Shown piece after piece: positions 1-56,058 of a stretch of DNA of 56,058 bases. The stretch is from positions 1-56,058 of the forward strand of contig JAFGOM010000023.1 of the NCBI GenBank assembly GCA_016926505.1. Direction: 5' to 3'. The position numbers and the translations under genes were made by a program. Numbering within the stretch: the stretch's first letter is position 1; the number at the start of each line of letters is the position of its first letter. Origin of the DNA: Methanospirillaceae archaeon. GTDB taxonomy: Archaea; Halobacteriota; Methanomicrobia; Methanomicrobiales; Methanospirillaceae. The notes under the pieces were generated by a model. The model was given only the letters and a program-made list of their open reading frames with translations, had not been told where the DNA came from and searched no databases.

Positions 1-1334
1 ATATCTGCATATTCTCCGTTTTGTGCTTCTCCGGTATCATTATAGATACGGTACTTTGCAACTTCATCAATAAAAAAGAGGGTCAGTACCTTAATCCCCT
101 GATAGAAGAGGGCCTGTTCCCGCTCCAGATGAGCGGTTATTGTCTCCCTGATCTGGATACGTCGAATTTGCTCTTCATTGACAATGCCCTGCACTTCACC
201 AGTCGATATTGTATTTCCGTTTGTAAATCTCACTGAATTCGTTAGACCGTTGATCTCTGCAACGATATGTCCTTTGTACTGTTCCAGTTCCCCTGACTTT
301 TCAAACAAGTTAAATCCTTCAGAAACCGTAAGCATCTTTCTAAATATCCCACTCTGCCCTTTCATCTCTATTTCCAGGGTTGCTTTAGGGGGTGTTTTGG
401 GGGAAACAATTAGCCGATTGAGGTAAAGATATCCTTCAGTTCCAGTGGAACCGGAGACAGAGATCCCTTTTACTGCAATCTTCTTTACCAGTTGTTGATT
501 ATAGGCATCAAGGGCATCAAGCCGGTACACCTGATTGTAGATCTGATCCTGTTTGTGAGTCGCTGAATACCTAAGTGTAAAGAGTGGTTTGAACTTCTGA
601 AGGCGTTCACGTGTGGCTGGACCCTCGACTGATTGGGGTTCGTCAATGATAATGATTGGGTGTACGGCTGCAATGACATCGATCGGCCTCCGACTTCGGA
701 ATGAGTCAAGCTGCATATCTATCCGTCGTGCATCCTTTCCCCGGGCATTGAATGCCTGGGAATTGATGACCATTACATTGATCCCACTATCCTGGGCATA
801 CTGGTCTATCCGGTGCAGTTCCCGTGAGTTGTAGATGAAATACCGGATTTTCTTCCCATACTCTTCGGCAAAATGATTATCAGTCAGCTGGAGTGATTTG
901 TATACTCCTTCACGGATGGCAACCGAAGGTACCACGATGATGAACTTGGTAAATCCGTACCGGGCGTTGAGCTCATACATCGTCTTGGTATAGGTGTAGG
1001 TCTTCCCGACTCCGGTCTCCATCTCGATAGTGAGGTTATATTTCCCCTCTAGTTTTTCGGAGGGTTTTATATTGAAGGTTCGCTGGACCCGTTGAATATT
1101 GTCAAGAACGGTGGATTCAGAAATGCCAATCGGATTATTTTTGTATCCGATTTCATCCAGTTCAGGAGATCGTTCCACACCCTCTGTACCAAAGGTATAT
1201 TGGTAGTCTGAAGGATTCGCGACTCCGATATCCCTGCGATAATCAGGAGACTGGTTCGGTTGTCCGGCAAAGACGTCACAGACTGCCCATGCGGCATCAA
1301 CCTGGAACTGCTGGTGTTTAAACTGTAACTTCAT
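1..1334 (-). CDS. res: Type III restriction enzyme Res subunit (partial, C-terminus beyond window)
   Basis: This is the N-terminal part (about 444 residues) of the helicase/nuclease subunit of a type III restriction-modification enzyme. Res translocates on DNA with ATP and cleaves when the Mod subunit finds unmodified sites. Visible motifs are a Walker A-like ETGVGKTYTY near residue 95 and a DEPQSVEG Walker B/DEAD-like box near residue 200, both typical of type III Res proteins. The ATG at 1334 overlaps the stop of the upstream gene as ATGA, with GAGGG about ten bases before it. The reading frame is open to the left edge of the window, so the C-terminal nuclease domain is not seen. It is the last visible gene of an operon with mod. 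Family assignment is secure; whether the protein is intact is unknown. Confidence 0.9.
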   Translation of the reverse strand, partial: MKLQFKHQQFQVDAAWAVCDVFAGQPNQSPDYRRDIGVANPSDYQYTFGTEGVERSPELDEIGYKNNPIGISESTVLDNIQRVQRTFNIKPSEKLEGKYNLTIEMETGVGKTYTYTKTMYELNARYGFTKFIIVVPSVAIREGVYKSLQLTDNHFAEEYGKKIRYFIYNSRELHRIDQYAQDSGINVMVINSQAFNARGKDARRIDMQLDSFRSRRPIDVIAAVHPIIIIDEPQSVEGPATRERLQKFKPLFTLRYSATHKQDQIYNQVYRLDALDAYNQQLVKKIAVKGISVSGSTGTEGYLYLNRLIVSPKTPPKATLEIEMKGQSGIFRKMLTVSEGFNLFEKSGELEQYKGHIVAEINGLTNSVRFTNGNTISTGEVQGIVNEEQIRRIQIRETITAHLEREQALFYQGIKVLTLFFIDEVAKYRIYNDTGEAQNGEYAD

Positions 1335-2401
1335 GAACTACGCCCTCTTGGTTCGTCATCCCCATCTTTTGGCTTTTTATTCTCCGACTCTTTTAACAGG
1401 CGGTCAAAATCACTCTCATATACCTTATCCTGAATGAGACGAAACTTTTCGAATTCATCTTCAGCATATTTCTTCGCCTGATCAGTGCTGATATCTCCTG
1501 CCCTTATTAGGATTTCCCGATCATCAAAAGAAAGGAACTGATCAAGACGAGATGCCCAGTCTTCCATCGTCATCGGAATTCTCCGACGGGCCCGCTCTTC
1601 AGCAAGGTCAAGCCAGGCATTGACAATTCTGCCAAGGGATCCCAATTCTTCAGAGGATAGATAATTCTTTGCAACACTGACATCAGTCCTGACAATCTTT
1701 CCATCAGGGGCATTCTCCCAGGTAGAGAGCCCCATATTATCCCTTTTGCTGTCTGCACGGGCAACGATCAACTCTGCGGCAGTATGTCCGTGAATTGCAT
1801 AATGGAGTTTATTCTGCACTGTTGCAAAAAAGATACGGGTTGTCGGAGCATTTTTATCATAATCAATGCTGGTTGCATAGATGTCAGTAATCTTCTGGTT
1901 AAAGCGTCTCTCACTCAGTCGGATCTCCCGGATTTCAGCAAGAAGATGCTCAAAGTAATCTTCCCCCAGAAAAGTACCATTTTCCATCCGTTTTTTATCA
2001 AGGACATACCCCTTGATGGCAAACTGCCTGAGGATCCGGGTGGCCCACTGCCTGAACTGGGTTGCCCGGATGGAATTGACCCGGTATCCTACTGAAATAA
2101 CTGCATCCAGATTATAATAGTCGATATTGCGTGAAACGTCCCTGTTTCCTTCCCGTTGAACTAATCGGAATTTCCGATAAGTTGCTTCTCGGGAGAGTTC
2201 ACCACTTTCATAGATGCTGATCAGATGTTCACTGATAGTTGGTTGCGCAACATCGAAGAGCAGAGCCATCATCTTCTGACTCAGCCAGATCGTCTCATCT
2301 TCGTATCTGACCTCGATACTCCCCTCACCAGATTCCAGGGTGAAGATCAGAAAATCAGCAGTGCTGTTCCTGATGAGTTTCCCTGTATCGCTTCCCATCA
2401 T
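1331..2401 (-). CDS. RhuM-family protein inside the type III R-M operon
   Basis: The 356-residue protein matches the RhuM ('virulence RhuM') family. It has an N-terminal block EVRYEDETIWLSQKMMALLF followed by a helix-turn-helix-like segment (PTISEHL), then a conserved core around residues 100-250 including YYNLDAVISVGYRVNS and RATQFRQWA. The biochemical role of RhuM proteins is not established; the name comes from a Salmonella pathogenicity island gene. A strong ribosome site GGAGAGG lies just before the ATGATG start, so the second ATG (2398) may be the true one. It sits between mod and res and overlaps res by ATGA, which implies a function tied to the restriction system. A regulatory or accessory-defence role is my inference. 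Confidence 0.85.
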   Translation of the reverse strand: MMGSDTGKLIRNSTADFLIFTLESGEGSIEVRYEDETIWLSQKMMALLFDVAQPTISEHLISIYESGELSREATYRKFRLVQREGNRDVSRNIDYYNLDAVISVGYRVNSIRATQFRQWATRILRQFAIKGYVLDKKRMENGTFLGEDYFEHLLAEIREIRLSERRFNQKITDIYATSIDYDKNAPTTRIFFATVQNKLHYAIHGHTAAELIVARADSKRDNMGLSTWENAPDGKIVRTDVSVAKNYLSSEELGSLGRIVNAWLDLAEERARRRIPMTMEDWASRLDQFLSFDDREILIRAGDISTDQAKKYAEDEFEKFRLIQDKVYESDFDRLLKESENKKPKDGDDEPRGRSS

Positions 2402-2466
2402 ATCCTCTCCGGATATATTCCCAACGGAAGGGATTCAGAATAACAAGTGAACATATCGATCTCCGC

Positions 2467-4392
2467 TCAGATGACCCGGACTGTAGTATTCGGAGAGAGA
2501 GTTTTGAAGATTCCATCGATATTGAGTTTTCCCGGGCTGTCTTTAAATGAACCGTCCCTGAATACGGCTCGGAGCGGTTTCATCAGGGCAATCTTTCGCA
2601 TGACCTCCTCAGGGATGTTTGAATCAAAACAGGCGATGAGGGAGTTGTTTTCCGGATCTATGTGGTGTATGGTGAATTTGTCTATTGTTTCGGTGGTATG
2701 GGTGAGATCGAGTTTCAGACCCCAGGAGAGGAGTACCTGGTAGAGGAGATCAAGATCCGTTCGATCCTCCTTAACATTATCAATGAGACCTTCGATCGTC
2801 TCTTGTTTGTATTCAGTGGCAGAGTAATAGACGTCTTTCATGTTCGTGTCATCGATTTTGAAGACACGAAATCCGATATCAGGGACGGATTTTGGATTAC
2901 CGGTGAGAGTTGACTGAGCGTTCTCTTGTTCGATCTGGGTTTTTATTTGTTCACCGGCCCGCCGGATTCGTTCTTTTCCAATTTCAGCAATCGTTTTAAA
3001 TCCTGCTTTAAATGCTTCAGTATTTTCTGGGCAGTGTTCGGGTAATTGAATCATAATAAATTTATGAAACGCAGAATCCTCATAATTCAAATCTAGTGTG
3101 GCATGAGCAGTGGTAGATGAGCCTGCAAAAAAATCTAGGACAATCTCTTCTCGGCTTAATCCAAGTTTTAGCAATTCTTTAATTAAATCTTTTGGTTTAG
3201 GATTCTCAAAGGTAGCTAAGTTACCAAATATATCTATCATTTCTTGTGAGCCTTTCGTATTGAATGGAACAAAATCCCAAAGAGTTGTCCAAGTTATACC
3301 CTTTTTAACATCACATAAAAAACGTTTTAATTTTGGGCGACCTTGATCATCTTCTCCAAAATATATCTCATTATTTTGTATTAAGAAATCAACTTTTTCA
3401 TTATTATATCTCCAATTACCATTAGAAGAGGGGTAATGTTCTTGTCCGGTTCTTGGATTTGTAATAGGATAATAAAGAGATGATACATATCTACCACCCT
3501 TTATATTTGCCATCAAATCACCGGGGGTCCAAGGGCCTTTAGGATGATTATCTGGATTTTTATATCTTGATTCTTGCTCAACGCTTCTTTTTCTTAAATT
3601 AAGAGATAATAACTGAGTATTTTTACAGTATACAATAATATAATCGTGTTGCGTCCCAATTATTTGATCATTCGGAGGGGTGCTACGTTTTTTCCAAATA
3701 ATATTAGCAACAAAGTTCTCTTCCCCAAATATCTCATCCATCATCTTCCGCAGATTATGGACTTCATTATCATCTATCGAGACAAAAATAACCCCTTCAT
3801 CCCGGAGCAGATTCTTCGCTAATTTCAACCGAGGATATAACATCGAACACCAGTCCGAATGATACCTCCCCCGGTCCTTCCCATTCTTAAACATCCTGTT
3901 TCCGGCTTCATCTATCACCCCGGTCTCTTCATCATACTCATTACTATCCATCACAAACGTATCATTGTAAATGAAATCATTCCCGGTATTATAGGGAGGA
4001 TCAATGTAGATCATCTTCACCGAATTCAGATAACTCTCCTGCAGAAGTTTTAACGCATCAAGATTATCCCCTTCTATGAAGACATTCTTGGTATTCTCCC
4101 AGTCTTTGCTCTCTGATATCCGTGGCCTGAGCGTTTTATGCACTGGCCGGTTCGCCTCTACCATGGATCGCCTCTTCCCAACCCAGGTGAACTCGTACCG
4201 CTCTTCTCTCCCTTCAACAACTTCACCCGTAAGTTCCTGCCTGAGAAGATCGAAGTCAATTCCTTTTCTGATGGCACCATCTTCACCCGGGATCTCAACA
4301 ATTACCTGCGGAAAAAGGGTTCCTATCTGTTTAATATGGTCAGCAGTCAGATCAGGCGATTTCATGGGAAGTTTGTCAAATTTTTTATTCAT
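2467..4392 (-). CDS. mod: Type III R-M DNA methyltransferase (Mod)
   Basis: This 641-residue protein is a beta-class N6-adenine or N4-cytosine DNA methyltransferase, and the site-recognising subunit of a type III restriction system. The catalytic motif IV DPPYNTGNDF is near residue 130 and the SAM-binding motif I FFAGSSTTAHATLDLN near residue 425, in the beta-class order. The region between them (about 230-390) is the probable target-recognition domain and is visibly more AT-rich than the rest of the gene, as expected of exchangeable specificity regions. The length is usual for Mod. It lies 23 bases after the PIN gene and 65 bases before rhuM in the same orientation. The recognition sequence cannot be read from the protein. 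Confidence 0.93.
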   Translation of the reverse strand: MNKKFDKLPMKSPDLTADHIKQIGTLFPQVIVEIPGEDGAIRKGIDFDLLRQELTGEVVEGREERYEFTWVGKRRSMVEANRPVHKTLRPRISESKDWENTKNVFIEGDNLDALKLLQESYLNSVKMIYIDPPYNTGNDFIYNDTFVMDSNEYDEETGVIDEAGNRMFKNGKDRGRYHSDWCSMLYPRLKLAKNLLRDEGVIFVSIDDNEVHNLRKMMDEIFGEENFVANIIWKKRSTPPNDQIIGTQHDYIIVYCKNTQLLSLNLRKRSVEQESRYKNPDNHPKGPWTPGDLMANIKGGRYVSSLYYPITNPRTGQEHYPSSNGNWRYNNEKVDFLIQNNEIYFGEDDQGRPKLKRFLCDVKKGITWTTLWDFVPFNTKGSQEMIDIFGNLATFENPKPKDLIKELLKLGLSREEIVLDFFAGSSTTAHATLDLNYEDSAFHKFIMIQLPEHCPENTEAFKAGFKTIAEIGKERIRRAGEQIKTQIEQENAQSTLTGNPKSVPDIGFRVFKIDDTNMKDVYYSATEYKQETIEGLIDNVKEDRTDLDLLYQVLLSWGLKLDLTHTTETIDKFTIHHIDPENNSLIACFDSNIPEEVMRKIALMKPLRAVFRDGSFKDSPGKLNIDGIFKTLSPNTTVRVI

Positions 4393-4415
4393 GGATATTC
4401 TCTTGGATATGTTTT

Positions 4416-4904
4416 TTAGAGATGTAACCTAACTTTTTTCGCTTTCATTAAATCAAAAACAGAAAGGAACGGAACTTGAAATACTTCACAGATATTTGGA
4501 ATTTTTACTTTTGTTGATCCAGGCCCGGTTTTTTCTTCATGGGTAACAATGGTAAAATCTCCGGTCATCGCGGTGGCAATAAGCCAGGGGTCGGCTTTTT
4601 CAAGGAATGAATAGCGGTGGTGTTCTGCAAATCGTGGTTCCTGCATAATAAACGTCACTATCTTTCTCAAATTCTCTTGAACCGGAATATCGGGTTCAGC
4701 AAAAAATTCTTTGGGAAAGTCAGCCATCCAGTCACGCAATGCATCATTCCCATCAATGATCTCTTCCCTTACTGCTTTTACTGTCAGGACGGCCTGCTCT
4801 TCGGCCAGTATCTCAAGCCATCTCCAGAATCCTGGTGCAATATCAAAGGAATAATACCCGTTCTTCGCCTGGATAAACACATTCGAGTCAAGGAGATAAT
4901 TCAC
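4416..4904 (-). CDS. DUF4411-type PIN-domain protein (probable toxin ribonuclease)
   Basis: The protein (about 162 residues from a GTG at 4904) begins NYLLDSNVFIQAKN, the first acidic motif of PIN-domain nucleases, and continues with FDIAPGFWRWL, typical of the DUF4411 branch. A later acidic motif is EKADPWLIATA, and the C-terminal VTHEE adds a further acidic site. PIN proteins are metal-dependent ribonucleases, often toxins of toxin-antitoxin pairs. An upstream TTG at 4928 would also keep the frame, but the GTG fits the family's start much better. It overlaps the end of the HTH/ImmA-IrrE gene, the usual antitoxin partner of DUF4411 proteins, and is followed directly by mod. Nuclease activity is inferred from the motifs. 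Confidence 0.82.
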   Translation of the reverse strand: MNYLLDSNVFIQAKNGYYSFDIAPGFWRWLEILAEEQAVLTVKAVREEIIDGNDALRDWMADFPKEFFAEPDIPVQENLRKIVTFIMQEPRFAEHHRYSFLEKADPWLIATAMTGDFTIVTHEEKTGPGSTKVKIPNICEVFQVPFLSVFDLMKAKKVRLHL

Positions 4905-6072
4905 GATGATACCCCAGACGCTCGGCAAACTCTTTCAGACCAGAGGCATTCTTTACACCGAGAATAGAGAAAGCGTCCCGGTAGAGCATCTGACCTGATG
5001 CAACCTCTGACAATACCGCAAGAGCAAGGTTTCTCCCGGTCTTATATCGCCGGATCAAATGAGGATCCGGACCCCCTCCTGATCTCTCCTGATCCTTCTT
5101 CTTTGTCGCTATGATACGCCCTATCTCATCTGCATAATACCGGTCTTTTTCAGTATCTGTGATGAGTCCAAGATGGTACGCCCTGATGATAGCAACCAGA
5201 CGGCTGACCTTCAGCTTTTTGCGAAGAGTATCAAGATTTGTATTATTATCTGCATCCTGGTTCCAAAGGGATATCACCTGACCTGCAGGAGCAAGAACTT
5301 CAGCAGCCACCTGGTTGCACCATTGTTCTTGAGGAACTGTCGTTGGAGTGAGGAGCGGACTATCAAGAACACCGCTGACATCGATAAGCAGGTGGGCGAT
5401 CTCATGGATCAGGGTAAACACCTGAGCAGGTTTTGCATCAGAACCGTTAATCATAACCAGGGGAGCAATGGGGTCAGAGAGGACAAATCCCCGGAATTCT
5501 TCAGATATAAGGGGTCTATGTGTATTATTTCTAAAAATACTGGTAATAAGAACGGTAATGCCTGCATCCTCGGCATGATTAATCAGATACCGTAGAGATT
5601 CCTGCCAGTCCCGGCATCGGGGATATTCTGGAGAGTCCAAAGAGAGGAGATGAATGATCGTGCCTGCAGCCCTTTTTGGATCATTATCTGGCCGATAAAT
5701 GCCGATAAACGGGAGTGGTTCATAATCCTCCGAGATCAGATACTCGCGATACCACTCCTGTTTCCGTTTTGCATCATGAATCGTCTCGATTAATTCTGGA
5801 CTGGGTTTCTCCAGTGTATAAGAACCAGGTGTCCTGAAATCGGCGATTGGAAGACCCTCCTCCGGTACAGCATCAGCAAATAATAAGCCCAGAGGAATCA
5901 GGGATATTTTTGAGATCTTCTTTGCAATAGAGAACGGGATAGCAGATCTTCCCTCTTCCCATGCAATAAACCTATCCAAGTCCACCTGTAGTTTCTGAGC
6001 GATCTCTTCACGGGATAATCCCGCACGCTCCCGGGACCACAGGATCATTTCTCTTTTGATTATCGTCTGCAT
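4888..6072 (-). CDS. XRE HTH-ImmA/IrrE metallopeptidase regulator (probable antitoxin)
   Basis: This 394-residue protein starts at an ATG preceded by GGTGAT at ideal spacing. It has an N-terminal XRE-type helix-turn-helix (about residues 5-60, SREEIAQKLQVDLDRFIAWEEG) and a central ImmA/IrrE-type zinc peptidase domain with the HExxH motif in FTLIHEIAHLLID. The last 100 residues resemble the C-terminal extension common in COG2856 proteins. Members act as repressor-proteases in mobile elements or as antitoxins of DUF4411 PIN toxins. It is the first gene of the five-gene defence operon, so it may also control restriction genes downstream. The protease residues look intact. The antitoxin role is inferred from gene pairing. 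Confidence 0.85.
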   Translation of the reverse strand: MQTIIKREMILWSRERAGLSREEIAQKLQVDLDRFIAWEEGRSAIPFSIAKKISKISLIPLGLLFADAVPEEGLPIADFRTPGSYTLEKPSPELIETIHDAKRKQEWYREYLISEDYEPLPFIGIYRPDNDPKRAAGTIIHLLSLDSPEYPRCRDWQESLRYLINHAEDAGITVLITSIFRNNTHRPLISEEFRGFVLSDPIAPLVMINGSDAKPAQVFTLIHEIAHLLIDVSGVLDSPLLTPTTVPQEQWCNQVAAEVLAPAGQVISLWNQDADNNTNLDTLRKKLKVSRLVAIIRAYHLGLITDTEKDRYYADEIGRIIATKKKDQERSGGGPDPHLIRRYKTGRNLALAVLSEVASGQMLYRDAFSILGVKNASGLKEFAERLGYHRELSP

Positions 6073-6680
6073 TATTATCACCAGGTTCTGGGTATTTTTT
6101 GTTAATTATTTATTCATCAAACACAATTATGGATCTGAGCCGGCCACTCGTGAATCCAACCGTCCCTCTTTTATGAAATTCTGATTTAACAGGATCTGAA
6201 TAGTAAATTGCTTCTCATTTTTCACCTTTCTCTCATGGCATCACAGATTTTTCTCTTTCTCATTTTGCAGGAGAATAGTATCATTCAGATCCTAAAACTG
6301 CGGCTGCTCAACGGGCAGAATCTGTCTGACCTGATCTTCTTATATGGTATCTGGTGAAAGTCCTCAGAAATCAGGGTTGATACTATCCCGGCCATTCACT
6401 CTGAATAGTAATATTGATTACCATTGGCATATTCATTAGGTTTTCCCTCCCCTTCCTTATAATCAATAGCAAGGCGTCCATTATCTGACCATTTTTTTTA
6501 TGAGAGATACCGTACGTGAATATACCAATAATAATGATAACAGGGAAAATAGTTCGGTATTCCTCAATTTATTCGAGAACATTTCGAATCGTGCATATGA
6601 AAAGTAAAAATCAGGATATTACCAATGATCCCGGCCAACCCATGTATATTAATAGAAAGATTACCAATCATCTTTCTGGT
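6073..6680. other. Intergenic region between divergent units
   Basis: About 600 bases separate the defence operon (leftward) from the GerW-like gene (rightward). An uninterrupted frame extends upstream of the GerW start to 6516, but its first 55 residues do not resemble the family. A 40-codon open frame (6235-6357, plus) reads as plausible protein but has no ribosome site or recognised similarity. Poly-T at 6489-6496 may be a terminator or spacer. I see no RNA gene or repeat. Confidence 0.5.
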
Positions 6681-7079
6681 ATGACCACAGAAGATATCTT
6701 AAAAGAGGCTGCAGGAGAGTTAAAAGAACTCTTAAACGGCAACAATGTGCTGGGTGATCCCATTGATCTTGGCGACCGCACCCTTATTACCGTCAGCAGG
6801 TACGGTCTCGGGTTTGGAGCAGGAAGCGGTACCGGAAAGGACGGAGACGGAAGTGGTGCGGGAGGAGGAGGAGGCATTGAACCGATCGCTCTTCTGGTGA
6901 TTCATAAAAACGTGCCAGGGGCAGACGGAATCTCAATCTTCTCCCTGCGGGGAGAGCATGCCGTTGCACAGGTCATCCGGTCTCTTGGTGAATCGGTTGT
7001 TCCCATGATAAAGGATATCATGAACAGGAAGACAGAAGATACAGGTACCGGCGAATCGTTCGAACCAGCCGGTGCCTGA
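6681..7079 (+). CDS. GerW/YtfJ-family protein
   Basis: The 132-residue protein has the layout of the GerW (YtfJ) family: an N-terminal helix (TTEDILKEAAGELKEL), a beta segment NNVLGDPIDLGDRTLI, a glycine-rich loop (GAGSGTGKDGDGSGAGGGGG) and a C-terminal VIPLV-like stretch ending in MIKDIMNR. In Bacillus the homologue is a forespore protein; in non-sporulating archaea its role is unknown. I chose the ATG at 6681 because similarity begins there; the frame stays open to 6516 but lacks family features. The next gene is a DUF2953 protein, the same neighbour (ytfI) seen in Bacillus, so the pair appears conserved across domains. Confidence 0.85.
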   Translation: MTTEDILKEAAGELKELLNGNNVLGDPIDLGDRTLITVSRYGLGFGAGSGTGKDGDGSGAGGGGGIEPIALLVIHKNVPGADGISIFSLRGEHAVAQVIRSLGESVVPMIKDIMNRKTEDTGTGESFEPAGA

Positions 7080-7106
7080 AGAGATACTCTCGCGGGAACT
7101 GCCGGT

Positions 7107-7745
7107 ATGGAATGGATTATTCCTGCTCTTCTCACTCTCTCTCTTACTATCGGAGCAGTGCTTCTCTATTGCATTCCCCTGCGGCTCAGACTTTCCTTCA
7201 GTACTACTGATACTCATCCACACGGATCTGCAACCGTTACCTGTGGGATAACCGGCATCAGGGTGAACCTGATCCCGGGAGAAGTGCAGGCAGAGATACT
7301 GCTTCTCAATTCAGTTTTAATCCGCCCTCATATAACCGGATCCGGTTTTGGTTCCCGGGATGATGACTCGTTCTTTAGCCAGTTGAAAACCCCCGGTGCT
7401 ATCCAGTGGATATCCCGGATTCCCGGCTGGATATCGAGAATTATCAGTCATGGAACAATCGAGAAAATAACCGGCAGGATCCGGTTCGGGTCCGGCGATC
7501 CCATGCTTACCGGACTCCTGTATGGTATCTACCGGGCAGTAATCCCTCTCGTTCCCGAACGGTGCTCTTTCTGGTTCTGCCCGGTCTTTGAGAGGGCAGA
7601 ATGCACCGGTGAGTGTGATCTCCAATTTTGTATCAGACGACCCCTCGATATCCTGGTTCCCGCTGGAGCAGATGTATTATCCCTTATCCTGGCAGAAAAA
7701 GTATCGTTTGTGCCCCCCGGAATGACCGGAGCAGACCGTGCCTGA
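7107..7745 (+). CDS. DUF2953 membrane-anchored protein
   Basis: The 212-residue protein has one N-terminal membrane segment (about residues 3-25) followed by a beta-rich domain typical of DUF2953, including the conserved GSGDPMLTGLLYGIYRAV segment near residue 133 and the later CDLQFCIRRP. DUF2953 proteins (Bacillus YtfI) are of unknown function and often lie next to GerW/YtfJ genes, as here (27 bases downstream). Probably the two proteins act together at the membrane. The following small gene overlaps its end by eight bases, so the three form one operon. Confidence 0.82.
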   Translation: MEWIIPALLTLSLTIGAVLLYCIPLRLRLSFSTTDTHPHGSATVTCGITGIRVNLIPGEVQAEILLLNSVLIRPHITGSGFGSRDDDSFFSQLKTPGAIQWISRIPGWISRIISHGTIEKITGRIRFGSGDPMLTGLLYGIYRAVIPLVPERCSFWFCPVFERAECTGECDLQFCIRRPLDILVPAGADVLSLILAEKVSFVPPGMTGADRA

Positions 7746-7956
7746 AGAAGTGTACTTCTCATCCCCTGTACGGCTGGGGAACAGAAACATCTATTCACTG
7801 ATAAGACGTATTGCATGGACTGGAAAATCCGGGATAATTGTCTCGTGTAATCCTCTGGCTCTTGTCATAGAAGAAGAGAACTCCTGGTTTTTTGTTCCTC
7901 TAAAGGAAGGGATAGATGAATCTATTGTATTCAGACTCGATCCCTCCCGCCGCTAA
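7738..7956 (+). CDS. Small hypothetical protein, third gene of the GerW-DUF2953 operon
   Basis: This 72-residue frame starts at GTG, overlapping the DUF2953 stop by eight bases, and ends RLDPSRR. It has no signal peptide, no membrane segment and no cysteine cluster apart from one Cys. The sequence alternates hydrophobic and charged residues (GIIVSCNPLALVIEEENSWFFVPL), which suggests a small beta-rich domain. The tight overlap supports it being a real, co-translated gene. I do not recognise a family. Confidence 0.65.
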   Translation: MPEEVYFSSPVRLGNRNIYSLIRRIAWTGKSGIIVSCNPLALVIEEENSWFFVPLKEGIDESIVFRLDPSRR

Positions 7957-7964
7957 AAATCTTC

Positions 7965-8291
7965 TCAATTCAAAAAAACCCGGCAGACCGGATCGATTGA
8001 GATGCATCTGCTCTCTTTTTGTAACCGATTCTTTCTGTGGATATAAACCCTCAACCCGGCATCATTGATGGTGAGGCCCGGAAAATTTCTCTGTTTCATA
8101 CTGATTGCACGACCTTCTGGCTGGGAACGGTTCTTAGGAAAGATTGAATCAGTGCCATTTGTCATTCCTTTCGCATGTTCTGCCCGGGATATCTGAACCA
8201 GTCCGAGAAAAATCCTGCTGCCCGCATCTTTGGTGATATTTCCACTGAAATCCGGATTATTTTTAATCTCAAATCCCCTTCCCTCCATCAT
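7965..8291 (-). CDS. Doubtful 108-residue open frame
   Basis: This frame fills most of the 412-base gap between the GerW operon and the TauE-like gene, on the opposite strand. It starts ATGATGGAGGG without a clear ribosome site and encodes a basic, soluble protein with no recognised motif. It is listed because it is the only substantial frame in this gap and does not overlap another gene. It could equally be a chance frame or a relic; otherwise I see nothing in the gap. Confidence 0.28.
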   Translation of the reverse strand: MMEGRGFEIKNNPDFSGNITKDAGSRIFLGLVQISRAEHAKGMTNGTDSIFPKNRSQPEGRAISMKQRNFPGLTINDAGLRVYIHRKNRLQKESRCISIDPVCRVFLN

Positions 8292-8368
8292 CGTTGTTTC
8301 CCCGGGACAGAGGTGAGCAAAACCATAAGGACTCTCTTTGGATACTGATTTGAAATATCAGGGAATTA

Positions 8369-9529
8369 ATGAGATGCCTCCCTGTTCCTTTCTGCACAAC
8401 AGAGCATCCCCTCTTTAGGCAATTAAAACAGGGGGATTATTCTGAATATGGAGAATTATTAAGTCACATAAAAAGAGATATGGTTACAATAAAGGATAGG
8501 CAGAAGGGATTGATTATTAAGGAAGAGCCAGGGGTCATAAACCACCCGACATTATGTAGGATTCTTGAGTATGAACATATTATCGTTCTTTTCGTGATTC
8601 CGATCTTTCTTGGAACTCTTTTTCTCACCGTCCCCCATACTGCAGAATACTGGGTCTCATATATCTGGTTGTTTCCTGTTGCTTTTGCCATTGCACTGGT
8701 CGCAAATATGCTCGGGGTAAGCGGGGCCGTGTTATTTGTTCCTCTCTTCTCGGTTGTCCTGCCCTTATGGGGTACCGGATTCGGACCAACAGAGAGTGTT
8801 ATTATTGGTCTTTTTACCCAGTCTTTTGGGATCAGCAGTGCAACCCTTGGTTTTTTCCGTTACCGGCTTATTGATGCAAAAATTGTTCTTCTCTCCCTGG
8901 TTGTGGTGATCCCTGCAGTTCTCATCTCTTCACGGCTTGCCTTTTTTATCCCGAATAAATTCTTGTTCTTTATTATCTGCCTGTCGCTCTTTATTGCGGT
9001 ATTTTCTCTCTATTATTCAAAACGAATCGTAAAGACCATCGGTGAGGAGAAGTCAGATAATATGACTATCCTCCTTCATATTCACACAGCAGCTCCCAGT
9101 CCTGCAGTTCTTGTTGACCGGTATGGGAAAGTCTATTCCTACTGCCGGTGCGGATTTAAAATCCGTCTCCTTGCTCATAGTGTTGGAGCATTTTTCCAGG
9201 GTATCACCGGGTTTGGGATCGGATACCTCGGGATGATCGGCATGATCCTATCCGGGATCCCGATAAAGATCGGTATCGGATCGAATCACGTAATCATCGC
9301 AGTATCTGCCATTATCGCATCAATAATGTATGCTTTCCTTTCCTTCTCATCTGAATTCATCGTAATCCCGTGGAATGTCATCGCGATAACCGTTCCTGCA
9401 GTCATCATCGGAGCCCAGTTCTCACCATATGCGACAGACCGGGTTGATATCAGAATCCTTGAGTGGATGTTTCTGGGACTGCTGGTAATACTTGCAGTAT
9501 ATACATTTTATATGGGAGTTATCCGGTGA
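8369..9529 (+). CDS. TauE/SafE (TSUP) family membrane permease
   Basis: This 386-residue protein has about eight membrane segments in two halves, each with a TSUP-type glycine-rich motif: VANMLGVSGAVLFVPLFSVV (about residues 108-130) and GAFFQGITGFGIGYLGMIGM (about 272-292). TSUP proteins move small anions such as sulfite, sulfoacetate or organic sulfonates; the substrate here cannot be read. The start ATG is preceded by AGGGAA. The first 65 residues are a soluble extension not usual in the family; an alternative start is the ATG at 8480. A sulfonate/taurine-type ABC transporter lies about 4 kb downstream, so a sulfur-anion substrate is possible but only inferred. Confidence 0.85.
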   Translation: MRCLPVPFCTTEHPLFRQLKQGDYSEYGELLSHIKRDMVTIKDRQKGLIIKEEPGVINHPTLCRILEYEHIIVLFVIPIFLGTLFLTVPHTAEYWVSYIWLFPVAFAIALVANMLGVSGAVLFVPLFSVVLPLWGTGFGPTESVIIGLFTQSFGISSATLGFFRYRLIDAKIVLLSLVVVIPAVLISSRLAFFIPNKFLFFIICLSLFIAVFSLYYSKRIVKTIGEEKSDNMTILLHIHTAAPSPAVLVDRYGKVYSYCRCGFKIRLLAHSVGAFFQGITGFGIGYLGMIGMILSGIPIKIGIGSNHVIIAVSAIIASIMYAFLSFSSEFIVIPWNVIAITVPAVIIGAQFSPYATDRVDIRILEWMFLGLLVILAVYTFYMGVIR

Positions 9530-9580
9530 TCTCCTGCCTGTTCTCTCTGATACCTGGTTACAGATGAAAAAGGGATTTCC

Positions 9581-9610
9581 TATTAGTGAGGGAAAATTGA
9601 TATTAGTGAG
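9581..9610. repeat. Direct repeat TATTAGTGAG x2, 20-base period
   Basis: TATTAGTGAG occurs at 9581-9590 and again at 9601-9610, two helical turns apart. That spacing suits a protein dimer bound to one face of DNA. It lies 75-105 bases before the small ORF at 9685 and could be an operator; no further evidence. Confidence 0.4.
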
Positions 9611-9684
9611 AAGATTATTGAGATCCTATGTGAGTGAGCACAGCATACACCGATCCCTGACTGGAAATCTCAAATTACTGATCC

Positions 9685-9861
9685 ATGATAAAGAAACGAA
9701 TATCAGAGATGATTGCACAATTCCCGACATTCGGTTTTTTGTATTACTACAAGGATCTCATTCTGACTGCTCCTGGGAGAACAGGCGAAGCCCAGACAGC
9801 ACGGGTAAAGGCAGATGAGTTAGCAAAGGGCCCGGATTATTACAAGACCCTGGTTTTGTAA
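9685..9861 (+). CDS. Small hypothetical protein (58 residues)
   Basis: A frame bounded by an in-frame TGA directly upstream (9679) runs from ATG 9685 to TAA 9861. The product is basic with an aromatic-rich centre (PTFGFLYYYKDLILTAPG) and a hydrophilic tail ending DYYKTLVL. Residue choice resembles a real soluble peptide more than a chance frame, with charged residues spread evenly and few Cys or Ser. No canonical ribosome site precedes it. I recognise no family. It may be a small regulator or a remnant. Confidence 0.45.
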   Translation: MIKKRISEMIAQFPTFGFLYYYKDLILTAPGRTGEAQTARVKADELAKGPDYYKTLVL

Positions 9862-9944
9862 TAATCCTTATCTCTCTTTTTATGTAAGGATCTGTTCTAC
9901 CAGCCTCGCTCTCCTTTCTCTGACTCTGCACCACTCTAAAACGG

Positions 9945-11702
9945 TCAGGCTTTTATCTCCGTGCCGGTAGATTCCATAAATTTTACCAGTTTTTTCGGGA
10001 TATGAAGAACAAATGCAGCTCCCTCCCCATAGACTCCTTCTTCGGAAATGAGAATCTCTGATACTGCAAGTATCTCCTTCGTTAAAAAGAGACCGTATCC
10101 CGTATTTTTTCCGTAACCCGGTCTGAATATCTTCCTTTTCTCATCGTTGTCAATCCCTGCCCCGTTATCCTCGCAGATAACCCGGTATGTTTCATCCCCC
10201 TCAAGAAGTGAGAATGTTATCCTCGTTACCCTGCCCCCGTGTCGCAGTGCATTGTCTACGAGGTTTCCAAAGACCGTCTCAAGAAGAGATTCAGTAGAGA
10301 TAAAACAGGTGTCAGGGATGGTATTATCAATGGTAACATCAATGGTGACCTCCCCCCGAAAGGAACGCATGATTCCTGCATCAACCAGTGCATGGAGATT
10401 CAGCCAGGAGATCGAACCGGTTCCTATCGTATCATAGGTCTTTGTGAACCGGATCAGATCTCCGATGGTATCGGCAGCATGCATGGCTTTTTCCAGGTAT
10501 TCCGGGTGGAGTATCTTTTCTCTCTCCCAGTTCATGATATCAAGGTACCCTTTTAACACAGTCAGTTCGTTGAGGATATCATGCCGGGTAATGCCGGATA
10601 ACAGGTGCAGTTTCTCGTTTGCTATTAATAACTGTCGGGATACGGCTTCCAGGTTCTCTGAATGGGTCCTGAGATCGTTCTCTAACGTTACCTGTCCGGT
10701 GACATCAGAGAGAATATGGAGCGTTCCTAAGATTCGTTTATCCCTCCCAAGGACCGGGTATGAGTTTATCGAGAGGATAGTGCTGTTTTGCAGCAATATC
10801 TCCTGATGAGTACCGATATCCATTGCTGGTACCCCGTTATCGGGAAATTCCGGGATAACTGACGAGACTGAAGTTCCGATAACCGTATCAGATAACGAGA
10901 ATATTCGCAGTGCCGCCGGATTAATCCGGATTATCCTCTTTTTTTGATCCAGAACCAGGATCCCCTCCCCCATGCTCTGGACGATCTCGTCGCACATGAT
11001 AGGTATCAGGTCAAAGAGTCCGAGTTTTGTTATTGCATAGTAAATGAGGATACAGGTGATGGTAAAGAGAGCAGGGGTGATATCAATCCCTGAAAGAAAT
11101 GTAGGGAACAGGGCATAGAATGCATTGCCAGCGACGGGAAATATCGATGCTGCAAGGATAAAACGTGTCTGAAGGCTGTAGATCGGTGGCTGATGCAGGG
11201 ACGTAATAAATAAAAGAAGCATTCCTGCTGCAAGAAAGAAGTAACTGTAGAGGATCTCTACCCAGTACCAGGGACCATGAACATAATATGCGGAAAGACT
11301 GGAGAACGGACCCTGGATGAGATAGACATCAGGCCAGAGCAGGTGATGATACTGATTGGTTGCTGCAAGGATGATGGAGATGATGGGAAGAATAAAGAGG
11401 ATAATCCGTGTATTACGGGTGAAGTAATGACTGAACCGGGTGAATGCGACCACAAATAAAAAGAATAAGACCGGTGATGTCTGGCTCCCGGTGTACGATA
11501 GAACACCCCAGGTATATTTACCGCTGATGCTTGTCGAAAGCGCCTCTCCTATGGATGTAAAGCACCAGATGCCGATTGCAATGCATAATAAAGAGAACCA
11601 GAAATGAGTTGTTTCAGATCTTCGTTTCCAGGAATGGACTGCAAGCAGAGCTGCTATACCGGTTCCAAGGATATACACGAGGATAAACAGATTAAATGTC
11701 AT
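9945..11702 (-). CDS. Sensor histidine kinase, 7TM-PAS type
   Basis: The 585-residue protein begins with about seven membrane helices (residues 3-225) like the N-terminal 7TM sensory domain of histidine kinases. A PAS domain follows (about 235-340, GEGILVLDQKKRIIRINPAA), then a coiled segment, a phospho-acceptor box LSGITRHDILNEL with His374, and an HATPase domain (about 455-570) with N box NLVDNALRHGG, G1 box DNGAGI and G2 box GYGLFLTKE. All kinase boxes look intact. It should autophosphorylate in response to a membrane or intramembrane signal. No response regulator lies nearby, so its partner is encoded elsewhere. Confidence 0.92.
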   Translation of the reverse strand: MTFNLFILVYILGTGIAALLAVHSWKRRSETTHFWFSLLCIAIGIWCFTSIGEALSTSISGKYTWGVLSYTGSQTSPVLFFLFVVAFTRFSHYFTRNTRIILFILPIISIILAATNQYHHLLWPDVYLIQGPFSSLSAYYVHGPWYWVEILYSYFFLAAGMLLLFITSLHQPPIYSLQTRFILAASIFPVAGNAFYALFPTFLSGIDITPALFTITCILIYYAITKLGLFDLIPIMCDEIVQSMGEGILVLDQKKRIIRINPAALRIFSLSDTVIGTSVSSVIPEFPDNGVPAMDIGTHQEILLQNSTILSINSYPVLGRDKRILGTLHILSDVTGQVTLENDLRTHSENLEAVSRQLLIANEKLHLLSGITRHDILNELTVLKGYLDIMNWEREKILHPEYLEKAMHAADTIGDLIRFTKTYDTIGTGSISWLNLHALVDAGIMRSFRGEVTIDVTIDNTIPDTCFISTESLLETVFGNLVDNALRHGGRVTRITFSLLEGDETYRVICEDNGAGIDNDEKRKIFRPGYGKNTGYGLFLTKEILAVSEILISEEGVYGEGAAFVLHIPKKLVKFMESTGTEIKA

Positions 11703-12051
11703 AGATTAAGGATAATAATGCGTTATGACCGGATACTACCCCGGAGAGCTGGTATCCTTCATGGCAGGATATCGTATGAAAGGAATCTCTCTCCTCTCTT
11801 TCATCCGGATCGTATATAATGGATTTGGAGTGGCAATCCTGTTATCGGAGTTGTTATCTGGTGATCGTTTCCGATACCGCGAAAAAACCCCTATTGTAAG
11901 AGAGATCTGTTCTGTGTCGAACGGCAGGAGATGTAATACAGAGGTCGACTTCTTTTTCCTGTTTCGGGATCTCGTTTCTGTCATATCAAGCCGGGATACC
12001 TATATGATACTATAGGTATATATCTCCCCTATATCTTGATGTGAGCGTATC
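11703..12051. other. Divergent intergenic region
   Basis: About 350 bases separate the leftward kinase and the rightward hydrolase. The right end carries a TATA-like element (separate entry). Open frames on both strands here look like chance and are not annotated. No RNA gene or repeat is seen. Confidence 0.5.
12015..12024 (+). promoter_or_regulatory. TATA-like promoter of the beta-lactamase-fold gene
   Basis: GGTATATATC is centred about 32 bases before the ATG at 12052, placing the expected archaeal start site within a few bases of the start codon, so the transcript is probably leaderless or has a very short leader. Confidence 0.5.
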
Positions 12052-13290
12052 ATGAGATATTCAATCCTTCCCATCTTCGTTTTTCTCCTCTGTATCATCC
12101 CGGCAGCAGCCCTTCCCACCCCGGATGAATGGAGGGTCCTGGCAGCAGATCACCAGAACAGCCTGACGAAGGAGGAGATTGATGCATTCATCTCCCCCCT
12201 CATCATGTACAACCTGAGTAAAGGGCTTATCGTTGTGGTGGTGGACAGGGACGGCTATGCCTGGTACCCGTACGGAGTTGCCGATGCACTGACAAATCAT
12301 CCCCCTGACAACACCACCCTCTTTGATCTCGGGTCGGTATCAAAGCCAATGACTGGTATTCTCATGGCGGATGCAGAGATACGGGGAGTATATAACATAT
12401 CAGCGCCATCAGATACCTGGCTTTCAGAAAAATACCGCCTCCCTGCATATGAAGGGTTACCAATCACCGGAAAAGATCTTGCGACCCACCGGTCAGGTCT
12501 CCCAACTGTTCCCGACAGCTTTTGCCTGGTCAACCCTGCCTCTTCTTATGAAGATCAGGTGGAAGAGTCGATGCTGCAGTACCAGACGATGAGTGCAGAG
12601 GAGGTCTATCAGTGGCTTTCCGGCCAGGAGCTGCTTGCACCGCCCGGGTACCAGTACCTGTACTCAAACCTCGGGGCTGCCATCGCAGGTGACACCGTTG
12701 CGAGGGCAGAGGAGATGTCGTATCCGGAACTTTTCAAATTACGCATTGCAGATCCTCTCGGGCTCTCCGGAACCGGGGCGACCTGGACCCCGGCAGATCT
12801 TGACCAGAGAGCCATCGGTTACCGGGCCTATTCGTACCCGGCAAGCGAGGCAAACCTCATCCTGTTTAACGAGTTCTGGACCGCTGGAGGAGGTATACAC
12901 TCGAATGCCGATGATATGGCTGTTTTTTGTGCTGCTGTAATAGGACTCCTGGACACGCCGCTCAATGATGCAATTGCACGGTCACAGGTGCCCATCGCTA
13001 TTGCCACGACCGGTCCTCCCCTCCTTGAACAGGGATTATTCTGGGATATCCTGCACAACCGCGACGGCACAACATTAATCAAGAAAGCAGGCGAGACAAA
13101 CGCTCATCAGGCAGCCATCGCCTTTAACCCCGACCTTATGGCAGGAGTTTTCATTCTCTCAAATACCGCATCGGTTGGAGGGATACATGTTGAGGAGCAG
13201 GCAATTGCCCTTCTTGAGAAAATACAGGTAAAGAAGAAGAATAAGGAAATAGGAGTTTTGGGCATCCATCCTCCATCCCCGATGCCGTGA
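12052..13290 (+). CDS. Secreted serine hydrolase, beta-lactamase (class C/AmpH) fold
   Basis: The 412-residue protein starts with a signal peptide (about residues 1-20, ending PAAALP). The SxxK nucleophile motif is Ser95-Val-Ser-Lys98 in LGSVSKPMTG, and the YxN motif is Tyr204-Ser-Asn206 in YLYSNLGAAIAG, both placed as in class C beta-lactamase relatives. The third (KTG/HxG-like) motif is not clear: the equivalent region near residue 350 reads GETNAHQAAIAF. Such proteins are D-aminopeptidases, esterases or carboxypeptidase-like enzymes; archaea lack murein, so the substrate is probably a small peptide or ester outside the cell. It is a single gene with its own promoter. Confidence 0.88.
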   Translation: MRYSILPIFVFLLCIIPAAALPTPDEWRVLAADHQNSLTKEEIDAFISPLIMYNLSKGLIVVVVDRDGYAWYPYGVADALTNHPPDNTTLFDLGSVSKPMTGILMADAEIRGVYNISAPSDTWLSEKYRLPAYEGLPITGKDLATHRSGLPTVPDSFCLVNPASSYEDQVEESMLQYQTMSAEEVYQWLSGQELLAPPGYQYLYSNLGAAIAGDTVARAEEMSYPELFKLRIADPLGLSGTGATWTPADLDQRAIGYRAYSYPASEANLILFNEFWTAGGGIHSNADDMAVFCAAVIGLLDTPLNDAIARSQVPIAIATTGPPLLEQGLFWDILHNRDGTTLIKKAGETNAHQAAIAFNPDLMAGVFILSNTASVGGIHVEEQAIALLEKIQVKKKNKEIGVLGIHPPSPMP

Positions 13291-13326
13291 TTTTTTCTCT
13301 TCTTTCCCGGGATATCTGTTCTTATT

Positions 13327-14115
13327 TTAATCCTGATGTACATCTTCCTCTTTTAGCCGTATACGTCCGGTTATCTGCCTGACAATTCCGATAAAACCGG
13401 GGTCCCTGGTATCGCGGGGATGGGGGAACGGGACCGGGATTATCTCTCTTGCAACTGCCGGTCTCTCTGATAAAACGATGATCCGGTCGGCGAGATATAC
13501 CGCCTCTTCCGGGTTATGGGTGACAAACAGAAACGTTGTATGGTAATTGTTCCGGATCCGCAGGATCTCATCCTCGAGTTCCTGTCGTGTAAAGAGGTCA
13601 AGACCACTGAATGGTTCATCCATCAGGAGGATCAGAGGCTGTATCGCAAGAGCCCGTGCAATCGCAACCCGCTGTTTCATTCCCCCCGAGAGTTGGTGCG
13701 GGAGGGATCCCGTAAATGCTTCAAGGTGCATCAGGGCAAGAAGACCGGTAACAGTCTCCTTTATCTCTCCTTCTTTTCCGGATCGTACCCGTAATCTGAG
13801 TCCGTAGGCGATGTTATCATAGACCGTAAGCCAGGGAAAGAGTCCGTGTTCCTGAAAGATCATTGCAGCATGAACGCAGGAAGCATTAAGGCAGTCTCCG
13901 CTCTGCACCGTTCCGGAATCAGCTGCCTCCAGCCCTGCGATTATCCGTAAGACGGTCGACTTCCCGCAACCGGAAGGGCCCATCAGGCAGACTATCTCGT
14001 TCTTCTGTACAGAGAATGAAACGTCTGCGAGTGCCTGGCATACATGGAAACCATCCAAAAAGGATTTTGACAGTGCGGTTAACCGGAGTATATCTGATGG
14101 GAGTATGCCGGTCAT
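13327..14115 (-). CDS. ABC transporter ATPase, SsuB/TauB type
   Basis: This 262-residue ATPase carries all canonical motifs: Walker A GPSGCGKST near residue 46, Q-loop in AAMIFQEHGLFPW, signature LSGGMKQRVAIARAL near 143, Walker B LILLMDEPFSGLD and the H-loop FVTHNPEEAV. It matches the nitrate/sulfonate/taurine importer branch. Its ATG overlaps the permease stop (ATGA at 14112-14115), so the two are translationally coupled. It powers import through the adjacent permease. The substrate is not determined, though aliphatic sulfonate or taurine is typical. Confidence 0.93.
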   Translation of the reverse strand: MTGILPSDILRLTALSKSFLDGFHVCQALADVSFSVQKNEIVCLMGPSGCGKSTVLRIIAGLEAADSGTVQSGDCLNASCVHAAMIFQEHGLFPWLTVYDNIAYGLRLRVRSGKEGEIKETVTGLLALMHLEAFTGSLPHQLSGGMKQRVAIARALAIQPLILLMDEPFSGLDLFTRQELEDEILRIRNNYHTTFLFVTHNPEEAVYLADRIIVLSERPAVAREIIPVPFPHPRDTRDPGFIGIVRQITGRIRLKEEDVHQD

Positions 14116-14882
14116 TCTTTCCCCTGCCAGGTAAAAAGCCTGCTCTGGCCTGCCCGGAAGAGATAATCAAACAGGATACCAATGATACCGATAACGACCA
14201 TACCCGCTACAATGACCTGTATCTGGCCAAGATTATAGGCATACATGATAAGGTATCCTAAACCCGAACTCGTCCCCGGAAGCATCTCGGCTGCAACAAC
14301 ACACATCCATGCGATCCCGAACGCTACCCGAAGACCGGTCCAGATAAACGGAAAGGCAGCCGGAGCAATGACGGTTGTAAATTTTTCAAGAGGCGTAGCA
14401 CCGAGAGTCTGTGCAACATCGAGCCATAATACCCGGATAGCCCTGACCCCGTCAAGGGTACTGATAAGAACCGGAAAGAATGAACCGATAAAGATGATAA
14501 AGAGGATCGACCCGAAACCAATAGAGAACCATGCGATCGCAAGGGGCATCCAGGCGATCGGCGGGACCGGCCGGATCATCTGTACAAAGGGATTTATGTA
14601 GGTATACACCTCGTCTGACCAGCCACAGAGGAGGCCGAGCGGGATAGCAATGAGAATCGCCAGTAAAAACCCGGCAAGGACCCTTTCCAGGCTGACAAGG
14701 CTGTTCTCAAGGAGAGAAGGGCCGCCAAACAGGGGTGCGAGAGGAGTAAGAAGAAACGGAAGAATCTCATTCCATCCCGGGAGGATAAAGGAATTGTTTA
14801 CATGCATCGCTATTATCTGCCATATTACCAGTATCCCGAGAGGGATTACCATTCCTTTGAGTATCTTGTGATGTATGACCAT
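14112..14882 (-). CDS. ABC transporter permease, SsuC/TauC type
   Basis: The 256-residue membrane protein has about six helices and the cytoplasmic EAA-type loop around residue 160 (LDVAQTLGATPLEKFTTVIA followed by PAAFPFIWTGLR), which contacts the ATPase. It belongs to the BPD_transp_1 nitrate/sulfonate/taurine group. The start follows the binding-protein stop by three bases and its own stop overlaps the ATPase start, so the order binding protein -> permease -> ATPase is one operon. Confidence 0.92.
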   Translation of the reverse strand: MVIHHKILKGMVIPLGILVIWQIIAMHVNNSFILPGWNEILPFLLTPLAPLFGGPSLLENSLVSLERVLAGFLLAILIAIPLGLLCGWSDEVYTYINPFVQMIRPVPPIAWMPLAIAWFSIGFGSILFIIFIGSFFPVLISTLDGVRAIRVLWLDVAQTLGATPLEKFTTVIAPAAFPFIWTGLRVAFGIAWMCVVAAEMLPGTSSGLGYLIMYAYNLGQIQVIVAGMVVIGIIGILFDYLFRAGQSRLFTWQGKE

Positions 14883-14885
14883 TGC

Positions 14886-16094
14886 TTACCCCGAATCCAT
14901 GTCAATTCCGTATAATCCGATATGGATGCCTTCATATTCCATCGCTTCCCGAATCATCTCTTCCTGAATTGAGCTCTGTGCCGTTGCAAGGATAACCGGA
15001 TCATGGTTCTCATACCGTGTCATAATCCATGAGATAAAACTATCCCAGTCATCACAGGGAGCTTCGTTCCCGACCACGATCCCGGTCCCCCCGGTATTGA
15101 CTGAGTGCAGGATAGATGCATCATTTCCAAGTGATATCTGTAAACCTGCAGGGATACTGCCGAGATACCCGATATCAATGGCTTCCTGCCCGATACCGGT
15201 CATTACTCCTCCACCGACCTGTCCCGGAACAAACTGAATAATCGCAGCGGTATCTCCCTGATACACAAGTTTACATTGAGACGGTCGACTGTTCTCTCCA
15301 TCGGGTGGAAGCAGCCAGAATCCGTATCTTTCAGAGATTATGTCCCGGTCCCGGACCGCTACATACAGGGGTGCATAATGGTCACTCGAGGGCAGGTAGC
15401 CGATCCTGACAGGTGGCGGATCTTGTGGGAAATGCGGGACTGATCCGTTTAAAAGTTCCCGAGCTCTCCGGTAGACCGAAACGTTACCCCTAACTCCTCC
15501 CGGTTCGTATCCCTCACCGGTTTTTTTAAACCCGGTCTCCAGCCGTGATATATCAGGAATGTCTGCATCAGGGGTAAAGACGAGATTCGGAAAGGATTCA
15601 TTCTCTACTTCATCAGGTGAGAGATAGAGGTTTGCAGACATGATTGGTTTCTCTCCAAATACCCAGTCTGCCGTTATTTTCTCTGCATGTTCCGGATCCT
15701 CTTTTATCCTTTCCATGCCTGCGATGGTCAGGGCAGAGATCATGGCAGCGATATCAGGATACTGTGCGATAAATCCGTTTCGCATAACAAGAACGCAACA
15801 TGCGGTATTATTCCATTGGCCCGGGGGTGGCAGATCCGATTCTGTAGCGATCTTCTTTCCGATTTTACCTAAAACGGTCTCCGATACAATTGGTTCCCAG
15901 ATAATAAAACCATCGATCTGTCCGGTATCAAGTAATTGGGGCATAATGCCACCGGTTCCATATACAAGGAGAACAGCCGGTCTTTTATCAGGATTCCTGA
16001 TATCTTCAAAAAAAACAAGACCTCCAAATGAGACGAGAATGAAAAGAGCGATGCTGCCACAGATGCACGCATAAAGGAGAAGCCCGCTTTTCAT
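14886..16094 (-). CDS. ABC substrate-binding protein of NMT1/SsuA fold with permuted lobes
   Basis: The 402-residue protein begins with a membrane anchor (about residues 8-28), then a segment (47-150) that corresponds to the C-terminal half of SsuA-like binding proteins: TGGIMPQLLDTGQIDGFIIW, then WNNTACCVLVMRNGFIAQYP and a helical tail. The typical N-terminal half comes afterwards (227-402): VRIGYLPSSDHYAPLYVAV, the IDIGYLGSIPAGLQ motif and ILHSVNTGGTGIVVG. The halves are therefore in swapped order, joined by a linker of about 70 residues. The gene is complete, with a proper start and no coding sequence upstream to supply a normal N-terminus. It is the first gene of the transporter operon. 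Fold and family are clear; the substrate is unknown. Confidence 0.85.
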   Translation of the reverse strand: MKSGLLLYACICGSIALFILVSFGGLVFFEDIRNPDKRPAVLLVYGTGGIMPQLLDTGQIDGFIIWEPIVSETVLGKIGKKIATESDLPPPGQWNNTACCVLVMRNGFIAQYPDIAAMISALTIAGMERIKEDPEHAEKITADWVFGEKPIMSANLYLSPDEVENESFPNLVFTPDADIPDISRLETGFKKTGEGYEPGGVRGNVSVYRRARELLNGSVPHFPQDPPPVRIGYLPSSDHYAPLYVAVRDRDIISERYGFWLLPPDGENSRPSQCKLVYQGDTAAIIQFVPGQVGGGVMTGIGQEAIDIGYLGSIPAGLQISLGNDASILHSVNTGGTGIVVGNEAPCDDWDSFISWIMTRYENHDPVILATAQSSIQEEMIREAMEYEGIHIGLYGIDMDSG

Positions 16095-16226
16095 GAGGAG
16101 AGATTATTCCTATACCCAAAAATACCTGATGGATCGATGATACCTTCACGGAAATGCACTCCGATCTGCTCATGCCGGAAGGAACCGTATTCTGTAGACA
16201 GGTCAGATACCGTTTTTAAAAACAAT

Positions 16227-16258
16227 TAAAAAAAGGGTTCCCGGAAAAACCCGGGAAA
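16227..16258 (-). terminator. Hairpin plus poly-U terminator
   Basis: Read on the minus strand, a seven-base-pair hairpin (TTCCCGG paired with CCGGGAA, 16238-16257) is followed by CCC and seven T residues (16228-16234). It lies 30 bases after the stop of the secreted protein gene at 16290 and resembles an intrinsic terminator. Confidence 0.6.
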
Positions 16259-16289
16259 GGCAGGTTTCATACCCTGCTTTGTGTATCAG

Positions 16290-17240
16290 TTATCCGGTTG
16301 TCTCTGCAACAATGACGGTTGCGGCAACGATCTCTTCAGTACCAGTCTCTTCCTCATCACTCATGATCACTTTGATGAAATCATCATTAAATGCTTCAAG
16401 TGCTGTTTCAAACGCAATAAACTCATCCTGGTTTACTGTGCCCTCTATTTCGTAGGTGGCAAAGAGTGTCTCTGCAGCTGCCTGTAAGTTCTCCTTAATG
16501 GTAATAAGATCATCAAAGGATGCGTCAGGATACACTTCCTGTGCCTCTTGTACCACCGTATCAAAGGTCAAAAACATGGCAATTGCATCATCCTTCTCAG
16601 TAGCATCGCCCAGAACCGGGTACGCATAGGTCTCCTCGCTTGCTTCCAGCAATACTGACATGAGCCACAAGCGGTAGGAATCAAGGGTTATCGGTTCAGT
16701 CCTTGAAGCTGACTGGACATCCCACAAAAATGCGATATGTGATGTTGTATTGTCTACCTGTTCCTCAAAGGCAAAAACATCCTCAGGAACTGCAGTCTTG
16801 TTTTCTTCGTCATACGATGCAAACATCGTATCAGCGGCGGTCTTCATCCCGGCGGTTCCTTCAATCACCGTATCAAAGAAGACCCGGGCTTCTGCGGCCT
16901 CCGGCCGTGTAAGATCTGCTTTCTCTTCAAAGGCAGTAATTAAGGCAGGGATAGAATCAATCTCATCAAAGAATACCTTTTTCTCGTCTGTGTTCCCGGT
17001 GAGGAGATAATCAAACGCCTCTTCGGTAGCCAGTAAGATCGCATGTTCAAGTGCAGATAATGCAGCCTCTCCCTCATCGGTGAGCAGAACAACGGTTATT
17101 ACCTCGTCGTTCCCGGTTGCTTCTTCACTTATCCCTGCATCCTCTTCTATTGCGATGACCGCAGCCTCTTCATCGCCAGTCACGACTGCCGTAAAGAGGG
17201 TCATACATACCAGTAATACAAAAAGTAATTTTAGTTTCAT
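16290..17240 (-). CDS. Secreted helical-repeat protein (paralogue 1)
   Basis: From the ATG at 17240 (GAGGG nine bases upstream) the product is 316 residues with a signal peptide (MKLKLLFVLLVCMTLFTAVVTG). The mature part is acidic and largely helical. It holds two related segments of about 110 residues, each with a LLxA.EE.Y/FxYxxxGxxxEK-type start, a central PDASFDDL/LTRPEAAEA-type segment and an ADTMFASYD/AETLFATYE-type motif. It is clearly homologous to the next gene (17518-18438). The fold may resemble four-helix ligand-binding domains of chemoreceptors, but I do not recognise a named family. The longer frame to 17291 is unlikely because the signal peptide begins at 17240. Confidence 0.75.
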   Translation of the reverse strand: MKLKLLFVLLVCMTLFTAVVTGDEEAAVIAIEEDAGISEEATGNDEVITVVLLTDEGEAALSALEHAILLATEEAFDYLLTGNTDEKKVFFDEIDSIPALITAFEEKADLTRPEAAEARVFFDTVIEGTAGMKTAADTMFASYDEENKTAVPEDVFAFEEQVDNTTSHIAFLWDVQSASRTEPITLDSYRLWLMSVLLEASEETYAYPVLGDATEKDDAIAMFLTFDTVVQEAQEVYPDASFDDLITIKENLQAAAETLFATYEIEGTVNQDEFIAFETALEAFNDDFIKVIMSDEEETGTEEIVAATVIVAETTG

Positions 17241-17517
17241 CTTTGAACCCTCAGAATAGTGCTCTGTAATACCCGATAAATATTGTGTCATCAGGATAAT
17301 CCCAAAAAAAAGGCAGGAATTTTTTTATTGGCAAATCCGGATAACAAGTCGCATTCTGACCGGCGTAGATTTGGAGGTAACGGTTTGTGGGTAGTATTCA
17401 TTATTCAGGAAAGGGATGCCGGGTTTTTCACCTGATTCAGGGGGACATTATTGGGGTATCGGCACACGCAGCATTGACGCTGATTGTATTCTTTCCCTGC
17501 ATGAACAGGGTCTGGTA

Positions 17518-18438
17518 TCAAGGACTATCGGTAATTCCTTCCAACACGGTCTTTAGATCTGATAACTCTTCCTGATACACATAACTGTCTGCTTCGTACG
17601 ATGCATAGATAGCTTTTGCAGCAATCAGAAGGTTTCTTTTGCCTGCTTTAAGATCCTCAAACGAAGCATCGGGAAACTGTTTCTCTGCCTCTTTTAACCG
17701 GCTGTCAAACGCAGTAAATAACGCAAGTGCCTCTTTTTTCTCTTTAATATCACCGGTTACCGGGTATGCATACGTCTTTCCCGCAGCATCCAGCAGTATT
17801 CCGATGAGCCACTGGTTGTATTCATCAGGATTTCCCTGGTATAACCCCGGGATTTTCGCATCATGACATAATGCATCGATCGTATCCGATACACTCTCTT
17901 CCTGCTCCCTGAAATCTGCTATCTCTTTTTTTTCGGTTGTACCTGCTTCATATGAGGCAAACATCGTATCTGCGGCTGATATCATGGCATCTGATGTTGT
18001 GAGCAATTCATGAAATCTATCCTCTCCTTTTCCTGTTTCACCGGCAGAGAGATCATACTCCTCCACAAACGCGGCGGTATAATCCTTTACGAAATTCATT
18101 TCATCGATGCATTGTTGTTTATCAGTACTGGTGCCGGTAAGAAGGTACAGAAAAGCTTCCCCGGTTGCCGTCATAAGAGCGTTTCTTGCTGCAAGAAGGG
18201 ATTGCACCGCTTTTTGAGAGTATGCCGTAACAGAGACTGCTGTTCCCTCTTCCGTGCTATTTACAATCCCATCCGGTAGATCTCCGGCGAGGATGAGTGT
18301 TGAGTCAGTATTAAGGCCGATTCCTGCATCAGCAGTAGTATCAGAGATGATAACTGCCGCTTTTTCAGCACTCACTGTGGCAATGGAAAAGAATACGATG
18401 CCGGTGAGTAATATGAGAAAAACGGGTAACCGTATCAT
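17518..18438 (-). CDS. Secreted helical-repeat protein (paralogue 2)
   Basis: This 306-residue protein begins at ATG 18438 with a signal peptide (MIRLPVFLILLTGIVFFSIA) and has the same two-repeat helical plan as its neighbour, including FLYLLTGTSTDKQQ, ADTMFASYEAG and TYAYPVTGDIKEKKEALALF. The two genes lie in tandem with about 280 bases between stop and start, so they probably arose by duplication and may be expressed separately. The frame remains open to 18507 but the added residues precede the signal peptide. The function is unknown; export to the cell surface is inferred. Confidence 0.75.
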   Translation of the reverse strand: MIRLPVFLILLTGIVFFSIATVSAEKAAVIISDTTADAGIGLNTDSTLILAGDLPDGIVNSTEEGTAVSVTAYSQKAVQSLLAARNALMTATGEAFLYLLTGTSTDKQQCIDEMNFVKDYTAAFVEEYDLSAGETGKGEDRFHELLTTSDAMISAADTMFASYEAGTTEKKEIADFREQEESVSDTIDALCHDAKIPGLYQGNPDEYNQWLIGILLDAAGKTYAYPVTGDIKEKKEALALFTAFDSRLKEAEKQFPDASFEDLKAGKRNLLIAAKAIYASYEADSYVYQEELSDLKTVLEGITDSP

Positions 18439-18706
18439 AATACTGGTATCAATGCCACCTGATACCAGAAAAAGATATTCCGTCGGGATGAGGTATGGGG
18501 AGTACATACCGGATCATTCTGCACTCCGTTCTTTTTTTTCCTCACATTTCATTGGCTACGGGAATAGTGACAAAAGTAATATCCGGGTCTGCCGGTTATG
18601 ATCCGGGAAGGCGACCCTTCTCTTCCCTGAGTGAGATGATCATCTCTACGGGTAATGCGTGTGAGTTCAAATAGTTTATTTCCACCCCCCACCTCCCTGT
18701 GAAAGG

Positions 18707-19135
18707 ATGAGAACAAAAGCTTGCATTGCAATGTGTACCCTGCTTCTTCTGGCAGGCATTTGTGTCTGTACTGCAGATAATCTCCCGGCTCCTGACATGA
18801 CAGAGAACTGGGTCGGGACATCAGTCGGTCATGACCGTGTTCATGGTTATCTTGATTACCCGGGTTACGATCTTCTCATGTCAGTTACCAAACAGCAGGG
18901 CAGGGTTTTTAATGGAACCCTGACCGTGCGAAACAGGATGACCGGTACGACAGATGAACCGGAAGGATTTTCCGGTGTGTTTGGTCCTGAATTAAAGACC
19001 GTGTATCTCTCTGAGTATCATTCCGGGTCTGATATCGGGCATCTTATCGATGAGAACACGCTCGGGATCATCTCTCTTGAGGGTGGTGATAATGCGATGG
19101 CCTTCATTGATACCTTCACGAGGGAAGTATCCTGA
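18707..19135 (+). CDS. Small secreted beta-rich protein
   Basis: The 142-residue protein has an N-terminal signal peptide (residues 1-23, ending CVCTADN) and a mature domain of short beta strands: ENWVGTSVGHDRVHGYLDYP, then LLMSVTKQQGRVFNGTLTV, GFSGVFGPELKTVYLSEY and a C-terminal AFIDTFTRE. The W-G-T start, the Q-x-G-R-x-F-x-G-T turn and regular strands recall small lipocalin-like or avidin-like barrels seen in methanogen secretomes, but this is pattern resemblance only. It follows the secreted protein pair on the opposite strand and seems monocistronic. Confidence 0.72.
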   Translation: MRTKACIAMCTLLLLAGICVCTADNLPAPDMTENWVGTSVGHDRVHGYLDYPGYDLLMSVTKQQGRVFNGTLTVRNRMTGTTDEPEGFSGVFGPELKTVYLSEYHSGSDIGHLIDENTLGIISLEGGDNAMAFIDTFTREVS

Positions 19136-19558
19136 TTCCCTGAATATTTTTCTGGTACCTGATTTCAGTCATTTACCGGATGCGTATCTGCCGGTCTATG
19201 GGTAAACGGGCAGGGTTGCGAATCACGGCACCTGGTCTCACCCGTATTCGATGGGTGTAATCTCATTAATCTAATGGTTTAACAGATATGGAAGCAGAAT
19301 TAGAAGTCTGGATTTTTTATTCCTTTACTCTCATACCGGCGATATCCCCTATTATTTTTAAAGCCGACCCGGCAAACCCTATTGTAACAGAAAGAGCCGG
19401 AATATTTGTTCCCGGGTCAACCGGGAATAACCGGATTGAATATCTTTTTGCTGATTGATTGAGAAGATCTGCACGAGTATGGTTACATCCTGAATTCTTC
19501 AGAAAAGGGAAACGGTTAATATCTAGTACCTCTGATACCCATAGTACCCTGCCAAGAG
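19136..19558. other. Intergenic region before the binding protein-kinase pair
   Basis: The 423-base gap holds a 56-codon open frame on the plus strand (separate entry). An opposing 90-codon frame overlaps both this frame and the next gene and looks like chance. No RNA gene or repeat is evident. Confidence 0.4.
19288..19458 (+). CDS. Possible small protein (56 residues)
   Basis: The frame starts ATGGAAGCAGAATTAGAAG and ends TTTGCTGATTGA. The product has a hydrophobic N-terminal stretch (VWIFYSFTLIPAISPIIF) and a more polar half (KADPANPIVTERAGIFVPGS). It could be a short membrane protein or the remnant of one. No ribosome site is clear, though an AT-rich TATA-like stretch lies upstream. I do not recognise it. 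Confidence 0.3.
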   Translation: MEAELEVWIFYSFTLIPAISPIIFKADPANPIVTERAGIFVPGSTGNNRIEYLFAD

Positions 19559-20731
19559 ATGATGCCGATGACACAACCAAGAGCGACATATATTACCATC
19601 CTTCTGGGAATCCTGATTGTTGTTATCATTTTTGCACTTGTGTTCCTCTATGGAGGAGGAGTGGGGAGAGAACCGGTAAATATTGGGTTTTCAGGACAAT
19701 TAACCGGATATCAGGCTGAACTCGGTATCCAGGAGCGAAACGGGGCATTGTTGGCAGTCGAAGACATTAACGCTGCAGGAGGAATTAATGGCCGTCCTCT
19801 CATTCTCCTTGTCCATGATGATCTCGGGACTCCACAAGGAGCACGCAATGCCGATGCTTTACTCATAGCAGAAGGAGTCGTGGCCATTATCGGACATCCG
19901 ACGAGCAGCCAGACACTCGAGGGATTACAAGTGACAGAACCTGCCGGTATTATTCTGATAAGTCCGACAACCTCGACTCAGGATCTGAATGATAGGGATG
20001 ATCTCTTCTTCCGGCTCGTTCCGGTATCATCAGAACGGGCATCTGCCTTTGCCCGGCACATAAGTAAGCGTCAGAACCTGACCCGGCTTGCTGTCATTAC
20101 TGACACCGATAATGCAGCGTATACTGTTCTTTATGGTGAAGCATTAACTGATACCTTCAGCTCTCTGGGTGGTACAATAACCTCCTGTATTGAGTTCTCT
20201 TCGAAAACAAAGCCGGATTTCGCACCACTGATATCTGATCTCAAAAAATCCGGCGCCCAGGGTCTCTTTATCATTGCCAATGATTATGATACCGCACTTA
20301 TCGCCCAGCGGGTCCGGCTTTGTGGATGGGATGTCCCGATGTATGCGTCCGGATGGGCCCAGACTGAAACCCTGCTTGCAAGCGGCGGAAGTGCCGTTGA
20401 AGGAATGGAGATTGAACAGGCACTCTTCATGGAGAGTACAGCACCGGCATTTCTTGACTTTAAAGAGAGATACGAAGACCGGTTTGGTCGTCCCCCTTCC
20501 TTTGGTGCAGTCCTGAGTTACGAATCGGTCGGTGTTCTTGCACAGGCACTGCGTTCTACCGGCAAAACGACCGAAAATTTAAAAGAAGGACTCCTTGCTG
20601 TTACGGACTTCCCCGGGCTCACCGATACCTTCTCATTTACCCGGTACGGGGATGTTATCCGTCCTTACTATATCAGTACTATCAGGAACGGAGCATATGC
20701 AGACTTTAAGGCAATCCTGCCGGAACCGTAG
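19559..20731 (+). CDS. Membrane-anchored substrate-binding protein, Leu/Ile/Val (Peripla_BP_6) type
   Basis: The 390-residue protein has one N-terminal membrane segment (about residues 10-33) and then a complete periplasmic-binding fold: VNIGFSGQLTGYQAELGIQE, AVEDINAAGGINGRPL, GVVAIIGHPTSSQT and the hinge and lobe-2 segments up to residue 390. These are the hallmarks of branched-chain amino acid and amide receptors. No permease or ATPase gene is adjacent. A sensor kinase with its own cache domain starts seven bases downstream, which suggests a ligand-sensing rather than a transport role. An internal ATG at 19568 is an alternative start. The ligand is unknown. Confidence 0.88.
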   Translation: MMPMTQPRATYITILLGILIVVIIFALVFLYGGGVGREPVNIGFSGQLTGYQAELGIQERNGALLAVEDINAAGGINGRPLILLVHDDLGTPQGARNADALLIAEGVVAIIGHPTSSQTLEGLQVTEPAGIILISPTTSTQDLNDRDDLFFRLVPVSSERASAFARHISKRQNLTRLAVITDTDNAAYTVLYGEALTDTFSSLGGTITSCIEFSSKTKPDFAPLISDLKKSGAQGLFIIANDYDTALIAQRVRLCGWDVPMYASGWAQTETLLASGGSAVEGMEIEQALFMESTAPAFLDFKERYEDRFGRPPSFGAVLSYESVGVLAQALRSTGKTTENLKEGLLAVTDFPGLTDTFSFTRYGDVIRPYYISTIRNGAYADFKAILPEP

Positions 20732-20738
20732 GAAAGAG

Positions 20739-22955
20739 ATGCAGGACAATATCTCTCCCCGTACTCTTAATGCGGTAATCCTTCGTATTATTCGTTTCCG
20801 TCTTTTTATCCCCCTTCTTCTGATATCCCTCATCGCCCTTAGTGCGGTGGGGTACTGGGAGATCCGGATGCTCGAGGCTTCTCAACTGCAGGTAGCACAG
20901 GCCCAGTCACGCATCGTGGATCAGTATCTTGAACATGCGGGACGGATGCTTGACAATCTTGGAAGAGTTGCAGAGTCAGGTTCAAAAGAAGAACTTGCCC
21001 GGGTTATGGAGAGCACATGGGCTGCGTACCGGTATTACGATACGTTTTATTACCTTGATCCCCACTCGCGGATTGTGATGATCACGCCTCCTGATCCCCG
21101 TTACACTGGTCTTGACATGTCACGCATGCCGTATTTCCGGATAGAGACGGGGACCGAACCGGTTATGATATCACGCCCGTTTATCTCCCTGCGAACCGGA
21201 GATCCGACGGTCTACCTGATACGTCATCTGGGGGATGGCGGAGCGGTTGTGGGAGAACTGAGCCTGACTTCTCTGGAGAATGAGGTTACCCGTCTTGCAG
21301 AAACACCGGAAAACGGAGTTTTATATATTCTTGACCAGTCAGGGATGCTCCTTGCCCATCCCTCACCGGATCTTGTCAGGGAGCAGACCTTCTTCCCGGA
21401 TCCCGGGTTTATGAAACAGCAGGATGGGAGCGGGAGCACTCTTGTTTACAAAGATTCAGGTACAACCGTTCTTGGGAGTTTTGCTGCCGTAAAAAAGGCT
21501 GACTGGCTCGTGGTGAACCAGATCCCACTCGTAACGGTCATTGCCCCGTTCCTCCTCGGACTCATTCTGTTATTTGCCACATTCTGTATCATCTGGCTTG
21601 TACTGGTCAGGGATATTCAGGGGCAGCTGGAAAGTCGTCTTATCAGGCCCCTTGTACTGCTCAGCAGGGGTACCAGTGCATTGTCAGACGGGGATTTTTC
21701 CCATGCCCGTGATCTTGCAGAAATTCCTGAGACGTTTGCCGAGCTTGACCGGCTTGCCGGTGATTTTGTGCAGATGAGCCTGGCCCTGCAGGCACGACAG
21801 GAAGCATTGGAAAAGAGCGAACGAAGGTACCGTTCCCTGTATGATGAAAATCCTACCCTGTATTTTACGCTGGATAAAGAGGGAACGATTCTCTCAGTCA
21901 ACCGGTACGGAGCAGAATACCTCGGATATACGGTCAGTGAACTGGTTGGAGAATCGGTAACGAATGTGTTTTATCCTGATGACAAACCGCTCGCACGTAC
22001 GCATCTCCAGTCCTGTCTTGCCCGACCGGAAGAGATTTTTCAGTGGGAACTGCGAAAGGTCAGGCGGGATGGAAGTATGCTGTGGGTAAAAGAGACCGCT
22101 CATGTTATTTCAGGAGAAGAGAACAATCCGATAGTACTTATCGTGTGTGAAGATATCACGAAACGCAAGCAGGCAGAAGATGAGGTTACCAGAACCAGCG
22201 AGGAACTCCATGCCGCGTATGAGGAGATGACTGCGAATGCACAGGAACTGAAGCAGAATTATGAAGAACTCCATAAAAGCCAGGATGCGTTACGACAGGC
22301 ACGGAAAAAACTGACCCTTCTCAATCATATTGCTTTTACTGATATCAGGTCGGCAATCTTCACATTATCCGGCTATATTCAACTCGAAGAGTCTTACATC
22401 TCTGATGAGAAGCAGAGACAGTATCATGATGAAATGGGTACTATTGCCGGGAAGATAGAGGATACATTGAATTTTGCCAAAACATATCAGGATCTGGGTA
22501 TCAGACCTGCCTGCTGGCAGAATGTTGAACAGGTATTCCTGTTTGGAATCTCCCATATCAATGTATTAGACCTGAAACGTCATATCATGGTTAAGGAACT
22601 GGAGATATATGCTGATCCGATGCTTGAACAGGTGTTTTTCAATCTTGCAAAGAATGTAAAACAGCATAGTAAAGGAGCAACAGAGATAACAATTCGTTAC
22701 GAGAACCGGGACGATTCGATAATCATTTTCTTTGAAGATAACGGAGAAGGAATACCCGAAGATGAGAAAGAGACCCTGTTTGAGAGAAAATACGAGGAGC
22801 GAAAAGGTGCCGGTCTTTTCCTTATCCGTGAGATTCTCGGGATCACGAATATCACCATGAAAGAGACGGGAAAACCCGGGACAGGGGCCCGATTCGAGAT
22901 CCTGGTGCCTGAGGGGGGATGGCGTTTTACCAGGAACAGATTGGATGAGGAGTAA
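20739..22955 (+). CDS. Sensor kinase: cache-HAMP-PAS-HATPase, phospho-acceptor His replaced
   Basis: From ATG 20739 (GGAAAGAG just upstream) the 738-residue protein has a membrane helix (about 21-40), an extracellular cache region (to about 275), a second helix (280-305), a HAMP segment (305-360), a PAS domain (about 375-490, VNRYGAEYLGYTVSELVGES) and a coiled linker. The dimerisation box reads LLNHIAFTDIRSAIF, so Thr534 stands where sister kinases in this window have His (ITRHDIRN). The HATPase domain keeps DNGEGI and GAGLFLIREI. It may signal without classical autophosphorylation or use another residue. It is coupled to the upstream binding protein. A longer frame upstream (to 20595) overlaps that gene and is not needed. 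Confidence 0.88.
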   Translation: MQDNISPRTLNAVILRIIRFRLFIPLLLISLIALSAVGYWEIRMLEASQLQVAQAQSRIVDQYLEHAGRMLDNLGRVAESGSKEELARVMESTWAAYRYYDTFYYLDPHSRIVMITPPDPRYTGLDMSRMPYFRIETGTEPVMISRPFISLRTGDPTVYLIRHLGDGGAVVGELSLTSLENEVTRLAETPENGVLYILDQSGMLLAHPSPDLVREQTFFPDPGFMKQQDGSGSTLVYKDSGTTVLGSFAAVKKADWLVVNQIPLVTVIAPFLLGLILLFATFCIIWLVLVRDIQGQLESRLIRPLVLLSRGTSALSDGDFSHARDLAEIPETFAELDRLAGDFVQMSLALQARQEALEKSERRYRSLYDENPTLYFTLDKEGTILSVNRYGAEYLGYTVSELVGESVTNVFYPDDKPLARTHLQSCLARPEEIFQWELRKVRRDGSMLWVKETAHVISGEENNPIVLIVCEDITKRKQAEDEVTRTSEELHAAYEEMTANAQELKQNYEELHKSQDALRQARKKLTLLNHIAFTDIRSAIFTLSGYIQLEESYISDEKQRQYHDEMGTIAGKIEDTLNFAKTYQDLGIRPACWQNVEQVFLFGISHINVLDLKRHIMVKELEIYADPMLEQVFFNLAKNVKQHSKGATEITIRYENRDDSIIIFFEDNGEGIPEDEKETLFERKYEERKGAGLFLIREILGITNITMKETGKPGTGARFEILVPEGGWRFTRNRLDEE

Positions 22956-23334
22956 AGGGAGAACGGTCTGTTGTGTACTCGTAATAAAACGGAGTGATGC
23001 AGGATCATTCTCGGAACGCGAAAAACCTGAAATTATGTAGATCGGTTAAAAACCCATATTCAGGACCAGCAATAGCATGAATCTATGATAATCGTGGATC
23101 ACCTGCAAAGCTGCAGTAGCAAACACGTACATCAATACCATCGGCAGAAGATGATCCCCTTTGTATCCCGATCACGTATGTTCCGATATCAGACGTTATC
23201 CGGCACTATGAGATGACCGAAAAGGAGGAACAGAACACGTTTTGATCCCTGACGAAAGCACCCCCGAGGAGAGGATAATTGTATATTTCTATAGCGTGTA
23301 TGAATGATTAGAATCAACAGGTAATTGTTTATCG
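22956..23334 (+). other. Intergenic region, possible decayed coding remnant
   Basis: The 379 bases between two kinases contain short protein-like stretches in different frames: WITCKAAVANTYINTIG, then PLCIPITYVPISDVIRHYEM, then LIPDESTPEERIIVYFYSVY. They could be pieces of a gene broken by frameshifts, but each is short enough to be chance. No RNA gene or repeat is seen. Confidence 0.25.
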
Positions 23335-25296
23335 ATGACCGGAAAAAACCAGTCCGATAGGGAAAACACCTTTTCATACCGGATACTGTCAGCGATATTT
23401 TTTGCAATCATCATACTGATAAGTCTTTTCTCTGCCATCTCGTTTATCGATGACAGTCTGTATCTGAGAGAAACATTTCAGGAAGAGATGAAAGAGACCG
23501 AGCAGAACCTGGTTCATTCTGCCAATCTGATTAATCAGGGTCTCATCCTGTATGATACATCATTTGATCGGGAACTCATGACTCATTTTGAGACCTTTCT
23601 TGATGCATATACCCGGTCAGGGGGGGATCCCTCCCTGATGAATCTGTCTGTTTTAAAGAGCCAGATTGAGAGGGGAGCATCAGGAGATATCGATCTCTAT
23701 ATCATCAATGAGACAGGGATCATCGAGTACACCACCTACGAACCCGATTATCTCCTTGATTTTTCTGTCTGGCCTGAGGTATACGAAGAGATAACACAGA
23801 TTCGCCTGAATAATGCCTACTCGTCTGACCGGGTTGTCAAGGGATTCACTGATAGCGCTATTAAAAAATATGCATACTTCCCGACACCCGATCACCGCTA
23901 CCTTTTTGAGATAAGTCTCTCATCGACCGACTTTGATACCACCCGGGACCGGAAGTTCTCCTATCTTGCAATAGCACAGGATATTCCTGAATTACGAAAG
24001 ATAGTTGAGTCAATAAAGTTTTTTGATGAGACCGTGACATTTAGCGACGATCCAAAAACCGGACTCGTCGGATCTGAATATTACCCTGACTATCTTCTGA
24101 CCCCGGAAAAACAAGCCCTGATAACCGAAGTTTTCAAGACAAAGGAAGATCGGCAGGAACAGGACCGTGCCAATCATATCATCACCACATATCTTTACAT
24201 CGATCTGAATGATGATAAAACCGTCTCATCATCCAAGCTCAGTCTTGTTGCAGAGATCGATTACACGACTGCAGTCCTTGATGAGACGATCTTTTCTAAA
24301 TTGATACTTTCCCTTGCATTCATCTGTTTCTCGATAATCATTGCTCTTATCATCGCATACAGTGTTTACCGGTTCATCTCAAAACCCGTTGACGAGATTA
24401 TTGAGGACATCGAGATAATAGCTGACGGCGACTACGACCATCCCATACGGCCAACCCAGGGGATCGATCTCGAACGTCTGGGTAAGAGTATCATGATAAT
24501 GGTTGACCGTCTCAGGGAGAATATCAACCAAATTAAGGGGCAGTCAGATCAGATCGAGGAGCAGTCTGAAGAATTACGACAGGAACTGGTTCAGCGCAAC
24601 GAGATTGAAAAAGCACTGCTTCTGGCAAATAAGAAGTTAAACCTGCTGTCCGGGATTACCAGGCACGATATCAGGAACCAGATAAATGCTTTAATGCTGT
24701 TTCACGAGACTCTTCGAAAGAAGCTCTCCCATGATCCCGGAGGTGAAGAATTAATTGACACGCTCAACCAGATATCTGAAACGATCCTGAATCAGATTGA
24801 ATTCACAAAAGACTACCAGGAACTTGGTTCAGGCGAGGCGGCCTGGCATCATATCGGTGAAATACTGGAGAATATCATTGCAGAGAACCGGTTTTTCGGG
24901 ATAGATATCGGGTATCAGACCAAAAGTCTCGAGATCTTTGCAGATAAGATGATAGAGAAGGTATTCTACAACCTCCTTGATAACGCCATCAGACATGGCG
25001 GTACCATCACCACCATTACCATCTCGTATCAGATTCGTGATACCTTCTGTATAATTGTCGTAGAAGATGATGGAAAGGGTGTTCCTGACCAGATAAAAGA
25101 GAAGATCTTTACCCAGGGATTTGGGTCAAATACCGGATTCGGGCTCTTCCTCTCACGGGAAGTGCTGGCAATAACCGGGATTACCATAACCGAGACCGGA
25201 CAGGAGTACCAGGGGGCCCGGTTTGAGATTCTCGTTCCTCCGGGAAAATGGCGGTTGAAAAATGAAGAGATCTTCTCTTCTGCAGAACAACCCTGA
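23335..25296 (+). CDS. Sensor histidine kinase: cache-HAMP-HisKA-HATPase
   Basis: The 653-residue kinase has a first membrane helix (about 17-37), a large extracellular domain of double-cache type (to about 320), a second helix (about 324-347), a HAMP domain (348-400) and a coiled coil. The phospho-acceptor box is LSGITRHDIRNQINAL with His444, followed by an HATPase domain: FYNLLDNAIRHGG, DDGKGV and GFGLFLSREVLAITG. All catalytic boxes look intact. It has no PAS domain and no linked response regulator. Its kinase core closely resembles that of the 9945-11702 kinase. Confidence 0.92.
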   Translation: MTGKNQSDRENTFSYRILSAIFFAIIILISLFSAISFIDDSLYLRETFQEEMKETEQNLVHSANLINQGLILYDTSFDRELMTHFETFLDAYTRSGGDPSLMNLSVLKSQIERGASGDIDLYIINETGIIEYTTYEPDYLLDFSVWPEVYEEITQIRLNNAYSSDRVVKGFTDSAIKKYAYFPTPDHRYLFEISLSSTDFDTTRDRKFSYLAIAQDIPELRKIVESIKFFDETVTFSDDPKTGLVGSEYYPDYLLTPEKQALITEVFKTKEDRQEQDRANHIITTYLYIDLNDDKTVSSSKLSLVAEIDYTTAVLDETIFSKLILSLAFICFSIIIALIIAYSVYRFISKPVDEIIEDIEIIADGDYDHPIRPTQGIDLERLGKSIMIMVDRLRENINQIKGQSDQIEEQSEELRQELVQRNEIEKALLLANKKLNLLSGITRHDIRNQINALMLFHETLRKKLSHDPGGEELIDTLNQISETILNQIEFTKDYQELGSGEAAWHHIGEILENIIAENRFFGIDIGYQTKSLEIFADKMIEKVFYNLLDNAIRHGGTITTITISYQIRDTFCIIVVEDDGKGVPDQIKEKIFTQGFGSNTGFGLFLSREVLAITGITITETGQEYQGARFEILVPPGKWRLKNEEIFSSAEQP

Positions 25297-26127
25297 GTCA
25301 TGAGAAAACCGCTCAACCATTATGAGATTAAAAAAGAAAGTGTAGTATGGCAATCGGTGCACCTGTACATCCTCCTCTTTTTGGATGATCCAATCATGCT
25401 CTTCTGATCCACACAGGAAAAGACTGCCTGGGCAGATCATGCCCAAACAATCCTTTCTCATGCTCTCTCCCCTGACCTCTCTATCGATAAGGTGCGGCCG
25501 AATCTGTACTCTGCATTCTGTTATTGTATCAGGACCCTGCTTGCAGCAGAGAACCATTCTGATCCGGGTAAGGAGTGGCTTTTGCCGGTGCAATCAGCGA
25601 AGAGGAGGGATTGTTCTCCTCGTTCTTCTCCGTGGATTTCTGGAGCGACATGAGGGGATGCTGAAAAAACCGGCTGTTGCCTTAAAAGACCACGGCCGTT
25701 TATTCACTTCACCCCTATCCCTGCAATGGTTGAGGCACGGAGACGGATGATATCGCTCTTTGCCGGTTCTCTCCCAAAATTCAGGGATACTGTCAGTTTC
25801 ATGGATATCGGGTGCAAAGACGGGTCATGAACGGTCAGGTTCTTACAACATCATTTTGATTGCAGGAAAGACCCCCTGTATTCATAGGTCTTTTACCGTC
25901 CTGTTCTGCAGGTATTTTTTAGGAGAGAACAAGGCGAGGGAGCGAATTTTTCCGGATACTTTTATCAGTCTCATTCAGGGTACAGGAATAGATGGGAATT
26001 GAATCAGATGGCTGTGATTGTGACATGGAGGGTGATTTATAAAACGGTCTGGTCATATCATGGAATGAATTGTATTTTTGGCAACCGCTTTTTATTACCG
26101 CAAACAGATCCTATTATTAAGGAACGT
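25297..26127. other. Gene-poor stretch around the methyltransferase relic
   Basis: About 830 bases lie between the kinase and the acetyltransferase. Apart from the relic at 25408-25830 there is no convincing gene; the remainder shows frame-broken protein-like bits (for example SYNIILIAGKTP near 25840), consistent with further decay. Confidence 0.4.
25408..25830 (+). pseudogene. Decayed class I methyltransferase-like gene
   Basis: One frame from 25408 reads as protein (STQEKTAWADHAQTILSHAL, then a YSAFCYCIRTLLAAE helix). Around 25593 the protein-like reading moves to another frame (ISEEEGLFSSFFSVDFWSDM), then returns to the first, where PAMVEARRRMISLFAGSLPK leads to FMDIGCKDG and a stop at 25828. 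DIGCxDG is the usual SAM-binding motif I of class I methyltransferases, so the N-terminal part of such a gene seems to survive with frameshifts, an in-frame stop at 25651 and loss of everything after motif I. Longer frames in this area are chance products of the decay. Confidence 0.5.
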
Positions 26128-26607
26128 ATGACCGGCTGTACTATTACAAGGGTGGATAACGAAACCTTCTCTTCGTTTATTACCCTGCTCTGCCAGCTTG
26201 CCAGGTATGAGGATCTCCCTCCCCCTGATATGGATGCCAGGAAACGACTCCACAACGACATCCTCGGCAGCAATCCGAAATGTGAGGCGTATATCGGATG
26301 GTTTTTAAAAGAACCAATCGGGTATGTCACGTTTTTTCTCACCTATTCGACATTTCTTGCCCTGCCTACGTTATACCTGGAAGACATCTTCGTGCTCGAG
26401 CAGTACCGCGGGCGGGGATTTGGAACATCTCTCTTTGATTTTTGTCGCAATGAGGCAGATCTCCGTGGCTGTGGGCGGATGGACTGGATGGTGCTAACCT
26501 GGAATATGCCATCAATTCAGTTTTATGAAAAGAGTGGTGCCACACGGCTTGGCTGGTACCCGTACCGCCTGGAAGGAGAAGCGTTATCACGCAGGAGTAT
26601 CAGATGA
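26128..26607 (+). CDS. GNAT-family N-acetyltransferase
   Basis: From ATG 26128 (AAGGAA seven bases before) the protein is 159 residues, the usual GNAT length. The acetyl-CoA pyrophosphate-binding motif A is LEDIFVLEQYRGRGFGTSLF with the R-G-x-G-F-G core near residue 97, followed by motif B with MVLTWNMPSIQFYEKSGATR. The N-terminal part (CQLARYEDLPPPD) resembles diamine acetyltransferase-like members. A longer frame starting at 25999 adds a segment that does not resemble the family. It transfers acetyl groups to an amine; the substrate is not known. Confidence 0.88.
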   Translation: MTGCTITRVDNETFSSFITLLCQLARYEDLPPPDMDARKRLHNDILGSNPKCEAYIGWFLKEPIGYVTFFLTYSTFLALPTLYLEDIFVLEQYRGRGFGTSLFDFCRNEADLRGCGRMDWMVLTWNMPSIQFYEKSGATRLGWYPYRLEGEALSRRSIR

Positions 26608-26700
26608 GCAATGCTCTATAGGGATGATATCAGTGGATAAAAGAGAACACGGGTTTACAGTATTTCCCAGGGATTATTCTCATGCATCAGGAAACAGAAC

Positions 26701-27615
26701 ATGAAGATCGGGTATCCGTGCATTAACCGGTCGCTGTCGTGCAGGAGCAGCAGGACATTCAGGCTTGCCTCCTACAGTGAAAAACGGTTATATGAAACCG
26801 TGCAGGAAAATCTTCAGTGTCTTACCGAGATTCTTCACTATAATCTCGATCATAGGATCTTCTTCTTTCGGATAACCTCAGATCTTATTCCCTTTGCATC
26901 CCACCCCGTCTGCAGAGCAGACTGGCAGAGCCGGTTTGCTGATAATTTTACTGCTCTCGGAACTTTTATCCGTATCAACCAGATGCGTATCTCAATGCAT
27001 CCTGACCAGTTTATTCTCCTCAATGCAACAGATCCTGACATCGTTGAACGAAGTAAGAAAGAGCTCGAATATCATGCCGAAATCCTTGATCTGCTTGGTC
27101 TTGACCTGACCGCAAAGATCCAACTCCATGTCGGTGGTGTGTATAACGATAAGAGGGCCAGCATGGAACGGTTCATCGATCAGTATGCAACCCTTGATGA
27201 GCCGGTCCTACGCCGCCTGGTTATTGAGAATGATGATTCGCGGTACACGGCAAATGACTGCCTGCAGATTCATGATAAGACCGGTATCCCGATACTGTTT
27301 GACAACCTGCATCACCGGGTGAACTCCGGTGGTGAGGAATTAAAGGAGATATTCCCTGCAGTTGCCGCAACATGGGAACTGCATGACGGGATCCCGATGG
27401 TTGATTACAGCACTCAGGAACCGGGGGCCCGTCCGGGAAAACATGCAGAAACAATTGATATTTCTGATTTTTTTGCGTTTACGCAGGACATCCTGCCGTT
27501 TGACAGTGATATCATGCTCGAGATAAAAGACAAGGAGAAGAGTGCAATAGCAGCTCTTACTGCCGTAAAAGATGACGACCGCCTCTTTGGAAAAAAAATG
27601 AGACCTGGTAACTGA
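26701..27615 (+). CDS. uvsE: UV damage endonuclease UvsE/UvdE
   Basis: The 304-residue protein matches UV damage endonucleases, TIM-barrel metal enzymes that nick DNA 5' of UV photoproducts and other lesions to start an alternative excision repair. Typical blocks are MKIGYPCINRSL at the start, FFFRITSDLIPFASHP near residue 58, MRISMHPDQFILLNA near 98 (metal-binding His and Asp), LQLHVGG-like IQLHVGGVYNDK, LVIENDD near 177 and the LFDNLHHRVN segment. Length is normal. The start has AGGAAA seven bases upstream. Neighbouring genes are unrelated. Confidence 0.94.
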   Translation: MKIGYPCINRSLSCRSSRTFRLASYSEKRLYETVQENLQCLTEILHYNLDHRIFFFRITSDLIPFASHPVCRADWQSRFADNFTALGTFIRINQMRISMHPDQFILLNATDPDIVERSKKELEYHAEILDLLGLDLTAKIQLHVGGVYNDKRASMERFIDQYATLDEPVLRRLVIENDDSRYTANDCLQIHDKTGIPILFDNLHHRVNSGGEELKEIFPAVAATWELHDGIPMVDYSTQEPGARPGKHAETIDISDFFAFTQDILPFDSDIMLEIKDKEKSAIAALTAVKDDDRLFGKKMRPGN

Positions 27616-27761
27616 ATGAAAGAAGATTTAACCGGATTCTGCTATCTGTTTTATCTACGGCGATGAATCACGAACCAAAGCCAGATGTGAAATAACATCA
27701 GGAAAAAGCCTAAGGAGAGGAGTCATAGAGGGATCCTCTGCTTCAGAGGAAGCAGCCGGGG

Positions 27762-27770
27762 AAAAAAAAA
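27762..27770 (-). terminator. Poly-U stretch after the triple-cache gene
   Basis: Nine A residues on the plus strand give a T9 run on the minus strand, 24 bases after the stop of the gene ending at 27794. Such runs terminate archaeal transcription. Confidence 0.4.
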
Positions 27771-27793
27771 TGAAACCGGTTTATTAGAATGGA

Positions 27794-29179
27794 TCACTGG
27801 ACTGAAACACCGTACAGACCGCCGGCAATCCACCAGTCTTCATCGACCGGTTGTAAGTACATAAGTTTGGGTATCTCTTTTGGGTCACCGGTTCTCGTAT
27901 CAGGGAACATTCCATGAACAAATCCTCCTCCTGATGCAATGATATCGAGGGCCTGCTCGGTCGTCTTAGTATGGTAGGAGTCAGAGAAATCAAGGATACT
28001 CTTCCCGATACTGTCTGTCATGTAGGGATCTGCAAGGAGGGTTGCATCTCTGTCCCCTGCAAAGAGCCAGACGTTCTCTGTTGTAAAGATCCCGTCCGGA
28101 TCACTAATAACTGAAAGGGTCTCCTCTTTTCCGTGCTCTTTTGCGTAACTAACAGCACTATCAACACGGGAGACAAGTTCCTGCACCGTCCCCTCCCGGA
28201 TCACGAGACCGGTGAGGTCTCCTGTTTTATACTGTACATATCCGGGATGAATCGTCCCTGCCCCGATAAGCCAGTCCCCGTCCATGGGTATGGTATAATC
28301 AATTTTTGGGATATACAGGCTTTTGTTATCAATAAAGATCCGGTACAGACTATGGGAAAACCCGGCTCCTCTATCTGCGGTCCGGACAACCGTATCGACT
28401 GTCTGAACATTATCGATATCGCGATACCATCTCATGCACAGTCCCTGGATCCAGGGTTGGTAGGGGTGGGCGAGATTGGTTGTGTTGGTATCATATGCAA
28501 CGATATACATCCCGTCCTGTAAAAAGTCCCCGTTTGGATCAGAAAATGCTGCTATTGCAGCTTCCTTTCCCTGCTCACGGGCAAAAGCAGCAGCTGACTC
28601 GACAAAAGCCTGCAACCGGGAAGCATCCGGGTTTTCTCCTGATATCTCTGCTGCTGGTGCAGGAAGGGTTCTCGGGCTGTAAATACCTGCTCCGATAAGC
28701 CAGGTATCATCGACAGGGGTGATATAGGAATTTTTCTGCAGGATCGCCATCTCGAGAACGGGGTCGGGATAGTAATAGGTAACAATCCCTCCGCCTGCCT
28801 GTGCAACCGCGACAAACTCTGCAATCATCTGGTTTCCATAGATATCGGTATCAGTTATCCGGTTCTTTCCGATAAGTTCCGGCTCGTAGGGCAGGGCAAG
28901 GGTTGTTCCTCGGAAGTCGTAGGCAAAGATGTAGATGTCGTTTTGTGTGTATTTCCCGTTCATGTCGTTAAATTCCCGCAATGCTTCTTCTTTTCCGACA
29001 GATCGGGCGTAATCTGCAGCTTCATTCACGTAAGTGACAAGTTCCGGCAGTTTCATCGAGGAAGAGGCGGTCGCGTTCTGCAGGGCGGGAATAACTGCAC
29101 TGTTCGTGGTATCTGATGATACAACTCCTCCGATAGAAAAGAGAAAGAGTATTAGGAGACAGAAAGGCCAGGCTCTCAT
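27794..29179 (-). CDS. Secreted protein of three tandem cache domains
   Basis: The 461-residue protein has a signal peptide (about residues 1-21) and then three homologous domains of about 140 residues (roughly 40-185, 187-330, 335-460). Each begins with a helix containing a YA/FA-R/K-x-x-GKEE/A motif (for example AADYARSVGKEEAL), continues with IYIFAYDFRGTTLALPYEPE-type strands, a GGGFVHG/GGGIVTY loop, and ends with DWLIGAG or equivalent. This is the calcium-channel/chemotaxis cache type that binds small molecules outside cells. There is no second membrane segment or output domain. It lies just downstream of a cache-HAMP phosphatase in the same direction, so it may supply ligand to that receptor. 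Confidence 0.85.
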   Translation of the reverse strand: MRAWPFCLLILFLFSIGGVVSSDTTNSAVIPALQNATASSSMKLPELVTYVNEAADYARSVGKEEALREFNDMNGKYTQNDIYIFAYDFRGTTLALPYEPELIGKNRITDTDIYGNQMIAEFVAVAQAGGGIVTYYYPDPVLEMAILQKNSYITPVDDTWLIGAGIYSPRTLPAPAAEISGENPDASRLQAFVESAAAFAREQGKEAAIAAFSDPNGDFLQDGMYIVAYDTNTTNLAHPYQPWIQGLCMRWYRDIDNVQTVDTVVRTADRGAGFSHSLYRIFIDNKSLYIPKIDYTIPMDGDWLIGAGTIHPGYVQYKTGDLTGLVIREGTVQELVSRVDSAVSYAKEHGKEETLSVISDPDGIFTTENVWLFAGDRDATLLADPYMTDSIGKSILDFSDSYHTKTTEQALDIIASGGGFVHGMFPDTRTGDPKEIPKLMYLQPVDEDWWIAGGLYGVSVQ

Positions 29180-29300
29180 ATGAGTAGTATTCTAACTCAA
29201 AAGAAATAAGGAATGCGATCGAACCCCACGGCTGGAGATTCCCGGCACCGGTATGGGAAACAGGGACCGGCAGGATAAAAGGATGTAACGGGAATCCTGT

Positions 29301-31217
29301 CTAAAACCTGGCAACGACAAGCGTGATGTCATCAAACTGCGGTTCATTTCCCGAAAATACTGTAACCGCATCGATGATATCACCAACGATCTCTTTTGCA
29401 CAAAGACTGCTGTCCTTTCTGATAAGCGGGATAAGTCGTTCCTCACCGAACTGGTTTTTGTCTGTATCAATTGCCTCGGTGATACCATCGGTATAGCAGA
29501 CAAGAACATCACCGGTTGTCAGGGAGATAGTCTCACTGGTATAGGGGGTATCAGCAATGACTCCTGCTGCCATTCCGGTTCCATGAAGAGAACCGATAAC
29601 GGTATCCTCATGGAGCAGAACGGGAGGATTATGCCCTGCATTGCAGTAGGTCAGTGTCATGGCAGAGAGGTCAGCGATTCCGTAAAAGACCGTCACAAAC
29701 ATCTCGTTCTCAGTGTTCTCAACGATAAGGTTATTAACCCGGAAGATGAGTGCCGCAGGATCAGGATACCAGGCTGCATTGCCTCTGATAAGGGTCCGGG
29801 ATGAGGCCATGAATAACGCAGCAGGTACACCCTTTCCTGATACGTCGGCAATAACAATACCGTACCGGTTATCGTCAAGACTGATGAGATCATAAAAGTC
29901 ACCGCCGACCTCGCGTGCCGGCAGGGTATGCATCATGATCTCAAGGCCGGCGATATCCGGGCATTCCTTTGGGAGGAATGTTCTCTGGATCTTTGCAGCG
30001 ATTGCGAGTTCTGCTTCTTTGCGCTCAAGTTCAGTGCTGTAGTACCGGATTTTTCTGACCATCGTGTTGATGCTCGTCTCAAGCCTGGCAAACTCGGCAA
30101 TACGTGCACCGCTGATCGCATGATCAAGATCCCCGTCAGCGATGGTTGTTATGTCAGATATGACCCGGTTAAAAGATCGGGTGATACGGCGGGATACCAG
30201 CAGCGTCAGAACTGCACCGACGAGAACGGCAACCAAAAGAATCTGGAGGCATATGATGATAATCTCGTGGAGCATTGCAGAAAGCATGTTCTTACTGACG
30301 ACATGTTCCATGACAAGGCTGTTATCAAAGACCTCTCCTTCCCGCATGATCGGTACGAATACAAACCGGCTGCAGTCGCCATCCTCCTCCTCAATACGGA
30401 TCTCCTCGTGAGTTGCAAAGGTACGATCTACATACTCCTTCCTCTCGGAAATGGGGAGTCCGGTTTTCGGGGACCCGGTCTGTGCGATGGGATCCGGTTT
30501 ATAGCGGTGGTACAGACGAATTGCAAGGATATCCGGGTCAAGTCTCCCGAATTCATCGAGAACCTGCTGGTACGAGAGTGCCATGTCGCGTTCCTCGAAA
30601 TAATCAGAGATGATACCTACTGCAAAGAGATAGTCCTTGTCAGGTGAAGGAAGGTATCCGTACTTGGATAGTTTTCCTGAAAAATCAGTATCAGAGGTTC
30701 CGTTTAGTGAGACGGTTACCCGATCCGGGACATAGCGGTCACCGGCACGTATCTCCTCCATGCCACGGTAAATTTCCGGCCATTTTCGGAAATCAATCCC
30801 GATATCCCCGGGAACGGTCGAGTAAACGATAATACCTTCTGGATCAATGACTTTTAACACGACAGTCCCGTTAATTCCCGGGTCATTGTCTGCGATAATC
30901 CCGGAAAGTTCCGTATTGGTGATGGTATCGTTATTCTCAAGATATCTCATTTTTGTGGCAAGAAGTATCTTTTCCATTGCCGGATCCAGCCTGTCATCAA
31001 TGAGATCCAGGCTCCTGCTCACGAGTATTACTGCTTTCTCTGCATTTTCTGCTGAATAATCGGTAAACGTGGTATACAGGTGGATGGCAGCCTCCTCTCC
31101 TACAAGGTAGGTAAGGGAGAGTGACGTCAGTGATACAATGATGATAATTGCAATGATTACGATCATCAGGTATCTGCGAAGAGAGAAGAGCGGTTTTTCC
31201 GGGTTATCTCGGTTCAT
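29301..31217 (-). CDS. Cache-HAMP-SpoIIE (PP2C-type) serine phosphatase
   Basis: The 638-residue protein has a membrane helix (about 14-36), a double-cache extracellular region (to about 330), a second helix (335-360), HAMP (360-413) and an RsbU/SpoIIE phosphatase domain (about 420-638). The phosphatase shows GGDFYDLISLDDNRYGIVIA, DVSGKGVPAALFMA, YCNAGHNPPVLL, CYTDGITEA and the final FDDITLVVARF, covering the metal-binding Asp residues of PP2C enzymes. In bacteria such enzymes act on anti-anti-sigma proteins; the archaeal target is unknown. It is followed 121 bases later by the secreted triple-cache protein on the same strand. Confidence 0.92.
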   Translation of the reverse strand: MNRDNPEKPLFSLRRYLMIVIIAIIIIVSLTSLSLTYLVGEEAAIHLYTTFTDYSAENAEKAVILVSRSLDLIDDRLDPAMEKILLATKMRYLENNDTITNTELSGIIADNDPGINGTVVLKVIDPEGIIVYSTVPGDIGIDFRKWPEIYRGMEEIRAGDRYVPDRVTVSLNGTSDTDFSGKLSKYGYLPSPDKDYLFAVGIISDYFEERDMALSYQQVLDEFGRLDPDILAIRLYHRYKPDPIAQTGSPKTGLPISERKEYVDRTFATHEEIRIEEEDGDCSRFVFVPIMREGEVFDNSLVMEHVVSKNMLSAMLHEIIIICLQILLVAVLVGAVLTLLVSRRITRSFNRVISDITTIADGDLDHAISGARIAEFARLETSINTMVRKIRYYSTELERKEAELAIAAKIQRTFLPKECPDIAGLEIMMHTLPAREVGGDFYDLISLDDNRYGIVIADVSGKGVPAALFMASSRTLIRGNAAWYPDPAALIFRVNNLIVENTENEMFVTVFYGIADLSAMTLTYCNAGHNPPVLLHEDTVIGSLHGTGMAAGVIADTPYTSETISLTTGDVLVCYTDGITEAIDTDKNQFGEERLIPLIRKDSSLCAKEIVGDIIDAVTVFSGNEPQFDDITLVVARF

Positions 31218-31476
31218 GGGATCGATAGGATAGTTTAAGATACAAAACGTAATGAATATTAGTCAGGATGACGTAACCCATAACAGGGTTTCTCACCTAT
31301 ACCTGCTACCCGGTACTGGAAAAAGGTAGTCTTTGGTGTGCTACTGCGAAAAACCGGATCCCGGATGAGGTTACCGGTTCAAGGGTCCTGTTCCAACCGG
31401 TAAAAAATGCATGACAGTATGATTTTTAAAACCCCGGTTGAATACAGGAAAAAACAGGATACGGAAAATTAACCTG

Positions 31477-32889
31477 ATGATTCACTCTTCACTCCTGCAT
31501 AACCGGTATATCCCTCTTCTCGCACTTCTTCTCTCGACGATTATCTGCATTGCGGTCAGTATCATCATCCTTCATTCCGGGTATACCATCATCTTCCAGA
31601 ATCTGTTCTACATACCGATCATCCTTGCCTGTATCTTTTACATCTGGCGTGGGTTTCTCTTCTCAGTTCTCCTTGCCGTTTTCTACTTCATATTAATCAC
31701 CACCCATGTCCCGGATCCGGTAATCTTTCTTGAGGCTTTCACCCGGGTTATCTTCTTTACCGGGGTCGCCGGGGTAGTTACTATCCTTACCGGGATAAGC
31801 AGGCGATCAGAGGATACTATTCATGAACTGGCAGGATTCCAGGAGAGTATCATTAACAATGCACGGGTCTGGCTAACCGTTCTGGACCAGAAAGGAACGA
31901 TATTTCTCTGGAACAGGGCAGCAGAGGAGATAAGCGGGTATGACTCTTCTGAGGTACTGGGAGATAACGGGATCTGGAAACGGCTCTACCCTGAGAGAGA
32001 GTACCGGAGAGCGATATCAAAAACAATACAGGAGATCCTTGATACAAAGGAGTATTTCCAGCACTTTGAGACTACCGTTCTGACAAAGGATGGCGATGAA
32101 AGGATAATATCCTGGAATACGAATCGAATCCCAAATAAAAAAGATACAATTCCTGCATTTGTTGCAATCGGGGTTGATATTACTGATAAAAAGAAGGCTG
32201 AAGCCTCACTATGCGAAGTTAACAGGAATTTAGAGGATCTGATCTCTATCGCGAACGTCCCGATTATTATATGGGATCCGGATCTCAGGATCACCCGGTT
32301 AAATCATTCCTGTGAACTCCTTATCGGGAGGAGTGCAGAAGAGGTGCTGGGGAAGTCGTTAGAGTTACTCTTTCCACCGGACCAGGCAGATTGTTCCCTG
32401 CAGATGCTCAGAAAAACCCTGGAAGGGGTCAGGTGGGAGACGGTTGAGATCGATATCAGGCATAAGAACGGTTCAATCAGGAATGTTCTCTGGAACTCTG
32501 CCACGCTGTACACAAAAAACGGAACCAATCATCCGGTTGCAACGATCGCCCAGGGTCGTGATATCACCGATATCAGGAGATTTGAGCAGGAACGTGAGGT
32601 TGCTGTCATGCAGATCCAGAAGAATCTTGCTCAGCTTGCCATCTTAAATGACGGAATACGAAACCCGTTAACGGTTATTGTCTCTTACACTGAGCTTTTA
32701 GGTGAAAAATCCCTACTTGAGGTAATCCAGTTGCAGACAAAGAAGATAAATGAGATGGTTACCCAGCTGGATCAGCGGTGGATTGAATCAGAGTCGGTAT
32801 TACAGGTTCTGCGAAAGCATTACCACATATACACCGATGTCTCTCAGGAGCAGGATGCAGGCGTAACCATGTCGGATTCAGAACAATGA
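31477..32889 (+). CDS. Membrane PAS-PAS signalling protein lacking a kinase domain
   Basis: From ATG 31477 the protein has about 470 residues; a TTG at 31438 would add 13. About four membrane helices (residues 8-100) are followed by two PAS domains (about 125-240 and 250-370, the second with RLNHSCELLIGRSAEEVLGK) and a C-terminal helical part. The latter holds a degenerate histidine-kinase box, LAILNDGIRNPLTVIVSYTE, in which the usual His-Asp is absent. The protein ends without an HATPase domain, at an ordinary stop followed by non-coding sequence. It may act as a receptor that pairs with other kinases, or as a scaffold. It is monocistronic. Confidence 0.83.
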   Translation: MIHSSLLHNRYIPLLALLLSTIICIAVSIIILHSGYTIIFQNLFYIPIILACIFYIWRGFLFSVLLAVFYFILITTHVPDPVIFLEAFTRVIFFTGVAGVVTILTGISRRSEDTIHELAGFQESIINNARVWLTVLDQKGTIFLWNRAAEEISGYDSSEVLGDNGIWKRLYPEREYRRAISKTIQEILDTKEYFQHFETTVLTKDGDERIISWNTNRIPNKKDTIPAFVAIGVDITDKKKAEASLCEVNRNLEDLISIANVPIIIWDPDLRITRLNHSCELLIGRSAEEVLGKSLELLFPPDQADCSLQMLRKTLEGVRWETVEIDIRHKNGSIRNVLWNSATLYTKNGTNHPVATIAQGRDITDIRRFEQEREVAVMQIQKNLAQLAILNDGIRNPLTVIVSYTELLGEKSLLEVIQLQTKKINEMVTQLDQRWIESESVLQVLRKHYHIYTDVSQEQDAGVTMSDSEQ

Positions 32890-32928
32890 TCAATGAAAAG
32901 AGCGACGATTTCACCTGATTTTTTTCGG

Positions 32929-33408
32929 TTATATGACCAGAAATCCTGCTGTTGTAAGCATCCGGATCATCTGGTGCTCCCAGATACTATCATCCGGTTC
33001 GGTTAGAGACGAGATATGTTTCTCCCATAGAGAAACAAGGAAGGGATCTTCTGAGAGAAGGGTTCGTGAGTTGATAATCCTTCCAACTCTCTCCCCCCGC
33101 CGGTTCTCTATTCGCAGGCGGTAACAGGAGTATTCCCGGCAGATTTCAGGCCGGGTCAGATGGATGGTACAATAAGCCAGACCTGTATCTTTCTTAATCC
33201 GGAAAAAAGGGCACGCCTGTGGTCGTGTGGAAAAGATTGACTGATCTGCAAAGAGTTCAATCTTGTCCATATCGAGCCTGACTTCGTAGACTACATTGGT
33301 GTAGTTGTTTATCAGTCTGAAGGTATCTGATGGACCGGAATCTATGATTGCATAGACAAGGCCGAGATGGCTGCAGCATTCCCCGCACTGCTGACATGAA
33401 AATACCAT
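32929..33408 (-). CDS. YkgJ-family zinc/iron-chelating cysteine-cluster protein
   Basis: The 159-residue protein opens with the cluster CQQCGECC (residues 5-12) and has later Cys residues in ACPFFRIKKDTGLAYC, ICREYSC and nearby, the pattern of YkgJ/UPF0153 proteins thought to bind Zn2+ or an Fe-S cluster. Length is as usual. No function is established; some members are linked to protein modification or flagellar proteins. It lies between unrelated genes, 85 bases after the decarboxylase gene on the same strand. Confidence 0.87.
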   Translation of the reverse strand: MVFSCQQCGECCSHLGLVYAIIDSGPSDTFRLINNYTNVVYEVRLDMDKIELFADQSIFSTRPQACPFFRIKKDTGLAYCTIHLTRPEICREYSCYRLRIENRRGERVGRIINSRTLLSEDPFLVSLWEKHISSLTEPDDSIWEHQMIRMLTTAGFLVI

Positions 33409-33449
33409 TTTTCCTCTATTTATTCTGGTGATAACAGGAAATCATGTAT

Positions 33450-33471
33450 CCCCTGTAAAAAAAAGCAGGGG
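33450..33471 (-). terminator. Hairpin with poly-T loop after the decarboxylase gene
   Basis: CCCCTG (33450-33455) pairs with CAGGGG (33466-33471); the loop gives a T8 run on the minus strand. It lies 23 bases after the decarboxylase stop, and before the YkgJ gene on the same strand, so it may separate their transcripts. Confidence 0.45.
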
Positions 33472-33493
33472 TGGTATGATCCGGGCAGGCAGA

Positions 33494-34723
33494 TTATTTG
33501 TTGATATTTACCACTTTTGCCGGTGGAAACCCGTTAAAGCAGGTGGAAGAAGCGATGGAGTATGCACCGATATTTGCGGAATAGACCAGATCATTGATCT
33601 GCAGGTCAGGTAGTTCTGCACTCAGTGTGATGGTATCGAATGCATCACAGGTTGGTCCAAAGACAGCCGAGATGGATGTTTCTCCTTCCTGAAAGGAACG
33701 GACCGGATAGGTATTGTGATCAAAGACCTGGCCTGAGTAGGTATGGTATACTCCGTCATTGATGTAGTAGCAGGGTTTTCCGTCCCGACAGGCTTTCCCG
33801 ATCACCTTGGCAACAAGAACACATGCGTCAGCCACGAGAAACCGTCCCGGTTCTGCAAGTATCTCCATATCAGGAGGAAACAACCGTTTTATTTCGGCAT
33901 TTAATTTTCGTGCAAGCGTTCGCAAAGATTTCACCTCAGGGTGGTACTTCACCGGAAAACCACCTCCGATATCCAGAACTTTTATCTGTCTTCCGGTCCG
34001 TGTCTCTGCCTCGTCAATGATATTTGCCGAGAGGTGCAGTGCCTGGATATAATTATCAAAATTCGTACACTGGCTGCCGACATGAAAACTCAGTCCCTCA
34101 ACATTGAGCCCCATGGAAAATGCCTCTGCAATCAGATCAACGGCTTCTCCCGGATCGGCACCAAACTTAGAGGAGAGTTCAACCATGGAACCGGTGTTTG
34201 GTACCCGTATCCGTAAGACAAGACCGGCATGAGGAGCATATTTTTGTATCTTTCGTAACTCCTCGATATTGTCATAGGTAACCAGCGGGTTATATTGGTC
34301 TAGTGCCTGGATCGTCTCGATCGGTTTTATGGTGTTTGCATAGATTATCTTATCCCATATCCACTCCTGCCGCTTCTTCTCATCCATATCCCTGATATTT
34401 TCATACACGATCATGAACTCAGGCATGGATGCGACATCAAAACTGCATCCCTCCATAAAGAGCGTATGAACAACATCAGGAGTTGAATTTGCTTTTACAG
34501 CATAGTAAATCTGGGCACGGGGCATGTATTTTTTAAACTCACGGTAATTTTGCCTGATTTTTTCATGATCAATCACAAAGATGGGTGTACCATGCTCACA
34601 TGCCAGTTCGAAAAGGTGATCCTTCTGCTCCCTGCTCAAACAGGAGACGGTCTCGTCGTATGCGTCTCCCCGTGTTCTCTTTGTATCCTTTACTGCTACG
34701 GTTGCCACTACTGAGTAATTCAT
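33494..34723 (-). CDS. Type III PLP-dependent decarboxylase, ornithine decarboxylase-like
   Basis: From the ATG at 34723 the enzyme has 409 residues. The PLP lysine is Lys77 in YYAVKANSTPDVV, and other fold III motifs are SFHVGSQCTNFDNY, VLDIGGGFPVKYHPEV, LAEPGRFLVADAC and, near the C-terminus, the substrate-site motif GPTCDAFDTI. That last block, with its cysteine, is the eukaryotic/archaeal ornithine decarboxylase pattern rather than that of diaminopimelate decarboxylase. The product would be putrescine or a related diamine, for polyamine synthesis. The frame extends to 34792 but the extra residues look atypical. Lysine or arginine as substrate cannot be excluded. Confidence 0.88.
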   Translation of the reverse strand: MNYSVVATVAVKDTKRTRGDAYDETVSCLSREQKDHLFELACEHGTPIFVIDHEKIRQNYREFKKYMPRAQIYYAVKANSTPDVVHTLFMEGCSFDVASMPEFMIVYENIRDMDEKKRQEWIWDKIIYANTIKPIETIQALDQYNPLVTYDNIEELRKIQKYAPHAGLVLRIRVPNTGSMVELSSKFGADPGEAVDLIAEAFSMGLNVEGLSFHVGSQCTNFDNYIQALHLSANIIDEAETRTGRQIKVLDIGGGFPVKYHPEVKSLRTLARKLNAEIKRLFPPDMEILAEPGRFLVADACVLVAKVIGKACRDGKPCYYINDGVYHTYSGQVFDHNTYPVRSFQEGETSISAVFGPTCDAFDTITLSAELPDLQINDLVYSANIGAYSIASSTCFNGFPPAKVVNINK

Positions 34724-35236
34724 CTGATAAATATGAAAGTATGCCAAAAAAACAGAGGCCTTATCACGGGTATCATAATGATCCCGTACCATATCCGCAG
34801 GGATTAGAACGTCGAATATACAGGTTTTACTCTTTTATCCGGTCAGGAAAGGTGAAATCTGTACTATTTTATTTCGTATATCAGTCATGTTTTTTTCAAT
34901 CCATGCTTCTTTTATTATCATGAACGCCTGAGTTCTTCCTATCCGGTGAAATGATACTATTTCCCAGTGAAAGAAAACGGCTGTTATATCAGGGGTAATC
35001 TGAATTTTTTTAAAGGAACCGGTTTTATTGTTGAATAGGGAAAGAGGTGCGCTTTGGTAGAGTAAACCGAAGGAAAGGTATCACCCCTTTTTCTCAATTC
35101 ATGCGATGGGTTTTCCGGTTTACCAGGGCAGGGTGAATATCCGGCCTGGTTGAGGCACAATGGTGTGATATGGGAAAGAACAGAGACGCAACGATAAAAA
35201 GTTATATAAGAGTTAAAAGGTAAAGCAGTCATATTC
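34724..35236. other. Divergent intergenic region
   Basis: This region of about 510 bases contains promoters for the leftward decarboxylase and the rightward coiled-coil gene. A clear TATA element lies at its right end (separate entry). No further gene, RNA or repeat is seen. Confidence 0.45.
35196..35210 (+). promoter_or_regulatory. TATA/BRE-like promoter for the coiled-coil TPR gene
   Basis: AAAAAGTTATATAAG is centred about 33 bases before the ATG at 35237, so transcription should begin only a few bases before the start codon. Confidence 0.6.
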
Positions 35237-38176
35237 ATGCTGCACGATGATGAGGATCTCTCAGATTATGAGAATATCATCTCTTCTAACCTGGGAACCG
35301 TCCAGTTTATCGGTGAACTTCCATTCAGTGATACTGACCGGGATCTCCTCTGCAGATCAGTTTGCGGAACCATAACGAACCATCAGGATCTCTTCTCTTT
35401 CTGCGAGACGTATCCTGTCTCGATTGCATATTTCCTCATTACAAAGGCGATAAAATCTCCTGATATCGAGACCTTCTGGGAACTGGTTTTTTCCGGGCTC
35501 GGGATTGCAAAAACCCCCGAAAATCAGGAATTGTGCATGCAGACCTTTCTCTCTGTTCTTAACCGTTCAGACACGCTCTTCTCTTTAGAGGATTCATCGG
35601 TTCAGGATTTCTTCTACCTCCTTGGTCTGCACTGCCTGATACAAAAGGATGCATGCCATGACCTCGAGAACCTGGTATCTGAGCTCTCACGGGGGATACA
35701 TGCAAACGAAACGAATGCAATCCAGGAGTTACTGGAGCCGGAAGAGTCTCATAAGAGAAAGGAAGAGGCAACACGACTTGATGAGATGCTGCATCACTCC
35801 GGCAGTACGCAGGATTTTGAGTTATTCCTGAAAAAACTGGCTGTTATTGCTCTTTTCCATAAAGAGAAGGATATTTCCCGGACTGCATACACCCTGTTGC
35901 ACAAGATATACCGCTCGATATCTGATGATGAGATAACGGTCTCACCTGAGATAGAACAGGGATTATCAGTAATTTTTGAGAGAGAATCCCCTGATAATGC
36001 ACTGAGCAGGATACCTGAAGGAGAGCATCCTGAGATTGAGCGGATTTTACAGGAACAGAACAAAATCCCGATCCTTCTCACCGAGATCCTCCGGGACCAG
36101 AAAGAATCCCTTTTGGATCAGTATAAAGAGGTGATCTATGCGATAAAATCAGAACTGATATCAGAGATCCAAAATCACCTCAAAGAAACGCTCTTCTCAA
36201 TTAATGAAGCACGGATAAAGACCCAGTACCAGATCGAGAAGAACAAAACAAAATTTGTCGATGATATCTCGCAGTGCATCAATTCTGCACGGACCCTTGA
36301 AGATACCGTTACTGCCATCCAGTCGGCGATTGAGCAGAATACTGAGGAGATCAGGTCATATGTCTCTTCCATGCGTTCTGAGATCCATTCTGATCTTGTT
36401 GCACAGCAGGGGGACTCAGAGATTATCAGGAACTCACTGGACCGGTTCGTCTCATCCATCAACCCGTCAATAACCGAGATCCTCACCGAGATTCGGAGAA
36501 ACAATGCAGATACCCTTGATCTGCTTCAGATCGTTGAAGATAAAACAAAGAGCACGATAGAAGAGAGTGAACAGACCATTATTGCAGATCTGGGAGATCA
36601 GTTGCAGGCATTAGATGCCCTTGTGCAGTCCTCGAGAACTGATATCGTTACCGAGATGAGACAGGAAAATACCGCAGCCTCAGATCTCCTGCAGAATATC
36701 CAGGCCAGGAACGAGAGGAACATGGATGCAATGAACGAGATCTCACAGGCAGTGATTGCAGGGATTGCAGACCAGAAGGATGCGGCAGAGTCTTTGCATT
36801 CCGTTCTTCTCGAGGTGGGAAACGATGTATTGCGCACCAAAGAGGACATGCTTCTTGTACTGCAGGATTTAGGGGATATCACCAAAGCACGGATTGATGA
36901 GAGTGAGCTCCTCATCTCCTCTGAGATACAGGAGCACATCGACACGTTACGTTCCTCGTTCTCTTCATCTCATTCCCAACTGCTCTCTTTATTTCAGCAG
37001 AGCAGGGGAGATACACGGGATCTGTTGCACAAGATCGAGAGCAGAACCTTAAGCAGGATAACGGAGAGCGAGATTGCCACGACGAACCGGATTGAATCAC
37101 GGGTCTCTGCACTCTCTGATTCGCTCGAAACCGCCAGGTTTTACCTTGGATCAAAGGTCCTTGAGAATAAGGAGGACATGCTTTCGGTTTTACGGGAGAT
37201 TGAAGCGGTACAGAGGAATCATCAGGAAAAGGATCGGGACCGTGTTATCGATGAGGTAAAAACACAGGTCTCTTCATTGAATGACTCAATAAAGACAGCA
37301 GAATCAGGTGTCAGAACCGATATCGAAGCAGAAAAGGAGGCTTTGGAATCAGGTATCGGGGAGATAAAAGCAGGTACACAGTCACTGATGGCAGATGTGG
37401 AAGCACGAATCGTTGAAGAGATCCGCCTGCAGAACTCCCTCCTGCACGAGTTTAAGGACTCATCTCTTGTTACCATCGGGGACGTCCAGGAGAAGGTTAT
37501 TGACTCTGCACTCGTTATCGAGGAGATGAAGGATATCCAGACAAGGTTTACCTCTGATGTATCATACAGGATTGACGGGCTTGTCTCTCAGTTGCAGGAT
37601 ATCGCACAGAAAAGGGAGAGCGGAGAGAATATCGAGGTATCCCGGCTCAGACAAAAAGCCCGTACCCTTCTTCGGGAAGGATCAATTGATGATCTAATTC
37701 CGGTATATCACGAGATAATTGCGCTCAATCCCGGTGATACCGATGCATGGATCTCTCTTGCCTACCTCTCCATCAAGAACGGGGCATATGATGAAGGGAT
37801 ACGGATCATCCGGACTGAGCTTGCCGATGGATATACCAGCGATCTTCTCGACTTCTGGTATGCATATGCCAGGTATAAATCCGGCATCACCGATACGATG
37901 CCGTACGAGACTGAATCACGGTTCACTGAAGCGCGACGGATGTATCAGGCTGCCAGGTACGACGAGGCCCGGATACTGCTTGAATCAATCGGGTCCTGCC
38001 ATCCCAACGACCCGAGGTATGCAATATATCGTGCATTCTGTCTTTTAAAGACCGGAGATCTGGTTGCGGCCCGGTCCTGGGTTTCCCGGTGTCATGAACT
38101 CGATCCTGCAGATCGGAAGGTCTCTGAACTGCTTGTCACCCTGGCAGTAAAGATTAACCAGCCCGGTTCAGAGTGA
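35237..38176 (+). CDS. Giant coiled-coil protein with C-terminal TPR domain
   Basis: The 979-residue soluble protein has an N-terminal helical domain (about 1-280), a long coiled coil (about 290-790) and C-terminal TPR repeats (about 810-975, for example EIIALNPGDTDAWISLAYLS). The coiled coil is built from loosely repeating units of 60-80 residues with phrases such as LDLLQIVEDKTKSTIEESEQ, SDLLQNIQARNERNMDAMNE and DLLHKIESRTLSRITESE. There is no signal peptide or membrane helix. The arrangement, a fibrous rod with a peptide-binding end, suits a cytoskeletal or scaffold role. I do not recognise a family. It ends 13 bases before the convergent CoM operon. Confidence 0.8.
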   Translation: MLHDDEDLSDYENIISSNLGTVQFIGELPFSDTDRDLLCRSVCGTITNHQDLFSFCETYPVSIAYFLITKAIKSPDIETFWELVFSGLGIAKTPENQELCMQTFLSVLNRSDTLFSLEDSSVQDFFYLLGLHCLIQKDACHDLENLVSELSRGIHANETNAIQELLEPEESHKRKEEATRLDEMLHHSGSTQDFELFLKKLAVIALFHKEKDISRTAYTLLHKIYRSISDDEITVSPEIEQGLSVIFERESPDNALSRIPEGEHPEIERILQEQNKIPILLTEILRDQKESLLDQYKEVIYAIKSELISEIQNHLKETLFSINEARIKTQYQIEKNKTKFVDDISQCINSARTLEDTVTAIQSAIEQNTEEIRSYVSSMRSEIHSDLVAQQGDSEIIRNSLDRFVSSINPSITEILTEIRRNNADTLDLLQIVEDKTKSTIEESEQTIIADLGDQLQALDALVQSSRTDIVTEMRQENTAASDLLQNIQARNERNMDAMNEISQAVIAGIADQKDAAESLHSVLLEVGNDVLRTKEDMLLVLQDLGDITKARIDESELLISSEIQEHIDTLRSSFSSSHSQLLSLFQQSRGDTRDLLHKIESRTLSRITESEIATTNRIESRVSALSDSLETARFYLGSKVLENKEDMLSVLREIEAVQRNHQEKDRDRVIDEVKTQVSSLNDSIKTAESGVRTDIEAEKEALESGIGEIKAGTQSLMADVEARIVEEIRLQNSLLHEFKDSSLVTIGDVQEKVIDSALVIEEMKDIQTRFTSDVSYRIDGLVSQLQDIAQKRESGENIEVSRLRQKARTLLREGSIDDLIPVYHEIIALNPGDTDAWISLAYLSIKNGAYDEGIRIIRTELADGYTSDLLDFWYAYARYKSGITDTMPYETESRFTEARRMYQAARYDEARILLESIGSCHPNDPRYAIYRAFCLLKTGDLVAARSWVSRCHELDPADRKVSELLVTLAVKINQPGSE

Positions 38177-38189
38177 CCGGTCATGCTTT

Positions 38190-39302
38190 TTATCTGATAA
38201 TCTCCATAAACCGGGATGCTATCTTTTGGGCAGGAAACGGGATATCAGAAACCTTGGTATTGCCGGGTTTGAGAAGTACATGGATAAAGGATGGTCCTTC
38301 TCCCTTCTCATGAAGGGCCACTTTCAGTTCAGTTTCATTCCGGACCTTTCTGGTTCTCGTAAGGCCAGCACCGATTGCAAGCAGTTCAAGATCACTCCTG
38401 TTCCATGCAGCAGTCATCTGCCCGCCGGTGCTGCCAAATGCTCCGTTGTCAAGTGCAACGATCGTGAGGTTGGAAGGGGATTCTGATGCAACGGTGGGAA
38501 GAATCGCAGTTCCAAGCAGGCTGCCGTCACCGTCAAGAACAATGACGTCCCGTTCCTGCCCGAGAGCAAGTCCAAGCCCGATGGGTGTCGCCTGTGTGTA
38601 ACTGCCAAGCATGTAAAAGTTCTCCGGCCGATCTCGTACGGCATACAACTCCTTTGAGGGGACGCCGATATTTGCCACCACCAGCTCACCGGTCAGTTCC
38701 TGTGCAACGACCCTGATAGCTTCTCCCCGTATCATCTCCGGTTCGACGATCTCTCTATGATATGCAAGAGAGACCTGGCGTGCCCGTGAAGGAAATGCAG
38801 GATCGCTCCCGCTGTCAGTACTCTGTTCCCAGAATTGCGGTGATATAAGGATGACATGGATCTCGGATCTCTCAAATGACTGTACAACCGCGTTTCGTAT
38901 CTGTTCCGGGGAGCCATCGGCAACAATGGTACAGGATATGCCGGTTGCCTGTAAAATATCAGGTATTTTCTGGTTAAAGGGGATCTGTGCCGGTATCTTC
39001 TCCTGGTATACTCCTCTCCAGCTCGCAAGAATGGGAAGGGGCAGGTGGTATAACGCGGTTAAGGTAAGCAGGGCGTTTAAGGAGTTGCCCAGTCCTGAGC
39101 TCTGCATCTGCAATACTGCCCTCTGGCCGGAGAGGGCAAGCCCTGCACAGAGACCAACCCCGTCCTCCTCCCGGTTGACCGTAATATAGGTAAAATCCTC
39201 TTGTAAGACAGAGCAGAGGTTCTTCGTCCTGTCACAGGGAAGGGAGACAACGTAATTGACTGACTCTTCTGCAAGAATTCGCGATACTTCTCTCTCAATC
39301 AT
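38190..39302 (-). CDS. comDE: Sulfopyruvate decarboxylase, fused alpha and beta subunits (ComDE)
   Basis: The 370-residue thiamine diphosphate enzyme decarboxylates sulfopyruvate to sulfoacetaldehyde in CoM synthesis. The N-terminal half matches ComD (pyrimidine-binding domain, VNREEDGVGLCAGLALSGQR near residue 50 with the cofactor-activating Glu, then QSSGLGNSLNAL). The C-terminal half matches ComE (pyrophosphate-binding domain with VLDGDGSLLG and DNGAFGSTGGQMT). Some methanogens encode these as two genes; here they are fused. Start ATG 39302 overlaps the cysteate synthase stop as ATGA; the longer frame to 39335 would overlap more and is unneeded. It is the last gene of the six-gene operon. 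Confidence 0.92.
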   Translation of the reverse strand: MIEREVSRILAEESVNYVVSLPCDRTKNLCSVLQEDFTYITVNREEDGVGLCAGLALSGQRAVLQMQSSGLGNSLNALLTLTALYHLPLPILASWRGVYQEKIPAQIPFNQKIPDILQATGISCTIVADGSPEQIRNAVVQSFERSEIHVILISPQFWEQSTDSGSDPAFPSRARQVSLAYHREIVEPEMIRGEAIRVVAQELTGELVVANIGVPSKELYAVRDRPENFYMLGSYTQATPIGLGLALGQERDVIVLDGDGSLLGTAILPTVASESPSNLTIVALDNGAFGSTGGQMTAAWNRSDLELLAIGAGLTRTRKVRNETELKVALHEKGEGPSFIHVLLKPGNTKVSDIPFPAQKIASRFMEIIR

Positions 39303-40570
39303 CTGGCATCCATCCATTGCCGTATCTGTGTACATACCTGTTTTACCGATTCTTCTTTTCCGATATGGGCTCCTGGCTCTACCGGCAGGAGATGGTAGTC
39401 TTCTCTCACCCTCTGGTACCCGCCACCGGTGATGTGCAGAAGGATGGTCTCGTCGCGGTCTGCCTCTCCTGCACGAACAGCCTGCATGAGGGAGGCAACG
39501 CAGACTGCAGCGGCAGGATCCAGGTCAATCCCCTCGTGTCTGGTAAAATACGCCCCTGCTTTTTTTGCCTCGTCATTGGTGATTGCATTCATCTTTCCCC
39601 GGGTGGCAGAAAGAGCATCAAAGACCCCTCCGCAGATACTGTACGGCGGGTTCCGGTTTGTAAGAACCGGTGCAGATACCTTTCCCGTGGCATTCTCTGC
39701 ATCAGGCATGTCGGTATCAGGGATTATTTCCCGTCTCCCTGCATGGTATGCCGAGACCATCGGGATAAAGGGGATATTCTGCGAGAGATACAGGCGGGGA
39801 AGCGTTGTACCAAACCTCCCGTCCCGGATCAGGCGTTGTGCCATCTCCCAGGCAGCAATGCCCCCTGTTCCGCTTCCCACGGCCTGGAAATACCAGTCAG
39901 GCAGCGACCCGATAACCGATACCGCATCAAGCATCGCAGTCCCCATTCCGTCACGACGTGCCGGATTTTTTGCTCCACCTTCCGGGATGACACCCTCCAT
40001 TTCGCAGATCCGGTTACCGGCAGCAATGGCATCCGAATAATCCCCGTCAACGGTGACAAGAAAGACATTATCGGTCTCTTTTGTTGTCCAGATACTTGCT
40101 ACTGCAGATGACGGAACCGTGATTATCACCGGAATTCCTGAATATGCCGAGACCTGGGCAAATGCACGCCCGGTATTACCTGCTGATGCGACAAGGAGAA
40201 TTGAGTTCGTACATTCGAGACGTCTCTGCATGGTCGGAAGTGCTTCGAGTTCCTTAAACGAGCAGGTTACCAGGTTTGCCTGTCTTTCAGGCCAGTATCC
40301 TGAGAAACAGATGTACAGATTCGATAATCCCAGTTCCGGGCCCAGATTTTCGCTACGGTAGGTCACCGGTCCGGCATCGGTTAAAACGGTCCCGTGACAG
40401 CAGAGCCAGTCAGTGAACCGGAACATCCCTGCATGTTTTTTCTGAATAACAAACCGCTTCTCCTGATACTGTGGCTGCAGGAGCCCGAAGCATCCGTTCG
40501 GACACTCATTGGTATACTGATCCGGTACTGTGGCTTTGCAGACCGGACATTGCAGGATATACTCTCCCAT
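39299..40570 (-). CDS. Cysteate synthase (threonine synthase-like PLP enzyme)
   Basis: The 423-residue enzyme resembles threonine synthase but sits beside comDE, as do the cysteate synthases of Methanosarcinales and Methanomicrobiales, which convert O-phosphoserine and sulfite to cysteate. It has an N-terminal Cys zinc-ribbon-like part (CPVCKATVPDQYTNECPNGC), the probable PLP lysine in TCSFKELEALP near residue 105, the phosphate-binding SAGNTGRAFAQ loop and the GSGTGGIAAWE loop. The ATG at 40570 is preceded by AGGTGA at ideal spacing, better than the GTG at 40579. Transamination of cysteate then gives sulfopyruvate, the ComDE substrate; no aminotransferase is in the window. Distinguishing cysteate from threonine synthase rests on context. 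Confidence 0.88.
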   Translation of the reverse strand: MGEYILQCPVCKATVPDQYTNECPNGCFGLLQPQYQEKRFVIQKKHAGMFRFTDWLCCHGTVLTDAGPVTYRSENLGPELGLSNLYICFSGYWPERQANLVTCSFKELEALPTMQRRLECTNSILLVASAGNTGRAFAQVSAYSGIPVIITVPSSAVASIWTTKETDNVFLVTVDGDYSDAIAAGNRICEMEGVIPEGGAKNPARRDGMGTAMLDAVSVIGSLPDWYFQAVGSGTGGIAAWEMAQRLIRDGRFGTTLPRLYLSQNIPFIPMVSAYHAGRREIIPDTDMPDAENATGKVSAPVLTNRNPPYSICGGVFDALSATRGKMNAITNDEAKKAGAYFTRHEGIDLDPAAAVCVASLMQAVRAGEADRDETILLHITGGGYQRVREDYHLLPVEPGAHIGKEESVKQVCTQIRQWMDAR

Positions 40571-40579
40571 TCTTTTCAC

Positions 40580-41812
40580 CTATATCTGGATCTGAAATGT
40601 TCCGCAAAGAATGCGGTTCTTCAGGTCAGCACTTATTCTTTCTCCTCTCCTCCGGTCTGACTGCCGGAGTATAATCGGGGTCTCTCTCCCAAGAACCGGT
40701 ATCGATCCCATATTCATCGTGTATACTTTTCCCGGACAGACACGGGTGCAGGTCCCACAGGATACGCAGTGCGTCGGATCAATAGGGTGACCGGAGACGA
40801 TGGCACCGGTCGGGCAGGATTGTTCTGCCAGGCACGGGGTACACAAGATGCAGGCATCATGCTCCTCAAAAACGGTAAGGGAGGTTCCCTGCCATACCCG
40901 ACTATACCGGGTCATATCAACCTGGCTGCGATCGATGAGATCCACCACCGGCAGGGGAATATCTTCGTCAAGGATGAGAAGGTTTGCGAGGGCATCCTCG
41001 TCAGTAACAGGGATTGCAGCCCCGACTGATACGAGACATTCAGGACCTGCAGAGGTGATAAAACCGCCCATGTACTCAGGGTCCATCCCAAAAAAATCTG
41101 CAGATAATGCAAGGTTTGGTCGTGCCCGGCTGCTCCGGGTTCCGCACCCGAGAACCAGTCCCGGTGCACCGTTCACAAGAACCGGTGTACCGGTATGGAT
41201 AAACCGCATATCCGGATCATTTGCAAGGGGATTTATCTCTCCGCATCCGCTCACGGTAGCCCCGTCTGCGTTACCCGGAAAGGGGATGACAGAAAATATC
41301 GTAACCTGTTCTTTGTCTTTTTGATTGACAAAGGCAGAGTAGTTACAAAAGGCACTTCGCGTGGTACAGAGCCGGGCATAGGGTATCTCGTGCCCTGAAA
41401 TGGTTGCCTCGTACCGCTTTCCTTTCGATTCTGCCTCGATCTGCAACTCCGAGCCCCCGGCAATATCCCGAAACAGGTGGCCGCCACCGTACCGGGGGGA
41501 TGCACGGGCGGTACCATACACAATACAGTCCACAATCCCCAGCCCTTCGTTCGGGCAGGGACCGGGGAATGCCGGGACACCGTTTATGGTGATTGCATCA
41601 GCTCTTTTAAAAACACCGGGCTCTGCAACCGGAATCGTCAGGACTGCACAGGTCCCCGACATCACCCCGCAGGTACCGCAGGTGACGACATCGATCTCTT
41701 CCACGGTAGGGATATCGTCTCTCCTGACCCTGTCTTTTAATTCACCTGCCGTGCAGACCGTGGCGATGCCGTCAGCAATTGATCGGGCAATCTCCGGGAT
41801 CGTCTTTTTCAT
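40580..41812 (-). CDS. DUF39 protein with C-terminal 2[4Fe-4S] ferredoxin (methanogenesis marker 16)
   Basis: The 410-residue protein has a DUF39 domain (about 1-320) with conserved cysteines in VTCGTCGVMSGTCAVL and PGPCPNEGLGIVDC, and a C-terminal ferredoxin domain: CILCTPCLAEQSCP and CVSCGTCTRVCP, giving two cubane sites. DUF39 proteins make homocysteine from aspartate semialdehyde and sulfide in anaerobes, a reductive thiolation of an aldehyde. Sulfoacetaldehyde, made by the next two gene products, is an analogous aldehyde, so this protein is a strong candidate for the last step to CoM. The start ATG overlaps the Fe-S protein stop (ATGA). The assignment as the terminal enzyme is inference from chemistry and operon. 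Confidence 0.88.
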   Translation of the reverse strand: MKKTIPEIARSIADGIATVCTAGELKDRVRRDDIPTVEEIDVVTCGTCGVMSGTCAVLTIPVAEPGVFKRADAITINGVPAFPGPCPNEGLGIVDCIVYGTARASPRYGGGHLFRDIAGGSELQIEAESKGKRYEATISGHEIPYARLCTTRSAFCNYSAFVNQKDKEQVTIFSVIPFPGNADGATVSGCGEINPLANDPDMRFIHTGTPVLVNGAPGLVLGCGTRSSRARPNLALSADFFGMDPEYMGGFITSAGPECLVSVGAAIPVTDEDALANLLILDEDIPLPVVDLIDRSQVDMTRYSRVWQGTSLTVFEEHDACILCTPCLAEQSCPTGAIVSGHPIDPTHCVSCGTCTRVCPGKVYTMNMGSIPVLGRETPIILRQSDRRRGERISADLKNRILCGTFQIQI

Positions 41813-42486
41813 ATTCTGATATCCTCTACCCTGACGACCATCCCGGCTTTTGTCTGAATTACCATGTTCACAACGCCGGTATGGGAGAGATCCATCATGC
41901 AGTATCCCGGCAGAAAACGCTGTCTTCTCCCGAATTCAGGGGGATTTTTGATCGTCTGTGCTATCCCCTCAAACCCGATGACATGGTATGCCCTGATATC
42001 CTTGACAGCAGCGGGATTATTTCGTGCTATCATCGGAGATACGACGTGGCAGGTTACAAGACCGGTTATCAGGTCTGATGACAGGACTGAGAGGACATGC
42101 TGTACCGGGCACCCGGCACCCATGGGTCTGCCAAGGAGCGTGTCACCCGCACCGATATCCATCCTTTCCACCATGTCAGGCCGAAACGGCAGGATGATCT
42201 TTCGTGCTGACGGCTCTCCTGCAAAGGGATCAATGATAAAATCATAGTGATTGCCTATGATATCGATGCCGGTATATCGGACAGTAGATCGTGGATCACA
42301 CTTCTCTTCGGGTTTTCCGGTCTGCCCGTGATAGTAAGGGCAGTCTTTCTCCTCTTTTTCCCCCTCCTGTACCCGTCTGACAAAGGTCTCACAATCCGGT
42401 GCCCCGCAGAGCCCGCAGTCATGCCCCGGGGGGGTCCACTCCTCTTTCGTATCAGTCACCCCTGAATGAAAAATCAGGATTGTCAA
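41809..42486 (-). CDS. Fe-S cluster-binding protein of the CoM operon
   Basis: The protein (up to 225 residues) has an N-terminal FeS domain of the type found in corrinoid Fe-S proteins: CGLCGAPDCETF, followed by DCPYY, four cysteines for one [4Fe-4S] cluster. The rest is a beta-rich domain with the conserved block LLGRPMGAGCPVQHVL near residue 112, CHVVSP and the C-terminal GYCMMDLSHTG. Best start is uncertain: TTG at 42486 or GTG at 42459, both inside the end of the GTPase gene, so translation is coupled. It ends overlapping the DUF39 gene. A likely role is electron delivery or cluster transfer to the DUF39-ferredoxin. The family is methanogen-associated but uncharacterised as far as I know. 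Confidence 0.8.
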   Translation of the reverse strand: MTILIFHSGVTDTKEEWTPPGHDCGLCGAPDCETFVRRVQEGEKEEKDCPYYHGQTGKPEEKCDPRSTVRYTGIDIIGNHYDFIIDPFAGEPSARKIILPFRPDMVERMDIGAGDTLLGRPMGAGCPVQHVLSVLSSDLITGLVTCHVVSPMIARNNPAAVKDIRAYHVIGFEGIAQTIKNPPEFGRRQRFLPGYCMMDLSHTGVVNMVIQTKAGMVVRVEDIRI

Positions 42487-43159
42487 GGGAACGGATCATG
42501 CCGAAGTGATTCTGCCATCCGATCTCCCGCTTCCCGACACAGATGGTGCAGACTCCCAAAGGCGGGGCACCCAGAAGGGTGATAGAACCGGGATCCTGTA
42601 CCGGTTCCTGGTTTTCTATTGCACGGAAGAGATACCGAAGTCCTGTTCCCTGGATGGCATTGGTCTCGATGATATCAAGGCTGTTGTTGACTTCACAGAT
42701 TCTCTCCCGAAACACCTCTTTTTCAGCCTGTGAGATGAGATCGGTATGGGTCACAACGGCAATATCAGAAAGACCGAGCATGGCACTCATCTTAAAAGGG
42801 GTATGGATCCCGGCGATGGCACTGACAACAACGATCCCGAGAGACTGGGTGAGGAACGGTGAGCAACGCAGGCATAATCCTGCACTCTCAACAATGAGGA
42901 TATCTGCTTTTTCCTGCTCTGCCCAGGTTATTGCATCAGAGAGAACAAGGATGCCGACATGATCGGGACAGACATCCCCGGAATACACCTTTTTTGTAGG
43001 GATGTGAAACTCTTCTGCCAGTTCAATATCCTCAAATGCCCGAACAACATCAATTTTCAGGTAACAGATCCGGGTATCCGGGAGATACTGCTTGATAATC
43101 TGCCGTGCAACCGTGGTCTTTCCTGCCGAGGGAGGCCCGGCAATGATAAGAAGTTTCAT
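42452..43159 (-). CDS. HypB/UreG-like P-loop GTPase with two CxxC motifs
   Basis: From ATG 43159 (ATGA overlap with the ABC gene stop) the protein is 235 residues. Its P-loop is GPPSAGKTT near residue 8. Switch-like Asp and Glu follow in LKIDVVRAFEDIE and ADILIVESAG, and the specificity motif is VVTHTDL, the SIMIBI-class pattern of HypB/UreG metallochaperones. Unusual are two CxxC motifs: GLCLRCSPFL near residue 95 and GVCTICVGKRE near 210, suited to binding a metal. The gene is second in the CoM operon. I infer a metallocofactor-insertion or cluster-maturation role for a partner in the operon; nickel or iron cannot be told apart. Confidence 0.82.
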   Translation of the reverse strand: MKLLIIAGPPSAGKTTVARQIIKQYLPDTRICYLKIDVVRAFEDIELAEEFHIPTKKVYSGDVCPDHVGILVLSDAITWAEQEKADILIVESAGLCLRCSPFLTQSLGIVVVSAIAGIHTPFKMSAMLGLSDIAVVTHTDLISQAEKEVFRERICEVNNSLDIIETNAIQGTGLRYLFRAIENQEPVQDPGSITLLGAPPLGVCTICVGKREIGWQNHFGMIRSLDNPDFSFRGD

Positions 43160-43935
43160 CCGCAACTGACACTCCGGATGAGTTCACCTGCCCGGATCAT
43201 CTCACGCATCTGGCACAGGGTCTCATCTGTCCTGGTAACCCAGGCAATGGCTTCTCTCTCTTCATCTCCCGGCTCGAGGATCCTGTCCACCCCTCCGTTC
43301 TTCATGACGATCCTCCGGCCCGAAAGGAGTGAGATCAGGGGGTCATGGGTTACAAAGATCAGGGATTTCCTGTGATTCTTTAAACACGAGATCACTTTTT
43401 CCTTGAAAATTCCGGCATTCTCAACTTCATCAAGGAGGACGATGGGTGCATCTGATATCAGGATGGCATCAGCGATCATAAGAGACCGGGTCTGACCCCC
43501 GGAAAGTGAGGTCATCCGGGCCGAGGCGGTTATCTTTTCACCGGTAAACTCGTTTGCAAGGATGATGGTCCGGTTGATAACGCCGGTCTCATCCATCTTT
43601 CGTGATCTGACGTGCATTCCTAAAAATTCCTGCACCGTGAGATCTGAGAGGCATTTGGTATTCTGGGTGATTAAAGCAACCGGCTTTTGTGCAGGGTTCC
43701 TGATGAAATGCTCGGGTGGATATGTTCCGTTTACAAGAATCGTTCTTTTCGTGACGGTATCATGGTGTGCAAACATCTCAATATCAGAGATAAAAGCGCT
43801 TTTACCCGAACCCGTGGGTCCGACGATCGAGAGGGTATCGCCAGGAGAGATTACAATCCTGTCAAATCCTTCCGGTTTCCCGTCCCGGGTTATTCCGGGA
43901 AGGATGGTTATCTCTACGATCTCCTGGAGTTGCAT
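43156..43935 (-). CDS. Stand-alone ABC-type ATPase of the CoM operon
   Basis: The 259-residue protein, from ATG 43935, has Walker A GPTGSGKSAF, signature LSGGQTRSLMIADAIL, Walker B APIVLLDEVENAGIF and H-loop FVTHDPLISLL. The D-loop position reads VENAGI rather than the common SGLD. No permease or binding protein is nearby, and the other operon members are soluble, so it is probably a soluble ATPase rather than a transporter part, akin to SufC or to AtwA-type activation ATPases in principle. It is the first gene of the operon and the start lies about 60 bases after a TATA-like box. An alternative TTG lies upstream at 43956. Confidence 0.82.
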   Translation of the reverse strand: MQLQEIVEITILPGITRDGKPEGFDRIVISPGDTLSIVGPTGSGKSAFISDIEMFAHHDTVTKRTILVNGTYPPEHFIRNPAQKPVALITQNTKCLSDLTVQEFLGMHVRSRKMDETGVINRTIILANEFTGEKITASARMTSLSGGQTRSLMIADAILISDAPIVLLDEVENAGIFKEKVISCLKNHRKSLIFVTHDPLISLLSGRRIVMKNGGVDRILEPGDEEREAIAWVTRTDETLCQMREMIRAGELIRSVSCG

Positions 43936-43991
43936 AGGAAGTATTGGGTGCACCAATCTTTAATAATTTGGTAAAGAAGCAGCAAATTAAC

Positions 43992-43999
43992 CTTATAAG
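43992..43999 (-). promoter_or_regulatory. TATA-like promoter of the CoM biosynthesis operon
   Basis: CTTATAAG lies about 60 bases before the first ATG (43935) on the minus strand, with expected transcription start near 43970. The surrounding stretch is strongly AT-rich. Confidence 0.5.
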
Positions 44000-44142
44000 A
44001 CAAATAATTTATGTTATATTATTGTATCAGGTCAATTCCAATAGAAGATCATGTGTTCGAGCCGGGATCTCAGGAATATTGTAATGGTTGTAATTCTCAT
44101 TCCGAATAAATCACCTATCCTTTCTTTCTTCTACACATCAGC

Positions 44143-44154
44143 AATATTAAATAG
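44143..44154 (+). promoter_or_regulatory. TATA-like promoter of the S9 peptidase gene
   Basis: AATATTAAATAG is centred about 27 bases before the ATG at 44176, predicting a leaderless transcript. Confidence 0.5.
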
Positions 44155-44175
44155 TCTTTCATCCCTCTACCAGAT

Positions 44176-46476
44176 ATGACTGATCGATCCCTGTACTGTG
44201 CTGTCGCAATTATCTGCAGTTTCCTTGTTCTTTGTATCATCCCTGCCATGGCGGTAGATACATTCAGAAATATCCCGCCATCAGAGATAGCAATGACAGA
44301 GTTCTACTACCCTGACAATGTCGTGAACCACATCTATCACGGTGATATAACTCCGCAATGGATACGGGACGATCTTTTCTGGTATACCGACCGGGGAAAG
44401 AGAACAACTGATTATATCCTCTGTAACACAACGACCCGGAAAAAAACCCTTCTCTGTGATACCGTCAGGTTTGCTTCATCCCTCTCTTCTGCAAGCGGCA
44501 AACCCGTGGATCCCGCTCATATGCCGGTAACGGTCACAGCAATAGCGTCGGATCTTAACTCCTTTACCAGTACTGCATTTGGAAGTACATGGACCTGTAG
44601 TCTCCCGGATTACCGGATAACCGAAGATATACTGCCCGGACCGGTGAATGCCGGGATTCGATCCCCTGATCTGCACTATATTGCCTACGTAGAGGAGAAT
44701 GATCTGTTCTTATATGATACAGAAAAAGGATTGAGTTCCCGGCTTACCACAGACGGGACCGATGATTACTTTTACGCGAGGCGATCTGAAACGGTCAGTT
44801 ACCCGGTGACAGAAGAGCGACTCGGTGAATATCCTGTTCCCTATCTTGTCTGGTCACCTGATTCAGCAAAGATTAGGACTTTTCGCGTAGACCAGCGGAA
44901 GGTGAATGAGACCTGGCTTGTGCAGGATGTTCCGGAAAACAACACGATAAAGCCTGTTCTGTACTCCTACCGGTTTGCCTGTCCGGGTGATGCTTCCATT
45001 CCCCTGTATGAGCCGGTGGTCATCAATATCCTGACCGGTACGGTTACCAAGATACGGGGAGATCCCCAGCCCGAGGTATCTCTGATGGATACCGGGGAGT
45101 ACATTCTTCAATGGTGGGATGAGTCCTCTGAAACGATCTGGTCGCTCGGGATAGAACGGGGTGAGAAGACCATTACATTTGGCAGGGAAGATCCGGAGAC
45201 CGGCAGCGTTACCCGGATACTCACCGAGACCGGACCAACCTATCGCGAGACAAACCTTGCGTATGCAGCCAGACCAAACATTGCCGTTACCGGATCAGGC
45301 GATATCATCTGGTTCTCAGAGCGGGACGGATGGGGTCACCTGTACCGGTATGACGCTTCCGGAACCCTGAAAAACCAGATAACAAAGGGAGAATGGGTTG
45401 TCAGGGAACTTCTCGGGATTGATGAGAACCGGCAGCTGATCTACTTCACTGCAAGCGGACGCGAAGAAGGAAACCCGTACTACCGGTACCTGTACCGGAT
45501 TCGGACCGACGGGACCGGCCTGCAGTTGATCACCCCTGAATACGGCGATCACGAGATCTCCCTCTCTCCTGATACAAAAACCTTTGTTGATTCGGTATCA
45601 CGGGTTGATCTCCCGACTATCACCCGTCTCTGTTCTGCTGACGGGAATCGTCTGATGCACCTTGCAACTGCTGATATATCAGATCTGACCGCTCTGGGGT
45701 GGGAACCACCGGAACCGGTATCGTACAAGGCCCGTGACAAATCAACGGATCTGTATGGTCTTTTGTTTACACCGCCGGATTTTGACCCTGAAGGCTTGTA
45801 CCCGGTCATCGATATCGTCTATCCCGGTCCGTACACAACCATCACCTGCTCTTCGTATCCTGACGACGTAAGCTGGAACGCAAAGATATTCTGGACCGGT
45901 CAGATGCTTGCAGAGCTGGGATATGTTGTTCTTACGACCGACGGGCTTGGGACCGCATACCGTTCCAAGTCATTTCATGATGTAAGTTACGGACACCTGA
46001 GTGATTGCGGACTGCCGGATCATATCACGGGACTCGAGCAACTCAAAAAAACCCATCCCTACCTTGATCTCTCGCGGGTCGGTATCTATGGCAAGTCTGC
46101 AGGGGGATTTATGACAGCACAGGCAATGCTTACGTATCCCCTGTTCTTCCCGGTTGGCGTTGCTGCATGTGGCAATCATGACAGCAGGTTATATGCATCC
46201 TTCTGGGGTGAGAAGTACGAAGGAATGCCTGACGGGAAGAACTACGAGGAGCAGGTCACCAAAGAAAAGGCAGCAAATCTCTCTGGAGATCTGCTTCTGA
46301 TGACCGGAGATCTCGATGATAATGTCCACCCTGCCATGACGATGCAGCTGGCAGATGCCCTGATACAGGAAGGCAAAATCTTTGACCTCGTGATCCTCAC
46401 GAACGAGAACCATAACGTGAATTACGAGCCGTATTATCTCAGACGAATGATACAGTTTTTCGTGGATAATCTCTGA
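44176..46476 (+). CDS. Secreted S9 family prolyl oligopeptidase (DPP IV-like)
   Basis: The 766-residue protein has a signal peptide (residues 1-26, ending PAMA), an N-terminal beta-propeller (about 40-510) and an alpha/beta-hydrolase domain (about 530-766). The catalytic triad is Ser641 in GIYGKSAGGF, Asp714 in GDLDDNVHP and His746 in ENHNVNYEP, spaced as in dipeptidyl peptidase IV. DPP IV-type enzymes remove N-terminal dipeptides, often with proline at position 2. In a methanogen it would trim external peptides or process surface proteins. It is monocistronic. Confidence 0.93.
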   Translation: MTDRSLYCAVAIICSFLVLCIIPAMAVDTFRNIPPSEIAMTEFYYPDNVVNHIYHGDITPQWIRDDLFWYTDRGKRTTDYILCNTTTRKKTLLCDTVRFASSLSSASGKPVDPAHMPVTVTAIASDLNSFTSTAFGSTWTCSLPDYRITEDILPGPVNAGIRSPDLHYIAYVEENDLFLYDTEKGLSSRLTTDGTDDYFYARRSETVSYPVTEERLGEYPVPYLVWSPDSAKIRTFRVDQRKVNETWLVQDVPENNTIKPVLYSYRFACPGDASIPLYEPVVINILTGTVTKIRGDPQPEVSLMDTGEYILQWWDESSETIWSLGIERGEKTITFGREDPETGSVTRILTETGPTYRETNLAYAARPNIAVTGSGDIIWFSERDGWGHLYRYDASGTLKNQITKGEWVVRELLGIDENRQLIYFTASGREEGNPYYRYLYRIRTDGTGLQLITPEYGDHEISLSPDTKTFVDSVSRVDLPTITRLCSADGNRLMHLATADISDLTALGWEPPEPVSYKARDKSTDLYGLLFTPPDFDPEGLYPVIDIVYPGPYTTITCSSYPDDVSWNAKIFWTGQMLAELGYVVLTTDGLGTAYRSKSFHDVSYGHLSDCGLPDHITGLEQLKKTHPYLDLSRVGIYGKSAGGFMTAQAMLTYPLFFPVGVAACGNHDSRLYASFWGEKYEGMPDGKNYEEQVTKEKAANLSGDLLLMTGDLDDNVHPAMTMQLADALIQEGKIFDLVILTNENHNVNYEPYYLRRMIQFFVDNL

Positions 46477-46480
46477 AATC

Positions 46481-46487
46481 TTTTTTT
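46481..46487 (+). terminator. Poly-T terminator after the S9 peptidase gene
   Basis: A T7 run begins five bases after the stop codon, between two convergent genes. Confidence 0.4.
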
Positions 46488-46504
46488 AGGGTGGGTGATT
46501 TCTC

Positions 46505-47218
46505 TTATTGAGACGGTTTATCCTGATAATCTTTCCTGGTATACGAATATTTGTCTGAAATTCCCCCTTTCAGTACGATATAATACCATTCATAGATGGT
46601 CTTCCAGAATCCAAATTGATCATAACGGCGAAAATCAAATCCGACTTTCATATCCGGGACAAACCTGACTTTCCCTTCCCTCCTCATCCGTACCGCAATC
46701 TCAAGATCATCCCCTGCATCAAAGATCCGGTACATCCCTGCCCGCAGTAAGGCCTCCTTGCGAAAGGCAGTATTACATCCAAGGGTATAGTAATACAGAT
46801 GAGTAAGTGCACCAAATCGCATCAGGCCGTTAAAAAGAAGGGCGTATCGTTTGTTCTTCTGCGTTTCCTCAATGGGTGTGACCGGGCCGAATGCAAGAAC
46901 AACGCCGGGATCCTGAAAGCTTGTAATGGTATTCTCAATCCAGTCGGGGGAGACAATACTGTCTGCATCCGTGGTGACGACCAGATCAAACCGTGACCGT
47001 AAAAACCCGTCGTTGCGTGCTCCTGCCACCCGTTCAGACTGCTGGATAAAGACTACATCTGCATAACGAGCAGCGATATCACGTGTTTTATCCTGAGAAT
47101 TGCCGTCAACAACGATTATCTCGTACATCTCTCTTGGGATCGTCTGGTTTTTCAGAGCAAGAAGACATCGTTCTATGCGGTCTTCTTCGTTATATGAGGG
47201 GATTATCACTGAGATCAT
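46505..47218 (-). CDS. Glycosyltransferase family 2
   Basis: The 237-residue protein is a GT-A fold transferase: SVIIPSYNEEDRIERCLLAL at the start, VVDGNSQDKT for the nucleotide sugar, and the DxD-type TTDADSIVSPDWIE near residue 92. A later acidic segment FDAGDDLEIAVRMRREGK could hold the catalytic base. It is short, with one hydrophobic stretch but no clear membrane anchor. It could add sugars to surface glycans or lipids. The next gene (divergent, 47529) is a flippase-like membrane protein, which would fit a shared envelope-glycolipid role. Confidence 0.9.
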   Translation of the reverse strand: MISVIIPSYNEEDRIERCLLALKNQTIPREMYEIIVVDGNSQDKTRDIAARYADVVFIQQSERVAGARNDGFLRSRFDLVVTTDADSIVSPDWIENTITSFQDPGVVLAFGPVTPIEETQKNKRYALLFNGLMRFGALTHLYYYTLGCNTAFRKEALLRAGMYRIFDAGDDLEIAVRMRREGKVRFVPDMKVGFDFRRYDQFGFWKTIYEWYYIVLKGGISDKYSYTRKDYQDKPSQ

Positions 47219-47528
47219 GGTATCATGTCAGGGAAAACGTCCTGGTTTTATTGTGGTTACCTATGAGCTCTCATTTCAGAAGAAACATCTCAAAGGAAAG
47301 GGAAAAACAAAATTGTACGTGATGCACAGGCAGGGAACAGGTAGTCCCGTGACTTGTTCTTTCTGGCTGCCGACTGCATTTCTTGTTCTCATCCCCCGGT
47401 TTTTTTATGGAATTATCATATCATCCATTCAATAGCCTGATATACTCATTCACCCTTATTTACAAGCACGAAGGTACATCAGTACGCCAGCCTGCATAGA
47501 ACAGAAAAATTTGCCTGAGATATGAATC
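47219..47528. other. Divergent intergenic region
   Basis: About 310 bases between the glycosyltransferase and the UPF0104 gene. Open frames on the plus strand run in from inside the glycosyltransferase and are shadows. No distinct RNA or repeat was seen. Confidence 0.4.
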
Positions 47529-48587
47529 ATGAGATTCTCTTCACGTAGCCTGTTTGCGATCTCGCTGCTCTTTAGTTTTTCAGTTATTGCGATAATCTTT
47601 GCAACGACGTTTACTCCGGAGACGATTGAGTACATCATTACTTTCAATGTTATTTTCCTGCTTCTTGCAATCGGGTTTCGCCTTCTTGCACTCATTCTCT
47701 GGGGGGTAAGGATAAAACTTCTTTCTTCCTCCCTTGGATACCGGGTCGGCCTTGTGTATGCAGTGAACATGGTTCTTGCCGGTCTCCTTGCAGGAACAAT
47801 AACACCGGGCCAGGCAGGAGGAGAACCGGTCCGGGTGCATGAACTGTACCGGGTGGGAGTAAAGGTTGGTGATGCATCTGCAGTTGTTATCATGGAGCGG
47901 GTACTTGACGGGGTAGTGCTGACTCTCATGGGAGTCGTGATCATGATGATGGCAGGGTCGGTATGGGATTCGTTTAGTATCTCTTTGAAAATTCTCATTA
48001 TTGTTGCCTGGATCCTCCTTGTCAGTGTTCTTCTCGTGCCCTTCCTTGCTATTAAATACCCCGTCCGGATGAAATCTTTCTTAATCCGTCTGGTCTCCTG
48101 GACCGTCTGCAGGTTATCACGGACACGGTTTGCATCCCCTTCCTTGTGTGAGCGGGCAGATACCGAAATTGACAATTTTTTCTCGAGTATTACCCGGTTT
48201 ACCGGATCGGCAGGGTGGGGACTTGTTGCAGGAGGGGTTGCAACCGCTCTCTTCTGGATAACAGAATTTCTGGTTGCATCTGTCATTCTCATGGGACTAG
48301 GATTGGATCCCTATATCCTGCTCTCTTTCTTCTTTCAGATTATCATCGCCATTGTTATGATGATACCCCTCACCCCCGGTTCATCCGGTATCACTGAGTT
48401 ATCAACCTCCTCCCTGTATTCATTGCTGGTCCCGTCAGCAATGCTTGGAATTTTCGTTCTGCTCTGGAGGTTTGTGACCTTTTACATGAATATTATTCTT
48501 GGATCCATCTCAGGATCGCTGATTGTTCACCGGGAACTCAAGAGAAGGGGATCGATAGAATCAGAGAAAAGGATGGATGAGGAGTGA
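47529..48587 (+). CDS. UPF0104/AglD-type flippase-like membrane protein
   Basis: The 352-residue protein has about eight membrane helices and the lysylphosphatidylglycerol synthase-like (UPF0104) signature around residues 85-115, AGTITPGQAGGEPVRVHELY, followed by ERVLDGVVLTLMGVV and a later MIPLTPGSSGITE segment. The family includes the membrane part of MprF and archaeal AglD-linked proteins and is thought to flip or modify lipid-linked molecules. The gene is divergent from a GT2 gene. An antisense frame of 278 codons here is rich in Arg and Thr and not real. Confidence 0.9.
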   Translation: MRFSSRSLFAISLLFSFSVIAIIFATTFTPETIEYIITFNVIFLLLAIGFRLLALILWGVRIKLLSSSLGYRVGLVYAVNMVLAGLLAGTITPGQAGGEPVRVHELYRVGVKVGDASAVVIMERVLDGVVLTLMGVVIMMMAGSVWDSFSISLKILIIVAWILLVSVLLVPFLAIKYPVRMKSFLIRLVSWTVCRLSRTRFASPSLCERADTEIDNFFSSITRFTGSAGWGLVAGGVATALFWITEFLVASVILMGLGLDPYILLSFFFQIIIAIVMMIPLTPGSSGITELSTSSLYSLLVPSAMLGIFVLLWRFVTFYMNIILGSISGSLIVHRELKRRGSIESEKRMDEE

Positions 48588-48728
48588 GTAACGAAAAGCA
48601 GGATACTGACTAAAAAAGAGGAGTCAATTATTCTTTTCTGGTTCACCGGATTTGAATCAGAAAAAAAGAGAGTTAACAGGTGCAACATCATGGTTGCGGT
48701 CCGCGGAAAAAAAGAGGAGTGAGCCGTT

Positions 48729-49484
48729 TTAAGATTCAATCAGTTCTCTTTCTTCTTCCTCTGTAATGACCTCTTCTTCTGCTGCTTCTTCACTCAACGG
48801 GTTTGTCTCATAGGGATTTGGAGCATCGATTACTTTCTCCATCTCCTCTTCTGAGATCTCAGGGTTATACTCTGGCATATCAAAGAGTGCTTCATCCATC
48901 TCTTCAGAGAGATCTGCTGAGACTTTCTCACCGGTAAAGGGAGCCCAGGTTCCGTCAGCATAGGCAAAGATACCTTCCATCGTGGCCTCTTCAAAGTCAA
49001 AGGTCATTGAGAATCCACCTGCATTGTTGAGTGGCTGGTATGTAGGCTCCTGCCACCAGAGTCCCTCAACATTGGGTGTCGAGTTCCCGGTAAAGTTGCC
49101 CTGCAGGTATCCCTTGTATCCTTCAACCTCGTACATCCCCCGGAGAATGTCATCACCGGTTAATTTCAGGTAGAGCGGCCCGAAGAGATCGGTCTCCCAT
49201 TCACCGGTCACATCCTCTATCTCAGTCTCGTTTGCCATGAATGCGAACATTCTATTATATGAGGAGAAGAAGTTGCTATATCTTCCACCCCACCCCCAAT
49301 TAGAGGCGCTTGCCATATGGGTGTAGGAGCTGAAACCTCCTCCTCCAGGTCCCCAGAATGCGTTCTGCATATGGGTATATGAACTGTAGCCACCCGGGAA
49401 CCACCCAAATTGTGCTGATGTTGTACCAACAAGGGTACATGATACCATGACCCCTACGAACAAAAGTACCAAGATTCTGTTCAT
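48729..49484 (-). CDS. Secreted protein with shared beta-domain and Gly/aromatic N-terminus
   Basis: The 251-residue protein has a signal peptide (to about residue 24), then a Gly-Trp-Phe-Tyr rich part with repeated SSYTHM and SSYNRM phrases (33-82), and a C-terminal domain (about 83-230) shared with two neighbours: ANETEIEDVTGEWETD, KLTGDDILRGMYEVEGYKGY, LWWQEPTYQPLNNAGGFSMT and EATMEGIFAYADGTW. The strand and W-E-T pattern recalls lipocalin-like barrels; I know no named family. N-glycosylation sequons occur (NET, NFT, NST). The C-terminus is very acidic. Cysteine repeats of its paralogues are absent here. Secretion is clear; a surface structural role is inferred. Confidence 0.8.
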   Translation of the reverse strand: MNRILVLLFVGVMVSCTLVGTTSAQFGWFPGGYSSYTHMQNAFWGPGGGGFSSYTHMASASNWGWGGRYSNFFSSYNRMFAFMANETEIEDVTGEWETDLFGPLYLKLTGDDILRGMYEVEGYKGYLQGNFTGNSTPNVEGLWWQEPTYQPLNNAGGFSMTFDFEEATMEGIFAYADGTWAPFTGEKVSADLSEEMDEALFDMPEYNPEISEEEMEKVIDAPNPYETNPLSEEAAEEEVITEEEERELIES

Positions 49485-50221
49485 ATGCTAGTATTCTTTA
49501 GTATAGGCATTAAAGATTTTCTTTTGATAAAGAGCCTAAACTACATCCTGCAGAGGGTTTCTGGTCAGTTCTGGTTGGGCTCTAAATGGATATAAGACAT
49601 CAATTTTACCTTTATTATTGAAAATAAAAGATATAAGGGTTTTAAAATGAGGGATTCAAGTTATTGTGAATCTCACCTGATAAAGAGTAATAGTGATTAT
49701 ATTATCCTGTGACATGAAGTTGATTAAATGGATTGCGTAAAAGATACTCCCTCTTTTTGGAGTATCCCTAATGGAACATGCGGCTATAACCCAGAGATAT
49801 GGCAGTTTGAAGCATTCCATGACAATGTGAAACATCTGGGACCCATACCTCGACTATTGCTAGGAGGGTGTGCGAGAATAGTAGTTTGCATTTTTCTACT
49901 AATCATTTTGAAGTTTAATTCAAATTTAGGTCATGTTTTGAGCCCCAATTTTTCAAAAATTTAAGAAGTATAGTTCTCGGACAGCCTCCTAGGGATAAAT
50001 AAGATCGAAGAGAAAAATCAGGCATTCTGTGCAGATTAATGAAAAATCAAACATTCTGATAGGTTTTGGAAGAATTACTTATTAGTAAAATGTGTATTAT
50101 TGTCTATTGATCCTAAAGAATTGAGATGATATCTTTCTGGAAAAACCCTTTGGCATAAAGGAAAAAAAGTGAGAGATAAAAATCAGCGATGTAATTGAAA
50201 ATCGCTGAGGTGATTGCTCTT
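49485..50221. other. Intergenic region with MITE-like insertion and hairpin
   Basis: This AT-rich stretch of about 740 bases separates two paralogues. It holds a MITE-like element (separate entry) and a hairpin with GATACTCC paired to GGAGTATC at about 49742-49769. A 78-codon frame (49728-49964) runs into the MITE and is likely chance; its first part (NPEIWQFEAFHDNVKHLGPI) might be a small relic. Confidence 0.45.
49860..49992. mobile_element. MITE-like element with imperfect terminal inverted repeats
   Basis: Ends GAGGGTGTGCGAGAA (49864-49878) and TTCTCGGACAGCCTC (49974-49988) are inverted repeats of 15 bases with two mismatches. Each is flanked by CTAG (49860-49863 and 49989-49992), which would be the target duplication. 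The 125-base inside is AT-rich and has no gene, so it would need a transposase from elsewhere. This is a short non-autonomous element by appearance; no other copy is seen in the window. Confidence 0.6.
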
Positions 50222-51292
50222 CTATTCCGCACTCAATGGGTTCGTATCGATTGGATTGGGTGCATCAATGATCTTTTGCTCCTCAATATCTGATATTTCT
50301 CCTGGGTATTCAGGCATATCATACAGGGCATCCTCCATCTCTTCAGATAGTTGGGAATTTACCTTTGATCCGGTAAAGGGGGTCCAGGTACCGTCACCGT
50401 ATGCATAAATGCCCTCCATCGTTGCTCCTTCAAAGTCAAAGGTCATTGAGAACCCTCCTGCATTGTTAAAGAGCATAAAGGTAGGTTCCTGCCACCAGAA
50501 TCCTACAACATTGGGTGTTGTGTTACCGTTAAAGTCTCCCTGCATGTATCCCTTGTATCCATCAACCTCATACATACCCCTGAGAATATCGTCCCCGGTC
50601 AGTTTAATATAAAGCGATCCAAAGATATCAGTCTCCCATTTCCCGGTTACATCCTCAATCTCGGTCTCATTTGCCATAAACATATAGTTCCGGTTCCAGG
50701 ACGTATATTGGCTACAGTAATCACAGCAGTCAGTACAGTATCCTCCACCCCACCCAACGTTTGTACAACCGCCGTATATACATGATCCATAACCGGTTGT
50801 CTGGGTCTGGGTGCACTGCTGGGTGCAGACCGGGGTGCAGATTGCAGGTTGTTCGGTGCAGACCTGTTGACAGACCGGGGTGCAGATTGCAGGTTGTTCG
50901 GTGCAGACCTGCTGGCATACCGGGGTACACTGCTGGGTACAGACCTGTTCACAGCATGGAGGCCGAGGAGTGCACTGCTGTGTACAGACCGGGGTACAGC
51001 TGACACTTGGTTGCGCACATTCTACGCAGGTTCCGCAGTTATGATTGTAATAGCAGTCATAACCACCAGGGTAGAATTGAACGGATTGCATACCTGATGA
51101 GGTTGTGGGTGGTAAGTATCCAATCCCTGATGATCCGGAACTTGTAGATGGAATGGATCCTATACCTGAAGAGCTGGCAGATGGTATCTCTGACATGGTC
51201 TGTGTTTCTGGCAGCATGTACCCTGCAACGGTACCAATTAGCGTGCACAACACAATGAGCCAGATAAATACTTTCACAATATTTTGGTTCAT
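50222..51292 (-). CDS. Secreted cysteine-rich repeat protein with shared beta-domain (paralogue B)
   Basis: The 356-residue protein has a signal peptide (to about 24), a Ser/Pro-rich stretch, a cysteine-rich region (about 78-201) with 25 Cys, and the C-terminal domain shared with its neighbours (ANETEIEDVTGKWETD onward). The repeats combine CTPVCTQQC, CCEQVCTQQC and CQQVCTEQPAI, with cysteines every three to five residues. The start lies two bases after the stop of paralogue C, whose last codons supply the ribosome site GGTGGAGGG, so the two are co-translated. Many Cys outside the cell suggest disulfide cross-linking. A surface layer, sheath or adhesive role is my inference. Confidence 0.82.
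   Translation of the reverse strand: MNQNIVKVFIWLIVLCTLIGTVAGYMLPETQTMSEIPSASSSGIGSIPSTSSGSSGIGYLPPTTSSGMQSVQFYPGGYDCYYNHNCGTCVECAQPSVSCTPVCTQQCTPRPPCCEQVCTQQCTPVCQQVCTEQPAICTPVCQQVCTEQPAICTPVCTQQCTQTQTTGYGSCIYGGCTNVGWGGGYCTDCCDYCSQYTSWNRNYMFMANETEIEDVTGKWETDIFGSLYIKLTGDDILRGMYEVDGYKGYMQGDFNGNTTPNVVGFWWQEPTFMLFNNAGGFSMTFDFEGATMEGIYAYGDGTWTPFTGSKVNSQLSEEMEDALYDMPEYPGEISDIEEQKIIDAPNPIDTNPLSAE
50829..50918. repeat. 45-base tandem repeat x2 inside paralogue B
   Basis: A 45-base unit starting ACCGGGGTGCAGATTGCAGG occurs twice in tandem (50829 and 50874), differing only near the end of the second copy. It encodes 15 residues of the Cys-rich region, so the array can grow or shrink in frame. Confidence 0.75.
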
Positions 51293-51294
51293 TT

Positions 51295-52341
51295 TTATCC
51301 CTCCACCGATGCCGCATTCAACGGATTCGTCTCGATTGGATTTGGCGCGTTGATCACTTTATCCTGTAATTCTTCTGAGATCTCTGCGGTATATTCCGGC
51401 ATGTCATAGAGGATATCTTCCATATCTTCAGTGAGTTGGGAAGATACCTTTGTCCCGGTAAAAGAAGTCCATGTTCCATCTGAATAGGCATAAATTCCCT
51501 CCATTGTTGCCCCTTCAAAGTCAAAGGTCATAGAGAATGCTCCGGCATTATTAAAGGGCTTAAATGTTGGCTCCTGCCACCAGAATCCTACAACATTGGG
51601 TGTTTTATTACCGTCAAAGTCGCCCTGCATGTATCCTTTGAATCCTTCAACCTCATAGTATCCCCGAAGGATATCATCACCGGTCAGTTTCATAGAGAGC
51701 GGTCCGAAGGTATCAGTCTCCCATTCCCCGGTCACATCCTCTATCTCGGTCTCATTTGCCATAAACATGTAATTCCGGTTCCAGGATGAATATTGGCTAC
51801 AGTAATCACAGCAGTCAGTACAATAGCCTCCACCCATGCCCCAGTTTGTGCATCCACCCCAGAGACATCCTCCATATCCGGTTGTTTGGGTCTGGGTACA
51901 TTGCTGGGTGCAGACCTGTTGACAGACAGGTGCCTGCTCAGTGCAGACCTGTTGACAAACCGGAGTACACTGCTGGGTGCAGACCTGTTCACAGCATGGT
52001 GGTTGAGGAGTACACTGCTGGGTGCAGACCTGTTCACAGCATGGTGGTTGAGGAGTACACTGTTGAGTACAGACTGGAGTGCAGATCTGATTTCTGCACT
52101 GAGGATTGTTATAACATGAGTATCCTCCGCGAGTGAATGGGATTTTACCCATCGAACTTGACCCTCCCATACTAATAGAGGTTGAGGATGATATCGAGGT
52201 AGAACTACCATACCCTGAGGAACCCGGATATCCGGTTGAGGGTATCTCTGACCCGTACCCGTAATCTGAGGCCGCGACAAAGCCCATTAGTGTACATATG
52301 ACTACAAGTCCGATGAACACTTTAATCATTTTCCTGTTCAT
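51295..52341 (-). CDS. Secreted cysteine-rich repeat protein with shared beta-domain (paralogue C)
   Basis: The 348-residue protein has a signal peptide (to about 24), a Gly/Ser/Tyr-rich stretch with TSISSSTSISMGGSSS, a cysteine-rich region (about 74-185) with 24 Cys, and the shared C-terminal domain. Its repeat unit CCEQVCTQQCTPQPP is 15 residues and is present twice perfectly. The region ends GGGYCTDCCDYCSQY, as in paralogue B. It is the first gene of the two-gene unit with paralogue B. Compared with paralogue A the C-terminal domain is well conserved while the N-terminal region is different, so the parts evolve separately. Confidence 0.82.
   Translation of the reverse strand: MNRKMIKVFIGLVVICTLMGFVAASDYGYGSEIPSTGYPGSSGYGSSTSISSSTSISMGGSSSMGKIPFTRGGYSCYNNPQCRNQICTPVCTQQCTPQPPCCEQVCTQQCTPQPPCCEQVCTQQCTPVCQQVCTEQAPVCQQVCTQQCTQTQTTGYGGCLWGGCTNWGMGGGYCTDCCDYCSQYSSWNRNYMFMANETEIEDVTGEWETDTFGPLSMKLTGDDILRGYYEVEGFKGYMQGDFDGNKTPNVVGFWWQEPTFKPFNNAGAFSMTFDFEGATMEGIYAYSDGTWTSFTGTKVSSQLTEDMEDILYDMPEYTAEISEELQDKVINAPNPIETNPLNAASVEG
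51982..52071. repeat. 45-base tandem repeat x2 inside paralogue C
   Basis: A 45-base unit beginning GACCTGTTCACAGCATGGTG starts at 51982 and again at 52027. It encodes the 15-residue unit CCEQVCTQQCTPQPP. Confidence 0.75.
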
Positions 52342-52641
52342 ATGGTACCTATTATACCAGTATCTCTAATAAACATGATCCATAAAATCAGATGAGTTGA
52401 GAGTAACTCATCATTAGTGTTATGAAGGGTATTGCGAGATATTCCATAATGAAATTGAAATTTTCTGGAAAAAATAAAAAGATTTAAGATTATTTACAAT
52501 TCATTATCCTGCTTATCTATTTAAAAAATCATAATGGATGAATAATCCCGGATTGACTCCGGTATCTTCTATTGATCATCATTATGTTAATCAACCAACA
52601 AGGACGCTCTTGATTGGTTCGTATAAATAAAAAAAAGAAAT
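52342..52641. other. AT-rich intergenic region
   Basis: This gap of about 300 bases carries the terminator of the subtilase-like gene at its right end and the promoter of paralogue C at its left. No gene or repeat is seen. Confidence 0.4.
52627..52637 (-). terminator. Poly-T terminator after the subtilase-like gene
   Basis: On the minus strand a run of T residues, interrupted once by C, begins just after the stop at 52642. Confidence 0.45.
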
Positions 52642-55600
52642 TCAGGCACCCAACTGTTGTGCCTGTTGCAGACCTTTTTGTGCAGACTCGTACTGAGGAT
52701 CAATCAGTAAGGCATTCTGAAACATCTGGGCAGCATCAGCATACTTCCCCATCTGAAGGAGGGTAAGCCCGGTGTTATACCAGAACAGAGCCGAGTTAGG
52801 GGTTAACTCAGTCGACTTCTGGTGATATTTCAGCGCTTCATCGTAATTGCCCATCTTGTACAGGATATTTCCTGCTTTACTCCAGGCATCAGCAAGATCT
52901 GGCTGAATCTCCAGCACCTGCTTGTAGATATCAAAAGCCTTCTGGGTATCTCCGAGCCTTGTCACTGCAAACGCCAAGTTAATAAGTGAATGGACATCCT
53001 TTGGATCGATGGCAAGTGCCTGCTCGTAGGCTGCGACGGCATTCTGGTAATCCTGCATATCCACGAGATAAAAATCACCTTTTGTCTGGATCATCTTAAC
53101 CGAGTTCGGATAATAACTGATGGCAACATTAATAGCAGTGATGGCCTCAGGCATCATCTCCAGTTTTGCATAGGCAAGAGCCTTGCTTCGCAAGGCCTCT
53201 TCATGTGCCGGGTTTAATGCAAGGGCTGCATCAAAAGCTGCAATTGCACCGTGATAATCTCCCTTATCACGGAGTCGTATCCCTTCATCTGCCCAGTCAT
53301 CTGCGGTCTCTGGAACTTTGGGGACGATACCTACAGAAACGGTCATATATCCTGCCAATTCGCCGGAATATTTGAGCGGCAGGTTATCAACAATCTGGGG
53401 TTGGGTATACGGGGTGTCGCAGAACCCGTCATCATCAGCATCGGTGCAGATCTCTGAGAATCCCTGGCCTGACGGGGAACACCAGACGTTGCCACCCAGT
53501 TTCTCGCCGCCAAGGATGTTCTCCCCTTCTTTTTGGGGAATATAATAGTCATAATTACTGTCTGCGCCATCTTCAATCCCAATATTTACCTCATTGGAGA
53601 AGTAGTTGTCAAAGATCAGGTTCTTACTGTCACGGTCAACCCGGTACATGATAAAGATCCCCTGTCCCTGGTTCTGTGTGATCAGATTTCCTGAGACAAC
53701 ATTACCTGATGAAGGCTGGAACATGAGAGCAGATCCGCGGTTGCCTGAAAATTCGTTGCCCTGGATTATGTTGTTATCAGACTGATAGACATTTACTCCC
53801 CTCATATTGCCTGAGAAGGTATTCCCGGCAATAGTGTTTCCTGTACTGCCATGGAGCATAATCCCGTTTAACTTGTTGTTTTCGAATTTGTTTTCCAGAA
53901 TAATTCCGTCTTTAGCACTGATGCAATCGATACCATGTTCGCCGTTTTGGGAAAGAGTGTTCTTCGAAATGGTGATTGCTGAGGTATCATGTTCAAGCAG
54001 GATACCGGAATCAATAGCACCCTGAATGGTATTAGAGGTAATCTCGTTTGTTATACTTCTATCAACAACAATACCATTGACTCCGCCTGAGATCTCGCTT
54101 GATTTGATCTGTGACCCGGTCGTACCCCCTGAGAGAATAATACCGCTTGCTCCGTTGTCGGTGAGAGTACAGGTATCTATGGTAACTGCATCTGATCCCT
54201 GGACCACAATGCCATTTGTAGTGTAATCTATAGTGGATCCACTGATAGTAACATCTGATGCCGAATCAACCATAATACCGTTATAGGCATTACCGATCTC
54301 GAGATTTTTAATGGTGATATCTGATAGCGATGGGCGGACCATGACTGCGGTCTGAAATGTTGGATCTCCCATTCCGCTTGTCATAATTCTCCCACTAACG
54401 GTGTGTCCTCCTCCATCCAGTGTTACCCCGGAGCTGGTGATATCTATGATAACTTCTCCAGTATCTGTTATATCATTTGTAATGCTGTATGAACCCGGGT
54501 TGGTGATGACTACCGGCCTGGTTATCCCTGATGTGATGTCTGCTGGTGCCTGAGTTGGTGGGACTGTGATATCTGGTTCTGCAATATCGCCTGGTTCTAT
54601 CGGTTCTCCAGCGGTTGTTGAGAGATAGTCAGAGAGTGCTTTGGCATCGGCAAGACCATTTCCATAGACCTGATCCCATCCCTGATCACCAAGATCGGTT
54701 GCTGTTGCAAAGAGAGCATCTTTTAGTTGTTCTGCAGAAAGATCAGGATAGTTACTCCATATAAGTGCAAGTAACCCGGCAATGTGCGGAGCTGCAGCGC
54801 TGGTCCCTTCAAAGGGCGTTTTAAACCCTCCTGCCCCTGAAACCGATACAGTATCAGGAGCAGTGATATCCGGTTTTTCTCTTGATGTTGAGGATGGATG
54901 GGATATGGTTATCTTTCCCCGTGATGAGATACCCTGGATCTCCGGGGCTGTTGGTTTACACGCAGCAACGGTGATTATTCCCGGAGTTGCACTGATTCCA
55001 TATATAGAATCATCCGGGATTAGATTGGCAGTGTCTATAGATATGCCATTCTCATAATTAATTATCAGTTCAATGTTTCGGAGTGCAACTCCTTCCTCTG
55101 CAATGACCTGAATCTCTACCTTTGCCGGATCATCTTCCCTATAACGGCGGTATTCTAGTGTTTGGTACGCAGCCTCTCTATTAGTAATGTCCCTCTTTCC
55201 AACTGCTTTAACTTCCCCTGTTTCCCGATCGACTATCTGGACTTTGTATTTATTCTCAGCTGAATTAAAAGGATCATCCCACTGGAAAAAGATCTGAAGT
55301 CCTTTGTTTAGGGGGAGATCAACCTGAATTCCTGGTTTTCCTGAGAAACTATGTATGCCGTTTTGCTGGGAATATTCAGCCTGGTAGTGCTTTGTTCCAA
55401 AATTTCCTGCTGCAGCAACCAGGATAAGATCTGGATGCTTTTTTAAGAGATCGGCAAGATGCAACGCAACATCATTATCCTCAAAGAAAGGCCAGTTTGG
55501 AGCCTCAAGATCTGAGACAATAATATTGGCTCCCGCATCAACAAGGGCATCATATGCTTCCTTTAATTTATCATCAGGTCCACATCCCGGATCATGAAAG

Positions 55601-55935
55601 AGAAGGGTAGCACCGGGAGCAATATCATGAACGATCTCAAGCATTGCAGTTCCTTCATTAGTGCATTGAGTGCACTCACTGGAGAGAATTTTAACCGTAT
55701 CAGGGAGGTCACCTGACTGTACCGCTTCTGCATAACTCTTTGCACAGTCAGATATTACCCCGACAACGATCCCTTTTCCATCAATGGGAAGGATCTCCCT
55801 TACATCTTTTGTCTTGAGAAGAGTGTCTCCTTCGGTCATGGCTTTTCCTGCGGCTGATGCACTGGTACTGATGCATGAGATGATAATTATTACACACAGT
55901 ATCACTGACAGCCATACAGATGGATTTAGTCTCAT
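52642..55935 (-). CDS. Secreted subtilase-like (S8) protein with beta-helix and TPR domains
   Basis: The 1097-residue protein has a signal peptide (about 1-29), an S8-type peptidase domain (about 50-435), a right-handed beta-helix of NosD/Pbh1 repeats (about 475-840) and C-terminal TPR repeats (about 880-1095). In the peptidase, Asp63 in VVGVISDC and Ser379 in GTSAAAPHIAG fit the catalytic Asp and Ser, and Asn178 in AAAGNFG the oxyanion site. The His box HGT is replaced by EGTAMLEIVHD (Glu94), with His103 nearby. A Glu at this place recalls sedolisins, so activity is possible but unproven. The ATG at 55935 has a strong GAGGTGA ribosome site. The beta-helix may bind glycans and the TPRs proteins. 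Confidence 0.85.
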   Translation of the reverse strand: MRLNPSVWLSVILCVIIIISCISTSASAAGKAMTEGDTLLKTKDVREILPIDGKGIVVGVISDCAKSYAEAVQSGDLPDTVKILSSECTQCTNEGTAMLEIVHDIAPGATLLFHDPGCGPDDKLKEAYDALVDAGANIIVSDLEAPNWPFFEDNDVALHLADLLKKHPDLILVAAAGNFGTKHYQAEYSQQNGIHSFSGKPGIQVDLPLNKGLQIFFQWDDPFNSAENKYKVQIVDRETGEVKAVGKRDITNREAAYQTLEYRRYREDDPAKVEIQVIAEEGVALRNIELIINYENGISIDTANLIPDDSIYGISATPGIITVAACKPTAPEIQGISSRGKITISHPSSTSREKPDITAPDTVSVSGAGGFKTPFEGTSAAAPHIAGLLALIWSNYPDLSAEQLKDALFATATDLGDQGWDQVYGNGLADAKALSDYLSTTAGEPIEPGDIAEPDITVPPTQAPADITSGITRPVVITNPGSYSITNDITDTGEVIIDITSSGVTLDGGGHTVSGRIMTSGMGDPTFQTAVMVRPSLSDITIKNLEIGNAYNGIMVDSASDVTISGSTIDYTTNGIVVQGSDAVTIDTCTLTDNGASGIILSGGTTGSQIKSSEISGGVNGIVVDRSITNEITSNTIQGAIDSGILLEHDTSAITISKNTLSQNGEHGIDCISAKDGIILENKFENNKLNGIMLHGSTGNTIAGNTFSGNMRGVNVYQSDNNIIQGNEFSGNRGSALMFQPSSGNVVSGNLITQNQGQGIFIMYRVDRDSKNLIFDNYFSNEVNIGIEDGADSNYDYYIPQKEGENILGGEKLGGNVWCSPSGQGFSEICTDADDDGFCDTPYTQPQIVDNLPLKYSGELAGYMTVSVGIVPKVPETADDWADEGIRLRDKGDYHGAIAAFDAALALNPAHEEALRSKALAYAKLEMMPEAITAINVAISYYPNSVKMIQTKGDFYLVDMQDYQNAVAAYEQALAIDPKDVHSLINLAFAVTRLGDTQKAFDIYKQVLEIQPDLADAWSKAGNILYKMGNYDEALKYHQKSTELTPNSALFWYNTGLTLLQMGKYADAAQMFQNALLIDPQYESAQKGLQQAQQLGA

Positions 55936-56020
55936 TTTTCACCTCAAAATTGTGTTACAAATCTCTGATGAAAGAGAAATAGGTTGATCTTTGTGATATA
56001 CCTTACTCTGAGAAAAGTTG

Positions 56021-56027
56021 TATAAAT
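56021..56027 (-). promoter_or_regulatory. TATA-like element of the subtilase-like gene
   Basis: TTTATA on the minus strand lies about 90 bases before the ATG at 55935, implying a leader of about 60 bases that contains the ribosome site. Confidence 0.4.
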
Positions 56028-56058
56028 GGAGGGTCAGGATTATTCGATCTTATTCTGA

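What the first reader, a model, noticed from the sequence alone, without database searches (positions are those of the whole stretch)
38190..43935. Six-gene coenzyme M operon with four uncharacterised leading genes
Five of the six genes are coupled by ATGA or longer overlaps, and cysteate synthase follows the DUF39 gene by nine bases with an AGGTGA site in between. The order ABC-type ATPase, CxxC GTPase, Fe-S protein, DUF39-ferredoxin, cysteate synthase, ComDE puts known CoM enzymes at the end and four proteins of uncertain role at the front. Established: cysteate synthase and ComDE lead to sulfoacetaldehyde. Inferred: the front four genes carry out or mature the thiolation of sulfoacetaldehyde to CoM, including ATP- and GTP-driven assembly or activation of a metal cluster.
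Basis: partly seen in the sequence, partly recalled or inferred. Interest (0 to 1): 0.82.

Follow-up and report, generated by a model that had tools for sequence, protein, structure and literature searches.

The report
Coenzyme M operon with sulfite-linked trio
A methanogen's six-gene coenzyme M operon holds three already-characterised enzyme types plus an ATPase-GTPase-iron-sulfur trio of unknown function; the trio recurs across archaea and bacteria beside or alongside enzymes that consume sulfite, so it probably supplies sulfite rather than adding coenzyme M's thiol, though no experiment has tested this.

Summary
The operon is real. Six minus-strand genes (43935-38190) follow one another through four overlapping junctions and one 9-nt gap, and the order is conserved in Methanomicrobiales. 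Three genes are settled: cysteate synthase (CS), ComDE and the DUF39-ferredoxin protein. The last is methanogenesis marker 16 (MMP16/ComF), which Chadwick et al. 2025 (PMC12068725) showed to be the primary coenzyme M synthase of Methanosarcina acetivorans. So three genes, not four, lack a function. The same paper notes that this ATPase, GTPase and COG2000 Fe-S trio often sits beside CoM genes, role unknown.

New here: the trio is not a thiolation accessory specific to MMP16. It is absent from all 8 MMP16-positive, CS-negative genomes tested. It is kept with CS-ComDE in Methanoregula genomes that lack MMP16. It occurs in 45 genomes (44 bacterial, one Asgard), none with a detected MMP16. It tracks sulfite-consuming C-S synthases: CS in Halobacteriota (35 of 36 trio genomes versus 16 of 43), where linkage apparently arose twice, and ComA in Bacillota (14/15 versus 44/134), including a comA-comB-trio cluster. 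Best reading: the trio supplies sulfite, whose source for CoM is an open question. Fe-S or metal assembly remains a serious rival; about half of the 45 genomes have no detected sulfite user.

The parts
43156..43935 (-). Trio gene 1: stand-alone ABC-type ATPase (no permease in the operon); Walker A GPTGSGKS, signature LSGGQ
   Evidence: PF00005 E=4e-14, no curated NCBIfam family reached; orthologs aligned in A3
42452..43159 (-). Trio gene 2: HypB/UreG-like P-loop GTPase with invariant CPDH, AGLCLRC and C-terminal CxxC plus His218
   Evidence: PF02492 over cut-off; best sequence and fold matches HypB and UreG; C64, H67, C96, C99, C204, C207 conserved in 126 sequences, H218 in 100/100 trio and Q in 26/26 paralogs
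41809..42459 (-). Trio gene 3: COG2000-type Fe-S protein (label from PMC12068725); N-terminal CFeSP-type [4Fe-4S] domain (C15, C18, C23, C40) plus a beta-rich domain with invariant C117, H121, C187, H193
   Evidence: PF04060; AF2 pLDDT 90.6; N-domain matches CFeSP, 0.7 A over 34 residues, remainder without a confident PDB match; Cys/His invariant in 47 sequences
40580..41812 (-). MMP16 / ComF, coenzyme M synthase (HcyBio/COG1900 domain plus ferredoxin domain)
   Evidence: TIGR03287 E=1e-153, 511 bits, over cut-off; function shown for the M. acetivorans ortholog in PMC12068725
39299..40570 (-). Cysteate synthase (O-phosphoserine + sulfite)
   Evidence: TIGR03844 E=2e-179, 597 bits, over cut-off; ATG 9 nt after the MMP16 stop
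38190..39302 (-). Fused sulfopyruvate decarboxylase ComDE; ATGA overlap with CS (longer in-frame starts up to 39335 are possible)
   Evidence: TIGR03845 and TIGR03846 over cut-off

Best explanation
This is a coenzyme M biosynthesis operon. Established by family membership and published work: CS makes cysteate from phosphoserine and sulfite; an aminotransferase encoded elsewhere gives sulfopyruvate; ComDE gives sulfoacetaldehyde; MMP16/ComF gives CoM. Inferred: the ATPase-GTPase-Fe-S trio acts on the sulfonate side of the pathway and supplies sulfite, made anaerobically from sulfide or a persulfide, to the C-S synthase (CS here, ComA in bacteria). Proposed mechanism, the weakest part: the HypB-like GTPase and the stand-alone ABC ATPase load or energise a metal site on the Fe-S protein. 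That protein carries a CFeSP-type [4Fe-4S] domain and a 2Cys/2His set, and would be the redox component acting on sulfur. In some bacteria and in Methanocella-like archaea a NifS-type cysteine desulfurase encoded inside the cluster would provide the sulfur.
For: Trio versus CS over 79 Halobacteriota genomes: 35/1/16/27, p=9e-9; at genus level 18/0/12/17, p=2e-5; given CS, MMP16 adds nothing (data). Trio and CS are adjacent in two deeply separated trio lineages: Methanomicrobiales and, with a different gene order, Methanosarcinaceae/Methanotrichaceae-type genomes (CS-ABC-GTPase-FeS). Methanoregula (G046, G157) keeps trio-CS-ComDE with no MMP16 detected. In Bacillota ComA is present in 14/15 trio genomes versus 44/134 others, with a ComA-ComB-36 bp-trio cluster (L129) and ComA directly upstream of the trio in L127. 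In Bacteroidota ComA is in 9/11 trio genomes versus 74/295, and one of the two exceptions has CS. Single-locus neighbours fit: a UDP-sulfoquinovose-synthase-like gene (below cut-off), APS kinase-CysD-CysN, a TauE/SafE-family exporter. CS and ComA share sulfite as co-substrate. The source of sulfite for CoM is stated to be unclear in PMC6286981.
Against: Nothing here shows chemistry, and oxidising sulfide to sulfite with low-potential acceptors is energetically awkward. 23 of 45 trio-bearing bacterial/Asgard genomes (Omnitrophota, Gallionellaceae, Acidobacteria and others) have neither ComA nor CS, and an SQD1-like gene was found in only 2 genomes. 16 of 51 CS+ genomes lack the trio, so another sulfite source must exist. 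Halobacteriota with MMP16 but no CS also lack the trio, and the three of these tested have ComA, so the ComA link does not hold there. A few loci carry the trio beside MMP16 without CS (L045, L111, L113). Counts are not corrected for shared ancestry beyond a genus-level test, and some genomes are incomplete MAGs. The NifS, Rrf2 and HydE neighbours fit cofactor assembly equally well.
Confidence: 0.45

Rival explanations
1. The trio is a general Fe-S or metal-cofactor assembly module, analogous to SufC plus HypB-type chaperones, whose association with CS and ComA reflects lifestyle or operon hitch-hiking rather than sulfite.
For: A NifS-type cysteine desulfurase lies inside the cluster in 17 bacterial loci and in G009, an Rrf2 regulator (IscR/CymR-like) upstream in several, HydE inside two clusters; trio-NifS lies near a SufBD-core gene in L181; the GTPase fold is HypB/UreG; a paralogous ABC-GTPase pair works with an SBP_bac_6 protein.
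Against: CS and ComA are not Fe-S enzymes (PLP- and Mg-dependent, from general knowledge), yet they are the partners the trio tracks; independent re-linkage to CS; comA-comB-trio cluster.
Confidence: 0.27
2. One reading: the trio matures, reduces or feeds sulfur to MMP16/ComF in the final thiolation of sulfoacetaldehyde.
For: Directly upstream of MMP16 in Methanomicrobiales; within that order the trio tracks MMP16 (20/20 versus 2/13); L045, L111 and L113 carry trio plus MMP16 without CS nearby.
Against: 0 of 8 MMP16+ CS- genomes have it; Methanoregula keeps it without MMP16; no MMP16 in 45 trio-bearing bacterial/Asgard genomes; Methanosarcina MMP16 works without a trio; MJ1681 works in E. coli (cited in PMC12068725).
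Confidence: 0.13
3. The trio senses or detoxifies sulfite, or channels it to the C-S synthase, without making it.
For: The same sulfite-linked distribution; a TauE/SafE-family exporter gene directly upstream in L155.
Against: Two NTPases plus two conserved metal-ligand sets are costly for sensing; the NifS inside the cluster suggests sulfur input.
Confidence: 0.1

Closest known systems
CoM loci of Methanosarcina and other methanogens (Chadwick et al. 2025, PMC12068725)
   Same: CS, ComDE and MMP16/ComF; the paper notes ATPase, 'Ni2+ binding GTPase' and COG2000 genes colocalising, role unknown
   Different: Here all six genes form one tightly spaced operon; Methanosarcina-type genomes in this sample have CS, ComDE and MMP16 but no trio
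HypB/UreG nickel-insertion GTPases
   Same: Fold, P-loop, a Cys/His motif placed like the HypB metal site
   Different: Extra invariant C99, C204, C207 and H218; the G4 motif is TxxD rather than NKxD; constant ABC ATPase gene partner; HypB equivalog score 52 bits against a cut-off of 121
CFeSP large subunit (AcsC/CdhE) [4Fe-4S] domain
   Same: N-terminal four-cysteine domain, 0.7 A over 34 residues
   Different: No corrinoid-binding region; a beta-rich C-terminal domain with an invariant 2Cys/2His set and no confident PDB match
SUF/SMS (SufC-SufB) Fe-S assembly
   Same: Soluble ABC-type ATPase, sometimes with a cysteine desulfurase gene
   Different: No SufB/SufD in the trio; a GTPase and an Fe-S protein instead
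Reverse sulfite reductase (alSir) as sulfite source for CoM (proposal cited in PMC6286981)
   Same: Proposed to supply sulfite for CoM biosynthesis
   Different: Siroheme enzyme family; trio proteins show no similarity to it in Pfam or NCBIfam scans

Membership tests
MMP16 / ComF coenzyme M synthase | Full-length match to TIGR03287 over curated cut-off, with ferredoxin domain | tested here: met
   511 bits against 364; Fer4 near 343-362
MMP16 / ComF coenzyme M synthase | CoM-dependent growth of a deletion mutant | not testable with these tools
   Shown for the M. acetivorans ortholog in PMC12068725, not for this organism
Cysteate synthase | TIGR03844 over cut-off (separates it from threonine synthase) | tested here: met
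   597 bits against 325
Sulfopyruvate decarboxylase ComDE | Alpha and beta domains over cut-off | tested here: met
   194 bits against 148; 231 against 222
HypB nickel-incorporation protein | Curated HypB equivalog score | tested here: not met
   TIGR00073 52 bits against 121
HypB/UreG-like GTPase superfamily (PF02492) | Fold, P-loop and Cys/His metal motif | tested here: met
   PF02492 43 bits against 20.7; Foldseek top hits HypB and UreG; C64/H67 and C96 aligned to HypB
HypB/UreG-like GTPase superfamily (PF02492) | GTP specificity motif NKxD | tested here: not met
   T137 and D140 fixed in all 100 trio proteins, never NKxD; position 138 is K or R in nearly all, H in the window
ABC transporter importer/exporter | Associated permease in the operon | tested here: not met
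   No permease in the six-gene operon; none recurrent beside bacterial trios
SUF-type Fe-S assembly | SufB/SufD scaffold in the same unit | tested here: not met
   None in the operon; near, not within, one cluster only (L181)
Sulfite-forming enzyme (proposed) | Sulfite production in vitro | not testable with these tools
   Association data only

The most novel reading that the evidence does not exclude
The ABC ATPase, HypB-like GTPase and COG2000 Fe-S protein form a previously unrecognised, nucleotide-driven anaerobic system that oxidises sulfide or persulfide sulfur to sulfite, feeding sulfonate biosynthesis (CoM in methanogens, sulfolactate in bacteria) in both domains.
Probability: 0.25. 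Interest if true: 0.87.

Novelty: new variant of a known kind. Interest (0 to 1): 0.62.

Why it matters
Coenzyme M is essential for biological methane formation. Its sulfonate comes from sulfite, yet how methanogens in sulfidic, reducing media obtain sulfite is stated to be unclear (PMC6286981). If the trio supplies it, a long-open step becomes testable by deletion plus sulfite or cysteate rescue, and one unnamed gene module would link methanogen CoM biosynthesis with sulfonate biosynthesis in heliobacteria, Peptococcaceae-type Bacillota and Bacteroidota. If instead the trio is a cofactor-assembly machine, it is still an undescribed one, spread over many phyla, with invariant metal ligands.

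Tried and rejected
MMP16-specific role of the trio: weakened by the profile data. Sulfoquinovose synthase as a general partner: only 2 of 51 genomes searched had a close homolog. L-ASST (COG1900) as the bacterial partner: PF01837 was found in about a quarter of bacterial trio genomes. Neighbour clustering in bacteria gave only NifS, Crp/Fnr and Rrf2 as recurrent partners; a Pfam scan of 101 neighbours brought out ComA, ComB and TauE. Fold search of the Fe-S protein gave no confident match beyond its N-terminal domain. GTPase paralogs scoring 190-253 bits are a separate ABC-GTPase-SBP_bac_6 system not tied to ComA in Bacteroidota (0 of 17) and were excluded from the trio counts. Paper searches found no study of the trio other than the remark in PMC12068725.

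Full report
OBSERVATION. Best gene limits: ABC ATPase 43935-43156, GTPase 43159-42452, Fe-S protein 42459-41809 (GTG start), MMP16 41812-40580, cysteate synthase (CS) 40570-39299, ComDE 39302-38190. Junctions: ATGA, GTGACTGA, ATGA, a 9-nt gap with AGGTGA across the stop, ATGA. Curated models give MMP16 (TIGR03287), CS (TIGR03844) and both ComDE domains over cut-off.

WHAT WAS ALREADY KNOWN. The DUF39-ferredoxin protein is methanogenesis marker 16. Chadwick et al. 2025 (PMC12068725) deleted MA3297 (CS), MA3298 (comDE) and MA3299 (MMP16) in Methanosarcina acetivorans and concluded that MMP16 is the primary CoM synthase, ComF; they cite White 2019 for activity of the M. jannaschii protein in E. 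coli. Their Fig. [quoted passage not shown] So the colocalisation is not new; the open part is the trio's role.

THE TRIO IN HALOBACTERIOTA. MMP16, the Fe-S protein and CS were profiled over whole genomes. In the window's order the trio and CoM genes are gained or lost together (trio versus CS 21/1/0/11; trio versus MMP16 20/2/0/11). Over 79 genomes the trio follows CS (35/1/16/27, p=9e-9). Among MMP16+ genomes it is confined to those with CS (33 of 48 versus 0 of 8, p=3e-4); among CS+ genomes MMP16 makes no difference (p=1). Two Methanoregula-type genomes (G046; G157 = SKADARSKE-2, complete) keep trio-CS-ComDE with no MMP16 detected. Sixteen CS+ genomes, including those identified as Methanosarcina-like by locus layout, have no trio, so the trio is not indispensable for CoM. 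G151 has a trio but no CS.

TWO INDEPENDENT LINKAGES. In Methanomicrobiales the order is ABC-GTPase-FeS-MMP16-CS-ComDE. In families f8 and f21 it is CS-ABC-GTPase-FeS, followed in f8 by ComD-ComE. In a GTPase tree these two sets fall in separate clades; the f8/f21 set groups with the paralogous GTPases at 100/100. The root is a midpoint and the tool warns of long branches, so 'arose twice' is the likely rather than the certain reading.

BEYOND METHANOGENS. A scan of 84,980 species genomes with the GTPase profile found hundreds of matches; the best 80 include Heliobacterium, Heliophilum, Pelotomaculum, Omnitrophota, Bacteroidales, Gallionellaceae, Acidobacteriota and a Freyarchaeote, nearly all with ABC and Fe-S genes next to the GTPase. 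Across 45 of these genomes (44 bacterial, one Asgard) no MMP16-type protein was detected (PF01837 matches were of the L-ASST score class) and CS occurs in one. In 17 loci a NifS-type cysteine desulfurase lies between GTPase and Fe-S genes; Rrf2 or Crp/Fnr regulators lie upstream in others, and HydE in two. Several contigs are MAG fragments and a few labels look like binning errors (L109, L112, L124).

SULFITE LINK. Among 101 neighbour proteins, Pfam showed ComA, ComB and TauE/SafE. L129 reads ComA-ComB-36 bp-ABC-GTPase-FeS; L127 reads ComA-about 120 bp-ABC-GTPase-FeS; L135 has ComA about 5 kb downstream. Over 149 Bacillota-phylum genomes, ComA is in 14/15 trio genomes and 44/134 others (p=7e-6). 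For Bacteroidota the trio set came from the GTPase-selected loci (9/11 with ComA) and the background from an even draw (74/295; p=2e-4), so the two samples differ in origin. ComA joins sulfite to PEP; CS joins sulfite to phosphoserine; sulfite is what they share. Of the 45 genomes, 22 have ComA or CS and 23 have neither, which the sulfite model does not explain. [quoted passage not shown]

ANATOMY. The GTPase has a HypB/UreG fold, but its C-terminal tail (199-235), which bears C204/C207/H218, is modelled with low confidence. C64/H67 and C96 align with the HypB metal site (read by eye). Six Cys/His positions are shared by 126 trio and paralog proteins; H218 separates trio (His) from paralogs (Gln). 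The Fe-S protein combines a CFeSP-type [4Fe-4S] domain with a beta-rich domain holding C117/H121/C187/H193, invariant in 47 sequences; a metal site there is inference. Paralogous ABC-GTPase pairs occur with SBP_bac_6/DUF1858 proteins, which suggests that the two NTPases are a reusable unit acting on different third partners.

INTERPRETATION. Adjacency and co-occurrence place the trio with sulfite users better than with MMP16. The step from 'associated with sulfite users' to 'makes sulfite' is inference; sensing, channelling or cofactor assembly would leave much the same pattern. Phylogenetic non-independence is only partly addressed (genus-level test, two trio clades). The sulfite model is held at 0.45, cofactor assembly at 0.27, the thiolation model at 0.13, sensing or channelling at 0.10.

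Noticed in passing
L232-L241, L271-L287: Paralogous ABC-HypB-like GTPase pair with an SBP_bac_6 protein (sometimes DUF1858-fused) in Bacillota and Bacteroidota; in Bacteroidota none of 17 such genomes has ComA. Function unknown.
   Followed up: partly
L173 (G046), L114 (G157): Methanoregula genomes with trio-CS-ComDE but no MMP16 detected; only an L-ASST-type COG1900 protein is seen, which may replace it.
   Followed up: partly
L181:5568-11703: Methanocella-like genome G009: ABC-GTPase-NifS-FeS cluster near a SufBD-core gene and a second cysteine desulfurase.
   Followed up: partly
L159, L164: HydE-family radical SAM gene between NifS and the Fe-S gene of the bacterial trio; the L159 protein was tested and is over the curated HydE cut-off.
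   Followed up: no
L045, L111, L113: Trio next to an MMP16 gene without CS nearby; in G093 this is a second MMP16 copy. Possibly a mobile trio-MMP16 cassette.
   Followed up: no
L109, L112, L124: Contigs labelled Nanohalarchaeota, Nitrospirae and Bacilli carry methanogen-like CoM operons; probably binning errors.
   Followed up: no
window 42740-42751: The window's GTPase has THTD at the G4 position, where nearly all relatives have TKxD or TRxD.
   Followed up: partly
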